Below, piece by piece: positions 1-64,000 of a DNA stretch of 64,000 nucleotides. This DNA comes from Rhizobium sp. SL86 (lineage in GTDB: Bacteria > Pseudomonadota > Alphaproteobacteria > Rhizobiales > Rhizobiaceae), in the NCBI RefSeq assembly GCF_026672545.1, contig NZ_JAPPRJ010000001.1:2295501-2359500 (forward strand). Reading direction: 5' to 3'. The notes beneath the pieces are model-generated. The model ran no database searches. It was not told the DNA's origin and worked only from the letters and a program-made list of their open reading frames with translations. Positions within the stretch are counted from its first letter, which is position 1; each line of letters begins with the position of its first letter. The position numbers were made by a program, and so were the translations under genes.

Positions 1-270
1 GATGCCGAAGTGAACTTCCAGCACGCCGCCCGCCAGGCCTATATCGGCTTCGGCATGGCGATTGCCCAGGCCGCCTTCGAAAGCGTCGATGCCACCCCGA
101 TGGAAGGCTTCGAGCCGGCCAAGGTGGACGAGATCCTTGGCCTGCGCGAACGCGGCCTGCGGTCGGTCACGCTCCTCCCGCTCGGTTATCGCCAGGAAGA
201 CGGCGACTGGCTGGCGAACCTCAAGAAGGTGCGCCGCGCCCGCGAAGACTTCGTCTCCGTCGTGAAGTGA
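1..270 (+). CDS. Nitroreductase family protein, C-terminal fragment
   Basis: The open frame enters from the left edge, so only about the last 89 residues are visible and no true start can be given. The fragment has the usual C-terminal layout of NfsB/YfkO-like flavin (FMN) NAD(P)H-dependent nitroreductases: a helix rich in Ala/Gly (YIGFGMAIAQAAFE), the segment TPMEGFEPAKVDEILGL in which the cofactor-proximal region ends, then the beta strand and LGYRQEDGDW turn, and a final KVRRAREDFV stretch. These enzymes reduce nroaromatics or quinones using FMN in the cytosol. A stem-loop follows the stop at once. It is not obviously linked to the methionine transporter that begins about 270 bases later. 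Substrate cannot be inferred from a fragment. Confidence 0.75.
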   Translation, partial: DAEVNFQHAARQAYIGFGMAIAQAAFESVDATPMEGFEPAKVDEILGLRERGLRSVTLLPLGYRQEDGDWLANLKKVRRAREDFVSVVK

Positions 271-276
271 GATCGA

Positions 277-306
277 CGGCGCTGCTTCGTAAGCGGAGCA
301 GCGCCG
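277..306 (+). terminator. Stem-loop after the nitroreductase gene
   Basis: A perfect 10-bp inverted repeat (CGGCGCTGCT / AGCAGCGCCG) starts six bases past the stop codon. A short T-run (ATTTTT) comes only about ten bases later, so this is a plausible but not ideal intrinsic terminator. Confidence 0.5.
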
Positions 307-323
307 ATTCCGCACGATTTTTC

Positions 324-364
324 CGGAATTCGAGCATATGAAGAATTTCATTTCTAGAATTCCG
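324..364. promoter_or_regulatory. Inverted repeat in the 269-base gap before metN
   Basis: CGGAATTC (324-331) and GAATTCCG (357-364) form an 8-bp inverted repeat separated by an AT-rich 25-base spacer. It is the only AT-rich stretch in the gap between the nitroreductase and metN, so it probably lies in the metNIQ promoter region. It could be an operator or a stem; the regulator is unknown. The rest of 271-539 shows no riboswitch I can recognise. Confidence 0.3.
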
Positions 365-539
365 TCTGCTGCGGTGCGATAAGCAGGACAGTCATGAAGC
401 GGGCGTGAAATGTCGTCCGCCACGAAAGGGAAACGTCAGGGATGTTGAAACGGCGTACCATGCGTCGAATGTGTCGCTCGATCTGAACCGAGCCACGCCC
501 TGATTGCGCCGTCTAAGCGGCACCAAAAACGAGTTTTCC

Positions 540-1661
540 ATGCTGTCCATACCTGAAACCACGCTATCCGCGCGCGCCGTTGCGCCCGGTCTTTCCCCTG
601 CCATTGCCGCAGTTCCTGCCATGGTCGCCTTCGAGGGCGTCACCAAGCGGTTTGCCGATCGCGGCGGGCAGGGCGAATTCACCGCGCTTGCCGGCGTGGA
701 TTATACGGTGCCGAAGGGCGCCATCACCGGCATTATCGGCCGCTCTGGAGCGGGCAAATCCACGCTCATCCGGCTGGTGAACGGCCTGGAGCAGCCGACA
801 TCCGGTACCGTTTTGGTGGACGGCGTCGATGTGACGGCACTCTCCGAGCGTGGCCTGCGCGATCTGCGCCGCGAAGTCGGCATGATCTTCCAGCACTTCA
901 ATCTCCTGTCGTCGCGCACCGTCTTCAATAATGTGGCGCTGCCGCTGGAAATCGCGGGTCTGACCGCCAAGGCCATTCGCACCCGGGTCGAGCTGCTTCT
1001 CGATCTGGTTGGCCTCAGCGACAAGGCGAAGCGTTATCCGGCAGAGCTTTCGGGCGGCCAGAAGCAGCGTGTCGGCATTGCCCGCGCGCTTTCCACCGAA
1101 CCGAAGCTGCTGCTGTCCGACGAGGCGACTTCGGCGCTCGATCCGGAGACGACGCAATCGATCCTCGATCTCATCCGGCGGATCAACCGCGAGCTTGGCC
1201 TGACCGTGCTTCTGATCACCCACGAAATGGAGGTCGTGAAATCCATCGCTTCCGAGGTGGCGGTGATCGACAAGGGCCTGATCGTCGAGGCGGGACGCAC
1301 CTTCGATGTCTTCACCCGACCGAAACACGAAACGACGCGGGCGCTTTTGTCTGGTCTCGCCGGCACAAAGCTGCCGGACGCGATCGCCCGGCGCCTGACC
1401 TCCGAGGCGAGTTCTGCCGCACGGGTCTATACACGCCTTACCTTTTACGGCGCGACGGCCGAGCAGCCGCTGATTTCGCGGCTGATGAGCGAGTTGGGTG
1501 CCGAGGTCAACATCATCACCGGGACGATCGACGAAATCGCCGGCGAACCCTATGGATCGCTGGTGATCTCCTACCCCGCTGAGCCGGCAATCGTTGCCCG
1601 CGCCGATGCCTTCTACGCCGAAACCGGTCTTTCCACGGAGGTGCTCGGTTATGGCGCCTGA
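540..1661 (+). CDS. metN: Methionine ABC transporter, ATP-binding protein MetN
   Basis: ATPase of the high-affinity D/L-methionine importer; it drives transport by MetI with substrate delivered by MetQ. Counting from the ATG at 540 (373 aa): Walker A GRSGAGKS at 67-74, signature LSGGQ at 170-174, Walker B ending SDEATSALD near 201, H-loop in LLITHEME. The C-terminal part ([19 protein letters not shown]) is a NIL domain, the methionine-sensing regulatory domain that separates MetN from other ABC ATPases. The family is about 345 aa, so an internal ATG at 621 ([11 protein letters not shown]) would give the standard length; no clear ribosome binding site precedes either, and a TTG at 504 is also in frame. 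The stop overlaps the metI start. Confidence 0.93.
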
Positions 1662-2319
1662 TATGCTCCTCGCCCTTCTCTGGAAGGCGCTTGTCCAGAC
1701 GGTGCAGATGGTGGCGGTGGCCGGCCTGATCGGCACGCTGATCGGTCTGCCGATCGGCGTCTTTCTCGCCACCAGCGGCAAGGGAGAACTTTTTGCCGCC
1801 CCGCTCGTCAATCGCATCACCGGCCTCATCGTCAATGCGACACGCTCGACGCCCTTCATCATCCTCGTCGTTGCGATCATTCCCTTCACACGGCTGATCG
1901 CTGGCACCTCGATCGGCACCAGTGCCGCGATCGTGCCACTGACTATCGCGACCATTCCGTTTGTCGCACGTCTCATCGAGGCGGCGATCCGCGAGGTGGA
2001 TCGTGGGCTGATCGAGGCGGCCCGTGCGATGGGCGCCAGCCGCTGGCAGATCGTCACCAAGGTGCTGATCGCCGAGGCGAAACCCGGCATCACGCTGGCA
2101 CTCACGCTCACCCTCGTCAGCCTGATCGGTTATTCCGCCATGGTCGGCGCGGTCGGTGGCGGTGGGCTCGGCGATCTCGGCATCCGTTACGGTTACCAGC
2201 GTTTCATGCCGGAGGTGATGCTCGCCGTCGTCATCGTGCTGATCCTGCTGGTGCAGGCGGTGCAGAGCGCCGGTGACAGTCTCGCCCGCCGTTTCGACAA
2301 GCGCAGCCGCAAGACCTGA
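1651..2319 (+). CDS. metI: Methionine ABC transporter, permease MetI
   Basis: Integral membrane subunit of the methionine importer, working as a homodimer with MetN and MetQ. The 222-residue protein starts at an ATG inside the last codons of metN (11-base overlap), implying translational coupling. It has about five hydrophobic segments and the EAA coupling loop ([18 protein letters not shown], residues about 113-130) that contacts the ATPase. The stretch [24 protein letters not shown] near the C-terminus is characteristic of MetI. Length fits the family (about 217-225 aa). The downstream binding protein gene follows after 54 bases. Confidence 0.94.
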
Positions 2320-2373
2320 CTTGAAGCCAATCACGACCAGAACAAGACAAACATTACCCAAGGAGAGACACCC

Positions 2374-3153
2374 ATGAAGACGCTCATCCTCGCGGCCTCG
2401 TTCGCCGCCCTCATTTCCGCCGGCGCAGCCTTCGCCGAAACCATCAAGATCGGTGTGACACCCGGTCCGCATGCGCAGATCATGGAAGAGGTGAAGAAGG
2501 TTGCGGCCGGCAAGGGTCTCGATCTCGACATCCTCGAATTCTCCGATTACGTCGTGCCGAACCAGGCGCTTGCCGATGGTGATCTGCAGGCCAACTCCTT
2601 CCAGCACCAGCCCTATCTGGACAACCAGGTGAAGGACCGCGGCTTCGACCTCGTCAGCGTTGGCCAGACCGTCAACTTCCCGATGGGCATCTACTCGAAG
2701 AAGGTGAAGAGCCTCGACGAGTTGAAGGACGGCGCTTCGATCGCCATCCCGAACGATCCGACCAATGGCGGCCGCGCGCTCCTGATCCTCGCCGACAAGG
2801 GCCTGATCAAGCTGCGCGACGGTGCAGGCCTCAAGGTCTCGCCGGCTGATGTCGTCGAGAACCCGAAGAACTTCACCTTCGCCGAACTCGATGCCGCTCA
2901 GCTGCCGCGTGCACTGGACGACGTGGACGCCTCGGTGATCAACACGAACTACGCTCTGGAAGCGGGCCTCGACCCGGCCAAGGACCCGATTGCCCGCGAA
3001 GGCGAAAAGGCACCGTATATCAACGTGATTGCCGTTCGCTCGGCAGACAAGGATGCCGCCTGGGTCAAGACGCTGGTCGAATCCTATCACAGCGCAGCGG
3101 TGAAGGATTTTGTCGCCAAGCAGTTCAAGGGTGCCGTCATCGCCGCCTGGTAA
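2374..3153 (+). CDS. metQ: Methionine-binding periplasmic protein MetQ (NlpA family)
   Basis: Substrate-binding component of the MetNIQ importer. The 259-residue protein has an N-terminal signal peptide ending near AGAAFA (residue 22), followed by ETIKIGVTPGPHAQIME, the standard start of mature NlpA/MetQ proteins. Conserved family blocks are visible: FSDYVVPNQALADGDLQANSFQH and the NDPTNGGRAL loop. Enteric MetQ is a lipoprotein, but no Cys follows the cleavage site here, so this version is probably soluble in the periplasm. The start is supported by an AGGAGA sequence just upstream. A strong intrinsic terminator closes the operon. Confidence 0.93.
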   Translation: MKTLILAASFAALISAGAAFAETIKIGVTPGPHAQIMEEVKKVAAGKGLDLDILEFSDYVVPNQALADGDLQANSFQHQPYLDNQVKDRGFDLVSVGQTVNFPMGIYSKKVKSLDELKDGASIAIPNDPTNGGRALLILADKGLIKLRDGAGLKVSPADVVENPKNFTFAELDAAQLPRALDDVDASVINTNYALEAGLDPAKDPIAREGEKAPYINVIAVRSADKDAAWVKTLVESYHSAAVKDFVAKQFKGAVIAAW

Positions 3154-3176
3154 GTCTCGGTTCTGCCATCTCTCGA

Positions 3177-3206
3177 AAAGCCCTTCCGCGCGGAGGGCTT
3201 TTTTCG
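3177..3206 (+). terminator. Intrinsic terminator of metNIQ
   Basis: A GC-rich hairpin, AAGCCCTTC / GGAGGGCTT around a GCGC centre, is followed directly by six T residues, 24 bases after the metQ stop. Confidence 0.85.
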
Positions 3207-3284
3207 TTTGTCCCGAAGCGTAACGGCGTTAATCGGATCTGAACAGTTTTTGACCATTCTCGGGCCGCTAGTCAGGGCTATTGG

Positions 3285-5486
3285 ATGCGGTTTGTCCCCT
3301 CTCATTTGCAGCGGTCCGCCGCGACCTTGGACGGTCGTTCGGCAGTCCGGTCCATGCTGCTGATCTTTGCCGCCGTGATGATCTGCGTGTCGGCCATGGT
3401 GTTCACCGCACTGGACCGCGTCGGCCACTACGCCAACCAGCTGGACGAAAACCGCTCGCGTGAAGCCGTTTCCGGCGCGTTGCAGACGTTTGGCGAACAG
3501 TTGGCCGCGACGCTGCATGATTATGCTGCCTGGGACGATGCTGCCGAGAACACCTATGTCCGGGAGGACATCTCCTGGCTGGACCGCAATTTCGGCGAGA
3601 TGAGTGCCGACAACCAGCTTTTCGACGTCGCCCTGATCCTCGATCATTCCGGTCAGCCGGTTTCCGCCTATTCGGACGGGGAGCGGATGCAGCCCGAATT
3701 GACCGGTTTCGTCACCCCGGATGTCTGGACCCTGTTCGACAAGGTTCGCCGCATGCAGGCGGATGAGCTTCCGGAGGCGTCGAGCTTCGTCTCCACCAGC
3801 AAGGGTGTTGCCGCCGTGGCGATCGGCTTAATCCGGGCGAAGTCCGGTGAGCTTTCAGTCGCCGCTGAAGAGACACGTTATGTGCTCTTCTTTCGCCATC
3901 TGAGCGCCACGACGGTCGAACGGTTGGCGAGAGCCTATGTGCTGCCCGGTCTGTCCCTGATCCCGCCTTCGGGCCAGATCTCGCATGTCGTGCCGATCCT
4001 CAGCCCGACGAATGCGGTGATTGGCGGGCTCTCCTGGGTACCGCGCTCTCCTGGTGATACGAGCCTTGCGCAGGTGCGCCCGCTGGTCTGGTGCGCGGTG
4101 GCGATGATCGCGATCTACATGCTGCTCCTGTTCGTCAGCGGCAATCAGGCACTGGCACGCTTGAGTGCCGAGGAGGCAACCGCCTTACGTCTGGCGATGA
4201 CGGACCGTCTGAGCGGGCTTGCCAATCGGTCCGGCCTGTTTGCCGGCCTCAGAGACCTCGTCATCAAGGCTCAGAGCGAGGGGAAGGATGTGGCGCTTCT
4301 CTATCTCGATCTCGATGGCTTCAAGGAGGTCAACGATGCTTACGGCCATGCGACGGGCGACGTGCTGATCCGCAGCGTCTCGGCCGGCCTGCGTGTCCTG
4401 GCGGGGGAAGAAAGGGTGCTTTCGCGGCTTGGCGGCGATGAATTCGCCATCGCCTTTGTTGGCTTCGACGTGCACAAGACGGCGGCCGAACTCGCCGAGC
4501 GCGTGCTGGATTTTCTCGGCGAACCGCTGACGATGGGTGAGCGGGTGGCGGTCATCGGCTGCAGCATCGGCTTGTCAGTATCGCGCCGCGGGCTTGTGCC
4601 GAGCGAGGAACTGATCCGTCGGGCGGACATGGCGATGTATCGCTCCAAGGAGGAGGGGCGTGGTCGCTGGACGCTGTACGATCCCTCCATGGACGAGGAA
4701 CGCGAAGAGCGAAATCTGCTTGAACTCGATCTGCGGGCGGCAATCGATGCCGAAGAGATTACGGTGGTCTATCAGCCGATCGCCGATTCCCGCAATTTCC
4801 GGCTCTATGGTGTCGAGGCGCTGGCGCGGTGGAACCGCAAGGACCATGGTCCGGTGTCACCCGATGTCTTCATTCCGATTGCGGAAAGCACGGGCCTCAT
4901 CGATCTTCTCGGCCTTTGTGTGCTGCGGACCGCCTGCACCACCCTGAAGGCCTGGCCGGATCTTGCCTTGTCGGTGAATGTCTCGCCCGGCCAGTTCCGC
5001 GACCCGGCTTTTGTCAGCCGCGTCGGCAAGGTGCTGGAGGAGACCGGTATCGAACCCTCGCGTCTCACCCTGGAACTGACGGAAACCTATTTCATCCAGA
5101 ACCCCCAGCGGGCGCGCAAGACGCTCGATCTGCTGCGGGAAACGGGGGTCAAGATCGCGCTCGACGATTTCGGCTCCGGCTTTTCGAGTGTTGGTTATCT
5201 GCGCCAGTTCGGTTTTGATCGCATCAAGCTCGACCGTTCGCTGGTGGAAAGCGTCGGCGAGAGCAGCCGCGCCGTCGAGATGCTGCGTGCGACCGTGGCC
5301 CTTGCGCGCTCACTCGACATGCCGGTGACGGCGGAAGGCGTTGAAAGTGAAGCCCAGGCCCTTGCTTTGCGCCTGGCCGGCTGTGACCTGCTTCAGGGGT
5401 TCCTGCTCGGCCGGCCGGTCGGAGCGGAGGTGATCGACCGGTTACGGCGCTCCGGTCCGCTGCTGCAGTTGCCGAACACCGCCTGA
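3285..5486 (+). CDS. Membrane CHASE4-GGDEF-EAL c-di-GMP signalling protein
   Basis: Predicted bifunctional c-di-GMP enzyme of 733 aa. It has a membrane segment at about 24-43, a periplasmic CHASE4 sensor at about 45-260 (hallmark HDYAAWDDA at 78-86), a second membrane segment at about 266-286, a GGDEF domain with intact GGDEF at 383-387, and an EAL domain with EAL at 511-513, DDFG at 627-630, KLD near 648 and EGVE at 684-687. The diguanylate cyclase active site looks intact; the usual RxxD inhibitory site is replaced by GEER, so product inhibition may be absent. The phosphodiesterase motifs also look intact. Which activity dominates and what CHASE4 senses cannot be told. Monocistronic, convergent with trhO. 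Confidence 0.93.
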   Translation: MRFVPSHLQRSAATLDGRSAVRSMLLIFAAVMICVSAMVFTALDRVGHYANQLDENRSREAVSGALQTFGEQLAATLHDYAAWDDAAENTYVREDISWLDRNFGEMSADNQLFDVALILDHSGQPVSAYSDGERMQPELTGFVTPDVWTLFDKVRRMQADELPEASSFVSTSKGVAAVAIGLIRAKSGELSVAAEETRYVLFFRHLSATTVERLARAYVLPGLSLIPPSGQISHVVPILSPTNAVIGGLSWVPRSPGDTSLAQVRPLVWCAVAMIAIYMLLLFVSGNQALARLSAEEATALRLAMTDRLSGLANRSGLFAGLRDLVIKAQSEGKDVALLYLDLDGFKEVNDAYGHATGDVLIRSVSAGLRVLAGEERVLSRLGGDEFAIAFVGFDVHKTAAELAERVLDFLGEPLTMGERVAVIGCSIGLSVSRRGLVPSEELIRRADMAMYRSKEEGRGRWTLYDPSMDEEREERNLLELDLRAAIDAEEITVVYQPIADSRNFRLYGVEALARWNRKDHGPVSPDVFIPIAESTGLIDLLGLCVLRTACTTLKAWPDLALSVNVSPGQFRDPAFVSRVGKVLEETGIEPSRLTLELTETYFIQNPQRARKTLDLLRETGVKIALDDFGSGFSSVGYLRQFGFDRIKLDRSLVESVGESSRAVEMLRATVALARSLDMPVTAEGVESEAQALALRLAGCDLLQGFLLGRPVGAEVIDRLRRSGPLLQLPNTA

Positions 5487-5502
5487 CCGGCTCGCTCTGA
5501 AT

Positions 5503-6450
5503 TCAGCTACCGAGATGCTTCTGTCCGCGCTTGCGTGCCAGTTCGATCTGGCGCTGGCGCTGGCGATAACGTTCGCGGTCGTCCTCTGTGCGGGTGTCGA
5601 AGCAGTGCGGGCAGGAGACGCCTTCCTCGAACTGCGGCGAGGCGCGATCTTCCGCCGTCAGCGGTTCGCGGCAGGCGTGGCAGAGCTGATGTTCGCCTTC
5701 CTTCAGGCCGTGGGTGACCGAGACGCGCTCATCAAAGACGAAACAGGCGCCTTCCCAGAGGCTTTCCGCTTCCGGCACCTCTTCCAGGTATTTCAGGATG
5801 CCGCCCTTCAGATGGTAGACCTCGTCGAACCCCTGTTCCTTCATGAAGGCGGTCGCCTTTTCGCAACGGATGCCGCCGGTGCAGTACATGGCGATCTTCG
5901 GCTTGTTGTGCAGGCCGGTATTGTTCTTCACCCAGTCGGGAAACTCGCGGAAGGTCTTCGTTTTCGGATCGACGGCGCCCTTGAAGATGCCGATCGCCGT
6001 TTCGTAGTCGTTGCGCGTATCGATGACGATCGTTTCCGGATCGGTGATCAGCGCGTTCCAGTCCTTTGGATCGACATAGGTGCCAACGATGCGGTTGGGA
6101 TCGATGTCCTCGACCCCCATTGTGACGATTTCCTTCTTGAGACGCACCTTCATGCGCAGGAAGGGCATCTTGGAGGCCCGGCTTTCCTTGTGCTCCAGCG
6201 CGCCAAATTCCGGCTGGCCGCGCAGATAGGCCAGCACATTGGCAATACCCTCGTCCGGGCCGGCGATCGTGCCGTTGATGCCTTCACGCGCCAGAAGCAG
6301 GGTTCCCTTGACGCCATTTTCCTCGCAAAGCGCCTGCAACGGCTCGCGCACGGATTGATAACGCTCGAAACGCGCGAAGTGATACAGCGCGGCAACGAGG
6401 AAGGAGCCGGTCTTGGTACCGGTTGCGGAGGCGGTAAGGGTGTCGGTCAT
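5503..6450 (-). CDS. trhO: tRNA uridine(34) hydroxylase TrhO (rhodanese family, YceA)
   Basis: Oxygen-dependent hydroxylase making 5-hydroxyuridine at the wobble base of tRNAs, formerly UPF0176/YceA. The 315-residue protein has the N-terminal acylphosphatase-like UPF0176 domain (about 15-115, with [10 protein letters not shown]), a rhodanese domain (about 125-225) containing the conserved [12 protein letters not shown] loop with Cys190 and Cys196, and a C-terminal cysteine-rich region (CHACREPL ... CPHCF) likely to bind zinc. I chose the ATG at 6450 (MTDTLTAS) because the open frame farther upstream shows no family similarity. The gene stands alone, convergent with the c-di-GMP gene and separated by a terminator from the chemoreceptor operon upstream. 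Confidence 0.9.
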
Positions 6451-6544
6451 GGGCGGGGCAATACTGCCAAACGGCCTGCAAAGCAACGGTTTTCCGCGTC
6501 GGCAACCACCTTTGACTTTTGTCAATTGGCTGCCGGAAGCTCAA

Positions 6545-6581
6545 ACAAAAACACCCTCCCGCCGGCGGGGCGGAAGGGTGT
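6545..6581 (-). terminator. Intrinsic terminator of the chemoreceptor operon
   Basis: Read on the minus strand, ACACCCT and AGGGTGT enclose a further GC-rich stem and are followed by TTTTTGTTTG, 30 bases past the chemoreceptor stop. Confidence 0.8.
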
Positions 6582-6610
6582 CCGATGGTCCCTGTCTGTC
6601 AGGCAGACGC

Positions 6611-8350
6611 TCAGGCGGCGCTGGCAAAGCGCGGCGAGCGGGTCTGGCCGTCCAGCGTGAACTGCACCATCAATTCGCGCAGGCGAGCGGCTTCGGCGGC
6701 AAGCGCGGCCGAGGAGGCGCTGGTTTCTTCGACCATCGCCGCATTCTTCTGCGTGCTCTGATCCATGTGATTGACCGCCGTGTTGATCTCGCCGAGACCG
6801 GTCGATTGTTCGCGGGCTGAGGTGGCAATCGCGCCGACATGTTCATTGATGGCGATGATCAGCTTGCCGATGTTGCTGAGGGCTGCACCCGTGTCGGAGA
6901 CGAGCTTCACGCCGACTTCCACCTCGTTGGTCGAGTTCTGGATCAGATCCTTGATCTCCTTGGCGGCCTTGGCGGAGCGCTGTGCGAGCTCGCGCACTTC
7001 CTGGGCGACGACGGCAAAACCCTTGCCGGCTTCACCGGCACGTGCGGCTTCGACGCCGGCGTTCAGCGCCAGAAGGTTCGTCTGGAAAGCGATGTCGTCA
7101 ATCACGCCGATGATCGAGGAGATCTGCGCCGCGGAGTTTTCGATGCGGCTCATGGCTTCGACCGCTTCCGAGACGACGGTGCCGGAACGCGAGGCGCTGT
7201 CATTGGCTTCTGTTGCGACGCGGCGGGCCTCTTCTGTCCGCTGCAGCGAGGACGAGACGTTTGCTGTGATCTCATCCAGAGCCGCGGCGGTTTCTTCCAG
7301 CGATGCGGCCTGCTGTTCGGTGCGGCGGGACAGATCATTGGTGTTTTCGGCAATGTTCTGCGTGCCGGCGTCGATGTTCATTGCCGCGGTGACGACCACC
7401 GACAACGTCTGGCGCAACTGGCGCACGGCATTGTTGAAGTTGGTGCGCAGTTCTTCATATTCCGGGGCGAAACGCTCATCGAGCTGGATCGTCATGTCGC
7501 CCAGCGACAGCGCACGCAGGCCGGCGGCCAGTGCATTGTTGGCCTTAGTCACCTCGACGAGGCGGGCGTGGTCTGCCTCTTCCTTCGTCCGCCGTTCGAT
7601 TTCGAGTGCCTCGCGGCTCGAATTGGCATCCTGCTGCAGCTTGGCGGTCTGGGCGACGCTATCCTTGAAATACTGGACCGCGCGCGACATCTCGCCGATC
7701 TCGTCGATGCGCTCCTGGTTGGGAACGGGTGTGTCGAGCGCTCCGGAGGAAAGCTTGTTCATGACACCCGACAGCGAAATCAGCGGCTTCGTGATGGAGC
7801 GCAGCAGGACGGTGAGGGCGAGTGCCGAGGCGAGCAGGGTGAGGCCGGCGATGGCCGCGAGACCGGTCAGCGAATTCCAGGTATTGGCCATGATGGAGCC
7901 GGTATCGAAAGCAAGCACCATCGTGCCGATGGTCATTTCCTTGTTCTCTTCCGTATGCTTCAGAGGCACGACGGAGAAGCGCAGCTGGCCGCTGTCATCG
8001 TCGGACTGGGCCTTGCCGGCTGCGGTCACGCCAGCGGCAACGGCCGTTGCGTCACCGGAGGAGAAAAAGGCCTTGCCGGTGTTGTCGAGAACGACGGCGC
8101 CCTTGAAATCGGGATCGGTCGCGACCGGTTCGAACGTCGCCTGCGCCAACCCCTTGTCGAACTGCCACATGGCGGTCGATGCGCCGGATGTCGTCATGGA
8201 GGCGGTGAGCCTGACCTTGTTGTCGAACATCTCTTTGGCGGATTTGGCCTGCGACCAGCCGGAGTAGATCGACAGCGCGGCGGAACCGACCAGGATCAGG
8301 GCCAGAGATGGCAACATGACCTGCATGCGAATGGATTTGCTTTTGAACAT
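6611..8350 (-). CDS. Methyl-accepting chemotaxis protein
   Basis: Transmembrane chemoreceptor, 579 aa from the ATG at 8350, which has a GGGAAG ribosome site six bases upstream (an ATG two codons earlier overlaps that site). Layout: membrane segment about 11-29, a small periplasmic domain about 31-158, second membrane segment about 161-184, HAMP about 184-236, a second HAMP-like stretch about 265-320, and the signalling coiled coil. The hairpin tip is clear (AFQTNLLALNAGVEAARAGE at 421-440, then GKGFAVVAQEVRELA). There is no C-terminal CheR/CheB-docking pentapeptide. The gene lies 58 bases downstream of a periplasmic binding protein gene in the same direction, suggesting that the two act together. 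Confidence 0.94.
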   Translation of the reverse strand: MFKSKSIRMQVMLPSLALILVGSAALSIYSGWSQAKSAKEMFDNKVRLTASMTTSGASTAMWQFDKGLAQATFEPVATDPDFKGAVVLDNTGKAFFSSGDATAVAAGVTAAGKAQSDDDSGQLRFSVVPLKHTEENKEMTIGTMVLAFDTGSIMANTWNSLTGLAAIAGLTLLASALALTVLLRSITKPLISLSGVMNKLSSGALDTPVPNQERIDEIGEMSRAVQYFKDSVAQTAKLQQDANSSREALEIERRTKEEADHARLVEVTKANNALAAGLRALSLGDMTIQLDERFAPEYEELRTNFNNAVRQLRQTLSVVVTAAMNIDAGTQNIAENTNDLSRRTEQQAASLEETAAALDEITANVSSSLQRTEEARRVATEANDSASRSGTVVSEAVEAMSRIENSAAQISSIIGVIDDIAFQTNLLALNAGVEAARAGEAGKGFAVVAQEVRELAQRSAKAAKEIKDLIQNSTNEVEVGVKLVSDTGAALSNIGKLIIAINEHVGAIATSAREQSTGLGEINTAVNHMDQSTQKNAAMVEETSASSAALAAEAARLRELMVQFTLDGQTRSPRFASAA

Positions 8351-8408
8351 GTGCATCTTCCCGGATCTTCAATACGGCTACGTGTTGAAACGGTGTGGGG
8401 GGTGAAGG

Positions 8409-9278
8409 CTATTTCTGCGGATCGAACCAGTACTTGGCATCCATTGCGAGGATATCGTCAGGCAGGTTCGGATTGGGGATCTTGATGATGGTTCGGGTCT
8501 TCAGATCGCCCTTGTCGAAGGCGAGCTTGATGTCGGGATTGGAGAGGAACACTTCCTCGAAGGAGCCGTCCTTCCATGCGATCTCGAGGCCGCGCAGAAG
8601 ATCGTCGCGCAGCTCCGGCCGGGATTTGGAAACGTAGAAAATCGAGGCGGACGGGTATTGCAGGACCAGCGTCTTTTCCACCGCGAGGCCCGGTACGTCG
8701 GCCACCTGTTTGGCCTGCTCGTTGAGCGCTTCATTGACCCCGCGGGCAAAATAATCGCCGCGCTGGCCGAGCGTCATGCGGTAGAGGTTTTTCTGCGGAC
8801 CGGTGCGGACGGTGAGGCCGGATTTGCGCAGCACGTCCACGTCCGCCCATCCGGTTCCCTGCAGTGCGATGAACTTGCTGAGGTCGGAAAGCGTTTTGAC
8901 CTTGCTGAATTCGTTCTGGCGGGCGCCATCGATCAGGAACAGGCGATAACCGCCCAGTCCACGGTCGATCGGGAACGGAACCGAAAGTAGCTTCGCCGAG
9001 ACAGCCTTGGCGGCGTTGACCCAGGCGATGTCGATCTCGGCGCCGTTGGCGATGGCATCGACCATGCCGGCATTCGAGCTGTAGCCCGTGGGTGACGGCT
9101 TCAGCACATAGGGTTTGCCGGATTTTTCGATGGCCAGCTGAAGTACCTGGAACCCAAGGGTTTTTTCCTTGTTGCCGGCCGAATTGTAAAAGAGGTCCAG
9201 TTTTTGTTCGGCGTAGGCGGGAACAGAAAGACAAGAGGCCATGATGGCCGCGACGCAGAGGCTAATACGTGTCAACAC
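8409..9278 (-). CDS. Periplasmic solute-binding protein (type 2 fold), orphan
   Basis: Protein of about 289 aa with a signal peptide ending at SVPAYA, followed by EQKLDLFYNSAGNKEKTLGF. The pattern, including a TLSDLSKFIALQGTGWADVDVL stretch and the LRDDLLRGLEIAWKDGSFEEVF helix typical of amino-acid-type binding proteins, fits the periplasmic binding protein type 2 fold. No permease or ATPase is nearby; instead it is the first gene of a unit with the chemoreceptor. I chose the GTG at 9278 because a GAGGA sequence lies eight bases before it; an in-frame TTG lies six codons upstream. The ligand is unknown. A role as ligand-presenting co-receptor for the chemoreceptor is inference from gene order. 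Confidence 0.72.
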   Translation of the reverse strand: MLTRISLCVAAIMASCLSVPAYAEQKLDLFYNSAGNKEKTLGFQVLQLAIEKSGKPYVLKPSPTGYSSNAGMVDAIANGAEIDIAWVNAAKAVSAKLLSVPFPIDRGLGGYRLFLIDGARQNEFSKVKTLSDLSKFIALQGTGWADVDVLRKSGLTVRTGPQKNLYRMTLGQRGDYFARGVNEALNEQAKQVADVPGLAVEKTLVLQYPSASIFYVSKSRPELRDDLLRGLEIAWKDGSFEEVFLSNPDIKLAFDKGDLKTRTIIKIPNPNLPDDILAMDAKYWFDPQK

Positions 9279-9409
9279 TGGCAAGTTCCTCGTCAAACCG
9301 ATGGGAGCTTGGCGGGTGCCGGTTAACAGTATTTGAATCGAATTTGCGAAAAGTCGCAGTTTCCGTGCGGTGCAACATAAATCATCGAGCGGCGCCGTGC
9401 CACAGGGCC

Positions 9410-10315
9410 TCAGGATGCCTCGGACCAGAGCATTTCGATGATCTTGCCCTCTCTCACCGGATCGTCCTGGAAGACGGTTTCCGCGCGTGTCAACGCCTCC
9501 TGCCGCAATGCTTGCTGACGGGTGATGATCGCGGCGATCAGCAGGGCCAGCGTATCGCTGGTGCCGAATTCCTCCGGATTTTCATTGACCGTCTGGGTCA
9601 GCACGCTGAGATCATGCTCGTGACCGAGAAGATCGACCAAAAGCTTCGCCTCGTTCTGTTTTGCCGTCATGGCGGATGGCCAGAGATCGCGCAACAGGGA
9701 CAGATGCATCCAGTAGACCTGGCCGCGCTTGCGCAGGTCGTGGAAAGCCTCCGCCTCCTGATTGCTGAGGCAATGCATCAGCGCGAGCTGTGCCTTTTGC
9801 TGCTGTTTCGTCCAGACCTTGCCGAGGCGGCGGGCGGTGCGGTTGCGGCTGTCGCTGAGGTCGAGTTCTTCCAGTGCGGCGATCGCCTCGCCACAGGTTG
9901 CGATGGCGTTGCTGATCTTTTCCGGCAGATCCACCTCATTTTCCGCGATACGGTCCCGCCTGTCCATCAACGTGCGGGAGGCATGCGAAAGCGCGGTGAA
10001 CTCCTCGGCGGAGGTGGCTTGGGTCGCCAGATAATCGACCGTCTCCACCAGAGCGGTGGCATCGCGGACGGCTGAAAGAGAGCGGGCCATGTCGCGGATG
10101 CGGGCGTTCTCTTGCTCTCTGAACTCCTTCGCGTCGGGGGAGACCAGTCGATAAAGCGCCCTCAATCGCTTGAAGCGCTTGCGGGCCGCATGGATTGCCG
10201 CATGCGGTCCATCGGGCTGATCGGACAGCACGGCCATCGCCTTTTCGAGTTGGGAACGCCCGACCGAGATGAATTCGCTGGTGAAGCGCTTAGAGGGACG
10301 GATGCGAAAGGCCAT
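9410..10315 (-). CDS. CHAD domain-containing protein
   Basis: The 301-residue protein is an all-helical CHAD domain (conserved histidine alpha-helical domain), recognised by HAARKRFKRLRALYRLV near 41-57, RDATALVETVDYL near 85-97, and the second half EAFHDLRKRGQVYWMHLSLL followed by LGHEHDLSVL. The conserved His and basic residues line a positively charged surface that binds inorganic polyphosphate in characterised members. Its start codon lies inside the end of the upstream CYTH gene (26-base overlap), so the two are translationally coupled. CYTH and CHAD are often fused or adjacent in bacteria, consistent with joint action on polyphosphate or a related triphosphate. Confidence 0.88.
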   Translation of the reverse strand: MAFRIRPSKRFTSEFISVGRSQLEKAMAVLSDQPDGPHAAIHAARKRFKRLRALYRLVSPDAKEFREQENARIRDMARSLSAVRDATALVETVDYLATQATSAEEFTALSHASRTLMDRRDRIAENEVDLPEKISNAIATCGEAIAALEELDLSDSRNRTARRLGKVWTKQQQKAQLALMHCLSNQEAEAFHDLRKRGQVYWMHLSLLRDLWPSAMTAKQNEAKLLVDLLGHEHDLSVLTQTVNENPEEFGTSDTLALLIAAIITRQQALRQEALTRAETVFQDDPVREGKIIEMLWSEAS

Positions 10316-10787
10316 GCAACAACTCCCTCGGCAGACCTTCCATGGCCATCACCATATTGGAATAACGCCGGTCTCCCGTCACTTCCCGACCGATCCAGAC
10401 CGGAATCGGCGGCTTTTCGTCTTCGCTTGTCAATTCCACTTCGGCGACCACCAGTCCCTGATAACTGCCCCGGAAGACGTCGATCTCCCAGACCAGACCG
10501 TTGCGCGGGACATTGTAACGCACCTTTTCGATGACGGTTCCGATGCTGGCCTTGATGAGTTCCTCGGCATCGCTGACCGGGATCTCGTATTCGTATTCGT
10601 CGCGGGCGAGAAGTTTGCGACCGATCTTGACGGTCAGTTTTGCCGTCTTGCGATCGAACAGGCGCACCCGCACGCTGCGGTCGTCGCCAATGGCCACGTA
10701 ACCCTGGATCAGCTCGGCCGAGGATGTTGCTTCCTTCCGCCAGACATCCGAGCGGACGAGGAATTTCCGTTCGATCTCTTTGGCCAT
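10290..10787 (-). CDS. CYTH domain protein (triphosphate tunnel metalloenzyme)
   Basis: The 165-residue protein begins MAKEIERKFLV, holding the ExExK signature (E4-I-E6-R-K8) of the CYTH superfamily, which includes tripolyphosphatases, thiamine triphosphatases and class IV adenylate cyclases. Further family features are GYVAIGDDRSVRVRLFD, KLTVKIG and EYEIPVSDAEEL, alternating charged strands that form the eight-stranded tunnel. Compact bacterial members next to CHAD proteins are mostly predicted to hydrolyse inorganic tripolyphosphate. The start at 10787 has a good GGAGA site four bases upstream. First gene of a two-gene unit with CHAD; divergent from eda across 162 bases. Confidence 0.88.
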   Translation of the reverse strand: MAKEIERKFLVRSDVWRKEATSSAELIQGYVAIGDDRSVRVRLFDRKTAKLTVKIGRKLLARDEYEYEIPVSDAEELIKASIGTVIEKVRYNVPRNGLVWEIDVFRGSYQGLVVAEVELTSEDEKPPIPVWIGREVTGDRRYSNMVMAMEGLPRELLHGLSHPSL

Positions 10788-10949
10788 GGGCTCTCCTAGC
10801 GTCAACTTTTGTGACAGTACCATATACGCACGACTGTGTTCATCCTTGCAAGCCATGAGCCGCAGCGCCCCCTCGACAGGATGAATGCGGCGCGCTATCT
10901 CAGGCGCAGTTTTCAATCGTTTCAATTCACCACCTGCGGGAGATCGATC

Positions 10950-11588
10950 ATGAACGCGAAGACCCAAAGCCTGCTGTCCATCCTGAAGCTGCAGCCGGTC
11001 GTGCCCGTGCTGATCGTCGAGGATGCCGCCTCGGCCGTGCCGCTGGCACGCGCGCTTGTGGCAGGTGGTCTGAAGGCGATCGAGATCACGCTGCGGACGC
11101 CGGCGGCGCTCGATGCGGTCAAGGCGGTTGCCGCCGAAGTCGAGGGCGCGCATGTGGGGGCCGGCACCATCCTGAATGCCCGCGACTATGAGGCTGCCGT
11201 CAAGGCCGGTTCCACCTTCATCGTCAGCCCGGGTGTCGCGCCCGGCGTGCTGTCGGCTGCCAAGGATTCCGCCGTTCCGCTGCTGCCGGGTGCGGCCACC
11301 GCAAGCGAGGTCATGACGCTGCGCGAGGCCGGTTACGAGGTCCTGAAGTTCTTCCCCGCCGAACAGGCCGGTGGTGCCGCTTATCTGAAGGCGCTCTCCT
11401 CGCCGCTCGCCGGCACCGTCTTCTGCCCGACCGGCGGCATCTCGCTGAAGAACGCCCACGATTACCTGTCGCTGCCGAACGTCGTGTGTGTCGGCGGCTC
11501 TTGGGTGGCGCCGAAGGATCTGGTCGCGGCGGGTGACTGGGCCGGCATCACGAAACTGGCATCGGAAGCTTCGGCCCTGAAGGCCTGA
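10950..11588 (+). CDS. eda: 2-dehydro-3-deoxyphosphogluconate aldolase (KDPG/KHG aldolase)
   Basis: Class I aldolase that splits KDPG into pyruvate and glyceraldehyde-3-phosphate in the Entner-Doudoroff pathway, the main sugar route in rhizobia. The 212-residue length is standard. Catalytic residues are in place: Glu45 and Arg49 in IEITLRT, and Schiff-base Lys133 in VLKFFPAE; the phosphate-binding PTGGIS loop follows, and VGGSWVAP closes the barrel. The ATG at 10950 sits seven bases after GGGAGA. The usual partners edd, zwf and pgl are not adjacent, so this copy may be a stand-alone isozyme. Confidence 0.92.
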   Translation: MNAKTQSLLSILKLQPVVPVLIVEDAASAVPLARALVAGGLKAIEITLRTPAALDAVKAVAAEVEGAHVGAGTILNARDYEAAVKAGSTFIVSPGVAPGVLSAAKDSAVPLLPGAATASEVMTLREAGYEVLKFFPAEQAGGAAYLKALSSPLAGTVFCPTGGISLKNAHDYLSLPNVVCVGGSWVAPKDLVAAGDWAGITKLASEASALKA

Positions 11589-11651
11589 TTGCCTTTGTAA
11601 AACGGCAGACCCTTCCTATCTGTCTCCCTGAGATCAACAGGGAGACAGTTC

Positions 11652-12350
11652 ATGTTCGACGCCAAGAAGCTTCTTGACCAGTTCCTCGGATCGCAGATCC
11701 CCGGCCTGTCCGGATCGGTCAAGGACCGCGCCGGGCAGATGGGTGATCTTGCCCGCAACAATCCCTTGAAGACCAGCGCGCTTGCCGCCGCCATCCTCGG
11801 CACCAAGACCGGGCGCAAGCTCGCCGGCAACGTCGCGACGCTGGGTGGCGTTGCGGCCATCGCCGGCCTTGGTTACCTGGCCTACAAGAACTACCAGTCC
11901 GGTGCCAAACCGCAGGGCGTGCCGCAGGATACCGCGGCACTTGAGCCGCCTGCCGATTCTCCCTTCAATCCGCAGTCTGCCGCCCTCACCAATGATTTTG
12001 CGCTGACCCTGCTGCGCGCGATGATCGCCGCCGCCAAGGCGGATGGCCATATCGATGCCTTCGAGCGGCAGAACATCATGCAGAAGGTGCATGAGGTGGA
12101 TCTCGGCGCCGAAGCGGAAGCCTTTCTTTCGCGCGAGCTTGCCGATCCGATCGATCTCGACGCGCTGGTGGCGGCCGGCCGCACCGAGGAGCAGCGGGTG
12201 GAAATCTATACGGCCTCCCGACTGGCGATCGATCCCGACACGCGGGCCGAACGCGGTTATCTCGATCTGCTCGCCGGTCGGCTGAAACTGCCGGATGCGC
12301 TGGTCGATCACATCGAGGCGACTGTCTCCTCGGCCAAGGTCTCCCTTTGA
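11652..12350 (+). CDS. DUF533 (YebE-like) inner membrane protein
   Basis: A 232-residue protein of the DUF533/YebE family, related to the TerB fold. The N-terminal region MFDAKKLLDQFLGSQIPG with alternating helices is typical; one hydrophobic segment (about 59-78, VATLGGVAAIAGLGYLAYKN) may anchor it in the membrane. The C-terminal TerB-like helical domain (about 115-230) contains LLRAMIAAAKADGHIDAFE, with the acidic KADGHID motif typical of this fold. Function is unknown. The start follows GGGAGACAG. It lies between eda and an acetyltransferase without evident pathway link. Confidence 0.85.
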   Translation: MFDAKKLLDQFLGSQIPGLSGSVKDRAGQMGDLARNNPLKTSALAAAILGTKTGRKLAGNVATLGGVAAIAGLGYLAYKNYQSGAKPQGVPQDTAALEPPADSPFNPQSAALTNDFALTLLRAMIAAAKADGHIDAFERQNIMQKVHEVDLGAEAEAFLSRELADPIDLDALVAAGRTEEQRVEIYTASRLAIDPDTRAERGYLDLLAGRLKLPDALVDHIEATVSSAKVSL

Positions 12351-12441
12351 GGCATTGCGGCCATCAATCCCTGCGACAAGGCGGCGGTTGCCTTTGATGG
12401 CCGCCTCTCGTAATCCTCATGGCCGAACGAGGGGGAATTCG

Positions 12442-13137
12442 ATGCGTGATCTTGCGACTTTCAAGGGCTGCCCGCCACCGGCACCCGTGCGCCTGGAAGG
12501 CCAGTTTGTGATCCTGGAGCCCTACGAGCGGGCGGTGCATATCCAGACGCTGTGGGAGGCTCTCGGTGGGGAAGAAGGGATCAACGACCTGATCCAGTTC
12601 TTCCCGAACCCCATCTACAAAGCCAAGGAAGAGTTTGCCGACTGGCTGGAGGGCATGAACCGCGATGGCCGCCTCATCACGCTCGTCTTCCGGGACAAGG
12701 AGGATGGCGAGGTCGTCGGCATGGCAAGCTACATGCGGCCGGATCCTGCCAACGGTGTCATCGAGGTTGGTTCCGTCGCGCACGGGCCGGCGATGAAGCG
12801 CTCGCCGCTATCGACCGAGGTGCATTACCTGATGGCGCGCCATGTGTTCGAAGACCTCGGCTATCGCCGCTACGAGTGGAAGTGCCACAACGAAAACGAA
12901 CCGAGCAAGGCAAGTGCTGCGCGTTACGGTTTCACCTTCGAAGGCGTGTTCCGCCAGCACATGGTCTCCAAGGGCGCCAATCGGGACACTGCCTGGTTTT
13001 CAATGATCGACAGCGAATGGCCACTGTTGTCCAAGGCCTTCGAAGCCTGGCTCGCACCAGAAAATTTCGACGACCACGGCCACCAGAAACGCCGGCTGGA
13101 GGATATTCGCGCAGAACTGAAGGACGCCTCGGCATGA
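12442..13137 (+). CDS. GNAT family N-acetyltransferase (RimL-like)
   Basis: The 231-residue protein is a RimJ/RimL-type acetyltransferase of about the usual size. It carries RLEGQFVILEPYE at the N-terminus, a central VVGMASYMRPDPANGVIEVGSV strand pair, and the helix HYLMARHVFEDLGYRRYEWKCHNENEPSKASAARYGFTFEG, the standard C-terminal acetyl-CoA-binding half in which N-E-x-S and A-R-x-G-F are conserved. These enzymes acetylate protein N-termini or small molecules; the substrate cannot be told. The start at 12442 follows GGGGGAAT. A small membrane protein gene overlaps its stop. Confidence 0.85.
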   Translation: MRDLATFKGCPPPAPVRLEGQFVILEPYERAVHIQTLWEALGGEEGINDLIQFFPNPIYKAKEEFADWLEGMNRDGRLITLVFRDKEDGEVVGMASYMRPDPANGVIEVGSVAHGPAMKRSPLSTEVHYLMARHVFEDLGYRRYEWKCHNENEPSKASAARYGFTFEGVFRQHMVSKGANRDTAWFSMIDSEWPLLSKAFEAWLAPENFDDHGHQKRRLEDIRAELKDASA

Positions 13138-13340
13138 CGAACAGCTCGGGCCGCTCGGCCGCCATCGCCGCGGCCCTCATCATGGGCGGCTTCATGCTGC
13201 TGTTCTTCGTGATGCCGAGCATCATGATCTGGCTCGGCAATATTTCACCCTGGATTGCCGGCGTGTTCGGCCTGGCCGCGGTGCTATCTTTCTTCCTGAT
13301 TTTCTGGCTGAGAGCCCGTCACCAGCGCCGCAAAGGCTGA
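13134..13340 (+). CDS. Small two-helix membrane protein, unknown function
   Basis: A 68-residue ORF starts in an ATGA overlap with the acetyltransferase stop, which is good evidence for translational coupling and for its being real. It has two hydrophobic helices (about 10-34 and 38-58), a short polar N-terminus and a basic tail (RARHQRRKG), so the C-terminus is likely cytoplasmic. I recognise no family. It is convergent with the NicO-family gene, only two bases between stops. Confidence 0.65.
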   Translation: MTNSSGRSAAIAAALIMGGFMLLFFVMPSIMIWLGNISPWIAGVFGLAAVLSFFLIFWLRARHQRRKG

Positions 13341-13342
13341 GG

Positions 13343-14392
13343 TTACCAGAGCGTCTGCAGGTTGCCGCTTTGCAAAGAGGCGCCGAGCAGGGCAAGTCCG
13401 ACCAGCAGGATGAACAGGGCGCCCAGCAGTTCGATCGCCGTCGTCAGCCGCGAGGCGAGCTTCGAGCGGGGACCGGCAAGCCGGACAGCCACATCCTTTG
13501 CCGTGACGGCCAGGATGGCGAGGATCGAGACGGTGATGGCCGTGCCAAGCGACATGGCGAGCACCGACAATCCGCCGGCCAGATAAAGCCCGTTGAGGAT
13601 GGAAAAACTCATCACGAGGATCGCGCCGGAGCAGGGGCGCAGACCGACCGCGATGATTGCCGACCAGGCTTCCCGGACGCTGAAATCCTTCGATTTGAGC
13701 GAGGAGGGATCCGGAATGTGAAGCTCGCCGCAATCGGCGCAGTAGCTGCCGGGCGCCAGATCATTGTGGTTGTGGTCCACCTCGATCGCCTGAAAACGCA
13801 GGCCGGTCGGCCCCGCTCCGGGCGCTGCATCGGCAAAGACCGGCAGCGAGGAGAAGCGCGGCCGGATCTCGTAAAGTTTCCGGGCGAGCAGCCAGGCGCC
13901 GAACAGCGCGACCAAGCCGAAACTGGCGATCTCCATCGCCCAGGTGGCCTTTGTCATGGTGATGCCAGAGCCGCGCAGGATGTAGAAGGCGGCTGCCACC
14001 AGCAGGATGGCGGCGGCCCCCTGGACCAGCGCCGAAAGCAGCGAGATCAGGATGCCGCGTTTCAGTGCCGTCTCGTTGGCAATCATGTAGGACGAGATGA
14101 CCGCCTTGCCGTGGCCGGGGCCGGCGGCGTGGAACACGCCGTAAGCAAAGGAGAGCCAGACCAGCGTGTTCAGGGCGGACGGATCTTCCCGCATGGCGCG
14201 CAGCGCGCCCGTCAGCGCCCGGTAGAAGGACTGCTGGTAGGTATTGATCCAGCCGAGGAAGGGGCCGAGGATGCCGGTCGTGTCGAAGGACGGTTCGGCG
14301 GCACCCACGCCGAGCGGAGACTGGGCATGCGCGACGGCGACCGTCGCAAGTGTCACCAGAAGGCCGAGGGACAGTGTGCGGCGGTTCAGCAT
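13343..14392 (-). CDS. NicO/RcnA-family nickel-cobalt transporter
   Basis: A 349-residue polytopic membrane protein of the NicO family. The diagnostic motif HAAGPGHGKAVISSY (about 89-103) and the second LRPCSGAILVMSFSI element (about 252-266) form the metal path in this family. About six to seven membrane segments are visible, with an N-terminal signal-like helix. A cytoplasmic loop near 205-235 carries DHNHND and CADCGELH, a His/Cys cluster that could bind a transition metal. It overlaps by seven bases the upstream DUF1007 gene, a pairing common in alphaproteobacteria. Whether it exports or imports, and whether the ion is Ni, Co or Zn, is not shown by sequence. Confidence 0.87.
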   Translation of the reverse strand: MLNRRTLSLGLLVTLATVAVAHAQSPLGVGAAEPSFDTTGILGPFLGWINTYQQSFYRALTGALRAMREDPSALNTLVWLSFAYGVFHAAGPGHGKAVISSYMIANETALKRGILISLLSALVQGAAAILLVAAAFYILRGSGITMTKATWAMEIASFGLVALFGAWLLARKLYEIRPRFSSLPVFADAAPGAGPTGLRFQAIEVDHNHNDLAPGSYCADCGELHIPDPSSLKSKDFSVREAWSAIIAVGLRPCSGAILVMSFSILNGLYLAGGLSVLAMSLGTAITVSILAILAVTAKDVAVRLAGPRSKLASRLTTAIELLGALFILLVGLALLGASLQSGNLQTLW

Positions 14393-15027
14393 GTCACCTC
14401 AAGGCGTGTCGCAAACAGCTTTGTCATGTCCGTGCCCGTCGGATCATTAAAAAAGGCGTCGGTCAGCGTGTTCTTGTTCTGCGAGATGACCTCGTCCGGA
14501 TCAGGCCGCACCACCTGGTGCCTGCAGGCGGCGATGCTGTTGCCTTCCGGCACGAGATCCGCATCGCTCGGGAAATCGATCGCCGTATAAAGCGACGGAT
14601 CATAGATGCCGAAGGTCAGCTTGCCCTTCAGGTGCAGCGGCTTTTGCGGCTTCACCGCAAAGAAGGCGAGGATCTGCTGGTTCTGGTAGCTGACATGGAT
14701 CACGTCCGGCTTGGCGATCGGGACCGTCTTGCCGTCCGCCGTGATCGTCGTGAAATAGTGGAAATCCGCAAGCGAGGTGCGCATCGTCTCGCCGAGTTCG
14801 GCCAGTTCATGCTCGTCGAGCTTCAGATCGGTGTTCTTGTCGAAATCCAGAAGCACGCTGGAGGAAAACATCTCGTCGAAGCGCCAGACGTTGCGCAGTT
14901 CCGTCACGTTGCCCTTGTCGTCGGACAGCACTTCCAGCCGTGCATCGACGAAAATGTGCGGGTGGGCCAGCGCCGGTAGCGGCGCAAGGCCCAGAAGGGC
15001 TGCAAGCAGCCATGATTTCATGCGCAT
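14386..15027 (-). CDS. DUF1007 family periplasmic protein
   Basis: The 213-residue protein has a signal peptide (MRMKSWLLAALLGLAPLPALA) and the mature N-terminus HPHIFVDARLEV, where the exposed His-x-His start is the hallmark of DUF1007 and a likely metal ligand once the signal is removed. It also shows a DKNTDLKLDEHELAELG calcium-loop-like acidic segment. It belongs with the downstream NicO transporter gene (seven-base overlap) and is probably its periplasmic metal-binding accessory. The ATG at 15027 is supported by AGGA seven bases upstream. Precise role unproven. Confidence 0.85.
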   Translation of the reverse strand: MRMKSWLLAALLGLAPLPALAHPHIFVDARLEVLSDDKGNVTELRNVWRFDEMFSSSVLLDFDKNTDLKLDEHELAELGETMRTSLADFHYFTTITADGKTVPIAKPDVIHVSYQNQQILAFFAVKPQKPLHLKGKLTFGIYDPSLYTAIDFPSDADLVPEGNSIAACRHQVVRPDPDEVISQNKNTLTDAFFNDPTGTDMTKLFATRLEVTC

Positions 15028-15103
15028 CGGCGAATCCTGACCCCGTTCTTGCCCCGGTCTCTCCCGAAAATGGGACGGAAATTCGACCTCGGTCAATCTC
15101 TGC

Positions 15104-16012
15104 TTATTCCGGTTGCTGCGGCGTGCGGCGAAACCAGTTCGACAGGAAGTCGACGAAGACGCGCACCTTGGCCGGAAGATAACGCCGGTGCGGGTAGACC
15201 GCATAGATGCCGCGGTCCTTGATGATGTAGTCGTCGAACAGGGTCACCAGTTCGCCGGAGCGGATGAAGGGAAGCGCCAGGAAATCCGGCACCATGGCGA
15301 CGCCGAGGCCTGCGCGCGAGGCCTTCAGCGTTGCCTGCGGCGTGTTGACCTCAATGGGGCCTGCGACCGGCACGCTGATCTGCCCGCCGCCTGCCGGGTC
15401 CTGAAAACGCATGTTGTTGTGCGAACGTAGGTTGGTGTCGATGATGACGGGTTTGCCGGCGAGATCCTGCGGATGGGAAAGGGGCGCATAGCGCGCCACA
15501 TAATCCGGTGTGGCGCAGGCATAGACCCGGAAATCGCAGAGCTTGCGCGCAATCATGCCCGAATCCTCCAGCTTGGTGATTCGGATCGCGAGATCGAAGC
15601 TTTCCTCGATCAGATCGACGAACCGGTCCTCCGCCACGATGTCGAGCGAGACGTCCGGATGTGCCTTGGCAAAATCGATCAGCGACTGTCCGACATCGGC
15701 ATCGATGAAGGTGCGTGGCACGGAGACCCGGAGCCTTCCCTTGAGGTCGGCATTGTTCTCGCGCACGAGGTCGGCGAGGTTGTCGATCTCCTTCAGGATA
15801 TCGGAGGCGGTGCGGAAATAGGTATGTCCGGCTTCCGTCAGGGAAAACTGCCGTGTCGTGCGGTTCAGAAGCAGGGCGCCGAGATCATCCTCCAGCTCCC
15901 GCACATATTTGGACAGAAGCGCCTTGGAGCGTCCCGTGCGCCGTGCTGCGGCGGAAAACCCTTCCGCTTCCACCACGTCTATGAAGGCTCGCATGCGCGT
16001 TAGAGTATCCAC
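15104..16012 (-). CDS. LysR-family transcriptional regulator
   Basis: A LysR regulator of about 302 aa. The winged helix-turn-helix lies at the N-terminus (RMRAFIDVVEAEGFSAAARR, then GRSKALLSKYVRELEDDLG), followed by the linker helix and an effector-binding domain of the CrgA/aminoethyl-like subgroup (RLRVSVPRTFIDADVGQSL). The start is probably the GTG at 16012 (VDTLTRMRAF), the usual N-terminus in this group; an ATG six codons in is possible. It is divergent from the ornithine decarboxylase gene, but the 540-base gap is mostly that gene's leader, so control of it is only a possibility. Effector unknown. Confidence 0.9.
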   Translation of the reverse strand: MDTLTRMRAFIDVVEAEGFSAAARRTGRSKALLSKYVRELEDDLGALLLNRTTRQFSLTEAGHTYFRTASDILKEIDNLADLVRENNADLKGRLRVSVPRTFIDADVGQSLIDFAKAHPDVSLDIVAEDRFVDLIEESFDLAIRITKLEDSGMIARKLCDFRVYACATPDYVARYAPLSHPQDLAGKPVIIDTNLRSHNNMRFQDPAGGGQISVPVAGPIEVNTPQATLKASRAGLGVAMVPDFLALPFIRSGELVTLFDDYIIKDRGIYAVYPHRRYLPAKVRVFVDFLSNWFRRTPQQPE

Positions 16013-16101
16013 CCGAAAGCCCCTTTTCTGGTTGCTGTCCCTAGGTGGAGGCTTGCCGGCGGATGCGCAATCCAAAATTTGCGGTTCGTCCAAAAAAACG
16101 C

Positions 16102-16130
16102 TTGATTATGACGAGCGGAAATCTTATCTC
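16102..16130 (+). promoter_or_regulatory. Predicted sigma-70 type promoter of the decarboxylase leader
   Basis: TTGATT (16102-16107), 17-base spacer and TATCTC (16125-16130) fit a housekeeping promoter. It would start transcription near 16137, giving a leader of about 415 bases. Confidence 0.5.
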
Positions 16131-16136
16131 CCGGCT

Positions 16137-16552
16137 TGCCCAAAGTCGCACGTGCCTGTGGGTGTCCGCCGACCCTCGAATTGGGATTTATCCCTAAGGT
16201 GAGGTCATCGGTAAGGTACCTGGAATTAACCCCTCCAGTCGCTATTCCGGCCAACCGGGAAATGCGAGGACATCTTGAAGCAACGACGGTGCGGGCCTTT
16301 CTGGTCTCTGCAGGCTTTCCATCAGCCTGCAATACTGAAGAGGCACACCATCATTGCCGGAAGTGCGGTTGGGTAAATCCCTCCAATCCATGGCAGACAA
16401 AGCCGGATCAATGCTCTTGGCAGGGCGTTGACCCAAACCCTGCGCATCAGGCGCGTTCGAAGCTCCGGGATTTCCACCGGCCGGGCCTCGTTCACCTGTC
16501 TGCGCGTCTTTGTCCTTCGGCTCGCCGGAGAAGCTTAATAGGGATTGGACCA
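16137..16552 (+). ncRNA. Long 5' leader, probable speF RNA motif
   Basis: About 415 bases lie between a predicted promoter and the ornithine decarboxylase start, with no convincing ORF. Corbino and colleagues described a conserved structured RNA, the speF motif, upstream of ornithine decarboxylase genes in alphaproteobacteria; position, length and host group match. Structure is visible locally, for example the perfect TGCAGGC / GCCTGCA hairpin at 16309-16331, and several further GC-rich complementary tracts near 16440-16535. I matched it by context, not by a covariance model. The leader probably mediates polyamine or amino-acid feedback, but its ligand is not established to my knowledge. Confidence 0.6.
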
Positions 16553-17689
16553 ATGACGACGACCGCTCGCATCCTCGACTTTCTCCGCACCGAACGCCCG
16601 GAAGGCCCTTGCCTCGTCGTGGACCTCGACGTCGTGCGCGACAACTTCCGCGCCTTCCGCCACGCGCTGCCGGACAGCTCGATCTATTATGCCGTCAAGG
16701 CAAACCCGGAGCCGGCTATTCTGAAGCTGCTCGCCTCGCTTGGCTCGAGCTTCGATTGCGCATCTGTGGCTGAAATCCAGATGGCGCTTGCCGCCGGTGC
16801 CACCGCTGACCGCATCTCCTTCGGCAACACGATCAAGAAGGAGCGCGATGTTGCGCGTGCCTTCGAACTCGGCGTTCGCCTGTTTGCCGTCGACAGCCAC
16901 GAGGAAGTCGAAAAGGTTGCCCGTGCAGCCCCCGGCGCCCGTGTGTTCTGCCGCGTTCTGACCGATGGCGAAGGCGCCGAATGGCCGCTGTCGCGCAAGT
17001 TCGGCTGCGTGCCGCAGATGGCCGTCGACGTTCTGGTCTATGCGCATCAGCTGGGCCTGGAATCCTACGGCGTTTCGTTCCACGTCGGTTCGCAGATGAC
17101 CAAGGTCGATGCCTGGGATTCGGCTCTTGCCGATGCCAAGCGCGTCTTCGCACAGCTCGCCAAGCAGGGCATCTTCCTGCAGATGGTGAATATGGGCGGC
17201 GGCTTCCCGACCAAGTACCTGCGCGACATTCCGTCGGCCGAAGAATATGGCCAGGCCATCTTCGCGGCACTGCGCAAGCATTTCGGCAACAACCTGCCGA
17301 AGACGATCATCGAGCCGGGTCGCGGCATGGTCGGCAATGCGGGCGTCATCAAGGCGGAAGTCGTTCTGGTGTCGAAGAAGTCTGACAATGACGAACATCG
17401 CTGGGTCTTCCTCGACATCGGCAAGTTCGGCGGTCTGGCCGAAACCATGGACGAAGCCATCCGTTACCCGATCCGCACGACGCGCGACGGCGATGCGATG
17501 CAGCCTTGCGTGATCGCCGGCCCGACCTGCGATTCGGCCGACGTGCTGTACGAGAAGAACATGTATCCGCTGCCGATCACGCTGACGGTGGGCGACGAGG
17601 TTCTGATCGAAGGCACCGGCGCCTACACGACGACCTATTCGGCCGTCGCCTTCAACGGCTTCGACCCGCTGAAGGCCTACGTCATCTGA
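16553..17689 (+). CDS. odc: Ornithine decarboxylase, type III PLP fold
   Basis: PLP-dependent decarboxylase forming putrescine from ornithine, feeding spermidine/homospermidine synthesis in the cytosol. The 378-residue length matches the short bacterial, eukaryote-like alanine-racemase-fold group. Visible are the Schiff-base Lys49 in YYAVKANPEP, His177 in HVGSQ, the phosphate-binding glycines in MGGGFP, EPGRGMVG near 254-261, and the active-site Cys326-Asp327 in GPTCDSAD. Some close relatives also accept lysine, so dual ornithine/lysine activity is possible. The ATG at 16553 follows AGGGATTGGACCA. Its expression is likely controlled through the long leader. A stem-loop and then an acetyltransferase gene follow in the same direction. 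Confidence 0.9.
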   Translation: MTTTARILDFLRTERPEGPCLVVDLDVVRDNFRAFRHALPDSSIYYAVKANPEPAILKLLASLGSSFDCASVAEIQMALAAGATADRISFGNTIKKERDVARAFELGVRLFAVDSHEEVEKVARAAPGARVFCRVLTDGEGAEWPLSRKFGCVPQMAVDVLVYAHQLGLESYGVSFHVGSQMTKVDAWDSALADAKRVFAQLAKQGIFLQMVNMGGGFPTKYLRDIPSAEEYGQAIFAALRKHFGNNLPKTIIEPGRGMVGNAGVIKAEVVLVSKKSDNDEHRWVFLDIGKFGGLAETMDEAIRYPIRTTRDGDAMQPCVIAGPTCDSADVLYEKNMYPLPITLTVGDEVLIEGTGAYTTTYSAVAFNGFDPLKAYVI

Positions 17690-17698
17690 CGATCCGTC

Positions 17699-17722
17699 GG
17701 CTCCGGTTCTAAGACCGGAGCC
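17699..17722 (+). terminator. Stem-loop after ornithine decarboxylase
   Basis: A perfect GGCTCCGGT / ACCGGAGCC hairpin lies ten bases beyond the stop; a T6 tract appears about ten bases later. It may be a terminator or only partly limit read-through into the acetyltransferase gene. Confidence 0.5.
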
Positions 17723-17778
17723 GCACTTCACCCTTTTTTCTCGTGCCGCTTGAACGGTTTTGAGCTTCGGAGGCCAAG

Positions 17779-18369
17779 ATGGCCGCTGTTCTTGACGCTG
17801 TGCGCGCTTTGTTTGCGCCAAACACATTTACAATCGCCCATGAAACGCCGGCCGATGTCGTCGCGCGCGAGGCGCTGCTCGACCGCGCCATGGGCCGCGA
17901 CCGCCGCAAGAAGTCGTCGGAAAAGATCCGCCGCGGCCGTGTGCCGGCGGAAGGGCTGGCGCTTGTCGCCCGCGATCCGGCCGGCCATGTGATCGGCACG
18001 GTCCGCCTGTGGAACGTCGAAGCCGGCGTTTCTGCCTCCGGCGCGCCGGTGGATGCGCTGCTGCTCGGTCCGCTTGCGGTCGATTCGGCCCATGAGGGCA
18101 AGGGAATCGGCTCCGCGTTGATGCGGGCAGCGATTGCGGAAGCGCATCAGCGCGGCCACGGCGCGATCCTGCTCGTTGGCGATGCGGCCTATTACGAACG
18201 CTTCGGCTTTTTTGCGGACAAGGCACAGCATCTGGTGATGCCGGGTCCATTCGCGCGCGACCGCTTCCTTGGCCTTGAACTGAAGGCTGGCTGGCTTGCC
18301 GGTGCTGCCGGCATGCTGGTGGCGAGTGGCCGCAAGCTCTCGCGCCCGCCGCTTCGCCGCGCTGCCTGA
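17779..18369 (+). CDS. GNAT family N-acetyltransferase (YhbS-like)
   Basis: A 196-residue acetyltransferase. The acetyl-CoA loop lies in PLAVDSAHEGKGIGSALMRAAI (about 95-116, pattern Q/R-x-x-G-x-G/A given here by EGKGIG), followed by GAILLVGDAAYYERFGF, characteristic of YhbS-like members. An unusually basic insert (DRRKKSSEKIRRGRVP, about 40-55) precedes the core. It follows ornithine decarboxylase by 89 bases in the same direction, so polyamines are a conceivable substrate, though that is inference only. A strong terminator closes the unit. GAGGCCAAG lies ahead of the start. Confidence 0.83.
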   Translation: MAAVLDAVRALFAPNTFTIAHETPADVVAREALLDRAMGRDRRKKSSEKIRRGRVPAEGLALVARDPAGHVIGTVRLWNVEAGVSASGAPVDALLLGPLAVDSAHEGKGIGSALMRAAIAEAHQRGHGAILLVGDAAYYERFGFFADKAQHLVMPGPFARDRFLGLELKAGWLAGAAGMLVASGRKLSRPPLRRAA

Positions 18370-18394
18370 AGACCCATCGACCTCTCCAGTCGTC

Positions 18395-18432
18395 GCCCTC
18401 CCTTCCGCATCCACGCGGAGGGAGGGTTTTTG
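18395..18432 (+). terminator. Intrinsic terminator after the acetyltransferase gene
   Basis: CCCTCCCTTCCGC and GCGGAGGGAGGG form a long GC stem followed by TTTTTG. Confidence 0.85.
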
Positions 18433-18521
18433 TTAAGCGCCTGCTCAAGTGTTGCTTTTCTGCACTTTGCGGGAGCAATTTGCGCTCTGGCCTGGCCTGG
18501 CCTGACCAACGTCAAGCGGGT

Positions 18522-18535
18522 TTGATCGAGATCAA
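18522..18535. promoter_or_regulatory. FNR/FixK-type box upstream of ompW
   Basis: TTGATCGAGATCAA is a perfect TTGAT-N4-ATCAA palindrome, the consensus for FNR, FnrN and FixK regulators of low-oxygen response. Its centre is about 74 bases before the ompW start codon, which allows activation from a class II position. It is preceded by three tandem CTGGC units (18487-18501). Confidence 0.75.
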
Positions 18536-18602
18536 CTGTCTGCGCCGCTTCAATGGTACTCCTCGGGACATCAATTGCTGACGATGTTTCAAGGAGAGTG
18601 AC

Positions 18603-19295
18603 ATGATCAAGAACGGGCCAGCTTTCGCCGCCATGCTGGGTGCGGCTACGGTCCTTCTTTCGGGGGCGGTTCAGGCAGCCGATCTGACGCCGGTTGCGCC
18701 GGCTCCGGCCGCCGAAGAGGCCGTTGCCGCGGCCAAGAGCCCGTGGCAGATCCGCGTGCGTGCGCTGGGCGTGATCCCGAATGACGAGGGTTCGGTCAAC
18801 GGTGTCGCGGGCTCCGACCTGCATTATTCGAACTCCGTCACCCCGGAACTCGATATCTCCTATTATTTCACCGACAACATCGCTGCCGAACTCATCCTCG
18901 GCACGACCAGCGCCAAGATTTCGGGTGCCGGTTCTCTGGCTGGTATCGATGTCGGCAAGACCTGGATCCTGCCGCCGACGCTGACGCTGCAGTATCACTT
19001 CACCGATTTCGGCGCCTTCAAGCCCTATGTCGGTGCCGGCATCAACTACACCTTCTTCTACAACGAATCGGAGAAGGCGGGTTTCAGCAACCTCAAGGTG
19101 GATCACCATGTGGGTGCGGCCCTGCAGGTCGGTTTCGACTACATGATCGACGAACACTGGGGCGTCAACTTCGACGTCAAGAAGCTCTTCCTGGAAACCG
19201 ACTGGAGCGCCAATCATTCGACGCTCGGCCCGCTGTCCGGCAAGGCCAAACTTGACCCCTGGCTGGTCGGCGCCGGTGTGACCTACCGCTTCTAA
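18603..19295 (+). CDS. ompW: OmpW family outer membrane protein
   Basis: A 230-residue eight-stranded beta-barrel porin of the OmpW family, with a signal peptide ending GAVQA (residue 25). The mature start is Ala/Pro rich, then SPWQIRVRALGVIPND, and the barrel includes PELDISYYFTDNIAAELILG, PPTLTLQYHF, FKPYVGAGINYTFF and the terminal VGAGVTYRF, whose final aromatic Phe is the outer membrane sorting signal. OmpW proteins pass small hydrophobic compounds across the outer membrane. A consensus FNR/FixK box lies upstream, which suggests induction by low oxygen, as known for OmpW in enterobacteria. AAGGAG precedes the start. Confidence 0.92.
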   Translation: MIKNGPAFAAMLGAATVLLSGAVQAADLTPVAPAPAAEEAVAAAKSPWQIRVRALGVIPNDEGSVNGVAGSDLHYSNSVTPELDISYYFTDNIAAELILGTTSAKISGAGSLAGIDVGKTWILPPTLTLQYHFTDFGAFKPYVGAGINYTFFYNESEKAGFSNLKVDHHVGAALQVGFDYMIDEHWGVNFDVKKLFLETDWSANHSTLGPLSGKAKLDPWLVGAGVTYRF

Positions 19296-19377
19296 GCGGC
19301 TGCGGTTACCTCTTCGAGGAATCGTCCGGATGGGGGCATCCGGCACCGTGGCAGGTTTCTTCGGATGAGGAGAAGAG

Positions 19378-19416
19378 ACGGGGATCAGCGCCTCGACCGC
19401 GCTGGTCCCCGTTTCC
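19378..19416 (+). terminator. Intrinsic terminator region after ompW
   Basis: ACGGGGATCAGCGC pairs with GCGCTGGTCCCCGT (one mismatch-like step), followed by TTCCTATTT. A smaller CCGGATG / CATCCGG hairpin lies at about 19326-19343. Confidence 0.65.
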
Positions 19417-19500
19417 TATTTGCCGGAGCAAATCGTCACAAGGCCGTGACCTGAGGCCGGCAGGTGTGGCGTCCCGCACGGATGGTTCTATCTTGCAGGC

Positions 19501-20556
19501 ATGCTGACACGACGGACCTTTGCACTTTCCCTGCCGATCACCCTTGCCGCTCTCTCTTCGCGTGCGCAAGACACGTCCGATGCCGATCCTGAGGCGCCGA
19601 CCGGCGATGCCGCCGGATCGCAACCATCCGGATCTGCGACTTCCCTTTCGGAAATTCTCGAGCGCGGCGGCCGACTTCCGCCGCTGAAGGCCGTCATCGT
19701 CTCGCGTGACGGCGAACAACTGGCCGAACGCGGTTACCACGGCTATCAGCCGACGGATTCTACAAACATCAAATCGGCATCAAAGTCGATCGTTTCGGCC
19801 ATGGTCGGTATTGCGATCGACAAGAAACTGCTCGAAGGCGTGGATCAGCCCATCGCACCGCTCTTGAAGGCGGATCTGCCGGAAAATCCCGACCCGCGGC
19901 TCGCCCGCATCACCATTGGCCAGCTGCTGTCCATGCAGTCCGGACTGGGGCCGAGTTACGGGCGCATGATTGCCAGCCGCAACTGGGTGCGCTTCACACT
20001 CGCAGACGAATTTGTCGAAGATCCCGGCGGCGCCATGGTGTATTCCACTGCCTCCACCCATCTTCTGTCCGCCATCCTCACGAAGGTCGGCGGAAAACCG
20101 ACCCTGCAATTGGCAGAAGACTGGTTCGAGCCGGTCGACGGTTTCCGCATCGGTTCGTGGTCGCGGGATCGGCAGGGCGTGCATATCGGCGGCAACCAGA
20201 TGGCCATGACCACCCGTTCTCTGCATGCCTTTGGCGAGCTTTACCGGCGCGGTGGTCGGACTGCGGATGGTGTCCAGGTGGTGCCGGAAGCCTGGGTGAA
20301 GACCTCGTGGGACCAGCGCACCACCTCCCGTTATTCGGGCGATGGCTACGGCTATTGCTGGTTCCTGAAAGAGATCGGCGGCGAGGATGTCCGTTTTGCC
20401 TGGGGCTATGGCGGGCAGATGCTCTACATCGTACCGCGCCTGGCACTCACCGTCACCATGACGTCGGAATCCGATTCGCCTTCGGCCGCCAACGGCTACC
20501 GCGACCGGCTGCATGCGCTGCTGGCGGATATCATCGCTGTCGTGCGCAGTGCCTGA
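19501..20556 (+). CDS. Exported serine hydrolase, beta-lactamase class C fold
   Basis: A 351-residue beta-lactamase-related protein. The N-terminus MLTRRTFALSLPITLAALSSRA has twin arginines and suggests Tat or Sec export. The catalytic SxxK motif is SASK near residue 97-100 in the expected NIKSASKSIVSAMVG context. The second motif is YSTAS (about 180-184) instead of the usual YxN, and the third is probably WGYGG (about 301-305). Such proteins are mostly esterases, D-aminopeptidases or peptidases and not antibiotic-degrading enzymes. An acidic low-complexity linker (SDADPEAPTGDAAG) follows the signal. An SDR gene starts 41 bases downstream on the same strand. Confidence 0.85.
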   Translation: MLTRRTFALSLPITLAALSSRAQDTSDADPEAPTGDAAGSQPSGSATSLSEILERGGRLPPLKAVIVSRDGEQLAERGYHGYQPTDSTNIKSASKSIVSAMVGIAIDKKLLEGVDQPIAPLLKADLPENPDPRLARITIGQLLSMQSGLGPSYGRMIASRNWVRFTLADEFVEDPGGAMVYSTASTHLLSAILTKVGGKPTLQLAEDWFEPVDGFRIGSWSRDRQGVHIGGNQMAMTTRSLHAFGELYRRGGRTADGVQVVPEAWVKTSWDQRTTSRYSGDGYGYCWFLKEIGGEDVRFAWGYGGQMLYIVPRLALTVTMTSESDSPSAANGYRDRLHALLADIIAVVRSA

Positions 20557-20597
20557 GACGGGTGGACAGGCGCACAATTGATCCTATCTCTTCGTGC

Positions 20598-21290
20598 ATG
20601 AGACACGCGATCATCACAGGCGGTGCCGGCCTTATCGGCACGGGGATCTGCCGGGCCTTGTTGGAGGCCGGCTGGAGTGTGGCGTCCTTCGACATGAAGG
20701 ATACGGCGGAGGATCTGCAGGCGGCCGGTGTGCGGCACATCTTCTGCGATGTCGGCGACGAAGCCTCGGTTGCCGGGGCTTTTGCCGAGCTCGGTTGGGA
20801 CAGCCTCGATCTGCTCGTCAACAATGCCGGCGTCGCCGGGCCGGTCAGTGGTCCCATCCAGGATCTGTCGCTTGAGGACTGGCGGCGCGTGACCGACAGC
20901 CATCTGACCGCCGCATTCCTGATGACGCGGTCGGCGGTTCCGCTGATGGGCGAGGGAGCGAGCATCGTCAACATGGCCTCCACCCGCGCCTTCATGTCGG
21001 AGCCGCAGACGGAGGCCTATGCGGCGGCGAAGGGCGGGCTTGTGGCGCTTACCCATGCGCTGGCCGTGAGCTTGGGGCCGAAGATCCGCGTCAATGCCAT
21101 TGCGCCGGGCTGGATATCCGGTGACGAAGAGCTTCGGCCAGAGGACCACGCACAGCACCCCGTCGGCCGGGTCGGCCGACCGCAGGATGTGGCCGAGGCG
21201 GTGGTGTATCTCACCAGTGCCGGTTTCATGACCGGAGAGGTTCTGGTGCTGGATGGCGGCATGACCAAGAAGATGATCTACGCGGCATAG
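20598..21290 (+). CDS. Short-chain dehydrogenase/reductase
   Basis: A 230-residue classical SDR. The cofactor motif is TGGAGLIGTG (8-17), NNAG follows in LLVNNAGVAG (about 74-83), catalytic Ser lies in VNMAST, and the YxxxK pair is in TEAYAAAKGG (about 137-146). The C-terminal DVAEAVVYLTSAGFMTGEVLVLDGGM is standard. The acidic Asp after the second strand (SFDMKD) favours NAD(H). The substrate is not recognisable. It is probably cotranscribed with the serine hydrolase. A palindromic repeat begins 29 bases past the stop. Confidence 0.88.
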   Translation: MRHAIITGGAGLIGTGICRALLEAGWSVASFDMKDTAEDLQAAGVRHIFCDVGDEASVAGAFAELGWDSLDLLVNNAGVAGPVSGPIQDLSLEDWRRVTDSHLTAAFLMTRSAVPLMGEGASIVNMASTRAFMSEPQTEAYAAAKGGLVALTHALAVSLGPKIRVNAIAPGWISGDEELRPEDHAQHPVGRVGRPQDVAEAVVYLTSAGFMTGEVLVLDGGMTKKMIYAA

Positions 21291-21318
21291 CGGGCGTCTT
21301 GAGCGGTGGGGGCGAAAA

Positions 21319-21517
21319 CCCCCTCTGGCTGCCGCCATCTCCCCCACAAGGGGGGAGACCGCAGAACGGTAGGACCTTCACCCAGTCAGCAGTGCTTGGC
21401 CTGAAAAAATTGGATGGTATTCCGTCTTCACCGATCGGCTGGCCACTGTGGAGACGGGGCAGGGAGCAGGCTCCATCCGTCTCCCCCTGTGGGGGAGATG
21501 GCGGCAGCCAGAGGGGG
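21319..21517. repeat. RIME/Bru-RS-like palindromic intergenic element
   Basis: The 282-base gap between the SDR and the WD40 gene is almost filled by a mosaic palindrome. The outer arms (21319-21358 and 21480-21517, 38-40 bases) are near-perfect inverted repeats beginning CCCCCTCTGGCTGCCGCCAT and ending in its complement. Each arm also contains its own G/C hairpin, and GGAGACGG / CCGTCTCC (21450-21457, 21477-21484) forms a nested stem on the right half. This resembles the RIME elements of Rhizobium and Bru-RS elements of Brucella, non-coding dispersed repeats. No transposase is present and no target duplication is clear. Confidence 0.75.
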
Positions 21518-21572
21518 ATGCTCCGCCCGAACAGGCCCCGAATGGGACTTCTACCCAACAGCCGAGTTGCCG

Positions 21573-22559
21573 TTACGCCGAAATATCGATCACGCCGCAA
21601 TCGCCGGCTTCGGAACCGAAGGCGACGAGTTTGCCGTTGCCGCTCCAGCTCATGGCGGTGATGGCGCCCTTGCCGGGACGGCGCAGCAGTGCCTCCTTGC
21701 CGTCGCCCACCCGGACGCCCAGAATCATGCCGTCGATGAAGCCGATGGCGAGCACTTCTTCCACCGGGTGGAAGGCGACGCAGGTGGCGAGAATATTCGC
21801 CCGCGTGCCAAGTTCCAGCGGCGCCTTGCCCATCGGGCCGTCCTTGGCCGAGAAGGGCCAGACGATGGCCGCCGGCGCACCGGAGGTGGCGAGCCACTTG
21901 CCCTTGGGCGACCAGGAATAGGATTTCACCTTGGCCGGATACCCGGTCATGCGCATGTGGCGGGCGTCACCCGCCTTGCCGTCGAGCTTCCAGCCGTGCA
22001 AGGCGTTTTCCTGCATGGTGGTGACCAGGAAACGGCCATCCGGCGAGAAGGTAACGCCGGTATGGGCGCCCTTCCACTCCAGATCGGCTGCGGGCGAGCT
22101 GGTGTTCACCCAATGCAGCGACACGCCGTTATACCGGGCGGCGGCGATCCGAAGCCCCTTCGGTGCAAAGGCGAGTGCCTCGACCGTGCGCTCTTCGGCG
22201 AATTCCTTCACCGTTCCATCGGCAAGCGCCACGAAACTTGTCTTGCCATGGGCATAAGCAACCGCACCCTGCGGACCGCCGGCCACGACATTGATCCACT
22301 TGCGCGGCGCTTCGGCGATCTGCGTCGTGCTGCCATCGGCGGCAATCCGCATCACCTTGCCATCTTCGCCACCGGTCAGCAGCGAGGTGCTGAAGGGGTC
22401 CTTGATGCAGGTCAGCAGGCCGTTATGCGCTTCTGTCACCTTTTCGCCGCCATCCAGCCGGCGGATCTCGCCGGCGGCGGTGGCGAAGAAGGGCACGTCG
22501 CCAAGGAATTCCACGGCGACGACATGACCTTCGAGATCCAGAGGAGCAACCGTCGGCAT
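21573..22559 (-). CDS. WD40 repeat protein, partner of the CobW-type GTPase
   Basis: A 328-residue beta-propeller protein with recurrent WD-like units, for example GGEDGKVMRIAADG, GVTFSPDGRFLVTTM, WSPKGKWLATSGAPAAIVWPF and MSWSGNGKLVAFGSEAG. No signal peptide, so cytosolic. Its start codon overlaps by one base the stop of the upstream zinc GTPase gene, implying coupled translation and a shared task; similar WD40/COG0523 pairs occur in Rhizobiales. The propeller probably acts as a protein-binding platform; no enzyme motif is visible. The palindromic repeat follows its stop immediately. Confidence 0.85.
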   Translation of the reverse strand: MPTVAPLDLEGHVVAVEFLGDVPFFATAAGEIRRLDGGEKVTEAHNGLLTCIKDPFSTSLLTGGEDGKVMRIAADGSTTQIAEAPRKWINVVAGGPQGAVAYAHGKTSFVALADGTVKEFAEERTVEALAFAPKGLRIAAARYNGVSLHWVNTSSPAADLEWKGAHTGVTFSPDGRFLVTTMQENALHGWKLDGKAGDARHMRMTGYPAKVKSYSWSPKGKWLATSGAPAAIVWPFSAKDGPMGKAPLELGTRANILATCVAFHPVEEVLAIGFIDGMILGVRVGDGKEALLRRPGKGAITAMSWSGNGKLVAFGSEAGDCGVIDISA

Positions 22560-23680
22560 CAGGTCTGGTCTGCCTGGCAGGCGAGGAAGCTCTTTTCGAT
22601 CTTCTCGCGGTCGAGATCGCGGCCGATGAAGACGAGGCGGCTTTCACGCTTCTCGCCGTCCTTCCACGGGCGCTGGTGATCGCCCTCGATGATCATGTGG
22701 ACGCCTTGGACGACATACCGTTCCTCGTCGCCCTTGAAGGCGATGATGCCCTTGAGGCGCAGGATGTTCGGACCGTCCGTCTGCGTGACCTTCTGGATCC
22801 AGGGGAAAAAGCGGTCAGGGTTCATCTCTCCGCCACGCAGCGAGATCGACTTCACCGTCACGTCATGGATCGCCGAGGGCGCCGCATGGTGATGATGATC
22901 ATGCCCGTGGTCGTGCCCATGATCATGGTCATGATGATGGTGATCGTGACCATGGTGGTGATGATCATGATCGTGGTGGTGATGGTCGCAATCCGGGCCG
23001 CAGACATGGTCCTCGTGGCCATGTTCGAGGAAATGCGGATCGTTTTCCAGCGCGCGCTCGAGGTTAAAGGCGCCCTGGTCCAGCACCCGGGCCAGATCGA
23101 CGCCGGAACGGGTGGTCTTGTAGATGCGCGCTGCCGGATTGATGGCGCGTACGATCTCCTCGATCGTGGCAAGCTCCTCCGGCGTGACGAGATCGGTCTT
23201 GTTGACGACGACGACATCGGCAAAGGCGATCTGGTCTTCGGCCTCGCGGCTGTCCTTCAGGCGCAGCGGCAGGTGCTTGGCATCAACGAGCGCCACGACG
23301 GCATCGAGCTCGGTCTTGGCGCGGACATCCTCGTCCATAAAGAAGGTCTGGGCCACCGGCACCGGGTCGGCAAGGCCGGTGGTTTCCACGATGATGCCGT
23401 CGAAACGGCCCGGACGGCGCATCAGGCCTTCCACCACGCGGATCAGATCGCCGCGGACGGTGCAGCAGATGCAGCCATTGTTCATTTCGTAGATTTCTTC
23501 GTCCGACTCGACGATCAGATCGTTGTCGATGCCGATCTCGCCGAACTCGTTGACGATGACGGCATACTTCTTGCCGTGGCTTTCGGTGAGGATGCGGTTC
23601 AGAAGCGTCGTTTTGCCGGCGCCGAGATAACCGGTGAGAACGGTCACGGGAACGGGCTTCTGCGGGGCTGTATCGGCCAT
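22559..23680 (-). CDS. CobW/COG0523 family GTPase, probable zinc chaperone
   Basis: A 373-residue G3E GTPase. Walker A is [12 protein letters not shown] (17-28), the metal motif is C70-I-C72-C73 in NNGCICCTV, and NKTD is at 160-163. Residues 220-265 are extraordinarily His-rich (more than half His, with Asp and Gly) and begin with a CGPDC pair, a strong sign of Zn, Ni or Co binding. The CobW C-terminal domain follows. Lack of cobalamin genes and the upstream Zur-like site favour a ZigA/YeiR-like zinc allocation role under zinc starvation. The ATG at 23680 follows GGAGG. Coupled to the WD40 gene. Confidence 0.9.
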
Positions 23681-23772
23681 GGGAACCTCCGGGAATGGGT
23701 GCGCTCGGCGAATGGAGCGACAGCGGTTGGCGATCATATAAGGCCAAGGCCGCGGCAGTTCAAAGGGCTTTT

Positions 23773-23789
23773 GTATGTTATAAGATCAC
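23773..23789 (-). promoter_or_regulatory. Candidate Zur box upstream of the CobW-type GTPase
   Basis: On the minus strand GTGATCTTATAACATAC is an imperfect palindrome close to the alphaproteobacterial Zur operator built on GTNATGTTATAACATNAC. It lies about 95 bases before the GTPase start and touches the end of the vapC gene. Matched from memory of the motif, not by a matrix. Confidence 0.45.
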
Positions 23790-24184
23790 GCCTGACCTGC
23801 AGGGATGGCGGCGGCAATATCGGTGCGCGCAAAATCCTGGCCGACATAAAGAAGCGGGCAGCCGAATTCCTTGGCGGTGGCATAAGCGAAACAATCGCCG
23901 AAGTTGAGGCCGGCGGGGTGAATACCCTTGCCCCAAAAGGCATAAACGTCAGAGATGAACCGCGTTCGCACTTCCGTTACCGGCACGATCTCGGAGATCG
24001 AGGCGGCAACGATCTTGTCCAAGTCCTCAATTCTCCCGCCGGTAAGCGCCACGATGCGGGCTTCAACCAAAGTGCCCGCGGACATGATGGCAGCCGGTGC
24101 CGAGGTCAAAATTGCGGCACACTGGTCTCCGAGCGGCTCCTGCTTGATGATCGCGATCAGAGCAGACGTGTCGACAGCGATCAT
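23786..24184 (-). CDS. vapC: VapC-like PIN-domain toxin (ribonuclease)
   Basis: A 132-residue type II toxin-like PIN domain RNase. Acidic Mg-binding residues are in place: Asp5 in MIAVDTSAL, Glu41 in TLVEARI, Asp97 in NFGDCFAYATAKE, and a fourth carboxylate in GQDFARTD (117-122). VapC toxins cleave tRNA or rRNA. The start overlaps the antitoxin stop (ATGA), as in genuine toxin-antitoxin operons. It ends just before the control region of the zinc GTPase. The catalytic set looks intact, so the toxin is probably active. Confidence 0.9.
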   Translation of the reverse strand: MIAVDTSALIAIIKQEPLGDQCAAILTSAPAAIMSAGTLVEARIVALTGGRIEDLDKIVAASISEIVPVTEVRTRFISDVYAFWGKGIHPAGLNFGDCFAYATAKEFGCPLLYVGQDFARTDIAAAIPAGQA

Positions 24185-24444
24185 TTCGGCAGGCCAAACT
24201 CGTCGTAGAGAAAGTCCTGGCTTCGCGCGGCATCGGTATCAAAGGGAGAGGACCATGTCGGTGCTTTGCTGCGGATCTCGTCAAACACCTTTTTTCTCTC
24301 TTCTGGAGGTAAAGGTCTGCCAGCAATAGGCACCAATTGGAATGCTGATCGCCCATTGTCAGTCAGCACAATTTGCTCACCTTCGTCCGCACGCCTGGTC
24401 AGTTCCGCCAAGCGATCCGCTGCTTCTGCTACCGATATGCGCAT
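24181..24444 (-). CDS. Phd/YefM-type antitoxin
   Basis: An 87-residue antitoxin that should neutralise the VapC toxin and repress the operon. The N-terminus MRISVAEAADRLAELTRRADEGEQIVLTDNGRSAFQLVP is the Phd/YefM DNA-binding fold; the C-terminal tail (about 50-87, rich in charged and aromatic residues ending DEFGLPK) is the likely toxin-binding part. GAGGAAC precedes the start. VapC is usually paired with VapB, but Phd-type partners are common. The 122-base gap to the creatininase-family gene should hold the promoter. Confidence 0.85.
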   Translation of the reverse strand: MRISVAEAADRLAELTRRADEGEQIVLTDNGRSAFQLVPIAGRPLPPEERKKVFDEIRSKAPTWSSPFDTDAARSQDFLYDEFGLPK

Positions 24445-24566
24445 GACAGGTTCCTCAGGTGGTTCTGTGCACAGTATCCGTGAAATGTGGGCCAACTGCA
24501 ACCAAATCCCCCTCACTGTGCATTTCGGAAAAAGTGTGATCCTGGCCGGTTGCTCCTGAACGCAGG

Positions 24567-25364
24567 CTATCTGTCCAACAATGTTGCAACATCAAACCGA
24601 TGCACGTCATCCAAGAGTTCCAGGATGCCGCGGACGGCGTGGGCGATCAGCTGCTCGCCCCGCTCGGCAGTGGCGGCGGCGGCGTTTCCGGCGACACCGA
24701 TCGGGTTGAGATCCGCCATCTTCCACCCAAAGGCGTGCGGGCCGTAGGCGCGCAGATGTCGGAAGGTTCGGCTGAACTCCGATTGCCGGGAGGAGAAGGT
24801 TGCCGCCTTCGCCATGTCCACCTTGTCCGGGTAAAGCGCCAGCATGACGGAGGTCTCGATATCGCCGCCATGGATGTCGATCGCCTTCTCCTCCGGCGCA
24901 ATCCAGCCCTCCGGCTGGCCGAAACGGGTCCAGCTGGTGGCAACGGCCAGCATGTTAAAGCGCACGCGGGCTTCGGTTGCGACGATCGTCATCAGTGGAG
25001 AATTGCCGCCATGGGCGTTCAGCATCACGAATTTGCGGATACCTTGTTGCGACAGTGCCTCCGCAATCCCAAGCCAACGAAATACGGCCTCGTCAAAGGA
25101 GAGGCTTCGCGTGCCCGGGACATCCATGTGTTCGATGGAGTAACCGACCCTTTCGACAGGCAGAAAGGTTGCAGGCAGGCTGGCCGGTTTTGCGGCGATC
25201 AGGCGCTCCACCAGACCTTCGGCGATCAGGCTGTCGGTCTCGAAAGGCAGGTGCGGACCATGCTGTTCATGGGCGCCGAGCGGCAGGACGGCGATCCATT
25301 CGGCCCGCTTTGACGGATCAAGATTGGGGTCGTTGTCGTTAAACCTGGGGCGTGGGCACTGCAT
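24567..25364 (-). CDS. Creatininase family protein
   Basis: A 265-residue metal-dependent amidohydrolase of the creatininase/MftE/ArfB family. The first metal motif is LPLGAHEQHGPHLPFETD (Glu and two His, about 28-45), the second NAHGGN (about 119-124), and HGGDIETS supplies a further ligand set (about 167-174). The family includes creatinine amidohydrolase and enzymes of mycofactocin and riboflavin/F420 pathways, so the true substrate is open. I chose the ATG at 25364 (MQCPRPRF); upstream frame extension has no similarity. Divergent from the MarR gene by 87 bases. The sox operon 10 kb away could use sarcosine derived from creatine, but no link is shown. Confidence 0.85.
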   Translation of the reverse strand: MQCPRPRFNDNDPNLDPSKRAEWIAVLPLGAHEQHGPHLPFETDSLIAEGLVERLIAAKPASLPATFLPVERVGYSIEHMDVPGTRSLSFDEAVFRWLGIAEALSQQGIRKFVMLNAHGGNSPLMTIVATEARVRFNMLAVATSWTRFGQPEGWIAPEEKAIDIHGGDIETSVMLALYPDKVDMAKAATFSSRQSEFSRTFRHLRAYGPHAFGWKMADLNPIGVAGNAAAATAERGEQLIAHAVRGILELLDDVHRFDVATLLDR

Positions 25365-25451
25365 CTGGCGATAATGTCCTGTTTTCGCTATGGATAGCCT
25401 CGCAAAAGCGTATACCGATAATGACAAGGTCGCAAAACCGGGCGGGTGGGG

Positions 25452-25952
25452 ATGAGCAAGAAGAAGGGCGACAAGAAGGACAAGGCGGGCAAGAAGAAGG
25501 ATCCGGTGTCGCTATCGGAACTCTCGCCGGTGCTGACGCAGGCCGCCCGTTCACTGCGCACCACGCTGTCGCGCAACCTGGCAGAGGCCGGGCTTTATGC
25601 GGGCCAGGACGGGGTCATCCTGCAGCTCGATACGGAGCCCGGGCTGACGCCCGGCCAGTTGGCGCAACGCCTCGGCGTCAAGGCACCCACCATGACCCGC
25701 ACGATCGGCCGCATGGAGGCGCAGGGTTTCCTGGAACGCCGCTCCGATGGGGCGGATGCACGTCTGACCAAGATCTATCTCTCGGAGACCGGACGCCAGA
25801 GCGTCGAACGCATCCATCAGGCCATCACCGATTGCAGCGCCCAGGCCATCCAGGGTTTTTCCGATAAGGAATTGCGCAATCTGGTCAAACTGCTCAAAAC
25901 GCTCGACCGCAATCTGCACGGGATCGAGGCGGACGACGAGGACGACGATTAA
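25452..25952 (+). CDS. MarR-family transcriptional regulator
   Basis: A 166-residue winged-helix repressor. The HTH and wing are in LTPGQLAQRLGVKAPTMTRTIGRMEAQGFLERRSDGADARLTKIYLSETG (about 62-111). The N-terminus is an unusual lysine-rich tail (SKKKGDKKDKAGKKKD, residues 2-17) and the C-terminus is acidic (EADDEDDD), so the protein has strong charge polarity. GGGTGGGG precedes the ATG at 25452. It is divergent from the creatininase-family gene, which it may regulate. A LacI regulator follows on the same strand after 95 bases. Confidence 0.88.
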   Translation: MSKKKGDKKDKAGKKKDPVSLSELSPVLTQAARSLRTTLSRNLAEAGLYAGQDGVILQLDTEPGLTPGQLAQRLGVKAPTMTRTIGRMEAQGFLERRSDGADARLTKIYLSETGRQSVERIHQAITDCSAQAIQGFSDKELRNLVKLLKTLDRNLHGIEADDEDDD

Positions 25953-25988
25953 AACAAGACCGCTTTGTGTCTAAAGATTGCCTGTTCG

Positions 25989-26015
25989 GATTAAATTGTT
26001 TAGATCAGTTTAATC
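25989..26015. promoter_or_regulatory. Inverted repeat before the LacI-family gene
   Basis: GATTAAA (25989-25995) and TTTAATC (26009-26015) form a perfect 7-bp inverted repeat in an AT-rich patch, 33 bases before the GTG start. It is well placed as an autoregulatory operator or to cover the promoter. Confidence 0.4.
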
Positions 26016-26047
26016 GGGGTTTGTAACTGCGCCTTCGGGGAGGGGAC

Positions 26048-27070
26048 GTGGCACAAAAGGTCAAGCTTTCTACCATTGCCGAAAGTCTCGGACTTTCCAC
26101 GGCAACCATTTCTCTCGCGCTGCGCGACAGCCCGCTCGTGGCGATCGACACACGGGAGAAGATCAAGGAACAGGCTCGCGCGCTGGGCTATATCTACAAT
26201 CGCCGCGCCGCCAGTCTCAGAACCTCCCGGTCGGGCATCATTGGTGTCGTGGTGCACGACATCATGAACCCCTTCTACGGTGAGATCCTGAAGGCGATCG
26301 AGAGCGAACTCGATCGCAGCCGCCAGACCTTCATCCTGTCCAACCATTATGATTCGGTCGAAAAACAGCGGACCTTCATCGAGACGCTGCTGCAGCTCGG
26401 CGGCGACGGCGTCATCATGTCGCCCGCCATCGGCACACCCATCGAAGACGTGAAGCTGGCAGAGGCCAATGGCATGCCGGCGATCCTGGTCGCCCGTTCG
26501 ATGGACGGCGTCGACCTGCCGACCTATCGCGGCGATGACAGTTACGGCATCTCGCTTGCCACCAATCACCTGATCGGCCTCGGACACCGGACGATTGCGA
26601 TGATCGGCGGCACGGACCAGACGTCCACTGGCCGCGACCGTTACCAGGGTTATGTCAATGCGCTGCGCAAGGCCGGTATCGAGGTGGATCCGAACCTGCG
26701 CATTCCCGGCCCGCGCACCAAGCAGGGCGGGTTCGAGGCGGCGGTGCATTTTCTGTCTCTGCCGCAGAAGCCGACGGCTGCCGTCTGCTGGAATGACCTT
26801 GTCGCAATCGGCCTGATGAACGGGGTGGCTCGCGCCGGCCTGGTGGTGGGGCGTGACATCTCCGTTACCGGCTACGACGATCTGGAAGAGGCCTCGATTG
26901 CCACGCCGTCTCTGACGACGGTGTGGAACGGGCAAACGGAAGTCGGGCGTCTTGCCGCGCGTGCACTTCTGGATAGATTGGCAGGTAGCCACGAACCCGA
27001 TGGCATCCACCTCATCAAGCCGGAAATGCGCATCCGCCAGTCTACCGGCCCTTATCGCCCCCGCGGCTGA
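26048..27070 (+). CDS. LacI-family transcriptional regulator
   Basis: A 340-residue regulator. HTH at the N-terminus: VKLSTIAESLGLSTATISLALR with hinge helix near RRAASLRTSRSGIIGVVV, then a periplasmic-binding-like effector domain (NPFYGEILKAIESELD ... GYDDLEEASIATPSLTTV). Start is GTG at 26048 after GAGGGGAC. The downstream 2-hydroxyacid dehydrogenase gene begins 19 bases past the stop, so both are probably cotranscribed and the effector may be a sugar acid or hydroxyacid; this is inference from context. Confidence 0.92.
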   Translation: MAQKVKLSTIAESLGLSTATISLALRDSPLVAIDTREKIKEQARALGYIYNRRAASLRTSRSGIIGVVVHDIMNPFYGEILKAIESELDRSRQTFILSNHYDSVEKQRTFIETLLQLGGDGVIMSPAIGTPIEDVKLAEANGMPAILVARSMDGVDLPTYRGDDSYGISLATNHLIGLGHRTIAMIGGTDQTSTGRDRYQGYVNALRKAGIEVDPNLRIPGPRTKQGGFEAAVHFLSLPQKPTAAVCWNDLVAIGLMNGVARAGLVVGRDISVTGYDDLEEASIATPSLTTVWNGQTEVGRLAARALLDRLAGSHEPDGIHLIKPEMRIRQSTGPYRPRG

Positions 27071-27089
27071 GCAAGACAGGAAACCGATC

Positions 27090-28052
27090 ATGACCGAAAG
27101 CCAGACCACCGTGCTCGTTCCGGGCCGTATCCACCCCCGTGCCCTGGAGCGCCTGAAGTCCGCCTTTACGGTCATCCAGACGGAAGCCGGTGCGGAAATG
27201 GCGCTGTCGCAGGACGACAAGGCGAAGATTGCCGGTGTGGCGACCACCAACCGCATGCCGGCCGCCTGGATCGCGGAACTGCCGAACCTGAAGGTGATTT
27301 CCAATTTCGGTGTCGGTTATGACGGTGTCGATGCTGTCTTCGCCGCCAGTCGTGGCATCATCGTCACCCATACGCCGGATGTGCTGAACGACGAGGTGGC
27401 GGATACGACGATCGGCCTCTTGATCAACACAGTGCGGCGCCTGCCGGTCGCGGAAACCTATTTGCGCGAAGGGCGCTGGGAGAAGGAAGGTCCGTTTGCG
27501 CTCTCGCCGCTCTCGCTCAAGAACCGGCATGTCGGTCTGCTCGGCCTCGGGCGTATCGGCATCGAGATTGCCAAGCGACTCGAACCCTTCAAGGTGAAGA
27601 TCAGCTATCACACCCGCAACCCGCGCGAGGGCGTGCCTTACACCTACGTGCCGACGCTGATCGAGTTGGCCAAGTCCGTTGATACGCTGATCTCGATCAT
27701 TCCGGCGACGGCCGAGACGCACAAGATCATCAATGCCGATATTTTGTCGGCGCTCGGCCCGAACGGTGTCTTCATCAATGTGGGACGTGGCACGAGTGTC
27801 GACGAGGATGCGCTGATGGCGGCCCTCAAGAGCGGCACGATCGCCGCGGCCGGTCTCGATGTCTTCTACGACGAACCGCGCATTCCGGCTGGCTTCTTTG
27901 ACCTGCCGAACCTGTCCATGTTGCCGCATGTTGCGTCCGCCTCGGTGCCGACGCGCAACGACATGGCCGATCTTGTGGTCGACAATCTCATCGGCTGGTT
28001 CCGCGACGGCAAGGTGCTGACGCCCGTTCCGGAAACGCCGGTCAAGGGCTGA
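27090..28052 (+). CDS. 2-hydroxyacid dehydrogenase (glyoxylate/hydroxypyruvate reductase-like)
   Basis: A 320-residue NAD(P)-dependent D-2-hydroxyacid dehydrogenase. The substrate-site block VISNFGVGYDGVDAVFAASRGI (about 71-92), the Rossmann motif GLLGLGRIGIEIAKRL (about 149-164), the INVGRGTSVDEDAL segment with the catalytic Arg just upstream, Glu in GLDVFYDEP and catalytic His in MLPHVASAS are all present. The family reduces glyoxylate, hydroxypyruvate or related 2-keto acids. Cotranscribed with the LacI regulator. Convergent with the amidase gene, 20 bases between stops. Substrate and cofactor preference undetermined. Confidence 0.9.
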   Translation: MTESQTTVLVPGRIHPRALERLKSAFTVIQTEAGAEMALSQDDKAKIAGVATTNRMPAAWIAELPNLKVISNFGVGYDGVDAVFAASRGIIVTHTPDVLNDEVADTTIGLLINTVRRLPVAETYLREGRWEKEGPFALSPLSLKNRHVGLLGLGRIGIEIAKRLEPFKVKISYHTRNPREGVPYTYVPTLIELAKSVDTLISIIPATAETHKIINADILSALGPNGVFINVGRGTSVDEDALMAALKSGTIAAAGLDVFYDEPRIPAGFFDLPNLSMLPHVASASVPTRNDMADLVVDNLIGWFRDGKVLTPVPETPVKG

Positions 28053-28072
28053 CCACCGTAAACGAAAAGGTC

Positions 28073-28825
28073 TCAGCGGTTGGCGGCGTAGTCGCGAACC
28101 GCCTGGCCGAAGGCTTCGAACAGGGCGCGGGACGGGCTGTCCGTTTCCGCCCAGTATTCCGGATGCCATTGCACGCCGACGGCAAATCCCTTGGCATCGA
28201 TCACCGAGACGGCCTCGATCGTGCCGTCTGCGGCGGTCGCCTCCACCTGCAGCCGCGGTGCCGTTTGTGCAATCGCCTGGCGGTGCAGCGAATTCACCTG
28301 GATCTCGCCGGCAAGGCCGAGATGCTGCGCAATGCAGGAGCCTTCGCGCACATGCACCGGCTGACGGATGGCAAACATGTCGTCGCGGCTTTCCACCGGC
28401 GGCTTGCGGTGGTCCCAAACGCCCGGCTGCTCCTGGATTTCGCTCGCCAGCGTGCCGCCGAGTGCTACGTTCAGTTCCTGGATGCCGCGGCAGATGGCCA
28501 GCAGCGGAATGCCGCGCTCCAGTGCTTTGCGGATCAGTGGTAACGTGGTGGCATCTCGGGCCGGATCGAAGGGGCCGTCCGCTTCCGTTGCGGTCTTGCC
28601 GTAAAGCGAGGGATGCACATTGCTTGCGGAACCGGACACCAGAACGCCATCGACCCGGTCCAGCACGGCTTCGAGATCATGGCCACTCTCCAATGCGGGC
28701 ACGATCAGTGGAATGACCTTCGATACCTTGACGGCGGCATTGATATACTGGGTCTGCGCCGCGTGCCATTCGGTCTTGTCGAGAAGGCGGATATCGGCAG
28801 GGATTGCAACGATGGGCGTCGTCAT
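28073..28825 (-). CDS. Gamma-glutamyl-gamma-aminobutyrate hydrolase family protein (PuuD-like)
   Basis: A 250-residue class I glutamine amidotransferase-like hydrolase. The nucleophile Cys lies in LLAICRGIQELNVALGG, the His/Glu pair in GVQWHPEYW, and a VNSLHRQA block is conserved in PuuD. In putrescine catabolism PuuD splits gamma-glutamyl-GABA to GABA and glutamate; relatives act on other gamma-glutamyl or carbapenem-like amides. Three ATGs are in tandem (28831, 28828, 28825); the third is best spaced from the GGAG site. No puuA/B/C genes are nearby, so the pathway assignment is tentative. Confidence 0.87.
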   Translation of the reverse strand: MTTPIVAIPADIRLLDKTEWHAAQTQYINAAVKVSKVIPLIVPALESGHDLEAVLDRVDGVLVSGSASNVHPSLYGKTATEADGPFDPARDATTLPLIRKALERGIPLLAICRGIQELNVALGGTLASEIQEQPGVWDHRKPPVESRDDMFAIRQPVHVREGSCIAQHLGLAGEIQVNSLHRQAIAQTAPRLQVEATAADGTIEAVSVIDAKGFAVGVQWHPEYWAETDSPSRALFEAFGQAVRDYAANR

Positions 28826-29066
28826 CATCATCTCCAGAAGGGACGCGGCGTTCTTGATCCTGCTTGCCGCCCAAGTCAAGGGGCGCAGCCAGGCGCTACT
28901 TCCCGGCAAGCGCTTCTCAAGCAAAGCGCCACCCATCCCCTAGTCTGTACAGGCATATTAGACGAAAGTATTGCAACCTCCGGCCCCCGTCAGAGGCAGG
29001 AATATTATCCGTGCCGCTTGCATGCCGGTGGCTAGCATGGTTACTTCGCTGCAAGGCCGGGGATAG

Positions 29067-30218
<1,152 letters not shown>

Positions 30219-30252
30219 GCGTCCGTCGCCCTTTATCATCGGTACCATTCAA

Positions 30253-30288
30253 GACCCCGGCGTTGGCCTCAACGCCGGGGTCTTTTTG
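30253..30288 (+). terminator. Intrinsic terminator of the TRAP binding protein gene
   Basis: GACCCCGGCGTT / AACGCCGGGGTC is a perfect 12-bp stem followed by TTTTTG. Confidence 0.9.
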
Positions 30289-30306
30289 TGGCCTCTTCTG
30301 CTCAAA

Positions 30307-30340
30307 GGAAAACCCCGCCCGACAAGGTCGGACGGGGTTG
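30307..30340 (-). terminator. Intrinsic terminator of the TRAP permease operon
   Basis: On the minus strand AACCCCGTCCGACC pairs with GTCGGGCGGGGTT and is followed by TTCC/T residues, 27 bases past the permease stop. Confidence 0.75.
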
Positions 30341-30366
30341 CGAGATTGCCTGGTTGTCCAGCCGCG

Positions 30367-32256
30367 TCAGAACTTCGGCGGCTGGCTGAGATCGGGCTGG
30401 CTGGGCGCCGGGGCCGCGGGTGCCGCAGGCGCCGTCGATCCGGCAGGTGCCGGGCCACCGAAATTGAGCGGTGGCAGGCCGAGCTGCGGAGCTGCTGGTG
30501 CCGTGGATCCCGACGGAGCCGGCCCACCCAGGTTGAGCGGTGGCAGGCCCATCGACGGGGCAGAGTTGCCGCCGGAGCTGCCGGGATTGAGCGGTGGAAG
30601 ACCCAGCGGATTGTTGCTGTTGCTGCCACCCGCCGGCAACTGGATCTGCACGTCGTCCGGTTTTACCGTCGGCTGCTCGTCCTTGTAATGCATCACGAGA
30701 CCCGGGAAGGCGATCACCACGATGATCATGATGAACTGGATGACGATGTAGGGGAAGACACCGCGATAGATCTCGGTCGTCTTCACTGGTGGCATCGTCT
30801 TGCCGGTCACCTTGTCGACCCAGTTGCTCGTCGGTGCGATGGACCGCAGGAAGAACAGCGAGAAACCGAAGGGCGGCGTCAGGAAGGAGGTCTGCAGGTT
30901 GATGCCGAGGATGATGCCGAACCAGACGAGATCGATGCCGAGCTTGTCTGCCACCGGCGCCAGCAGCGGCACCATGATGAAGGCGATCTCGAAGAAATCG
31001 AGGAAGCAGCCGAGGATGAAGACGATGATCGTGACGACGATCAGGAAGCCGTATTCGCCGCCCGGCAGGGCCAGCATCAGGTCCTCGATCCACACATTGC
31101 CGTTGATGCCGTAGAAGGTGAGACCGAAGACGCGGGCACCGATCAGGATCATCATGACGAAGGCGGAGAGGCGCGTGGTGGAATCGAGCGCCGTCTTGAT
31201 CGAGGTCAGCGTCAGGCGACCCTTGGCGAGCGCCAGGATGAGGGCGCCGGTCGCGCCCATGGCGCCGCCTTCGGTCGGCGTCGCGATGCCGAGGAAGATG
31301 GTACCGAGCACGAGGAAGATCAGTGCCAGCGGCGGGATCAGCACGATGATCACCTGTTCGGCAAGCCGCGAGATGATCTTCTTTTCCATGCGGCTATTGG
31401 CAATCGCCACGCCGTAGCAAGCGGCCACGCTGAAGGCGAGTGCCGCGACGAGGCGCCATTCCTCGCTGGCAATGCCCGTAAACAGGATCTCGATGCCGAG
31501 GAAATAGAGGCCGATCGAGATGGCGATCATGACGATCAGCGAGGTAACGCCGTTGCCGAGTGTACGGGCTTCCTGCGGCAGGGCAGGGGCCCATTCCGGC
31601 TTCACCAGGGTGACAGCGAAGATATAAAGGCAGTAGGCAGCGATGATCAGCAGCGCGGGATAGAGCGCGCCGACATACATGTCGCCGACGGAACGGCCGA
31701 GCTGGTCGGCCATGACGATGAGCACCAGCGAGGGCGGAACGATCTGCGCCAGCGTGCCGGAGGCCGCAATCGTGCCGGAGACCAGCGGGCGATTGTAGCC
31801 ATAACGCATCATGATCGGCAGAGAGATCAGGCCCATCGCCATGACGGAGGCCGCAACCACGCCGGTGGTGGCGCCGAGCAGTGCGCCGACGAGGATGACC
31901 GCATAGGCAAGGCCGCCACGGATCGGGCCGAACAGCTGGCCGATCGTGTCGAGCAGGTCCTCGGCCATGCGCGACCGCTCCAGGATGATCCCCATGAAGG
32001 TGAAGAAGGGGATCGACAGCAGCGTGTCGTTATACATGATCCCGTAGATGCGCTCGGGATGCGACTGCAGGAGCGGCCAGAAGAGGCGGATGTCCGGCGA
32101 GATATGCGACAGTTCGACGCCGAAGACGAAGAAGATGAGGCCGCCGGCTGCCAGCGTGAAGGCTACCGGATAACCGAGCAGCAGCATGGCCATGACGCTG
32201 CTGAACATCACCAGGGGCAGGTTGTGCGCAACGATATGGATGATATCCGCCATCAT
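30367..32256 (-). CDS. TRAP transporter large permease (DctM/TakM-like) with proline-rich tail
   Basis: The 629-residue protein is the 12-TM transport subunit: PFFTFMGIILERSRMAEDLLD, ATTGVVAASVMAMGLISLPIM, TLAQIVPPSLVLIVMADQLG and TPTEGGAMGATGAL mark the Na-coupled core (about 1-520). The family normally stops at about 430-530 aa; here a roughly 107-residue low-complexity tail (523-629) follows the last TM, rich in Pro, Gly, Ser and Ala, with the unit GLPPLN repeated three times. The tail is likely extramembrane and disordered. Start at 32256 has GGAGG six bases upstream and lies next to the small permease stop. Confidence 0.92.
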   Translation of the reverse strand: MMADIIHIVAHNLPLVMFSSVMAMLLLGYPVAFTLAAGGLIFFVFGVELSHISPDIRLFWPLLQSHPERIYGIMYNDTLLSIPFFTFMGIILERSRMAEDLLDTIGQLFGPIRGGLAYAVILVGALLGATTGVVAASVMAMGLISLPIMMRYGYNRPLVSGTIAASGTLAQIVPPSLVLIVMADQLGRSVGDMYVGALYPALLIIAAYCLYIFAVTLVKPEWAPALPQEARTLGNGVTSLIVMIAISIGLYFLGIEILFTGIASEEWRLVAALAFSVAACYGVAIANSRMEKKIISRLAEQVIIVLIPPLALIFLVLGTIFLGIATPTEGGAMGATGALILALAKGRLTLTSIKTALDSTTRLSAFVMMILIGARVFGLTFYGINGNVWIEDLMLALPGGEYGFLIVVTIIVFILGCFLDFFEIAFIMVPLLAPVADKLGIDLVWFGIILGINLQTSFLTPPFGFSLFFLRSIAPTSNWVDKVTGKTMPPVKTTEIYRGVFPYIVIQFIMIIVVIAFPGLVMHYKDEQPTVKPDDVQIQLPAGGSNSNNPLGLPPLNPGSSGGNSAPSMGLPPLNLGGPAPSGSTAPAAPQLGLPPLNFGGPAPAGSTAPAAPAAPAPSQPDLSQPPKF

Positions 32257-32257
32257 G

Positions 32258-32815
32258 TCACACCTCCGAGGCCGCTTTGGCTTCCGCCGAGACCTCGTCA
32301 CGAGGATCGGCGATACGGCCGATGATGACCGCGTAGCGCTTGATGATTTCGGAGATGGCCTGCGCCAGAAGCAGCGCAAAGCCGATCAGGACGACGAGCT
32401 TCGCCGGCCAGATGATGAGACCGCCGGCATTGGAAGAGATTTCGCCCGACTGGTAGGACAACCAGAACCAGGGCAGGGCCAGATAGGTCATCAGGGCGGC
32501 GAAGGGCAGAAGGAAGAGGATATGCAGTGTCAGGTCGACGATGTCGCGGGTACGTTTGGACCAGGACGATGACAGGATGTCGATGCGCACATGTTCGTTC
32601 TTCAACAGCGCATAGGCCGCTGCCAGCATGAAGACGGTGCCGTACAGGTACCATTGAACTTCCAGCCAGGCATTCGACGAAATGTCGAAGGCTTTACGCA
32701 TCACGGCATTTCCGGCGCTGATCAGGACGGCGGCCAACAGCAGCCATGAGACCCAACGGCCGATGAAACCGGTCACCGCGTCGATCGCGCGGCTCACCGC
32801 AAGCAGGATGTTCAT
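32258..32815 (-). CDS. TRAP transporter small permease (DctQ/TakQ-like)
   Basis: A 185-residue 4-TM subunit. WLLLAAVLISAGNAVMRKAF, the conserved EVQWYLYGTVFMLAAAYALLKNEHVRIDI segment and LPWFWLSYQSGE are characteristic of DctQ. It pairs with the large permease downstream (stop and start one base apart) and uses the TakP-like binding protein encoded convergently about 2 kb away. TTGGGGGAT precedes the start. Confidence 0.92.
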   Translation of the reverse strand: MNILLAVSRAIDAVTGFIGRWVSWLLLAAVLISAGNAVMRKAFDISSNAWLEVQWYLYGTVFMLAAAYALLKNEHVRIDILSSSWSKRTRDIVDLTLHILFLLPFAALMTYLALPWFWLSYQSGEISSNAGGLIIWPAKLVVLIGFALLLAQAISEIIKRYAVIIGRIADPRDEVSAEAKAASEV

Positions 32816-33159
32816 TGATTATCCCCCAAGCATTTTTATAGTTGTATCTTCTCTATGTCTAAAACAGCTGACGTGGCAACGCTCCAAAAGTCGCGAACCG
32901 CCGATCGTTCAGAGTTTTCTTTCGCCGAACCGTCTATGCGCGCAACCAAAGAAAAGCAATCACCGGCGTGATCAGTGTCCACTGGCGCCCACCGCCAAAT
33001 GGATTTTGCCGTTTCCGGCTTGCGGTTCGTCAAGCAGCGAAACGGCTTGTCGCATTGCGCAAGGCCCGGTTTTTGTGTAGCTCTAATGGACAGAGGCAGG
33101 CAGGATTTTGCGCAGTCACCCACGGGACGGGAGGCTGCGCTTTACGGGAGATCATCAGA
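32816..33159. other. Intergenic region between dctQ and the oxidase subunit IV gene
   Basis: This 344-base divergent gap should hold both promoters. AT-rich patches (TTTTATAGTTG near 32835; TTTTCTTTCG near 32918) fit a promoter zone for the TRAP permeases. I see no gene, no FNR box and no strong palindrome in it. Confidence 0.5.
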
Positions 33160-33384
33160 ATGGACAATCATCAGACAGGACCGGTCGAAACGGGTGCGCC
33201 GATGGACTATCGCGAGCACGAGAAGACCTACGACATGTTCCTGGCGGGAACCAAGTGGGGCACGATGATGGTCGTGGTGCTGCTGCTTGCCATGGTCGGC
33301 GGTTTTTATGCCGGCGGCGGTCTCCTGGGCGGGCTTCTGCTGTTCGTCATCCTCAATGCCGCAGGCTTTTATCTGCTGCGTTAA
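33160..33384 (+). CDS. aa3-type cytochrome c oxidase subunit IV
   Basis: A 74-residue protein with the bacterial CoxIV (COX4_pro_2) pattern: an N-terminal acidic part ending MDYREHEKTYDMFLAGTKWG, then a membrane helix and a Gly-rich second hydrophobic segment (GGFYAGGGLLGGLLLFVILN). In Rhodobacter and Paracoccus it is the small fourth subunit of the aa3 oxidase. The catalytic genes are not in this window, so it is an orphan. It is followed by a bidirectional terminator and a TPR gene on the other strand. ACGGGAG lies upstream of the ATG. Confidence 0.88.
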   Translation: MDNHQTGPVETGAPMDYREHEKTYDMFLAGTKWGTMMVVVLLLAMVGGFYAGGGLLGGLLLFVILNAAGFYLLR

Positions 33385-33431
33385 GTCGGGCTGCGGGCTC
33401 GGCCCCGTCACAGCCAATACCGGATCAAACG

Positions 33432-33468
33432 GAAGAAGGCGGGCCTGCAGTGCGGACCCGCCTTCTTC
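33432..33468. terminator. Bidirectional stem-loop between oxidase subunit IV and TPR genes
   Basis: GAAGAAGGCGGG and CCCGCCTTCTTC form a perfect 12-bp stem between convergent genes; T-runs are weak on both sides. Confidence 0.65.
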
Positions 33469-33491
33469 TGTCGTTATGTTGTTGATGCCGC

Positions 33492-34391
33492 TTACGTGGC
33501 GGAATTGCCGCGGGTGCGGGCAGCTCCGTCCTGGCCGGGTTTGTAGTTCGGATCCAGACGCACCGCGTGGCTGTAGGATTTGTAGGCGCGGGCCATGTCG
33601 CCCTTGCGCTCGTAGACCAGAGCCTGGTTCGCCCAGGATTCCGCCAGCTTGTCGTTCAGTTCGATCGCGTGGTTGAAATCAGCAAAGGCGTTGTCGTCGT
33701 CGTTCAGGGCGACATAGGAGACGCCGCGGCCGTTATACGGTTCCGGCGAGGAGGGCGACAGCGAGATCGCCTTGGAGAAATCCTCGATCGCCTGGGCGTG
33801 CTGGCCACGCAGCTGATAGATCAGGCCGCGATTGTGCCAGGCGCGTCCATCGGTGGTTTCCAGCTGGATCGCCCGGTTGAAATCGTTGAACGCCTCGTTG
33901 GTGCGGCCGGCCTGGCGATAGATATTGCCGCGGCCGATGAGGGCAACGTCATAATTCGGGTTGATCTGCAGCGCGGTGTTGTAATCGTTCACCGCTTCCG
34001 ACGGCTTGCCCATGTTGCGGTAGACGAGCGCACGGTTGGCATAGGCCTGGAAGAAGCGCGGGTTCAGCTGGATGGCGCGGTTGAAATCGTCGAGAGCGCG
34101 GCGGAAGTCGCCCGCGCGACCATAAGCGGAACCACGAACGTTGTAACCTTCCGGATCCTGCGGATTGGACGCGATGACGGCCGACAGCGACGCGATGTTC
34201 TGCTCCGAGCCCTGGGCGCGATCGAGCCTGATCAGGTCCGTGCTCGCCGGTCCCGTCTGGCAGCCGGCAAGGGCAAGGCTGGTCAGGAACAGCACGGCGC
34301 CCGAAAGCTTCATGCCGATGCGTCGGCCAGTCATCGGATGCTCGGCAGGCGAAAGGTCATGGGGCATGCTTGCGGCGGTCTTGGCGGCCAT
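33492..34391 (-). CDS. TPR-repeat lipoprotein (NlpI-like)
   Basis: A protein of about 299 aa with a lipoprotein signal: hydrophobic stretch and LALAGC lipobox (Cys near 44). After a short linker come six consecutive 34-residue TPR units (each with the A/G-x-x-Y/W...A...P pattern, for example AYANRALVYRNMGKPSEAV), from about residue 75 to 285. It should be anchored in the outer or inner membrane and act as a scaffold, perhaps for peptidoglycan enzymes as NlpI does. The start is uncertain: 34391 has GAGGAT upstream, but ATG at 34334 or 34313 would give a more usual signal length. Confidence 0.85.
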   Translation of the reverse strand: MAAKTAASMPHDLSPAEHPMTGRRIGMKLSGAVLFLTSLALAGCQTGPASTDLIRLDRAQGSEQNIASLSAVIASNPQDPEGYNVRGSAYGRAGDFRRALDDFNRAIQLNPRFFQAYANRALVYRNMGKPSEAVNDYNTALQINPNYDVALIGRGNIYRQAGRTNEAFNDFNRAIQLETTDGRAWHNRGLIYQLRGQHAQAIEDFSKAISLSPSSPEPYNGRGVSYVALNDDDNAFADFNHAIELNDKLAESWANQALVYERKGDMARAYKSYSHAVRLDPNYKPGQDGAARTRGNSAT

Positions 34392-34441
34392 AAGGCGCAG
34401 ATCCTCGTACTGTGACGAACGGGTGAAGGGCAGGGCAAATC

Positions 34442-34473
34442 AAAAAAGCGGCGGCGAACATTCGCCCCCGCTT
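34442..34473 (-). terminator. Intrinsic terminator of rpsU
   Basis: On the minus strand AAGCGGGGGCGAA pairs with TTCGCCGCCGCTT (one mismatch), followed by TTTTTTG, about 34 bases past the rpsU stop. Confidence 0.85.
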
Positions 34474-34506
34474 AAAAGCACGCAAAAACGTCCAAAAGAC
34501 GGCCAA

Positions 34507-34734
34507 TTAACGGGCGGTGCGACCGCCAGGGATGAGGCCTTCGCGCTGTGCACGCTTGCGGGCAAGCTTGCGGACGCGGCGAACGGCTTCGGCCTTTTCG
34601 CGAGCGCGCTTCTGCGAGGGCTTCTCGTAGTAGTCGCGCATCTTCATTTCCCGGAAAATGCCTTCGCGCTGCATCTTCTTCTTCAGAGCGCGGAGAGCCT
34701 GATCGACGTTATTGTCGCGGACAAGTACCTGCAC
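34507..34734 (-). CDS. rpsU: 30S ribosomal protein S21
   Basis: A 75-residue basic protein of the small ribosomal subunit, near the anti-Shine-Dalgarno end of 16S rRNA, needed for initiation. [20 protein letters not shown], then [20 protein letters not shown] and a Lys/Arg-rich C-terminus are diagnostic. The start is the GTG at 34734; the open frame continues upstream but shows no S21 similarity. Alone in the region, with its own terminator. Rhizobia often carry several rpsU copies. Confidence 0.93.
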
Positions 34735-35168
34735 GTGAATCCCGTTCCTTTGGTTTTCGAGTTGACCGTTCCGGCTCTGTCCAGGCCGGTACGAAACAAT
34801 AGCTGAAAGCCGGGCGTCTCGTCCGGCAATTGGGGAAGGCACATAACAGAAGGTTTTTGCGAAGTCCAGCGGGCTCCGGAGCCCGACATTGAAAAATGCG
34901 GCAAAAGTGTCAGTTCCCTTGTTTCGCAGGGGCTGCAGCCTGTTTGCGACGTGCCGGATGATCCGTTTTTTGGACGTCCCGGGTGTCTCGTGGCGTGGTG
35001 GGATAACAGAGGATGAAGACTCGCTCACGTAGCCTTTTGTCATCACGAAATCGCGCGTGTCGATAGAAGGGAGCCAATGCGTCGCAAAGCAGCCATTGCG
35101 ACGCCCGCCGATTTGCGATTTGTATGGCTCCGCCCACAGGTTTGGGTTCCAGGGAGCATTAGGCACAT
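34735..35168. other. Divergent gap between rpsU and soxB
   Basis: 434 bases without a recognisable gene. A frame of minus-strand ORF runs through but its product has no family resemblance and is likely chance in GC-rich DNA. The region should hold the rpsU and sox promoters. The best structured element is the inverted repeat at 35079-35104. Confidence 0.4.
35079..35104. promoter_or_regulatory. Inverted repeat upstream of soxB
   Basis: GCGTCGCAA (35079-35087) and TTGCGACGC (35096-35104) are perfect 9-bp arms with an 8-base spacer, 65 bases before soxB. This is a good candidate operator for the regulator of sarcosine use. Confidence 0.4.
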
Positions 35169-36422
35169 ATGCGCAAGTATTCGGTCTTTGCGCTGGCCCG
35201 CGAGGCCATGCGCAGCCACAAGGGTTGGGAGCCGCATTGGGTCTCGCCCGAACCGCGTCCGTCCTACGATGTCATCATCATCGGCGGCGGCGGCCATGGG
35301 CTCGGCGCTGCCTATTACCTTGCCAAGGAACACGGCATCACCAATGTGGCGGTGATCGAGAAGGGCTGGCTCGGCGGCGGCAATACCGGCCGCAATACCA
35401 CCATCATTCGGTCCAACTATCTCTATGAAGAGAGCATGGACATTTACGAGCATTCCCTGAAACTGTGGGAAGGCTTGAGCCAGGATCTCAACTATAACGT
35501 CATGTATTCGCCGCGCGGCGTGATGATGCTGTCGCACAACACGCACGACATGCAGAGCTTCAAGCGGCACATCAATGCAAACCGGCTTTATGGCATCGAT
35601 AATGAATGGCTGACGCCGGAACAGGCCAAGAAGTTCTGTCCGCCGCTCGATATCTCCAAGACGGCACGCTATCCCATCAATGGCGCGGCGCTGCAGAAAC
35701 GCGGCGGAACCGCCCGTCACGATGCGGTGGCCTGGGGTTATGCCCGCGGCGCCTCCGATCGCGGCGTGCATATCATCCAGAATTGCGAGGTCACCGGTAT
35801 CCGCCGCGGGCCGAACGGTGAGGTGACGGGCGTCGAAACGAGCCGCGGTTTCATCGGCGCGAAGAAGATCGGCGTGTCCGCCGCCGGCCATTCCTCCGTC
35901 GTCATGCAGATGGCGGGCGTGCGCGTACCGCTGACCAGCAATCCGTTGCAGGCGCTGGTCTCGGAACCGCTCAAACCGATCTTCCCCTGCGTCGTCATGT
36001 CGAACACGGTGCATGCCTATATTTCGCAGTCCGACAAGGGCGAACTCGTCATCGGCGCCGGCACCGACCAGTATCACTCCTATTCGCAGACCGGCGGCCT
36101 GCAGATCATCACCCATACGCTGGATGCCATCTGCGAACTTTTCCCGATCTTCCGCCGCGTGAAGATGATGCGCCAGTGGGGCGGCATTACCGACAACACA
36201 CCGGACCGTTCGGCGATCCAGAGCGTGACGCCGGTCAAGAACCTGTTCGTCAATTGCGGCTGGGGCACCGGCGGCTTCAAGGCGACACCGGGGTCTGCAC
36301 ATCTCTTCGCCTGGCTGATCGCCAAGGGAGAGCCGCACCGCCTGGCGGAAGGCCTTACACTCGACCGCTTCCGCACCGGCCGCCTGATCGACGAGGCGGC
36401 TGCTGCCGCCGTCGCGCATTGA
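35169..36422 (+). CDS. soxB: Sarcosine oxidase, beta subunit
   Basis: Catalytic subunit of heterotetrameric sarcosine oxidase, which oxidises sarcosine to glycine with H2O2 and passes the one-carbon unit to tetrahydrofolate. The 417-residue protein has a DAO-type Rossmann fold: [19 protein letters not shown] (34-52). [12 protein letters not shown] (179-190) carries His184, in the place of the covalent FMN His of characterised enzymes. [14 protein letters not shown] near the C-terminus is also typical. It is the first of four coupled genes. The ATG at 35169 is weakly supported by a ribosome site (GGGAGCA). Confidence 0.95.
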
Positions 36423-36435
36423 TAAGGGGACGACC

Positions 36436-36762
36436 ATGCTTCTGATCCACTGCCCCTATTGCGGCGACGACCGATCCGAACTCGAATTCCGCTGGGCGGG
36501 CGAGGCGCATATCGCCCGGCCGGAGGTGATCTCGGAGATTTCCGACGAGGATTTCGCCGAATATTTCTTCCTGCGCGACAACACCAAGGGCATCGCCTGG
36601 GAGCGTTGGCGGCACATCCATGGCTGCGGGCGTTTCTTCAACGCGATCCGCGACACGGTGAGCGACAAGTTTCTCCTGACCTACGAGGCCGGCCTGCCGC
36701 GCCAGCCGGTGCCGGGAACCGAGCCGGTCAGTGCCGGCGGCGCTGAAGGAGGTGCCGCATGA
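36436..36762 (+). CDS. soxD: Sarcosine oxidase, delta subunit
   Basis: A 108-residue small zinc-binding subunit of the tetrameric enzyme. Zn ligands are Cys6 and Cys9 in HCPYCGDD, with His59 and Cys63 in HIHGCGRFF. The FLRDNTKGIAWERW block is conserved. The stop overlaps the soxA start (ATGA). The last ~20 residues (PVSAGGAEGGAA) are a low-complexity tail. The gene is 13 bases after soxB. Confidence 0.95.
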   Translation: MLLIHCPYCGDDRSELEFRWAGEAHIARPEVISEISDEDFAEYFFLRDNTKGIAWERWRHIHGCGRFFNAIRDTVSDKFLLTYEAGLPRQPVPGTEPVSAGGAEGGAA

Positions 36763-39716
36763 GCAATTACCGCATCAAGGGCGCCGGTCGCCTGACACCG
36801 GCCCGCACCGCGCGTTTCACCTTCGACGGCAAGATCTACACGGCGCTGGAAGGCGATACGGTCGCCTCCGCGCTGCTTGCCAATGGCGTGCACCTGATGG
36901 GCCGCTCGTTCAAATATCACCGTCCGCGCGGCGTTCTTTCCGCCGGGCCGGAAGAGCCGAATGCGCTGCTCGACGTGGCGCGCGATGCCGCCCGCCGCCA
37001 GCCGAATGTGCGCGCCAGTGTGCAGGAAGTGTTCGACGGCGCGATCATCCGTTCGCAGAACCGCTGGCCGACCCTCGGTTTCGATATCGGCTCGCTCAAC
37101 AACCTGCTGTCGCCCTTCTTCGCGGCCGGTTTCTACTACAAGACCTTCATGTGGCCGCGCGAGGCCTGGGCAAAGCTCTACGAGCCGATCATCCGCCGTG
37201 CCGCCGGCCTCGGTGTTGCGCCGACGGAAACCGATCCGGATCATTATGCCAACCGGTTTGCCCATTGCGACGTGCTGGTGGCGGGTGCCGGTGCGGCCGG
37301 CCTGACGGCGGCGCTGTCTGCCGCAAAGACCGGTGCGGAGGTCATCCTCGTCGATGAGCGGGCCGACGTTGGCGGCGCGCTCCTGTTCGACACCTCGACC
37401 ATGATCGACGGCAAGCCGGGTTATGACTGGGCGCAAGGCGTGCTGGCCGAACTGACGGCCATGGCGAATGTGCGGGTGCTGACGCGCACGACCGTGTTCG
37501 GTTATTACAACCACAATTTCCTTGGTCTCGTGGAGCGGGTGACGGATCACCTGCCGAACCCGAACCGATCGCTGCCGCGCGAGCGGCTGTGGCAGGTGCG
37601 CGCAAAAAAGGTGATGCTCGCCACCGGCGCCATCGAACGCCACATGGTGTTTGCCAACAATGATCGCCCCGGTATCATGCTGGCCTCGGCGGCCCGGCTC
37701 TACCTCAACCATTACGGCGTCGCCGTTGGTTCGAGGATCGGTGTCTACACCGCCCATGATTCCGCTTATGAGGCGGCCATCGACCTGAAAAAGGCGGGTG
37801 TGGAGATTGCCGCGATTGTCGATTGCCGCGCCAAGCCCGGCGAGGCGCTGGTCTCGGCGGCGCGCAATCTCGGCATCGAGGTGCTGACCGGTTATTCCGT
37901 CATCGACACGGCCGGCCGGCTGCGCATCTCGTCGATGACGGTGGCGCGCAACGGCTCGACCAATCACCGCAAGATCCCGGTGGATGCGCTTCTGATGTCC
38001 GGCGGCTGGACGCCGTCGGTGCATCTCTTCTCGCAGTCGCGCGGCAAGCTGAAGTTTGACGCGGAGAACCAGCGGTTCCTGCCGAACATCTATGCGGAAA
38101 ACTGTGTTTCCGTTGGCGCCTGCAACGGCACCGACGAACTCGGCGCGCTTCTCGCCGAAGCGGCAGAGGCCGGTGGTGGATCGCTGTCCGTCTCGGGTGA
38201 AGCGGCCTTCGGCTGGACCGGCGGCATGATCGGGGCTGCCGAAGGGGCGGGCAAGGAAACGACCGTCAAGGCCTTCGTCGATTTTCAGCACGATGTGACG
38301 GCGAAGGACATTCGCCTTGCCGTGCGCGAAGGTATGCATTCGATCGAGCACATCAAGCGCTTCACGACGAATGGCATGGCGTCCGACCAGGGCAAGCTCT
38401 CCAACATGCATGGCCTGGCGATTGCTGCGGAAATGCTCGGCAAGGAGATTCCACAGGTCGGCCTCACCACCTTCCGTGCGCCCTATACGCCGGTGACCTA
38501 TGGCACGCTGATTGCCCATTCGCGTGGCGATCTGTTCGATCCGGCGCGCAAGACGCCGCTGCATGCGGAGCTCGTGAAAGCCGGCGCCGAGTTCGAGGAT
38601 GTCGGCAACTGGAAACGCGCCTGGTATTTCCCGCGCCGCGGCGAGGATATGCATGCCGCCGTCAACCGCGAGTGCAGGACTGCGCGCGAGGTGGCCGGGA
38701 TCTTCGATGCCTCGACGCTCGGCAAGATCGAGGTGGTCGGCCCGGATGCGGCGAAATTCCTGAACCTCCTCTACACCAATGCCTGGGATACGCTGAAGCC
38801 CGGCAAATGCCGTTATGGCATCATGACCCGCGAAGACGGTTTCGTCTATGACGATGGCGTTGTCGGTCGGCTGGCGGAAGACCGTTTCCACGTAACGACG
38901 ACGACGGGCGGTGCGCCGCGCGTGCTGCATCACATGGAGGATTATCTCCAGACCGAATTCCCGGATCTCAAGGTCTGGCTCACCTCCACCACCGAACAAT
39001 GGGCAGTGATTGCTGTGCAGGGGCCGAAGGCACGCGAGATCATCGCGCCGCTGGTGGAGGGGCTCGATCTCTCCAACGAAGCCTTCCCGCATATGAGCGT
39101 GGCCGAATGCACCGTGATGGGTGTACCGGCCCGGCTGTTCCGCGTGTCGTTCACCGGCGAAGTGGGCTTCGAGGTCAACGTCCCGGCCGATTACGGCGCT
39201 GCCGTCTGGAAAGCCATCTGGGAGCGTGGCCAGGCCTTGGGCGCCTGCCTCTACGGTACGGAAACCATGCATGTACTGCGCGCTGAAAAGGGTTATATCA
39301 TCGTCGGCCAGGATACCGATGGCACGGTAACACCGGACGATGCCGGTTATGGCTGGGCCGTTTCCAAGAAGAAGACGGATTTCGTCGGCATCCGTGGCCT
39401 GAAGCGCCCGGACCTGATGCGCGAGGGCCGCAAGCAACTGGTCGGCCTGCTGACGGCCGATCCGACCGAGGTGCTGGAGGAGGGCGGCCAGATCGTTGCC
39501 AACCCGAACCAGGCAAAACCGATGACCATGCTTGGCCATGTCACCTCCGCCTACTGGTCGGAGAATCTGGGCCGGTCGATTGCGATTGCGCTCGTCGCCG
39601 GCGGCCGGGCTCGGATGGGCGAAACGGTCTATATTCCGATGAAAGACAAGACGATCGCCGCCACCGTGACCGACATGGTGTTCTTCGACAAGGAAGGAGG
39701 CCGTATCCATGGCTGA
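36759..39716 (+). CDS. soxA: Sarcosine oxidase, alpha subunit
   Basis: The 985-residue subunit has an N-terminal 2Fe-2S-like Fer2 fold (KIYTALEGDTVASALLANG), an NAD-binding Rossmann domain (DVLVAGAGAAGLTAALSAAK, near 171-190, followed by a second GxxG site around ATGAIERH), and a C-terminal aminomethyltransferase (GcvT) domain from about 600 to 985 (YTNAWDTLKPGKCRYGIMTREDGFVYDD, FTGEVGFEVNVPADYG) where folate accepts the methylene group. Length is standard (about 965-1000). Its start lies in the soxD stop and its stop overlaps soxG by eight bases. Confidence 0.95.
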   Translation: MSNYRIKGAGRLTPARTARFTFDGKIYTALEGDTVASALLANGVHLMGRSFKYHRPRGVLSAGPEEPNALLDVARDAARRQPNVRASVQEVFDGAIIRSQNRWPTLGFDIGSLNNLLSPFFAAGFYYKTFMWPREAWAKLYEPIIRRAAGLGVAPTETDPDHYANRFAHCDVLVAGAGAAGLTAALSAAKTGAEVILVDERADVGGALLFDTSTMIDGKPGYDWAQGVLAELTAMANVRVLTRTTVFGYYNHNFLGLVERVTDHLPNPNRSLPRERLWQVRAKKVMLATGAIERHMVFANNDRPGIMLASAARLYLNHYGVAVGSRIGVYTAHDSAYEAAIDLKKAGVEIAAIVDCRAKPGEALVSAARNLGIEVLTGYSVIDTAGRLRISSMTVARNGSTNHRKIPVDALLMSGGWTPSVHLFSQSRGKLKFDAENQRFLPNIYAENCVSVGACNGTDELGALLAEAAEAGGGSLSVSGEAAFGWTGGMIGAAEGAGKETTVKAFVDFQHDVTAKDIRLAVREGMHSIEHIKRFTTNGMASDQGKLSNMHGLAIAAEMLGKEIPQVGLTTFRAPYTPVTYGTLIAHSRGDLFDPARKTPLHAELVKAGAEFEDVGNWKRAWYFPRRGEDMHAAVNRECRTAREVAGIFDASTLGKIEVVGPDAAKFLNLLYTNAWDTLKPGKCRYGIMTREDGFVYDDGVVGRLAEDRFHVTTTTGGAPRVLHHMEDYLQTEFPDLKVWLTSTTEQWAVIAVQGPKAREIIAPLVEGLDLSNEAFPHMSVAECTVMGVPARLFRVSFTGEVGFEVNVPADYGAAVWKAIWERGQALGACLYGTETMHVLRAEKGYIIVGQDTDGTVTPDDAGYGWAVSKKKTDFVGIRGLKRPDLMREGRKQLVGLLTADPTEVLEEGGQIVANPNQAKPMTMLGHVTSAYWSENLGRSIAIALVAGGRARMGETVYIPMKDKTIAATVTDMVFFDKEGGRIHG

Positions 39717-40257
39717 GCTTGCCACCCGCACCCTGCCGCTTGCCGGCGCCCATGGCGGTTCCGCCAGCGTGCGCCTGCAGCCGGCCGCTCCGGCCAACCG
39801 CATCTCGCTGCGCGCCCGGCCAGACGATGTCGCGGCCCTCTCCTCGGCGCTGAAGCTTGCCCTGCCGACGGCTCCGAAGACCTCCGCCATGAACGGCACC
39901 CGTACCGCACTCTGGCTCGGCCCGGATGAATGGCTGGTGATCGATGAAGGCGAGGGCGGGCTGGTCGAAGCGGCGGCTTCATCCGGTGCGCTGCATTCCG
40001 CGACGGATGTCTCCCATCGCAACACCGCGATCCTGGTCTCCGGCCCCGGTGCCGTGGCGACGCTGAACGGCGGCTGCCCGCTCGACCTGTCGCTGAAGGC
40101 GTTTCCCGTGGGGGCCTGCGCGCGCACCCTGTTCGGCAAGATCGAGGTTGTTCTTCTGCGCACTGCCGAAGACAGCTTTCGCCTGGAATGCTGGCGTTCG
40201 TTTTCCGACTACGCCTTCGGCCTCTTGGCAGAGGCGGCGGAGGATGCCTGTTCTTAA
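39709..40257 (+). CDS. soxG: Sarcosine oxidase, gamma subunit
   Basis: A 182-residue subunit related to the GcvT fold. Features include SLRARPDDVAAL, TALWLGPDEWLVID and SHRNTAILVSGPGAVATLNGGCPLDLS, typical of SoxG. It completes the soxBDAG operon; the start codon sits within the last codons of soxA. No folate genes follow; the operon ends in a stem-loop and a convergent cfa gene. Confidence 0.93.
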   Translation: MAELATRTLPLAGAHGGSASVRLQPAAPANRISLRARPDDVAALSSALKLALPTAPKTSAMNGTRTALWLGPDEWLVIDEGEGGLVEAAASSGALHSATDVSHRNTAILVSGPGAVATLNGGCPLDLSLKAFPVGACARTLFGKIEVVLLRTAEDSFRLECWRSFSDYAFGLLAEAAEDACS

Positions 40258-40265
40258 GCATTGAA

Positions 40266-40293
40266 CAGGCGGCGGTTCAGCGACCGTCGCCTG
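40266..40293. terminator. Stem-loop between soxG and the cyclopropane synthase gene
   Basis: CAGGCGGCGGT pairs with ACCGTCGCCTG (11 bp, one G-T) between convergent genes. No T-run, so strength is uncertain. Confidence 0.45.
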
Positions 40294-40312
40294 CTACCTG
40301 ATATCATCTCAG

Positions 40313-41560
40313 TCAGCCGGAAACGGCAATGCCCAACTGCTTTTCCCGCTCGATATAAACACGCTGCCGGTCCGTCACATAGTCGCGCACGATGGGAGCG
40401 GCGTCGCGGGAGCGGGAGAGTTGCATGTGGAAGACGAGTTGGCTGCCGGTGCGAAACATCATCTCGGCACTGATCAGGTAGAATTCCCACATGCGGGCAA
40501 AACGTTCGTCATACAGGGCGATGACCTTGTCGCGGTTCGCCTCGAACCGTTCCGTCCAGTGGCGCAGCGTTTCGGCGTAGTGAAGCCGCAGGAACTCCAG
40601 ATCCGTGACCCAGAGGCTGTTCTGCTCCACGACCTCGAAGACTTCTGAAAGCGCCGGCGAATAGGCGCCGGGAAAAATGTATTTTCTCAGCCACGGGCTT
40701 GCCATGCCGGGAGGGCTCATGTGGCCGATGGAGTGGATGACGGCAAGCCCGTCATCCGGCATCAGCGCGTTGAGCTTCTTGAAGAACTCGTCGTAATGAT
40801 GGACGCCGACATGTTCGAACATGCCGACCGAGACGATCCGGTCGAACGTGTCCTCGACGTCGCGGTAATCTCTCAGTTCGAATCGGACGCGGTCCGCCAG
40901 TCCCGCCTTTTGAGCGCGCTCCGAGGCCAACGCCTGCTGCTCTTTGGAGAGCGTCACGCCGGTGACCGTCACGTCCTCGAGTGTCGCGAGATAAAGCGCC
41001 AGATCGCCCCAGCCGCAGCCGATGTCGAGCACCTTCATGCCGGGTTTCAGGCAGAGCTTGGCGGCCAGCAAGCGCAGCTTGTTGCGCTGTGCCTGTTCCA
41101 GCGTCTCACCTTCCTCTCGGAAATAGGCGCAGGAATAGAGCATGTTTTCGTCGAGGAAAAGTTTGTAGAAGTCGTTGCCGAGATCGTAATGATGCGCAAC
41201 GTTCTGCTGTGCCTGGCCCTTGCGGTTCGATTGCTGGCGTTTGCGGAAGCGCATCTTGATCGCGCGCAGCAGTTTCTGCAGCGGATAGGAGCCGAGTGAC
41301 AGGCGGTTGACCGAAAACAGTCTGAGGAAATCCTTGAGCGTCGAGCCTTCCTCGAAGCGCATGGTGCCGTCCATATAGGCTTCGCCGGCGGCCAGTTCCG
41401 GGTTGAAGACGAGGCTCTTGTAGAGCTTCGGGTCGGTCAGCCGCATGGTGACGGCAATGCCCGGTGTTCCCTCGAAGACATGCCGTTGTCCCTCTGCATC
41501 AATGACCGTCAGCCGGCCCTTGCGGATGAAGGATTTCATCATGTGTGACAGCGGAAACAT
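40313..41560 (-). CDS. cfa: Cyclopropane-fatty-acyl-phospholipid synthase
   Basis: SAM-dependent enzyme that adds a methylene bridge to unsaturated acyl chains of membrane phospholipids. The 415-residue protein has an N-terminal lipid-associated helical part (about 1-120), NVAHHYDLGNDFYKLFLDENMLYSCAYF (start of the catalytic domain), SAM motif LDIGCGWGDLALYLA (about 167-181), and SVGMFEHVGVHHYDEFF. Length is at the upper end of the family (E. coli 382). GGAGG precedes the ATG at 41560. Stress and stationary-phase membranes of rhizobia are rich in cyclopropane acids. Confidence 0.93.
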   Translation of the reverse strand: MFPLSHMMKSFIRKGRLTVIDAEGQRHVFEGTPGIAVTMRLTDPKLYKSLVFNPELAAGEAYMDGTMRFEEGSTLKDFLRLFSVNRLSLGSYPLQKLLRAIKMRFRKRQQSNRKGQAQQNVAHHYDLGNDFYKLFLDENMLYSCAYFREEGETLEQAQRNKLRLLAAKLCLKPGMKVLDIGCGWGDLALYLATLEDVTVTGVTLSKEQQALASERAQKAGLADRVRFELRDYRDVEDTFDRIVSVGMFEHVGVHHYDEFFKKLNALMPDDGLAVIHSIGHMSPPGMASPWLRKYIFPGAYSPALSEVFEVVEQNSLWVTDLEFLRLHYAETLRHWTERFEANRDKVIALYDERFARMWEFYLISAEMMFRTGSQLVFHMQLSRSRDAAPIVRDYVTDRQRVYIEREKQLGIAVSG

Positions 41561-41664
41561 CAGTCAACCTCCGAAGAACAATCGGCATCAGGGCATATAC
41601 GTCTCATCTGTATTCTGCCGGGTGTCGCCACCCGGTATGGCCACCACAAAACGATGGCTGGGGA

Positions 41665-42159
41665 TCATGACGACCAGTCGTCGGGCCGGTCCTTGGGATC
41701 GAACTGCACGATGGTTGTCCAGGTGGCGGCGAGCGCCGGCTTGCGTTCGTTTTCGATGTCCACAGTGACGTCGTAGGTCGTCATCAGCATGCCGGCACCG
41801 CGCAGGCGTGCTTCGGTCAGCGTGAAGCGTCCGCGAATGCGTTTGCCGCTGCGTACCGGCGAGCCGAAGCGGATCTTGTCGAACCCGTAGTTCAACCCCA
41901 TCGTCTGTTCGCGGATGTGCGGCAGCGAATTGTAGTTCATCGCCGACAGCAGCGAGAGCGTCAGGAAACCGTGGGCGATCGTGCCGCCGAAGGGACTTTC
42001 CGCAGCGGCCTTTTCCGGATCCGTATGGATGAATTGATGATCATGCGTGGCATCGGCAAACTGGTCGATCATGGTCTGATCGACCGTGATCCAGTCGGAT
42101 ACGCCGATTTCCTTGCCTACCAGATCCTTTACTTCTCTCAGTGCGATTTCACGCGGCAT
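41665..42159 (-). CDS. MaoC-family dehydratase (NodN-like)
   Basis: A 164-residue hot-dog-fold protein. DATHDHQFIHTDPEKAAAES and FGGTIAHGFLTLSLLS contain the Asp/His catalytic pair of (R)-specific enoyl-CoA hydratases. Rhizobial NodN belongs to this group, with the same length and an N-terminal VGKEIGVSDWITVDQTMID. Acyl substrate not known. AGGAG precedes the start. The downstream gene glgX is 38 bases upstream on the same strand, so transcription may continue from it. Confidence 0.88.
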   Translation of the reverse strand: MPREIALREVKDLVGKEIGVSDWITVDQTMIDQFADATHDHQFIHTDPEKAAAESPFGGTIAHGFLTLSLLSAMNYNSLPHIREQTMGLNYGFDKIRFGSPVRSGKRIRGRFTLTEARLRGAGMLMTTYDVTVDIENERKPALAATWTTIVQFDPKDRPDDWSS

Positions 42160-42197
42160 CGATACTCCTGATTCGCCACCAGAGACACTCGGAAATC

Positions 42198-44183
42198 TTA
42201 CAGGCTTTCCCTGACTTTGATACCGTTGCCCGCACCTTCAACCTGCCAGGAAACGCTGCGGGCGGGAAGCCTGAAACGGTTGGCGCTTGCGCCGGTGAAC
42301 AGGTCCGTCCACGGTCCGCCCGGCAACATGACGTGGATCGGCGAAAAATGCCGGTTGAACAGGATCGCCAGCCGGGTGTCGCAGGCAAACTCGCGATCAT
42401 GCGTTTTCACCAGCATGGTCAACTGGCCTCGGTCTGCCGTTTCCCATTCGGCAACCGTCATCGGCGCGCCGTGTTCGTTCAGCCATTCCACATCGCCCTG
42501 CCGCCCCGTGAAAAAGGCGGTTTCGGAGAAGACGGAAAAGCGGCGGCGAAGAGCGGCAAGCGTTGCGGTGTGCTGGACGAGTTCGTCATCCAGCATGGTC
42601 CAGTCCAGCCAGGTGATACGGTTGTCCTGTGCATAGGCATTGTTGTTGCCGCCCTGCGAGCGCCCGCCTTCGTCGCCGGCCGTCAGCATGATCGTACCGC
42701 GGGTGGCAAAGAGCGTCGACAGCAGCGCCTTTACGTCCTGCCAGCGGGCGGCCACCACGGCGGGCTCGTCGCTCGGGCCCTCGACGCCATTGTTCCAGGA
42801 ATGGTTCTCGTTGTGGCCGTCGCGGTTGTCCTCGCCATTCGCCTCGTTGTGCTTGTGAGCGTGGGAGACGAGATCCATCAGCGTAAAACCGTCATGGGCG
42901 GCGAGAAAATTGACGCTGCGGGTTTTGCTCTCGCCATGGCGGGCAAAAATTTCCGACGAGCCGGCGAGCGCATGGGCAAGCCGGCCGGTCTTCCAGCCAT
43001 CGCCGCGCCAGTAGCAGCGCAGATCGTCGCGCGTCCGGTCGTTCCATTCAAGGAACGGGGCGGGGAAGTTGCCGAGCTGGTAACCGCCCGGCCCGATATC
43101 CCAGGGCTCTGCAATCATCACCCGGTCGCGGAGCACGTCGTCGGCAAGGATCGCCGCCAGCGTCTCGCTGTCGCGTGAAAACCCGTCGGCGCTGCGGCCA
43201 AGGATGGTCGCGAGATCAAAACGGAAACCGTCGACACCCGCCTGCAGCACGAAGTGCCGGAGCGTGTCGAGGATCAGCCGGCGCACCACCGGATGATCGC
43301 AGGCGACCGTATTGCCGGTGCCGGTATCGTTGACCAGATGGCCGGGCTCGCCCGGCACATGGCGATAATAGGTGAGGTTGTCGAGGCCGCGCAGCGAAAG
43401 GGTCGCGCCAAAACGGTCGCTTTCGCCGGTATGGTTGAAGACGAGATCGAGGATGACGCCGATACCGTTGTCGTGGAGGGTCTTCACCGTTTCGGCCAGT
43501 TCCGGGACCCCGCCCGGCACGAGGCGCGGATCGAGCGCCATGAAGGCGACGGGATTATACCCCCAGCCATTGGTAAGACCGAGGCCCGGCAGATGCCGCT
43601 CATCGATCCAGGCGGTGATCGGCATCAGCTCGACCGCATCGACACCGAGACGTTTCAGATGTTCCAGAACGGCCGGATGGGCGAGCGCTGAGACGGTGCC
43701 GCGCTGTGCTTCCGGCACCTCCGGGTGCAAGATGGTGAAGGGGCGCACGGCAACTTCGTAGATCAGACCGCCCTTCGGCAGCAGCGGTCGGGCCAGAGCC
43801 ACTGGCCGGTCACGGGTCACGATCGCCTTCGGCACCAGGGAGGCGGTATCTTTGCCCTGCAGCCAGAGGCGGGAATCGTGGCGGAAGGGCCGGTCGAGCT
43901 GTTTTGCATAAGGATCGACCAGCAGCTTTGCCGGATCGAACCACAGGCCGCGGTCGGGATCGTAGGTGCCGTGGGCACGAAAACCGTAGCGCGCTCCATC
44001 ACTGACATCCGCCACATCGATTTCGAAACGGCCGTCACCCACCGTCTGCATCGCAAGGCGCGCCAATTCATGCGCGCCGTCCTCGTGGAAGAGGCAAAGA
44101 TCGATGCCAGCCGCATTCGCGGAATAGACGGAAAAACGCGCCCCTGCCTCGTGAAGCGTCACGCCCAACGAATCGCTGCCCAT
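42198..44183 (-). CDS. glgX: Glycogen debranching enzyme GlgX
   Basis: Isoamylase-type GH13 enzyme that cleaves alpha-1,6 branches in phosphorylase-limit glycogen. The 661-residue protein has an N-terminal CBM48 domain (about 1-100), and a GH13 barrel with VDGFRFDLATILG (nucleophile Asp), MIAEPWDIGPGGYQLG (acid/base Glu) and NFLAAHDGFTLMDLV (transition-state Asp). The TAGDEGGRSQGGNNNAYAQDN stretch is GlgX-specific. Start at 44183 follows a G-rich tract; ATG at 44216 is less likely. A 129-base gap with a strong stem-loop separates it from pgm. Confidence 0.94.
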   Translation of the reverse strand: MGSDSLGVTLHEAGARFSVYSANAAGIDLCLFHEDGAHELARLAMQTVGDGRFEIDVADVSDGARYGFRAHGTYDPDRGLWFDPAKLLVDPYAKQLDRPFRHDSRLWLQGKDTASLVPKAIVTRDRPVALARPLLPKGGLIYEVAVRPFTILHPEVPEAQRGTVSALAHPAVLEHLKRLGVDAVELMPITAWIDERHLPGLGLTNGWGYNPVAFMALDPRLVPGGVPELAETVKTLHDNGIGVILDLVFNHTGESDRFGATLSLRGLDNLTYYRHVPGEPGHLVNDTGTGNTVACDHPVVRRLILDTLRHFVLQAGVDGFRFDLATILGRSADGFSRDSETLAAILADDVLRDRVMIAEPWDIGPGGYQLGNFPAPFLEWNDRTRDDLRCYWRGDGWKTGRLAHALAGSSEIFARHGESKTRSVNFLAAHDGFTLMDLVSHAHKHNEANGEDNRDGHNENHSWNNGVEGPSDEPAVVAARWQDVKALLSTLFATRGTIMLTAGDEGGRSQGGNNNAYAQDNRITWLDWTMLDDELVQHTATLAALRRRFSVFSETAFFTGRQGDVEWLNEHGAPMTVAEWETADRGQLTMLVKTHDREFACDTRLAILFNRHFSPIHVMLPGGPWTDLFTGASANRFRLPARSVSWQVEGAGNGIKVRESL

Positions 44184-44274
44184 GCTCTGCCCCCGCCCGA
44201 TTTTCTGATCTCCCACTCATAGTTCAGAAATGGATGACGCGGCAGGGGAGGTGACGCGAAATATTGGGGCTGCG

Positions 44275-44302
44275 CAACGGGGAGGCGAAGGCCTCCCCGT
44301 TG
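44275..44302 (-). terminator. Stem-loop between pgm and glgX
   Basis: CAACGGGGAGGC and GCCTCCCCGTTG form a perfect 12-bp stem with a four-base loop, 11 bases past the pgm stop. Without a clear T-run it may protect the upstream mRNA or partly terminate, lowering glgX expression. Confidence 0.45.
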
Positions 44303-44312
44303 AACCGAGGGA

Positions 44313-47386
<3,074 letters not shown>

Positions 47387-47419
47387 GCGTTTCCCTTCAT
47401 CCCCTCGGCGGGCGCTTGG

Positions 47420-48685
47420 TTAGAGATCGAGTTTGTCGATCATCGGCTGGGTGATCAGGCAGATGCCGCTGTCACTGCGCCGGAAGCGCTTGGCGTCCAG
47501 TTCCGGATCTTCGCCCACGATCAGGCCCTCCGGGATGGTTACACCGGCATCGATGACGACATTGCGAAGCTGCGCACGCCGGCCGATGCGGACATTCGGC
47601 AGGATGACGGCACCTTCAAGACGGGAATAGGAATTGGCCCTCACACCGGTAAACAGCAGGCTGTTGTAAAGCGAGGAGCCGGAGATGATGCAATCGCCGG
47701 AGACCACGGAAGAGACGGCCGAACCGCGGCGGTCTTCGTCGTCATGCACGAACTTCGCCGGCGGGGTGATTTCCGCATAGGTCCAGATCGGCCAGGACTT
47801 GTCGTAGATGTCGAGTTCGGGAACGATCGCGGTCAGGTCGATATTGGCCTGCCAGTAAGCATCGATCGTGCCGACGTCGCGCCAATAGGCTTCCTTCTCG
47901 AAATCGGAGCGCACGCAAGACTGGGTGAAGCGATGTGCGACCGCTTTGCCGTTCGCGACGATCCACGGAATGATGTCCTTGCCGAAATCGCGGCTGGAAT
48001 TGGGGTCGGCGGCATCCTTGCGCAGGCATTCCATCAGGAACTTCGTGTGGAAGACGTAGATGCCCATGGAGGCGAGCGCGAAATCCGGTCTGCCGGGAAT
48101 GCCCGGCGGGTCGGCGGGCTTTTCGACGAAATTGATGATCTCGTCCTTTTCGTTCACATGCATCACACCGAAGCCGGTCGCATCCATGCGCGGCACTTCC
48201 AGGCAGCCGACGGTGACGTCCGCGCCGGAATCCACATGCTGCTGCAGCATCAGCTCGTAGTCCATCTTGTAGATGTGGTCGCCGGCAAGGATGACCATGT
48301 ATTCCGGATTGTAGGCCTCGATGATGTCGATGTTCTGGTAGACGGCATCGGCCGTGCCTTCATACCATTGCGTTTCCGAGACGCGCTGGGAGGCGGGCAG
48401 GATGTCGAAGCTTTCGTTACGCTCCGGCCTCAGGAAGTTCCAGCCGCGCTGCAGGTGGCGGATCAGCGAATGGGCCTTGTATTGGGTCGCCACCCCGAAA
48501 CGGCGAATACCGGAGTTCAGGGCATTGGAGAGGGCGAAATCGATGATGCGGGCCTTGCCGCCGAAATAGACGGCCGGCTTGGCGCGGCGGTCGGTCAGTT
48601 CTTTCAGGCGGCTGCCGCGGCCTCCGGCCAGAACATAGGCCATGGCATCACGGGCGAGCGGTTGGCTTCTCTTTATTGTTGTCAT
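47420..48685 (-). CDS. glgC: Glucose-1-phosphate adenylyltransferase
   Basis: Makes ADP-glucose from ATP and glucose-1-phosphate, the committed step of glycogen synthesis. The 421-residue protein has [29 protein letters not shown] (nucleotide loop, allosteric residues), [26 protein letters not shown], and C-terminal left-handed beta-helix repeats ([18 protein letters not shown]). Rhizobial and agrobacterial enzymes are activated by fructose-6-phosphate and pyruvate. AGGGAGGG lies before the ATG. Confidence 0.95.
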
Positions 48686-48708
48686 GAATGGTCCCTCCCT
48701 TTACGCAA

Positions 48709-50924
<2,216 letters not shown>

Positions 50925-50925
<1 letters not shown>

Positions 50926-53387
50926 CAGGCTCTCCAGATCTCCGTCGCATATTGACGGATGGTGCGGTCGGAAGAGAACCATCCCATACGTGCGGTGTTG
51001 CGGATTGTCTTTTCGAACCACTGGGCGGGTTCGCTCCAGATCTGGTCGACATCGCGCTGAGCCTTGGCATAGGCATCGAAATCGGCCGCCACCATGAACC
51101 AGTCGTGATTGTAGAGCCCGTCGATCAGGCCGGAGAAGCGCGAGCGGTCGTCGGGCGAGAACACGCCGGAGGCGATCGCCGACAGCGCCTGCGAAAGCTC
51201 GCGCGAACCTTCGATGAGGGCGCGCGGATTGTGGCCATCGGCCCGCGTGCGGGCCACTTCCTCCGCCGTCATGCCGAAGATCACGATGTTTTCTGCGCCC
51301 ACATGATCCCGCATCTCGACGTTTGCGCCATCGAGCGTGCCGATCGTCAGCGCGCCGTTCAGCGCAAACTTCATGTTGCCGGTGCCGGAGGCTTCCATGC
51401 CGGCGGTCGAAATCTGCTCGGAAAGATCGGCGGCGGGCACCATGATCTCGGCGAGCGAGACATTGTAGTTCGGCACGAAGACGACCTTCAGCAGGCCGCG
51501 GACCGCCGGATCGTTGTTGATCACGCGCGCAACGTCATTGGCCAGTTTGATGATCAGCTTGGCGTTGTGATAACTCGGCGCCGCCTTGCCGGCGAAGAAT
51601 TTCACGCGCGGCACCCAGTCGAGTTCCGGGTGCGAACGGATCTGATCATAAAGCGCGACCGCTTCGATGATGTTGAGAAGCTGGCGTTTGTATTCGTGGA
51701 TGCGCTTGATCTGGATGTCGAACATGGCCGACGGGTCGAGCCGGATGCCCATGCGGCTACCGACGAGATTGGCGAGCTGTACCTTGTTGGCGCGTTTCAC
51801 CGCGGCAAACTTTTCCTGGAAGGAGGCGTCCGTTGCGAAGGCATCGAGCGCCGTCAGCTTTTCGGTGTCATCCTCGAAGGCATCGCCGATCGCCTCGCGC
51901 AGCAGGTTGGTGAGGCCGGGATTGCACTGCATCAGCCAGCGGCGCGGCGTGATCCCGTTCGTCTTGTTGTTGATGCGGGTCGGATAAAGCGCATGGAGAT
52001 CGGCAAACACCGTCTCCTTCATCAGGTCCGTGTGCAGGGCCGAAACGCCGTTGATGGAATGGGAGCCGACGAAGGCCAGGTTGCCCATCCGCACGCGGCG
52101 GTCGCCGTTCTCGTCGATCAGCGAAATCGCGCGGATCTGCGCGTCGCCGAACTTCTTTTCCTTGCGGGCGTCCAGCAGGATCTTCGTGTTGACCGCATAG
52201 ACGATCTGCATATGGCGCGGCAGAAGGCGCTCGAACAGCGGCACCGGCCAGCTTTCCAGCGCCTCCGGCAGAAGCGTGTGGTTGGTATAGGAGAAGGTCT
52301 GGCGGGTGATCTCCCAGGCCTCGTCGAAGTCCATGCCGTGCACGTCGGTCAGCAGGCGCATGAGTTCGGCAATCGAGACCGCCGGGTGCGTGTCGTTGAG
52401 CTGGATCGACACCTTGTCGTGCAGGTTGGTGAAGTCCGGATACTGCTGCAGATGGCGGCGCAGGATGTCCTGCAGCGAGGCGGACGAGAAGAAATACTCC
52501 TGGCGCAGGCGCAGTTCCTGGCCGGCCGGATTGGCATCTGCCGGATAAAGAACGCGGGTCAGCGCTTCCGCCTTGTTGCTCTCGCGCAGCGCGCCGATAT
52601 GGTCACCGGCGTTGAAGGCATCAAGCAGGATCGGGTCGATCGGCTGGGCCGACCAGAGGCGCAACGTGTTGACGCGTTTGCCGCGCCAGCCGACGATCGG
52701 CGTGTCGTAGGCCATGGCGATGACGCGCTCGGCCGGCTTCCACACGTAACGCGGTGCCTCGTCATAACCGCCGACGCTTTCCACCGAACCGCCGTAGCCG
52801 ATTTCGTAGGAGCTTTCGCGGCGCTCGAATTCCCACGGATTGCCGTGGGCAAGCCAGGTTTCCGGCAGCTCCACTTGCCAGCCGTCTGCCATCTGCTGGC
52901 GGAAGAGACCGTGCACGTAACGGATGCCATAACCATAGGCGGGGATGTCGACCGTCGCCATGCTTTCCATGAAACAGGCAGCCAGACGACCGAGACCGCC
53001 ATTGCCAAGGGCCGCATCCGGTTCAAGCCCGGCGATCACGTCGATATCGACGCCGAGCGATTTCAGGGCATCGCGCATTTCCGACATCAGGCCGAGATTG
53101 GTGACCGCATCGCGCATCAGGCGACCGATGAGGAACTCCAGCGAAAGATAATAAACGCGCTTGTCGCCGGTCCGGTACACCTTGCGGGTGGATTCCATCC
53201 ACTTGTCGATGATGCGGTCGCGGACCACCAGAATGGAGGCCGTCAGCCAGTCGTGCGGCTTGGCGACCTTGGCATCCTTGCCGATGCGATAGGTCAGGCG
53301 CTCGATAATCTCTTCCGCCAGGATCTTCGGATTGGAACTGCGGGGAGCGGGCTGGGGGATGTCTACCGGGGAGAGGGAGTTGTTCAT
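50925..53387 (-). CDS. glgP: Glycogen phosphorylase
   Basis: PLP-dependent GT35 enzyme that releases glucose-1-phosphate from glycogen. The 820-residue protein ends in the PLP region EASGTGNMKFALNGALTIGT (the Lys in GNMK binds PLP), with the DGANVEM stretch after it. ALGNGGLGRLAACFMESMAT, TNGITPRRWLMQCNPGL and VPNYNVSLAEIMVPAADLS are also diagnostic. First gene of the leftward glycogen operon; promoter should lie in 53388-53560, where I see no definite motif. Ribosome binding site before the ATG is weak. Confidence 0.95.
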
Positions 53388-53552
53388 CAGGTCGCCAACT
53401 TTTCTGTTCTGAACGAGATCGAGCTAGGTTCAAATTATCCGTTACAGTGTCTGCCGACAGTTTATGCACCGTTGCGGGACACATGCAATCTTCCAGGTGC
53501 GATGTTCTTCGCTGCTTTGCAAAAATCGTGATCGAACATGTGACAAGTATTT

Positions 53553-53598
53553 GTAAAAAAACACGAAGCGCCCGCACTTGTTCCGGTGCGGGCGCTTC
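53553..53598 (-). terminator. Intrinsic terminator of the TadG-like gene
   Basis: A perfect 13-bp stem (GAAGCGCCCGCAC / GTGCGGGCGCTTC) is followed on the minus strand by GTGTTTTTTTA. It separates the TadG-like gene from the glycogen operon promoter region. Confidence 0.92.
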
Positions 53599-53619
53599 AA
53601 GGATCGCGTATTTGCAGGT

Positions 53620-54897
53620 TCAATTGGTCAGGCGGACCGCGGTTTTTGCTGCCTTGCGGCCAATATCCCCGAAGGCTTTGACCAAATCGGTCATGTTGTC
53701 CGACTCGTAGTAATTTTCGTCGCCGCTTGCGCAGGCCTTCAGAAGCGACTTACCGCGGTCGGGTGCCATGAAGGCGACCGTGAAGACGGTAATGTCGTCA
53801 TCCTTTGCGGTCTGGCACTGGGCGCGGACCTTGTTGTCGATCGTCTGGTTCCAACTTGAGCTGTAGCCGGTCATCTCACCGTCCGTCATCAGCACGATGA
53901 AGCGGCCGAAATTGTCATTGCCCTTCGCCTTGTGCTGCGTCGCTTCGGTGTCGTTGGAACTCTTGAAGGCGGTCAGCGCGACGTCCAGTGCACCGGTTGC
54001 ATCGGTGCCGCCGGTCGGTACCGATGGCAGCGCTTCCACATATTCGGCCGCCTTGGTCGTGCCCCAAGCCGGCTTCTGTTCCTTTTGGGTTTCGTGTGTG
54101 TACGACACGGCACCAACGCGGATGAGCTTCTTGGCTTCCTCCTGCTGCAGGCTGACGCTCGTCACATCGGGGGCGGACGCCTTCAGCAGTTCGGTGAACA
54201 TGACGGAGGCGGCGGTCTTCAGAGCCGCAATCTTGGTCACGTAGTTGGTCGTCTCATACGTACCCCAGCAGTCGTACCAACCACACTTGTGCCACCCGGT
54301 GACCGTCTTTGTGGGCGTCACCGGGTCCACTGTCGTCGTATCCCAGGCCATCGAACCGGACCGGTCGAGCACCAGATACATCGACAGTGCATTTCCCTCG
54401 CGGGCGCTGTTGGCGGTGCTGGAAATGCTGATGGGTACCGTCTTGAAACCCAGCATCTGTGTCAGCGGATTGAGCTCGATGGCGTAGGTGGTGTTCATCG
54501 TGACTTCGAAGGCCTTGCTGGAGCCACCCGTTGAGGTGATCGTCGCCTCGGCGGATGTCGATCCCAGCAATTCGGCCTTGGCGGCGGCAAGCTGCTCCTC
54601 GGTCAGGCCCTGTTGTTCCAGTTCCTGGAGCTTCTGGCCGACCATATATTCCGTCGCCAAGGCCTCGGCTTCCTCCTCCGTCATCGCATCGGTGGTCGAG
54701 AGCTTGGCGGCGGCGGCCAGGGTTGCCGCATCGGCCATGGCTTGCAGATCGGCCTTCTGCTGCATCACGTTGGTCAGATCGATTGCCATACCACCCACGC
54801 CGATCGACAACGGCAAAAGCAGAGCGGTCATCATGCCGAAGTTGCCGCGGCGGTCCTTCATAAGGCGCAGGAGTGAAAAGCTGGTCATCATCGCCAT
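53620..54897 (-). CDS. TadG-like pilus-associated protein with vWA domain
   Basis: A protein of about 425 aa. The N-terminus RRGNFGMMTALLLPLSIGVGGMAIDLTNVM is the TadE/TadG-like membrane helix with a Tad-type leader (RRGN then hydrophobic). A linker (about 55-180) precedes a vWA domain whose MIDAS is intact: DRSGSM near 212-217 and TDGEMTG near 357-363. An insertion carries paired cysteines (HKCGWYDCWG) probably forming a disulfide. TadG proteins occur in Flp/Tad pilus clusters, but no other tad/cpa gene is nearby, so it is an orphan. Start chosen at 54897; ATGs at 54891 and 54888 are possible. Confidence 0.87.
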   Translation of the reverse strand: MAMMTSFSLLRLMKDRRGNFGMMTALLLPLSIGVGGMAIDLTNVMQQKADLQAMADAATLAAAAKLSTTDAMTEEEAEALATEYMVGQKLQELEQQGLTEEQLAAAKAELLGSTSAEATITSTGGSSKAFEVTMNTTYAIELNPLTQMLGFKTVPISISSTANSAREGNALSMYLVLDRSGSMAWDTTTVDPVTPTKTVTGWHKCGWYDCWGTYETTNYVTKIAALKTAASVMFTELLKASAPDVTSVSLQQEEAKKLIRVGAVSYTHETQKEQKPAWGTTKAAEYVEALPSVPTGGTDATGALDVALTAFKSSNDTEATQHKAKGNDNFGRFIVLMTDGEMTGYSSSWNQTIDNKVRAQCQTAKDDDITVFTVAFMAPDRGKSLLKACASGDENYYESDNMTDLVKAFGDIGRKAAKTAVRLTN

Positions 54898-55016
54898 CCG
54901 TTTCTGTTCATAAGAACTGAATGTACGAATACCGGTGGGCGATGGAGGAAACGCTAATGTAAATGCTACAATTTTAGCCAAGCGACCGAAAGCGGCGCGA
55001 TTTATGTCCTGGTTAA

Positions 55017-55898
55017 CTATTGCTTGAGGGGAACAACGTCCACGGCCTGCACCGTCTGATGACTGCCGTAACTCTTCAATACGCCGATCACGGGCGCGAT
55101 GTCGGAATAATCCCGGCCATAACCGACGACGATATGATCGGATCCTGCGGGAATGTTGTTGGTCGGATCAAGCTCGATGTAACCGGCGGCCTTGCCGCAC
55201 CAGATCCTGACCCAGGCATGCATGGCGTCCGCCCCTTCCAGGCGCTCCTTGCCCGGCGGCGGGATGGTGCGCAGAAAACCGCTGACATAACCTGCCGGAA
55301 TGCCGAGGCTGCGCAGGCCGACGATCATCACGTGGGAGAAATCCTGGCAGACGCCGCGCTTCAGCTTGAAGGCCTCCTGCGGCGTGGTGTCGACGGTCGT
55401 TGCTTCCGCGTCGTATTTGAAGTCCTTGTGGATGCGCTGGCAGAGCGCTGCCGCAATCTCGCGCACCGTCTGACCGGGTTTGACAAGGTCGCGGGCATAG
55501 GCGGCGATCTGCTTGTCTGCGGGAAGGCGCGGGCTGGTGCCGATCAGGTGATGCGGGGAATCCGGATCAACGGAGCGCAGATCCGACAGTTCGGCCTGGA
55601 GTTTGGGCAGTTCCGGCGAAAGGTCGGCGGTCAGCGGCAATGCCTCCACCTGAACCCGCGCCTGCATGCGGATATCGAGTCTTTCATGCGGAGAGCGGAA
55701 GGCGATGGAGGTTGCCGGTTGGCCGAAAAAATCCGTGAAGCCGCCGCGTTCGTCCGCGGTCGGCGAGATGGTGATCGAACCCGCGATCAGGCGCTGGCGA
55801 TGGGCGATCGACAGCGGCATGACCCGCAGGATATGCCGGGCTCCCGAAGCCGGCACGTCGTAGATGTAGCCCATGTGCAGCGAGAGATCGTAAAGCAT
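55017..55898 (-). CDS. Transglutaminase-like cysteine protease family protein
   Basis: A 293-residue transglutaminase-like (COG1305) protein without a signal peptide. The thiol protease-type triad is complete: Cys184 in RGVCQDFSHVM, His227 in MHAWVRIW, Asp244 in ELDPTNN. An N-terminal beta domain (Bact_transglu_N type) precedes it. Last of three genes in the leftward cassette, nine bases after the ATP-grasp gene. The family could cut, crosslink or transfer acyl groups on peptides; no substrate is known. No terminator with T-run is evident beyond it. Confidence 0.9.
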   Translation of the reverse strand: MLYDLSLHMGYIYDVPASGARHILRVMPLSIAHRQRLIAGSITISPTADERGGFTDFFGQPATSIAFRSPHERLDIRMQARVQVEALPLTADLSPELPKLQAELSDLRSVDPDSPHHLIGTSPRLPADKQIAAYARDLVKPGQTVREIAAALCQRIHKDFKYDAEATTVDTTPQEAFKLKRGVCQDFSHVMIVGLRSLGIPAGYVSGFLRTIPPPGKERLEGADAMHAWVRIWCGKAAGYIELDPTNNIPAGSDHIVVGYGRDYSDIAPVIGVLKSYGSHQTVQAVDVVPLKQ

Positions 55899-55907
55899 GG
55901 GGCTCTC

Positions 55908-58319
55908 TTATCCAAAATAGGTCTGGCCAATGAGGTCGGACAGCTTTTCCATCTCGGCCTCCAGCTTCTGGTAGATCTCGGTCGTCATCGTCTCCGGCGT
56001 CATCACCGCGAGCCCCGAATGCAGGCGCATCGATTCCCGCTCGAGGGCCGACATCTGGCCCGTGCCATGCGGGTGAGGAAGCTGTTCCACCTCGGTGCGG
56101 ATCTCGTTCAACTGGAAGAGGATCGAGCGCGGGTTCAGCGGGTCGAGCGCCAGAAGATCGGTTACCGTCAGGCGGGCCGTGTTGACGTTGTAGCGGCGGC
56201 GATGGGTCATCACGCTGTCGCCGATCTCCAGCAGCATGTCGAGCGAGCCGTCCGGCGCATCGGGGCCGGACATATGGCCGAGCAGGCGGGTCATGTGCAG
56301 GCCGCGTTCCAGATAACGACCGATGGAGAGGAAACGCCAGCCTGTGAAGCGGTACATGTTTTCATGCACCAGACCGGCAAAGCCCGCGAGCTTGCGCAAG
56401 AGCACGGTCATGGCATGCGCCGCATCGTCGCCGTGCTGCACGGCCTCGTGAAAACGCTTGGCGGTCTTGGCCAGATCGTTCAGCGCCAGCCAGCCATCCG
56501 GCGAGAAGCGGTCGCGGATATTGCTGGCGGAATAGATGGCGCTGTCGATGTTGCGGATCAGGGGTGCGGGCACGGCTTTCGCCATGTCCATGTCGATGCT
56601 CTTCATATAGCGCGTCACATCGGCGAGCAGCGGCTGTTCCGGATCGGCGCTTTCGGCAAAACGCATGTGCCAGGAGCGCAGGATGCGTAGCGCGCCTTCC
56701 GCCCGCTCGATATAACGGCCAAGCCAGAACAGGTTGTCGGCGGCGCGGCTCGGCAGGCTGCCCGGCATGTTGCGCGAGAAGATTTCTTCCGGTGGCAGAA
56801 GCGTCTGGCGTTCGACGGGCTTGTCGGAAACGATCCACACATCCGCCGCACTGCCGCCGGCCTGCATGGCAATTGCCGCCACATCGTCGCCGGAACCGAT
56901 GCGGGCAAAGCCACCCGGCATGATCTGCCAGCCCTTTTCCGTGCGCGCCGCAAAGACGCGCAGCGACATCGGCCGCGGCGTCAGCTTGCCGTCGACGAAG
57001 GCCGGCGTGGTCGACAGCGTCACCACTTCCTGGCCTACCAGCTGGTTGGCTTCCGCCGCCAGCCAGGCCTCGATCTCCGCCTTGGTGCCGCCGCGCTTTT
57101 CGCCGAGCACCGACTGGCCGTTGTCGTCAAAGAAGGGGGCACGGGAATAGGCCGGGCCGATCACCATCTTCTTGATGTTTTCCGCCACATGCTGGCGTTC
57201 CGCTTTCTGACCGCACCACCAGGTAGCGATCGAGGGCAGAATAAGCTCTTCGCCCAGCAGGCGACGACAGATGGTCGGTGTAAAGGCAAGCAGTGCGCGG
57301 GTTTCCAGAATGCCGGAGCCCAGCGCATTAACGATGGTGACCGAACCGGCGCGCAGCGCCTGCACCATGCCGGCAGTGCCGATATGCGAGTTCTGGTTCA
57401 ACTCAAGCGGATCGGCGTAAGAGGCATCGAGGCGGCGCCAGAGAACGCCGATCGGCTTCAAGCCAGCGACGGTGCGCACCATCACCCGGTCGTTGACCAC
57501 CGTCAGATCCTCGCCTTCCAGCAGCATGAAGCCGAGGTAACGGGCAATATAGGCGTGTTCGAAATAGGTCTCGTTGGCGGGACCCGGCGTCAGAACCGCG
57601 ATCCGGTCGTCCGGATAACGCTTGTGGGCCTGCAGCGCATCGCGGAAGGCGCCGAAGAAGGAGGCCAGCCGATGCACATGCGTTTCGCCATAGATATCGG
57701 AGAAGGCGCGGGTGGTGGCGACACGGTTTTCCAGCGCGAAACCCGCGCCGGAGGGGGCTTGCGTGCGATCCGTCAGAACCCACCAGTTGCCATCCGGCCC
57801 ACGGCCGATCTCGAACGAACAGAAATGCAGGTAATGGCCACGGGCGGGTTTCACCCCGACCAGCGGTCGCAGGAATTCCGGATTGGAGGCAACCAGGGCC
57901 GGCGGCAGGATGCCTTCTTTCACGAGCGTATTGTCGCTGTAGATATCGGCGACGATCTTTTCGAGAAGTTCCGCGCGCTGGACGAGACCGGCGGAGACCT
58001 TTTCCCATTCCTTGCCGTCGATCAGCACAGGCACATGCGAGATCGGCCAGCTGCGCTCGGCATTGCCCTGGGCGCCGTAGGAGCGATAAAAGACGCCAGC
58101 ATCACGCAGGTAACGATCGGCGCGGGCAAAACGTTCGTGCAGTTCGCCCTCCGACATGCGGCCCAGCGCATCTATGAGGGTCTGCCAGACCGGGCGGATC
58201 TGCCCGTCCCGGTCCAGCATTTCGTCGGAAACGCCCGGCAAGGCGCGATAGCCGAGGATGGGATCGTCACCGATCTCCTCATTATGCTCGGCGATCTCGC
58301 TTGCCGGATCAATTGCCAC
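55908..58319 (-). CDS. Fused circularly permuted ATP-grasp and alpha-E protein
   Basis: An 803-residue protein. Residues about 1-480 are a circularly permuted ATP-grasp domain (COG2308): VPVLIDGKEWEKVSAGLVQRAELLEKIVADIYSDNTLVKEGI, then TPGPANETYFEHAYIARYLG and VTIVNALGSGILETRALLAF are typical. Residues about 500-800 are an alpha-E helical domain (COG2307): NLFWLGRYIERAEGALRILR and GWRFLSIGRYLERGLHMTRLL. In many genomes these are separate genes; here they are fused. It should ligate an amine to a carboxylate by ATP, with alpha-E in an unknown supporting role. One base separates it from the upstream stop. Confidence 0.9.
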   Translation of the reverse strand: MAIDPASEIAEHNEEIGDDPILGYRALPGVSDEMLDRDGQIRPVWQTLIDALGRMSEGELHERFARADRYLRDAGVFYRSYGAQGNAERSWPISHVPVLIDGKEWEKVSAGLVQRAELLEKIVADIYSDNTLVKEGILPPALVASNPEFLRPLVGVKPARGHYLHFCSFEIGRGPDGNWWVLTDRTQAPSGAGFALENRVATTRAFSDIYGETHVHRLASFFGAFRDALQAHKRYPDDRIAVLTPGPANETYFEHAYIARYLGFMLLEGEDLTVVNDRVMVRTVAGLKPIGVLWRRLDASYADPLELNQNSHIGTAGMVQALRAGSVTIVNALGSGILETRALLAFTPTICRRLLGEELILPSIATWWCGQKAERQHVAENIKKMVIGPAYSRAPFFDDNGQSVLGEKRGGTKAEIEAWLAAEANQLVGQEVVTLSTTPAFVDGKLTPRPMSLRVFAARTEKGWQIMPGGFARIGSGDDVAAIAMQAGGSAADVWIVSDKPVERQTLLPPEEIFSRNMPGSLPSRAADNLFWLGRYIERAEGALRILRSWHMRFAESADPEQPLLADVTRYMKSIDMDMAKAVPAPLIRNIDSAIYSASNIRDRFSPDGWLALNDLAKTAKRFHEAVQHGDDAAHAMTVLLRKLAGFAGLVHENMYRFTGWRFLSIGRYLERGLHMTRLLGHMSGPDAPDGSLDMLLEIGDSVMTHRRRYNVNTARLTVTDLLALDPLNPRSILFQLNEIRTEVEQLPHPHGTGQMSALERESMRLHSGLAVMTPETMTTEIYQKLEAEMEKLSDLIGQTYFG

Positions 58320-58320
58320 G

Positions 58321-61300
58321 TCAGACTCCTATCGGCCGGCGCAAGTCGAGTGTCAGCGGAAATTCCGGCGACACCTGCTCCGACATCAAAACATACCGGC
58401 CAGCCGTATGCCCCCAAGGTTCGAAACGCGCAAGCCTTCGTGCCTCCGCCTCATTGCCATTGACGGGGAAAGTCTCGTAGTTGCGCCCACCGGGATGTGC
58501 AACGTGATAGACGCAACCGCCAATCGAACGCTCGGACCAGCAATCATAGATGTCAAAGGTGAGCGGCGAATTAACCGGCAGCACCGGATGCAGGCCGGAG
58601 GCCGGCTGCCAGGCCTTGAAGCGCACGCCGGCCACCGCCACGCCCTGTTCGCCGGTCTTCGTCAGCGGCACGGCGCGGCCATTGCAGGCGACGCGATAGC
58701 GTTCCGGATTGCTGGTCTCCAGCTTGACCTGCAGACGCTCGACGGAGGAATCGACGTAACGGACCGTGCCGCCGATCGCGCCCTGTTCGCCCATGACATG
58801 CCACGGCTCCAGCGCCTGACGCAGTTCCAGCCGGGCGCCTTCGTATTCCACTTCGCCGAAGAAGGGGAACCGGAATTCCAGCTGGGCCGCGAACCATTCC
58901 GGTCGGAAGTCAAAGCCGTTCTGGCGCAGGTCCGAAAGCACATCCATAAAATCCGCCCAGACGAAATGCGGCAGCATGAAACGGTCGGCGAGTGCCGTTC
59001 CCCAGCGCACGAAGGAGCCCTGGACCGGGTTCTTCCAGAAACGCGCGATGAGGGCGCGGACAAGAAGCTGCTGGGCGAGCGACATGCGGGCATTCGGCGG
59101 CATTTCGAAACCGCGGAACTCGATCAGGCCAAGGCGGCCCGTCGGCCCGTCGGGCGAAAACAGCTTGTCGATGCAGATCTCGGACCGGTGCGTATTGCCG
59201 GTCACGTCCGTCAGGAGGTTGCGGAACAGGCGGTCAACCAGCCAGGGAAGCGGCGGCAGACCCTGGCCCGGTGCCGGCACCTGGGCAAGCGCGATCTCCA
59301 GCTCGTAGAGGCTGTCGTGGCGGGCCTCGTCGATGCGCGGCGCCTGGCTCGTCGGACCGATGAAAAGGCCCGAAAAGAGATAGGAGAGCGAGGGATGGCG
59401 CTGCCAGTGCAGCACGATGCTTTTCAGCACGTCCGGGCGGCGCAGGAAGGGGCTGTCGTTCGGGTTGGCCCCGCCGACGACCACATGGTTGCCGCCGCCG
59501 GTGCCGGTGTGGCGCCCGTCGATCATGAACTTGTCGGCACCGAGACGGCTCAGGCGTGCTTCCTCGTAGATCGCCGTCGTGATCTCGACGCATTCCTGCC
59601 AATTGGAGGCCGGATGAATGTTGACCTCGATGACGCCCGGATCGGGCGCGACACGGATGACGTTCAGCCGCTCGTCATGCGGTGGCGTGTAACCCTCGAT
59701 ATGCACCGGCAGGTTCAACGCTTTGGCGGCACGTTCCGCCGATGCGATGAGGTCGAGATATTCCTCGAGCGCTGCGGTCGGCGGCATGAAGACGCAGAGC
59801 CTGCCATCGCGCACCTCGACCGAGATTGCGGTCCTCACGCGCCCGCCGATCTCCTCGTAGGACTGGCCCATCTGGGTCTGCTGGGCAATGTCCCGGCGCA
59901 GCGAATGCTCCGGCATCACGCGGCCCTTTTCCGTCGAAAAATCCGGCAGCGGCGGGCGCTCGACGGTCGGGTCGACCGGGTTGATATAGGGATACCAGGA
60001 GGGCGTGATATAGGGCAGTGAGTTCAGCGGCAGGCGGAAGCCGACCGGGCTGTCGCCGGGGATGAGGTAAAGCCGGCCGCGGCGGGTGCGCCATTTTTCG
60101 CTGACCCAGGTGCGGCCGGAGGCGCGCGTCTGCCAGGCCTGTACGGGCAACACGTAACCCGCCGGTGTCGTCAGTCCCTGCGAAAAGACCTTGGCGATGC
60201 GGTTGCGCTCCTCCGGGTCCTTCAGCTTGGAATTCGACGGATCGACGTTTTCCGGCAGATTGGCTTCCTTGACGATCCATTCGGCCGGATCTTCATAGGC
60301 GGGTGTCACGTTTTCCGGCGTGAGATCCAGCTCGATGGCGATCGCCTGCAGCAGGCGGGCTGCATCGGTATGATCGACCTCGTGATTGCGGCTCTCGACG
60401 GCAATCAGATCCGGATCGCTCCAGATCGGCTTTCCGTCCTTGCGCCAGTAGAGCGAGAAGGTCCAGCGCGGCAGGCTTTCGCCCGGATACCACTTGCCCT
60501 GACCGTAATGCAGGAAACCGCCCGGTGCAAAGCGCTGGCGCAGCTTGCGGATCAGCACATCGGCGCGGTCCCGTTTCGTCGGGCCGACGGCAGCCGTATT
60601 CCATTCGTCGGACTGGAAGTCGTCGATCGAGACGAAGGTCGGTTCGCCCCCCATAGTGAGGCGTACATCCTGCGCCTTGAGGAGATCATCCACCCGTTCG
60701 CCAAGCGCATTCAGCGCCTCCCAGCTTTCGTCGGAAAACGGCTTGGTGATGCGCGGATGTTCGGCAACACGCATCACCTTCATGGCGAAATCGAATTCGG
60801 TCTCGGCCTCGCCGTAATAACCGCCGGAAATCGGCGCGGCATTCTTGTAATGCGGAGTTGCGGCGAGCGGGATGTGGCTTTCGCCGGTCAGCAGGCCGGA
60901 GGTCGGGTCAAGCCCGATCCACCCGGCGCCGGGGAGATAGACTTCCGCCCAGGCATGCAGGTCGGTGAAATCCACCTCCGTGCCGGAAGGACCGTCAAGC
61001 GCCTTCAGATCCGGGGTGAGCTGGATCAGGTAGCCGGAGACAAAGCGGGCGGCGAAGCCTAAGTGCCGCAGCACCTGCACCAGAAGCCAGCTCGTGTCGC
61101 GGCAGGAGCCCTTGGCACGTTCCAGCGTTTCCTCCGGCGTCTGCACGCCGGGCTCCAGGCGGATCACATAACCGATTTCCTGCTGCAGGCGGGCATTCAG
61201 ACCAACGACCATATCGACCGTCGGCTGTTCGCTGCTGCGGTCGATGGTTTTCAGGAAGGCCTCAAGCAGCGGGCCGGTGGGTTCCGGCTTGCGGTAGATC

Positions 61301-61644
61301 GACAGATCCTCGACCAGCGTGTCCGGATAGGCGAAGGGCCATTTCATCGCCTCCTCTTCGACGAAGAAGTCGAAGGGATTGTAGACCGACATGTCGGCGA
61401 CCAGGTCGACCTCGATCTTGAACTCCGTCACCGGGTCCGGAAAGACGAAACGTGCGAGGTAGTTTCCGTAAGGATCCTGCTGCAGGTTCACGAAGTGATT
61501 GGCGGGGGTGACCTTCAGCGAATGGCTGAGAACTCTGGTGCGGGAATGCGCGGCCGGTTTCAGCCGTATGATCTGGGGTCCAAGGCGAACCGGTTTGTCA
61601 TATTTGTAATGCGTCAGGTGATAGATACTGGCCTTGATCGACAT
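58321..61644 (-). CDS. Large transglutaminase-like protein with DUF2126 domain
   Basis: The 1107-residue protein begins with a beta domain and a transglutaminase core: Cys181 in [11 protein letters not shown], His230 in [11 protein letters not shown], Asp246 in GLDPTSG, a complete triad. From about 300 to the end is DUF2126: [61 protein letters not shown] and [24 protein letters not shown]. In my recollection comparative work proposed DUF2126 to be a COOH-NH2 ligase-type (glutamine synthetase/GCS-like) domain, so the protein may combine amide-bond cleavage and formation. First gene of the cassette; AAGGAG before the ATG at 61644. Confidence 0.9.
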
Positions 61645-62016
61645 GGAACTCCTTGCCGGACCGTTGAAGCGGGCCCGCACTGAAACGAAGGAGTTGAGTT
61701 TGTGCAATGCAGGACAATAAAGCAAGGTTGTTTTGCCTCTGCCCTGCCAGGTCGAAAGCTTGTCTGAAAGTTGTTTCTAATAGAAATCAAGGCTCTACGA
61801 GCGGTGTCCGGCGGCGGGTCTTGGCCGGGCGAGGGGCGCATCTTGGCGTCTCTGGGGCTTGTCTTTCTTCTGCCCGTTTATGTTTCGAATGCCGCAATCG
61901 CAGGCGTTTCGGGGTGGCTGTCATCAAGCATAAACAAAAAGCCTGCGTGGTGGTGCACACCAAGCAGGCTTTCGCCTAACAATTCACCCATTCTGCTCAT
62001 TTTATATGCAGACGGC
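61645..62016. other. Intergenic region between the transglutaminase cassette and DUF2735 gene
   Basis: 372 bases that must hold the cassette promoter. It also contains the DUF2735 terminator. Several frames are open in it but none resembles a protein; the sequence is less GC-rich than coding DNA around it (for example TTGTTTCTAATAGAAATC at 61770-61787). Confidence 0.4.
61933..61972 (-). terminator. Intrinsic terminator of the DUF2735 gene
   Basis: On the minus strand AAAGCCTGC and GCAGGCTTT enclose a 17-base loop with internal symmetry and are followed by TTTTTG. Confidence 0.8.
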
Positions 62017-62220
62017 TCAGCTGAGCTTGCTCGTCGAATCGGGGCCTGCCTGGATCGCGTTGTCGTGATACCAGCCGCCCCCGAAAGCAAGATCGCTGTA
62101 ACGCGCCGTCTCCGCCTCGACTTTCACCTCCGTCCGATCGCTCCGCAGGCGCCGGCCGCGAAGGCCGCCGACGGGGAACTGGATGATGGTGGCAGTCTGT
62201 CTTTCGGGTGCTGCGTTCAT
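62017..62220 (-). CDS. DUF2735 family small protein
   Basis: A 67-residue protein of the small rhizobial DUF2735 family. The N-terminus MNAAPERQTATIIQFPVGGLRGRR with IIQFPVGG is the family signature; the rest is charged, with a Gly-rich GGGWYHDNAIQ segment near the end. No membrane or catalytic motif. It is divergent from glnII and shares its control region; this position is common in rhizobia. AAGGATAAGGCC precedes the ATG. Function unknown; a link with nitrogen control is inferred. Confidence 0.8.
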   Translation of the reverse strand: MNAAPERQTATIIQFPVGGLRGRRLRSDRTEVKVEAETARYSDLAFGGGWYHDNAIQAGPDSTSKLS

Positions 62221-62272
62221 GGCCTTATCCTTCGTTCATTCTTCCATTCCAGGAGATTATTTGATCATTTTT

Positions 62273-62331
62273 TGTGCATGATGCATTAAATTGCAGCGAC
62301 ATTGCTGCTTTCTTTGTGTGCATTATGCACA
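62273..62331. promoter_or_regulatory. Two palindromes between DUF2735 and glnII
   Basis: TGTGCATTATGCACA (62317-62331) is a perfect palindrome, and TGTGCATGATGCATT (62273-62287) is an imperfect copy. Their centres are 44 bases apart, about four helical turns. They sit about 200 bases upstream of the sigma-54 promoter and just before the DUF2735 start, as expected for enhancer sites of NtrC or similar. The sequence differs from the enteric NtrC consensus, so the binding protein is not certain. Confidence 0.5.
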
Positions 62332-62523
62332 TTTTCTGGTCTTCATGCAACTGTCATCATGAGGGGGGCGGATGTCTTCGCCGGTGCGTTTGACGTCATC
62401 TTCGTACAACGGTTGCGGGGCGCGACCTGTTCCCGCCGACCCTGTGCTGCCGACCGGAAATCTACCGGTCCGGCCGGGTCCGCTCCGGCGAACTTCAGGC
62501 GCTCGCTGGCGCCGCTGGCAAAC

Positions 62524-62539
62524 TGGCACGCAAAATGCA
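62524..62539 (+). promoter_or_regulatory. Sigma-54 (-24/-12) promoter of glnII
   Basis: TGGCACG-N4-ATGCA matches the RpoN consensus TGGCACG-N4-TTGCA with one change. It lies about 90 bases before the glnII start. glnII of rhizobia is known to be transcribed from an NtrC-activated sigma-54 promoter. Confidence 0.75.
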
Positions 62540-62629
62540 TTTCGTATCGCAGTCCCGGAGGCGGCGTCATGATTGGTGCCGCGGGTCGGGATCTGCTCAC
62601 ACCTCGCAGCGTAGAAACGAGAGAGACCT

Positions 62630-63664
62630 ATGACAAAGTACAAGCTCGAGTATATCTGGCTCGACGGCTACAAGCCGGTGCCGAACCTTCGCGGGAAGAC
62701 CCAGATCAAGGAATTCGACGCGTTCCCGACGCTGGAACAGCTGCCGCTGTGGGGCTTCGATGGTTCGTCCACGATGCAGGCCGAAGGTCATAGCTCGGAC
62801 TGCGTTCTGAAGCCGGTTGCCATCTATCCGGATCCGGCCCGCACCAATGGTGCGCTGGTCATGTGCGAAGTCATGATGCCGGATGGCGTCACGCCGCATG
62901 CATCGAACAGCCGCGCGACGATCCTCGACGACGAAGGCGCATGGTTCGGTTTCGAACAGGAATACTTCTTCTACGAAAACGGCCGTCCGCTCGGCTTCCC
63001 GGAGCAGGGCTACCCGGCTCCGCAGGGTCCGTATTACACGGGCGTTGGCTACAAGAACGTCGGTTCGGTTGCCCGCGAAATCGTTGAAGAGCACCTCGAC
63101 CTCTGCCTCGCCGCCGGCATCAACCACGAAGGCATCAATGCCGAAGTGGCCAAGGGTCAGTGGGAATTCCAGGTGTTCGGCAAGGGCTCCAAGAAGGCCG
63201 CCGACCAGATCTGGATGGCCCGTTACCTGCTGCTCCGCCTCTGCGAAAAGTACGGCATCGACGTCGAATTCCACTGCAAGCCGCTCGGCGATACCGACTG
63301 GAACGGCTCGGGCATGCACTGCAACTTCTCCACCACCTACATGCGTGAAGTGGGTGGCAAGGAATATTTCGAAGCGCTCATGGCCGCGTTTGCGAAGAAC
63401 TGGAAGGAGCACATCGACGTTTACGGTCCGGACAACCACCTGCGCCTGACCGGCAAGCACGAAACCGCTCCGTGGAACAAGTTCTCCTACGGCGTTGCCG
63501 ACCGTGGTGCCTCGATCCGCGTTCCGCACTCCTTCGTCAACAACGGCTATCGCGGTTACCTCGAAGACCGCCGTCCGAACTCCCAGGGCGACCCCTACGC
63601 GATCGCTTCGCGCGTTCTGGCAACGATCGCCGAAGTCCCGACGGCTGCTTCCGCTGCCGCCTGA
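62630..63664 (+). CDS. glnII: Glutamine synthetase type II
   Basis: Eukaryotic-like octo/decameric glutamine synthetase; ATP-dependent amidation of glutamate. The 344-residue length is that of GSII, well below type I GlnA (470). MTKYKLEYIWLDGYKPVPNLRGKTQ is the rhizobial start; GFDGSSTMQAEGHSSD, FGFEQEYFFYE (metal Glu), GINAEVAKGQWEFQVF, NGSGMHCNFSTTYM and the KHETAPWNKFSYGVADRGAS region (ATP and glutamate sites) follow. It has no adenylylation site of the type I kind. GAGAGAGACC precedes the ATG. Expression is expected under nitrogen limitation. Confidence 0.96.
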   Translation: MTKYKLEYIWLDGYKPVPNLRGKTQIKEFDAFPTLEQLPLWGFDGSSTMQAEGHSSDCVLKPVAIYPDPARTNGALVMCEVMMPDGVTPHASNSRATILDDEGAWFGFEQEYFFYENGRPLGFPEQGYPAPQGPYYTGVGYKNVGSVAREIVEEHLDLCLAAGINHEGINAEVAKGQWEFQVFGKGSKKAADQIWMARYLLLRLCEKYGIDVEFHCKPLGDTDWNGSGMHCNFSTTYMREVGGKEYFEALMAAFAKNWKEHIDVYGPDNHLRLTGKHETAPWNKFSYGVADRGASIRVPHSFVNNGYRGYLEDRRPNSQGDPYAIASRVLATIAEVPTAASAAA

Positions 63665-63688
63665 TCGATCGGGTGAATGCTATTTCGA

Positions 63689-63717
63689 CGGCATCGGAGC
63701 AATCCGGTGCCGTTTTT
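63689..63717 (+). terminator. Intrinsic terminator of glnII
   Basis: CGGCATCGG pairs with CCGGTGCCG (one G-T), followed by TTTTTC, 24 bases past the stop. Confidence 0.85.
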
Positions 63718-63772
63718 CGTTTGGGTTTGGGCTTGTTGAGAGAGCCGGTGCCTTCCGCCCGGGCGTCGGTTT

Positions 63773-64000
63773 TCAGGTGACCTCGCCGACCGCCTCGCGC
63801 CGCTGGCGGTCCAGTTCCTCGCTGTAACGACGCAGCGTGTGGGCTTCGCTCAACTGGCCGATCACCTTGCGTTCGATCAGGTTGTTGACCACCGCCAGCG
63901 CCTCCGCATGGCTCTGGTCGAAGATGGCGGCGGCTTGGCGCGCATTCATCTGTGGCAGCAGGAAATCGTTCTGGTGGCTGAGAAATTCCACCAGGCTCGT
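63773..64000 (-). CDS. CBS-domain C-terminus, probably of a ClC-type chloride channel
   Basis: The frame is open to the right edge, so the N-terminal part is missing and only about the last 75 residues are visible. The segment EFLSHQNDFLLPQMNARQAAAIFDQSHAEALAVVNNLIERKVIGQLSEAHTLRRYSEELDRQRRE is a CBS repeat (two strand-helix units) with the tail pattern seen at the C-terminus of alphaproteobacterial ClC chloride channels. MgtE- or IMPDH-type CBS proteins are the alternative. Convergent with glnII across its terminator. Confidence 0.6.
   Translation of the reverse strand, partial: TSLVEFLSHQNDFLLPQMNARQAAAIFDQSHAEALAVVNNLIERKVIGQLSEAHTLRRYSEELDRQRREAVGEVT

Follow-up and report, generated by a model that had tools for sequence, protein, structure and literature searches.

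A conserved, probably degenerate ATP-grasp domain in a DUF2126 transglutaminase-like cassette of Rhizobium sp. SL86

A three-gene cassette of Rhizobium sp. SL86 combines two transglutaminase-like domains, DUF2126 and a fusion of ATP-grasp with alpha-E, and raises the question of which of these parts could serve as its ATP-dependent ligase. A preliminary description of the locus had given this role to the fused ATP-grasp. Here, the cassette is analyzed within a window of 64,000 nucleotides (the whole stretch of DNA under study) and against its homologues.

Layout and affiliation of the cassette

All three genes lie on the minus strand. Gene 1 (58321..61644, 1107 aa) encodes a transglutaminase-like domain (residues about 1-275; Bact_transglu_N 1.6e-25, Transglut_core 2.7e-18) fused to DUF2126 (residues 279-1102; E = 0, 1339.6 bits), a family described in Pfam as 'Putative amidoligase enzyme'. 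An in-frame TTG upstream would lengthen this reading frame to 61725. Gene 2 (55908..58319, 803 aa, GTG start) encodes a circularly permuted type 2 ATP-grasp (97-474; CP_ATPgrasp_2 6.4e-139) and alpha-E (522-802; Alpha-E 3.1e-60), and gene 3 (55017..55898, 293 aa) a second transglutaminase-like protein (Bact_transglu_N 4.4e-16, Transglut_core 2.4e-19). As read from the sequence, the intergenic gaps measure 1 base (58320) between genes 1 and 2 and 9 bases (55899-55907) between genes 2 and 3, a spacing from which we infer a single transcript. Reading frames and Pfam matches thus agree with the preliminary description, both in the two short gaps and in the fusion of ATP-grasp and alpha-E in one protein. 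No tRNA genes were found in positions 48000-64000.

The survey of gene neighborhoods proposed at the outset shows that the set recurs: among the best 80 named relatives, 77 keep the order DUF2126 protein, ATP-grasp-alpha-E, transglutaminase, with the architecture of loci labeled by score cut-offs. Two of the three exceptions (L077 and L116) reach contig ends, and in the third (L111) none of the set's downstream genes was recognized. Against the closest relative (L054), dN/dS amounts to 0.047-0.092 across four cassette segments. Because the order is kept in 77 of 80 relatives and dN/dS is low, the cassette is not a chance arrangement. Of 398 Pseudomonadota genomes sampled, with a bias toward relatives of the window, 120 have DUF2126.

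The cassette belongs to the amidoligase/Anbu-type system that was reportedly predicted by Iyer et al. in 2009, and the link of its families to amide-bond synthesis and cleavage is supported. What the present analysis adds to the known system is the conserved, probable pseudo-ATP-grasp and an internal duplication of alpha-E. For the system predicted in 2008-2009, our literature search turned up no report of a substrate. In the Rv2566-type family (Iyer et al. 2008, PMC2588565), a transglutaminase-like domain and a carboxylate-amine ligase follow each other in the same order as in gene 1, and the family is predicted to form peptide bonds; the accessible text on that family leaves the ATP-grasp partner aside, whereas the loss of its catalytic residues is measured here. 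The Rlo operon of Pseudomonas aeruginosa likewise places an ATP-grasp protein and a transglutaminase domain together, but it is a different system, in which the accessible text describes the transglutaminase as inactive and membrane-bound and the ATP-grasp as RimK-like (PMC12239564).

The fused ATP-grasp and its alpha-E partner

The ATP-grasp of gene 2 (PF14403/PF04174) looks complete in extent, with residues 97-474 covering positions 1-373 of the 374 in the CP_ATPgrasp_2 profile. To assess its residues, five key positions were scored, namely D/E158, E171, N173, K332 and K379 in the numbering of the stand-alone homologue in locus L003; the Mg/ATP roles of E171, N173 and the two lysines are presumed by us from the biochemistry of E. 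coli Gss, whose letters at the motif (E330-Y-N332) match E171/N173. All five residues are kept in 44 of 44 stand-alone ATP-grasps, whereas the fused ATP-grasps keep one (117 of 132) or two (15 of 132) and never more. Specifically, E171, N173, K332 and K379 read T, R, R and G in the window protein. The T-D-R of residues 183-185 (57765..57773, minus strand) stands where the stand-alone proteins have the presumed Mg-ligand motif E-D-N, whose glutamate and asparagine are each present in 44 of 44 stand-alone sequences, as against 1 and 0 of 132 fused ones. R341 (57297..57299, minus strand) and G388 (57156..57158, minus strand) take the place of the two ATP-pocket lysines, which are kept by every one of the 44 stand-alone homologues and by 0 and 14 of the 132 fused homologues, respectively. 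Among the latter, the GGYG loop (385-388) is mostly lost, as is N470-S472, while R173, R199, R295, R454, R473 and D493 (window protein numbering) are retained in 127-132 of 132.

Of the 176 sequences, 107 were placed in a tree, namely all 44 stand-alone ones and, after thinning within the 80 named relatives, 63 of the 132 fused ones. A single branch with SH-aLRT 100 parts fused from stand-alone ATP-grasps in this tree; the ATP-grasp alignment A3 holds 34 rows, made up of the window, 27 of 32 fused and 6 stand-alone sequences. Since the presumed Mg/ATP residues are lost and yet purifying selection persists (dN/dS 0.08 for the fused ATP-grasp against L054), the domain is probably a conserved pseudo-ATP-grasp.

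The model first put forward for the locus had the fused ATP-grasp-alpha-E as an active ATP-dependent ligase whose product the transglutaminases cut or transfer. Its strong profile match, the several retained arginines with D493, and the release of phosphate from ATP by a stand-alone ATP-grasp of an Anbu operon (PMC6376114, accessible text) would fit such a model. The glycine-rich loop is largely gone, however, and no fused homologue reaches three of the five key residues that every stand-alone relative has; an active ligase is therefore highly improbable here. Loss of ATP-grasp residues in close relatives, named beforehand as an outcome that would speak against a ligase, is what the sequences contain (E171 in 1 of 132, N173 in 0 of 132). 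Because of this loss, alpha-E is joined to a probable pseudo-ligase, and the fusion would not tie it directly to a working ligase, as had first been concluded.

Pseudo-enzymes can nevertheless perform other chemistry, which counts against any reading of the domain as devoid of it. The domain might thus have been repurposed rather than kept as a mere scaffold, for example with an arginine in place of the metal or for other phosphoryl, nucleotidyl or acyl transfer. N173 is replaced by R and D330 by E in 124 of 132 fused sequences each, a uniform replacement unlike random decay, and 50 positions of the fused domain are at least 95% invariant. Against this, no new cluster of catalytic-type residues emerges, and only an A-to-L and an S-to-G replacement reach at least 95%, which leaves a repurposed domain unlikely.

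The sole solved sequence relative of gene 2, the putative glutathionylspermidine synthase PDB 3n6x (E 7e-70), aligns with the stand-alone profile over 465 residues and, unlike gene 2, keeps E-D-N; it is 474 residues long and therefore has no alpha-E. Residues 511-803 of gene 2, its alpha-E half (55911..56789, minus strand), yield an all-helical model (pLDDT 90.9) with an internal tandem duplication and two E-R motifs, E538-R539 and E671-R672 in protein numbering. Fold searches with this half gave a best Foldseek E of 0.5 and a best VIA Z of 9.7 (rmsd 6.3, 237 aligned) to a helical bundle, below the level that the search tool rates as meaningful. The nitrate-sensor protein NasR stood among the top fold rows, and no evidence of function was drawn from it.

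DUF2126 and the intact set elsewhere in the genome

The DUF2126 part was modeled with a mean pLDDT of 78.0, and a Foldseek search placed YbdK first (E 1.3e-3, prob 0.99) and glutamine synthetases next, with no row at E <=0.001; the top VIA-align row has Z 10.9 and rmsd 3.9 over 264 of 832 residues. Sequence identity to YbdK (1r8g) and the glutamine synthetases is 8-15% in the listed rows. E398, N400, N444, H445, R495, E498, E547, E567 and R569 (domain numbering) are invariant in 140 of 140 sequences, and these candidate active-site residues were picked by conservation rather than by residue-by-residue match to a glutamine synthetase structure. DUF2126 references were made for 37 of 40 class loci, and alignment A2 comprises 34 rows, the window and 33 of the 37. 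The model thus gives the domain the ligase fold of glutamine synthetase and YbdK, its candidate active-site residues are invariant and, since the fused ATP-grasp is probably degenerate, DUF2126 appears the likelier ligase of the cassette. Iyer et al. in 2009 reportedly gave circular permutation as a mark of carboxylate-amine ligases of this fold.

Both transglutaminase-like copies (PF01841/PF08379) have a profile match and a Cys-His-Asp triad. The triad of gene 1, C181/H230/D246, is present in 139 of 139 aligned sequences, and that of gene 3 is almost as constant (C184 and H227 in 128 of 128, D244 in 127 of 128), which confirms the complete triads noted earlier for both proteins.

On contig C8 of the same genome (locus L003 7510-10788), a stand-alone ATP-grasp gene is grouped with separate genes for alpha-E and a transglutaminase-like protein, and this ATP-grasp, unlike the fused domain of gene 2, has the full set of key residues. 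The C8 genes correspond in kind and order to the first three of the Anbu operon (ATP-grasp, alpha-E, transglutaminase-like, Anbu), from which the window cassette differs by its fused degenerate ATP-grasp-alpha-E and DUF2126 (PMC5666114 and PMC6376114, accessible text). In the accessible text of PMC6376114, pull-downs with proteins of the Anbu operon gave no specific interaction.

A stand-alone ATP-grasp occurs in 40 of 44 class genomes with DUF2126 and in 65 of 245 without it (p 3e-16 by Fisher's test, kinship ignored), one carrier (G231) being counted from a partial match of 447.9 bits; at family level the counts are 32 of 32 with DUF2126 and 20 of 29 without (p 6e-4, kinship again ignored). 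Stand-alone ATP-grasp and DUF2126 share one stretch of 7-19 kb in 7 of 40 class loci and in 13 of 20 loci outside the class. The class loci stem from 40 of the 43 other DUF2126 class genomes (without G025, G099 and G144), and the remainder from 20 of 120 genomes phylum-wide, one or two per family, which were placed at phylum level with one named (Burkholderia record L175). At least seven class genomes encode the fused protein without DUF2126 and, among the matches listed, nine encode DUF2126 without the fused protein; because each occurs without the other, the fused protein is not an obligate DUF2126 subunit. In one complete genome, G264, DUF2126 occurs with no stand-alone ATP-grasp among the matches listed, though the DUF2126 gene there contains an in-frame stop.

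Anbu itself was not found in this genome when the Anbu of L122 was used as query with a cut-off of E 1e-5, and a PDB search with the reading frames L003:6750-7556 and 6800-7447 as possible Anbu gave nothing. PF00227 matches at C1:1497364 (87.1 bits) and at another place below the cut-off. At family level, among related genomes with a stand-alone ATP-grasp, DUF2126 is present in 11 of 12 without Anbu and in 21 of 40 with it (p 0.018); Anbu as an alternative to DUF2126 is only a lead.

The enzymes could also act in a Pup-like manner, with DUF2126 or the stand-alone ATP-grasp attaching to proteins a small, ribosomally synthesized tag that the transglutaminase-like enzymes remove. The superfamily of carboxylate-amine ligases in question also includes the Pup ligase (PMC2588565), and PMC6376114 credits Iyer et al. 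2009 with the tagging idea. Yet the accessible text of PMC2588565 reports no Pup-like reading frame, and candidate tags are narrowly distributed: in the upstream 1.2 kb of 80 loci, the most widespread of the top eight small-ORF families spans 14 loci, all from Mesorhizobium, and the next 13, from Rhizobium and Rhizobiales. Larger non-system families (ORFs of at least 120 aa) recur in no more than 9 of 62 neighborhoods, headed by an ABC transporter ATPase. As such, tagging is very unlikely.

Nitrogen limitation as the likely setting and a possible division of labor

Published work in other genera makes nitrogen limitation the likely setting of the cassette. In an ntrC mutant of Burkholderia cenocepacia, a cluster of DUF404/407, DUF403 and small and large transglutaminase-like genes is down by log2 6.0-9.4 (PMC5491218, accessible text). 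In Pseudomonas putida, Anbu is reported to rise when nitrogen is limiting (Hervas 2008, cited in PMC5666114), and these domains correlate with urea domains in marine metagenomes (PMC3597751). On an Acidithiobacillus caldus plasmid, the DUF2126 locus adjoins ntrB/ntrC.

The two expression findings and the urea correlation, together with the glutamine synthetase/YbdK fold predicted for DUF2126, would fit nitrogen scavenging, in which the transglutaminase-like and ligase domains would conjugate amines and set them free again when nitrogen is scarce, with gamma-glutamyl compounds or other small amides as substrates. Such a role overlaps with the model favored below and names its substrate class. 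However, expression was unchanged in several other conditions according to the accessible text of PMC5666114, and local signals are not shared: over the best 80 relatives, the mean best sigma-54 score upstream of the operon is 10.84 against 10.71 in mononucleotide shuffles, with 5% at p <=0.05. Scavenging is accordingly a possibility to which we give somewhat less than an even chance. Two local candidates were rejected. In the window, glnII (62630) lies 985 bases from gene 1, but it occurs in the 9 kb flank of 2 of the 80 relatives, so that the adjacency is not conserved. The other candidate, a GG-N10-GC site that precedes gene 1 by 89 bases, scores 12 of 15 and is absent in the two nearest relatives, and it was not retained as a sigma-54/NtrC promoter. 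The raw score, without a shuffle baseline, is 14 of 15 for glnII and 12 for the ATP-grasp gene on C8.

Judged from its genes, the cassette may represent the 'DUF2126 half' of a widespread bacterial ATP-grasp/alpha-E/transglutaminase-like amide-bond system, with the intact set elsewhere in the genome and in the same cluster in many relatives. In the model that we favor, DUF2126 would join a carboxylate to an amine at the expense of ATP, and the pseudo-ATP-grasp-alpha-E, itself performing no chemistry, would bind substrate or product via its retained arginines, with DUF2126 or the intact partner set as the docking site for what it carries. Hydrolysis or transfer of the amide would fall to the two transglutaminase-like domains, with nitrogen limitation as the setting. 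Taken as a whole, this model stands about evenly between right and wrong. A more specific and more tentative version is a two-ligase relay: a single early event would have cost a ligase paralogue its catalytic residues, and this protein, fused to alpha-E, would have been kept across several Pseudomonadota classes. It would sense or receive the product of an active ATP-grasp encoded in trans and control the glutamine synthetase-fold ligase-transglutaminase, the dead ligase thereby serving as the coupling piece.

If the fused ATP-grasp is indeed dead, the search for the biochemistry of this system would shift to DUF2126 and the stand-alone ATP-grasp. Both loci would then have to be studied jointly, and the failure of an assay on the fused protein alone would be explained.

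Residue loss in the fused ATP-grasp domain

The three genes of the cassette lie on the minus strand where the preliminary description had placed them, at 58321-61644 (gene 1), 55908-58319 (gene 2) and 55017-55898 (gene 3), and the gaps of 1 and 9 bases between them were read directly. Pfam matches assign Bact_transglu_N, Transglut_core and DUF2126 to gene 1, CP_ATPgrasp_2 and Alpha-E to gene 2, and Bact_transglu_N and Transglut_core to gene 3. The two proposed Cys-His-Asp triads hold up and are essentially invariant in alignments: C181/H230/D246 is present in 139 of 139 aligned sequences, while C184 and H227 occur in 128/128 and D244 in 127/128.

It had also been proposed that the ATP-grasp domain fused to alpha-E in gene 2 is an ATP-dependent ligase, a reading that found no support in an alignment of 132 fused with 44 stand-alone ATP-grasps, the latter encoded by separate genes. 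Specifically, five key positions (D/E158, E171, N173, K332 and K379, in the numbering of the stand-alone protein from the same genome) are all kept in 44/44 stand-alone sequences, whereas no fused homologue of the 132 keeps more than two. E171, N173, K332 and K379, each fixed in the stand-alone kind, persist in 1, 0, 0 and 14 of the 132 fused sequences, respectively. The GGYG loop (385-388) is mostly lost and N470-S472 are likewise among the lost positions; G474 and G475 are mostly retained, and K478 is found in 40/132. Compared by eye, the E. coli glutathionylspermidine synthetase motifs EYNADSAS, GNKAIL and AVKPIAGRCGSN resemble their stand-alone counterparts EDNARTPS, DDKAIY and VVKEVHGSGGYG. 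PDB entry 3n6x aligns with the stand-alone proteins and retains the E-D-N motif. In the E. coli enzyme, the letters R316, D318, E330, N332, S335, S337, K498 and K533, to which its structure paper reportedly assigns functional roles, were confirmed in the sequence.

The two kinds fall on opposite sides of one tree branch, which indicates that fusion and residue loss go together in the sample analyzed. Judged from substitution rates, the fused domain is under purifying selection, with a dN/dS of 0.08 to the homologue at locus L054 and 0.36 to that at the distant L118. Since dN/dS is low and the alignment shows arginines and D493 (gene 2 numbering) retained, the domain is not simply decaying.

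Fold of DUF2126 and of alpha-E

The Pfam name of DUF2126 is 'putative amidoligase', a label by which the cassette carries two ligase-type domains rather than one. An AlphaFold model of DUF2126 was built from 34 sequences (mean pLDDT 78.0); searched with Foldseek, it retrieved YbdK at E 1.3e-3 (prob 0.99) along with glutamine synthetases, and no match reached E <=0.001. VIA-align likewise returned glutamine synthetases (Z 10.9, rmsd 3.9, 264 aligned), with Z of at least 8 for 193/999 chains. These model-based matches agree with the assignment of the Rv2566 family to the carboxylate-amine ligase superfamily by Iyer et al. 2008 (PMC2588565). A set of acidic, His, Asn and Arg positions does not vary across 140 DUF2126 sequences.

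Alpha-E is a tandem internal duplication, both in gene 2 (55911-56789) and in the stand-alone gene on contig C8 of the same genome (L003:8377-9318). In hhalign, its halves match with probability 99.2 (E 9e-20, 45 sequences) in the stand-alone kind and 90.2 (E 1.5e-6, 127 sequences) in the fused kind, and each half carries an E-R motif, giving two per domain. The model is all-helical at high confidence, and comparison with PDB structures gave no convincing match.

A two-part system across genomes

DUF2126 was found in 32/61 genomes of the family, 44/289 of the class and 120/398 of a phylum sample biased toward relatives of the window. Among the named loci nearest gene 1 (the best 80 of 595 matching stretches), the fused gene lies downstream of the gene 1 homologue in 78, the second transglutaminase also in 77, and a phosphorylase-like gene is kept downstream of the cassette in 41; one locus, L122, carries a divergent stand-alone set and adjoining Anbu. 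In the window, the downstream genes (48709-54981) presumably encode glycogen branching enzyme, glycogen phosphorylase and a Tad-like protein. Forty class loci, several of them stretches that stop at contig ends, contained the fused gene in 32 cases and stand-alone ATP-grasp with alpha-E in 7; 20 loci of the same phylum outside the class had the fused gene in 18, stand-alone ATP-grasp in 13 and Anbu in 4. On a Burkholderia stagnalis plasmid the six gene types all occur together, and Anbu is missing. On an Acidithiobacillus caldus megaplasmid (L176 843-15435), DUF2126, its transglutaminase part a separate ORF, occurs with stand-alone ATP-grasp, alpha-E and two Anbu-like ORFs (one under the Pfam cut-off); the fused gene is absent. 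This gene content thus describes a system in two parts. One comprises DUF2126-transglutaminase together with the fused ATP-grasp-alpha-E and a transglutaminase; the other comprises stand-alone ATP-grasp and alpha-E, often with a transglutaminase and sometimes with Anbu. Separately, clustering placed a zinc-ribbon/Peptidase_Mx metallopeptidase family (Pfam on the L050 member only) near DUF2126 in 4/62 loci (L037, L050, L143, L152).

The window's own genome encodes the second part on contig C8: an ATP-grasp of 485 aa (L003:9331-10788), the alpha-E of 313 aa (L003:8377-9318) and a partner transglutaminase of 279 aa; Anbu was not found in this genome. The ATP-grasp groups with that of the B. stagnalis plasmid (tree support 99), which may reflect horizontal transfer. 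Stand-alone ATP-grasp occurs in 40/44 class genomes with DUF2126 versus 65/245 without, and in 32/32 versus 20/29 in the family. Three of the four class exceptions are 63-84% complete genomes (G099, G127, G255); in the fourth, G264, the DUF2126 gene (L021 8546-11845) is split by an in-frame stop, and no stand-alone ATP-grasp was seen. The stand-alone gene accompanies the fused one in 31/31 family genomes and, among the matches listed, in 39/42 class genomes. Anbu is present in only 31/44 (class) and 21/32 (family) DUF2126 genomes and is thus dispensable.

Regulation, precedent and proposed mechanism

The cassette belongs to the system introduced in the work of Iyer et al. (2008-2009), whose 2009 account, which reportedly describes it, may already have noted the loss of catalytic residues. 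A text search of a literature collection with few subscription papers returned no paper using any of five phrasings of an inactive ATP-grasp and no mention of 'DUF2126'. In Burkholderia cenocepacia, a cluster of this kind is reported to be under NtrC control (PMC5491218). A second study reports that a stand-alone ATP-grasp releases phosphate, that Anbu was inactive on the substrates it was given and that the proteins of the Anbu operon did not interact specifically (PMC6376114). On the A. caldus megaplasmid, ntrB and ntrC adjoin the DUF2126 locus; in rhizobia, a search for promoter evidence of NtrC control of the cassette found none. The glutamine synthetase gene at 62630 is preceded, 90 bases upstream, by a near-consensus sigma-54 site (TGGCACGCAAAATGCA, 14/15) at 62524-62539.

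The analysis establishes the DUF2126 fold, the loss of residues in the fused domain and the pattern of co-occurrence. Beyond these, we infer a scheme in which DUF2126 is the leading candidate for the ATP-dependent amide-forming enzyme of the cassette. The fused pseudo-ATP-grasp-alpha-E would most likely bind and present substrate or product, the transglutaminase-like domains may hydrolyze or transfer the amide, and the intact ATP-grasp is predicted to work in trans.
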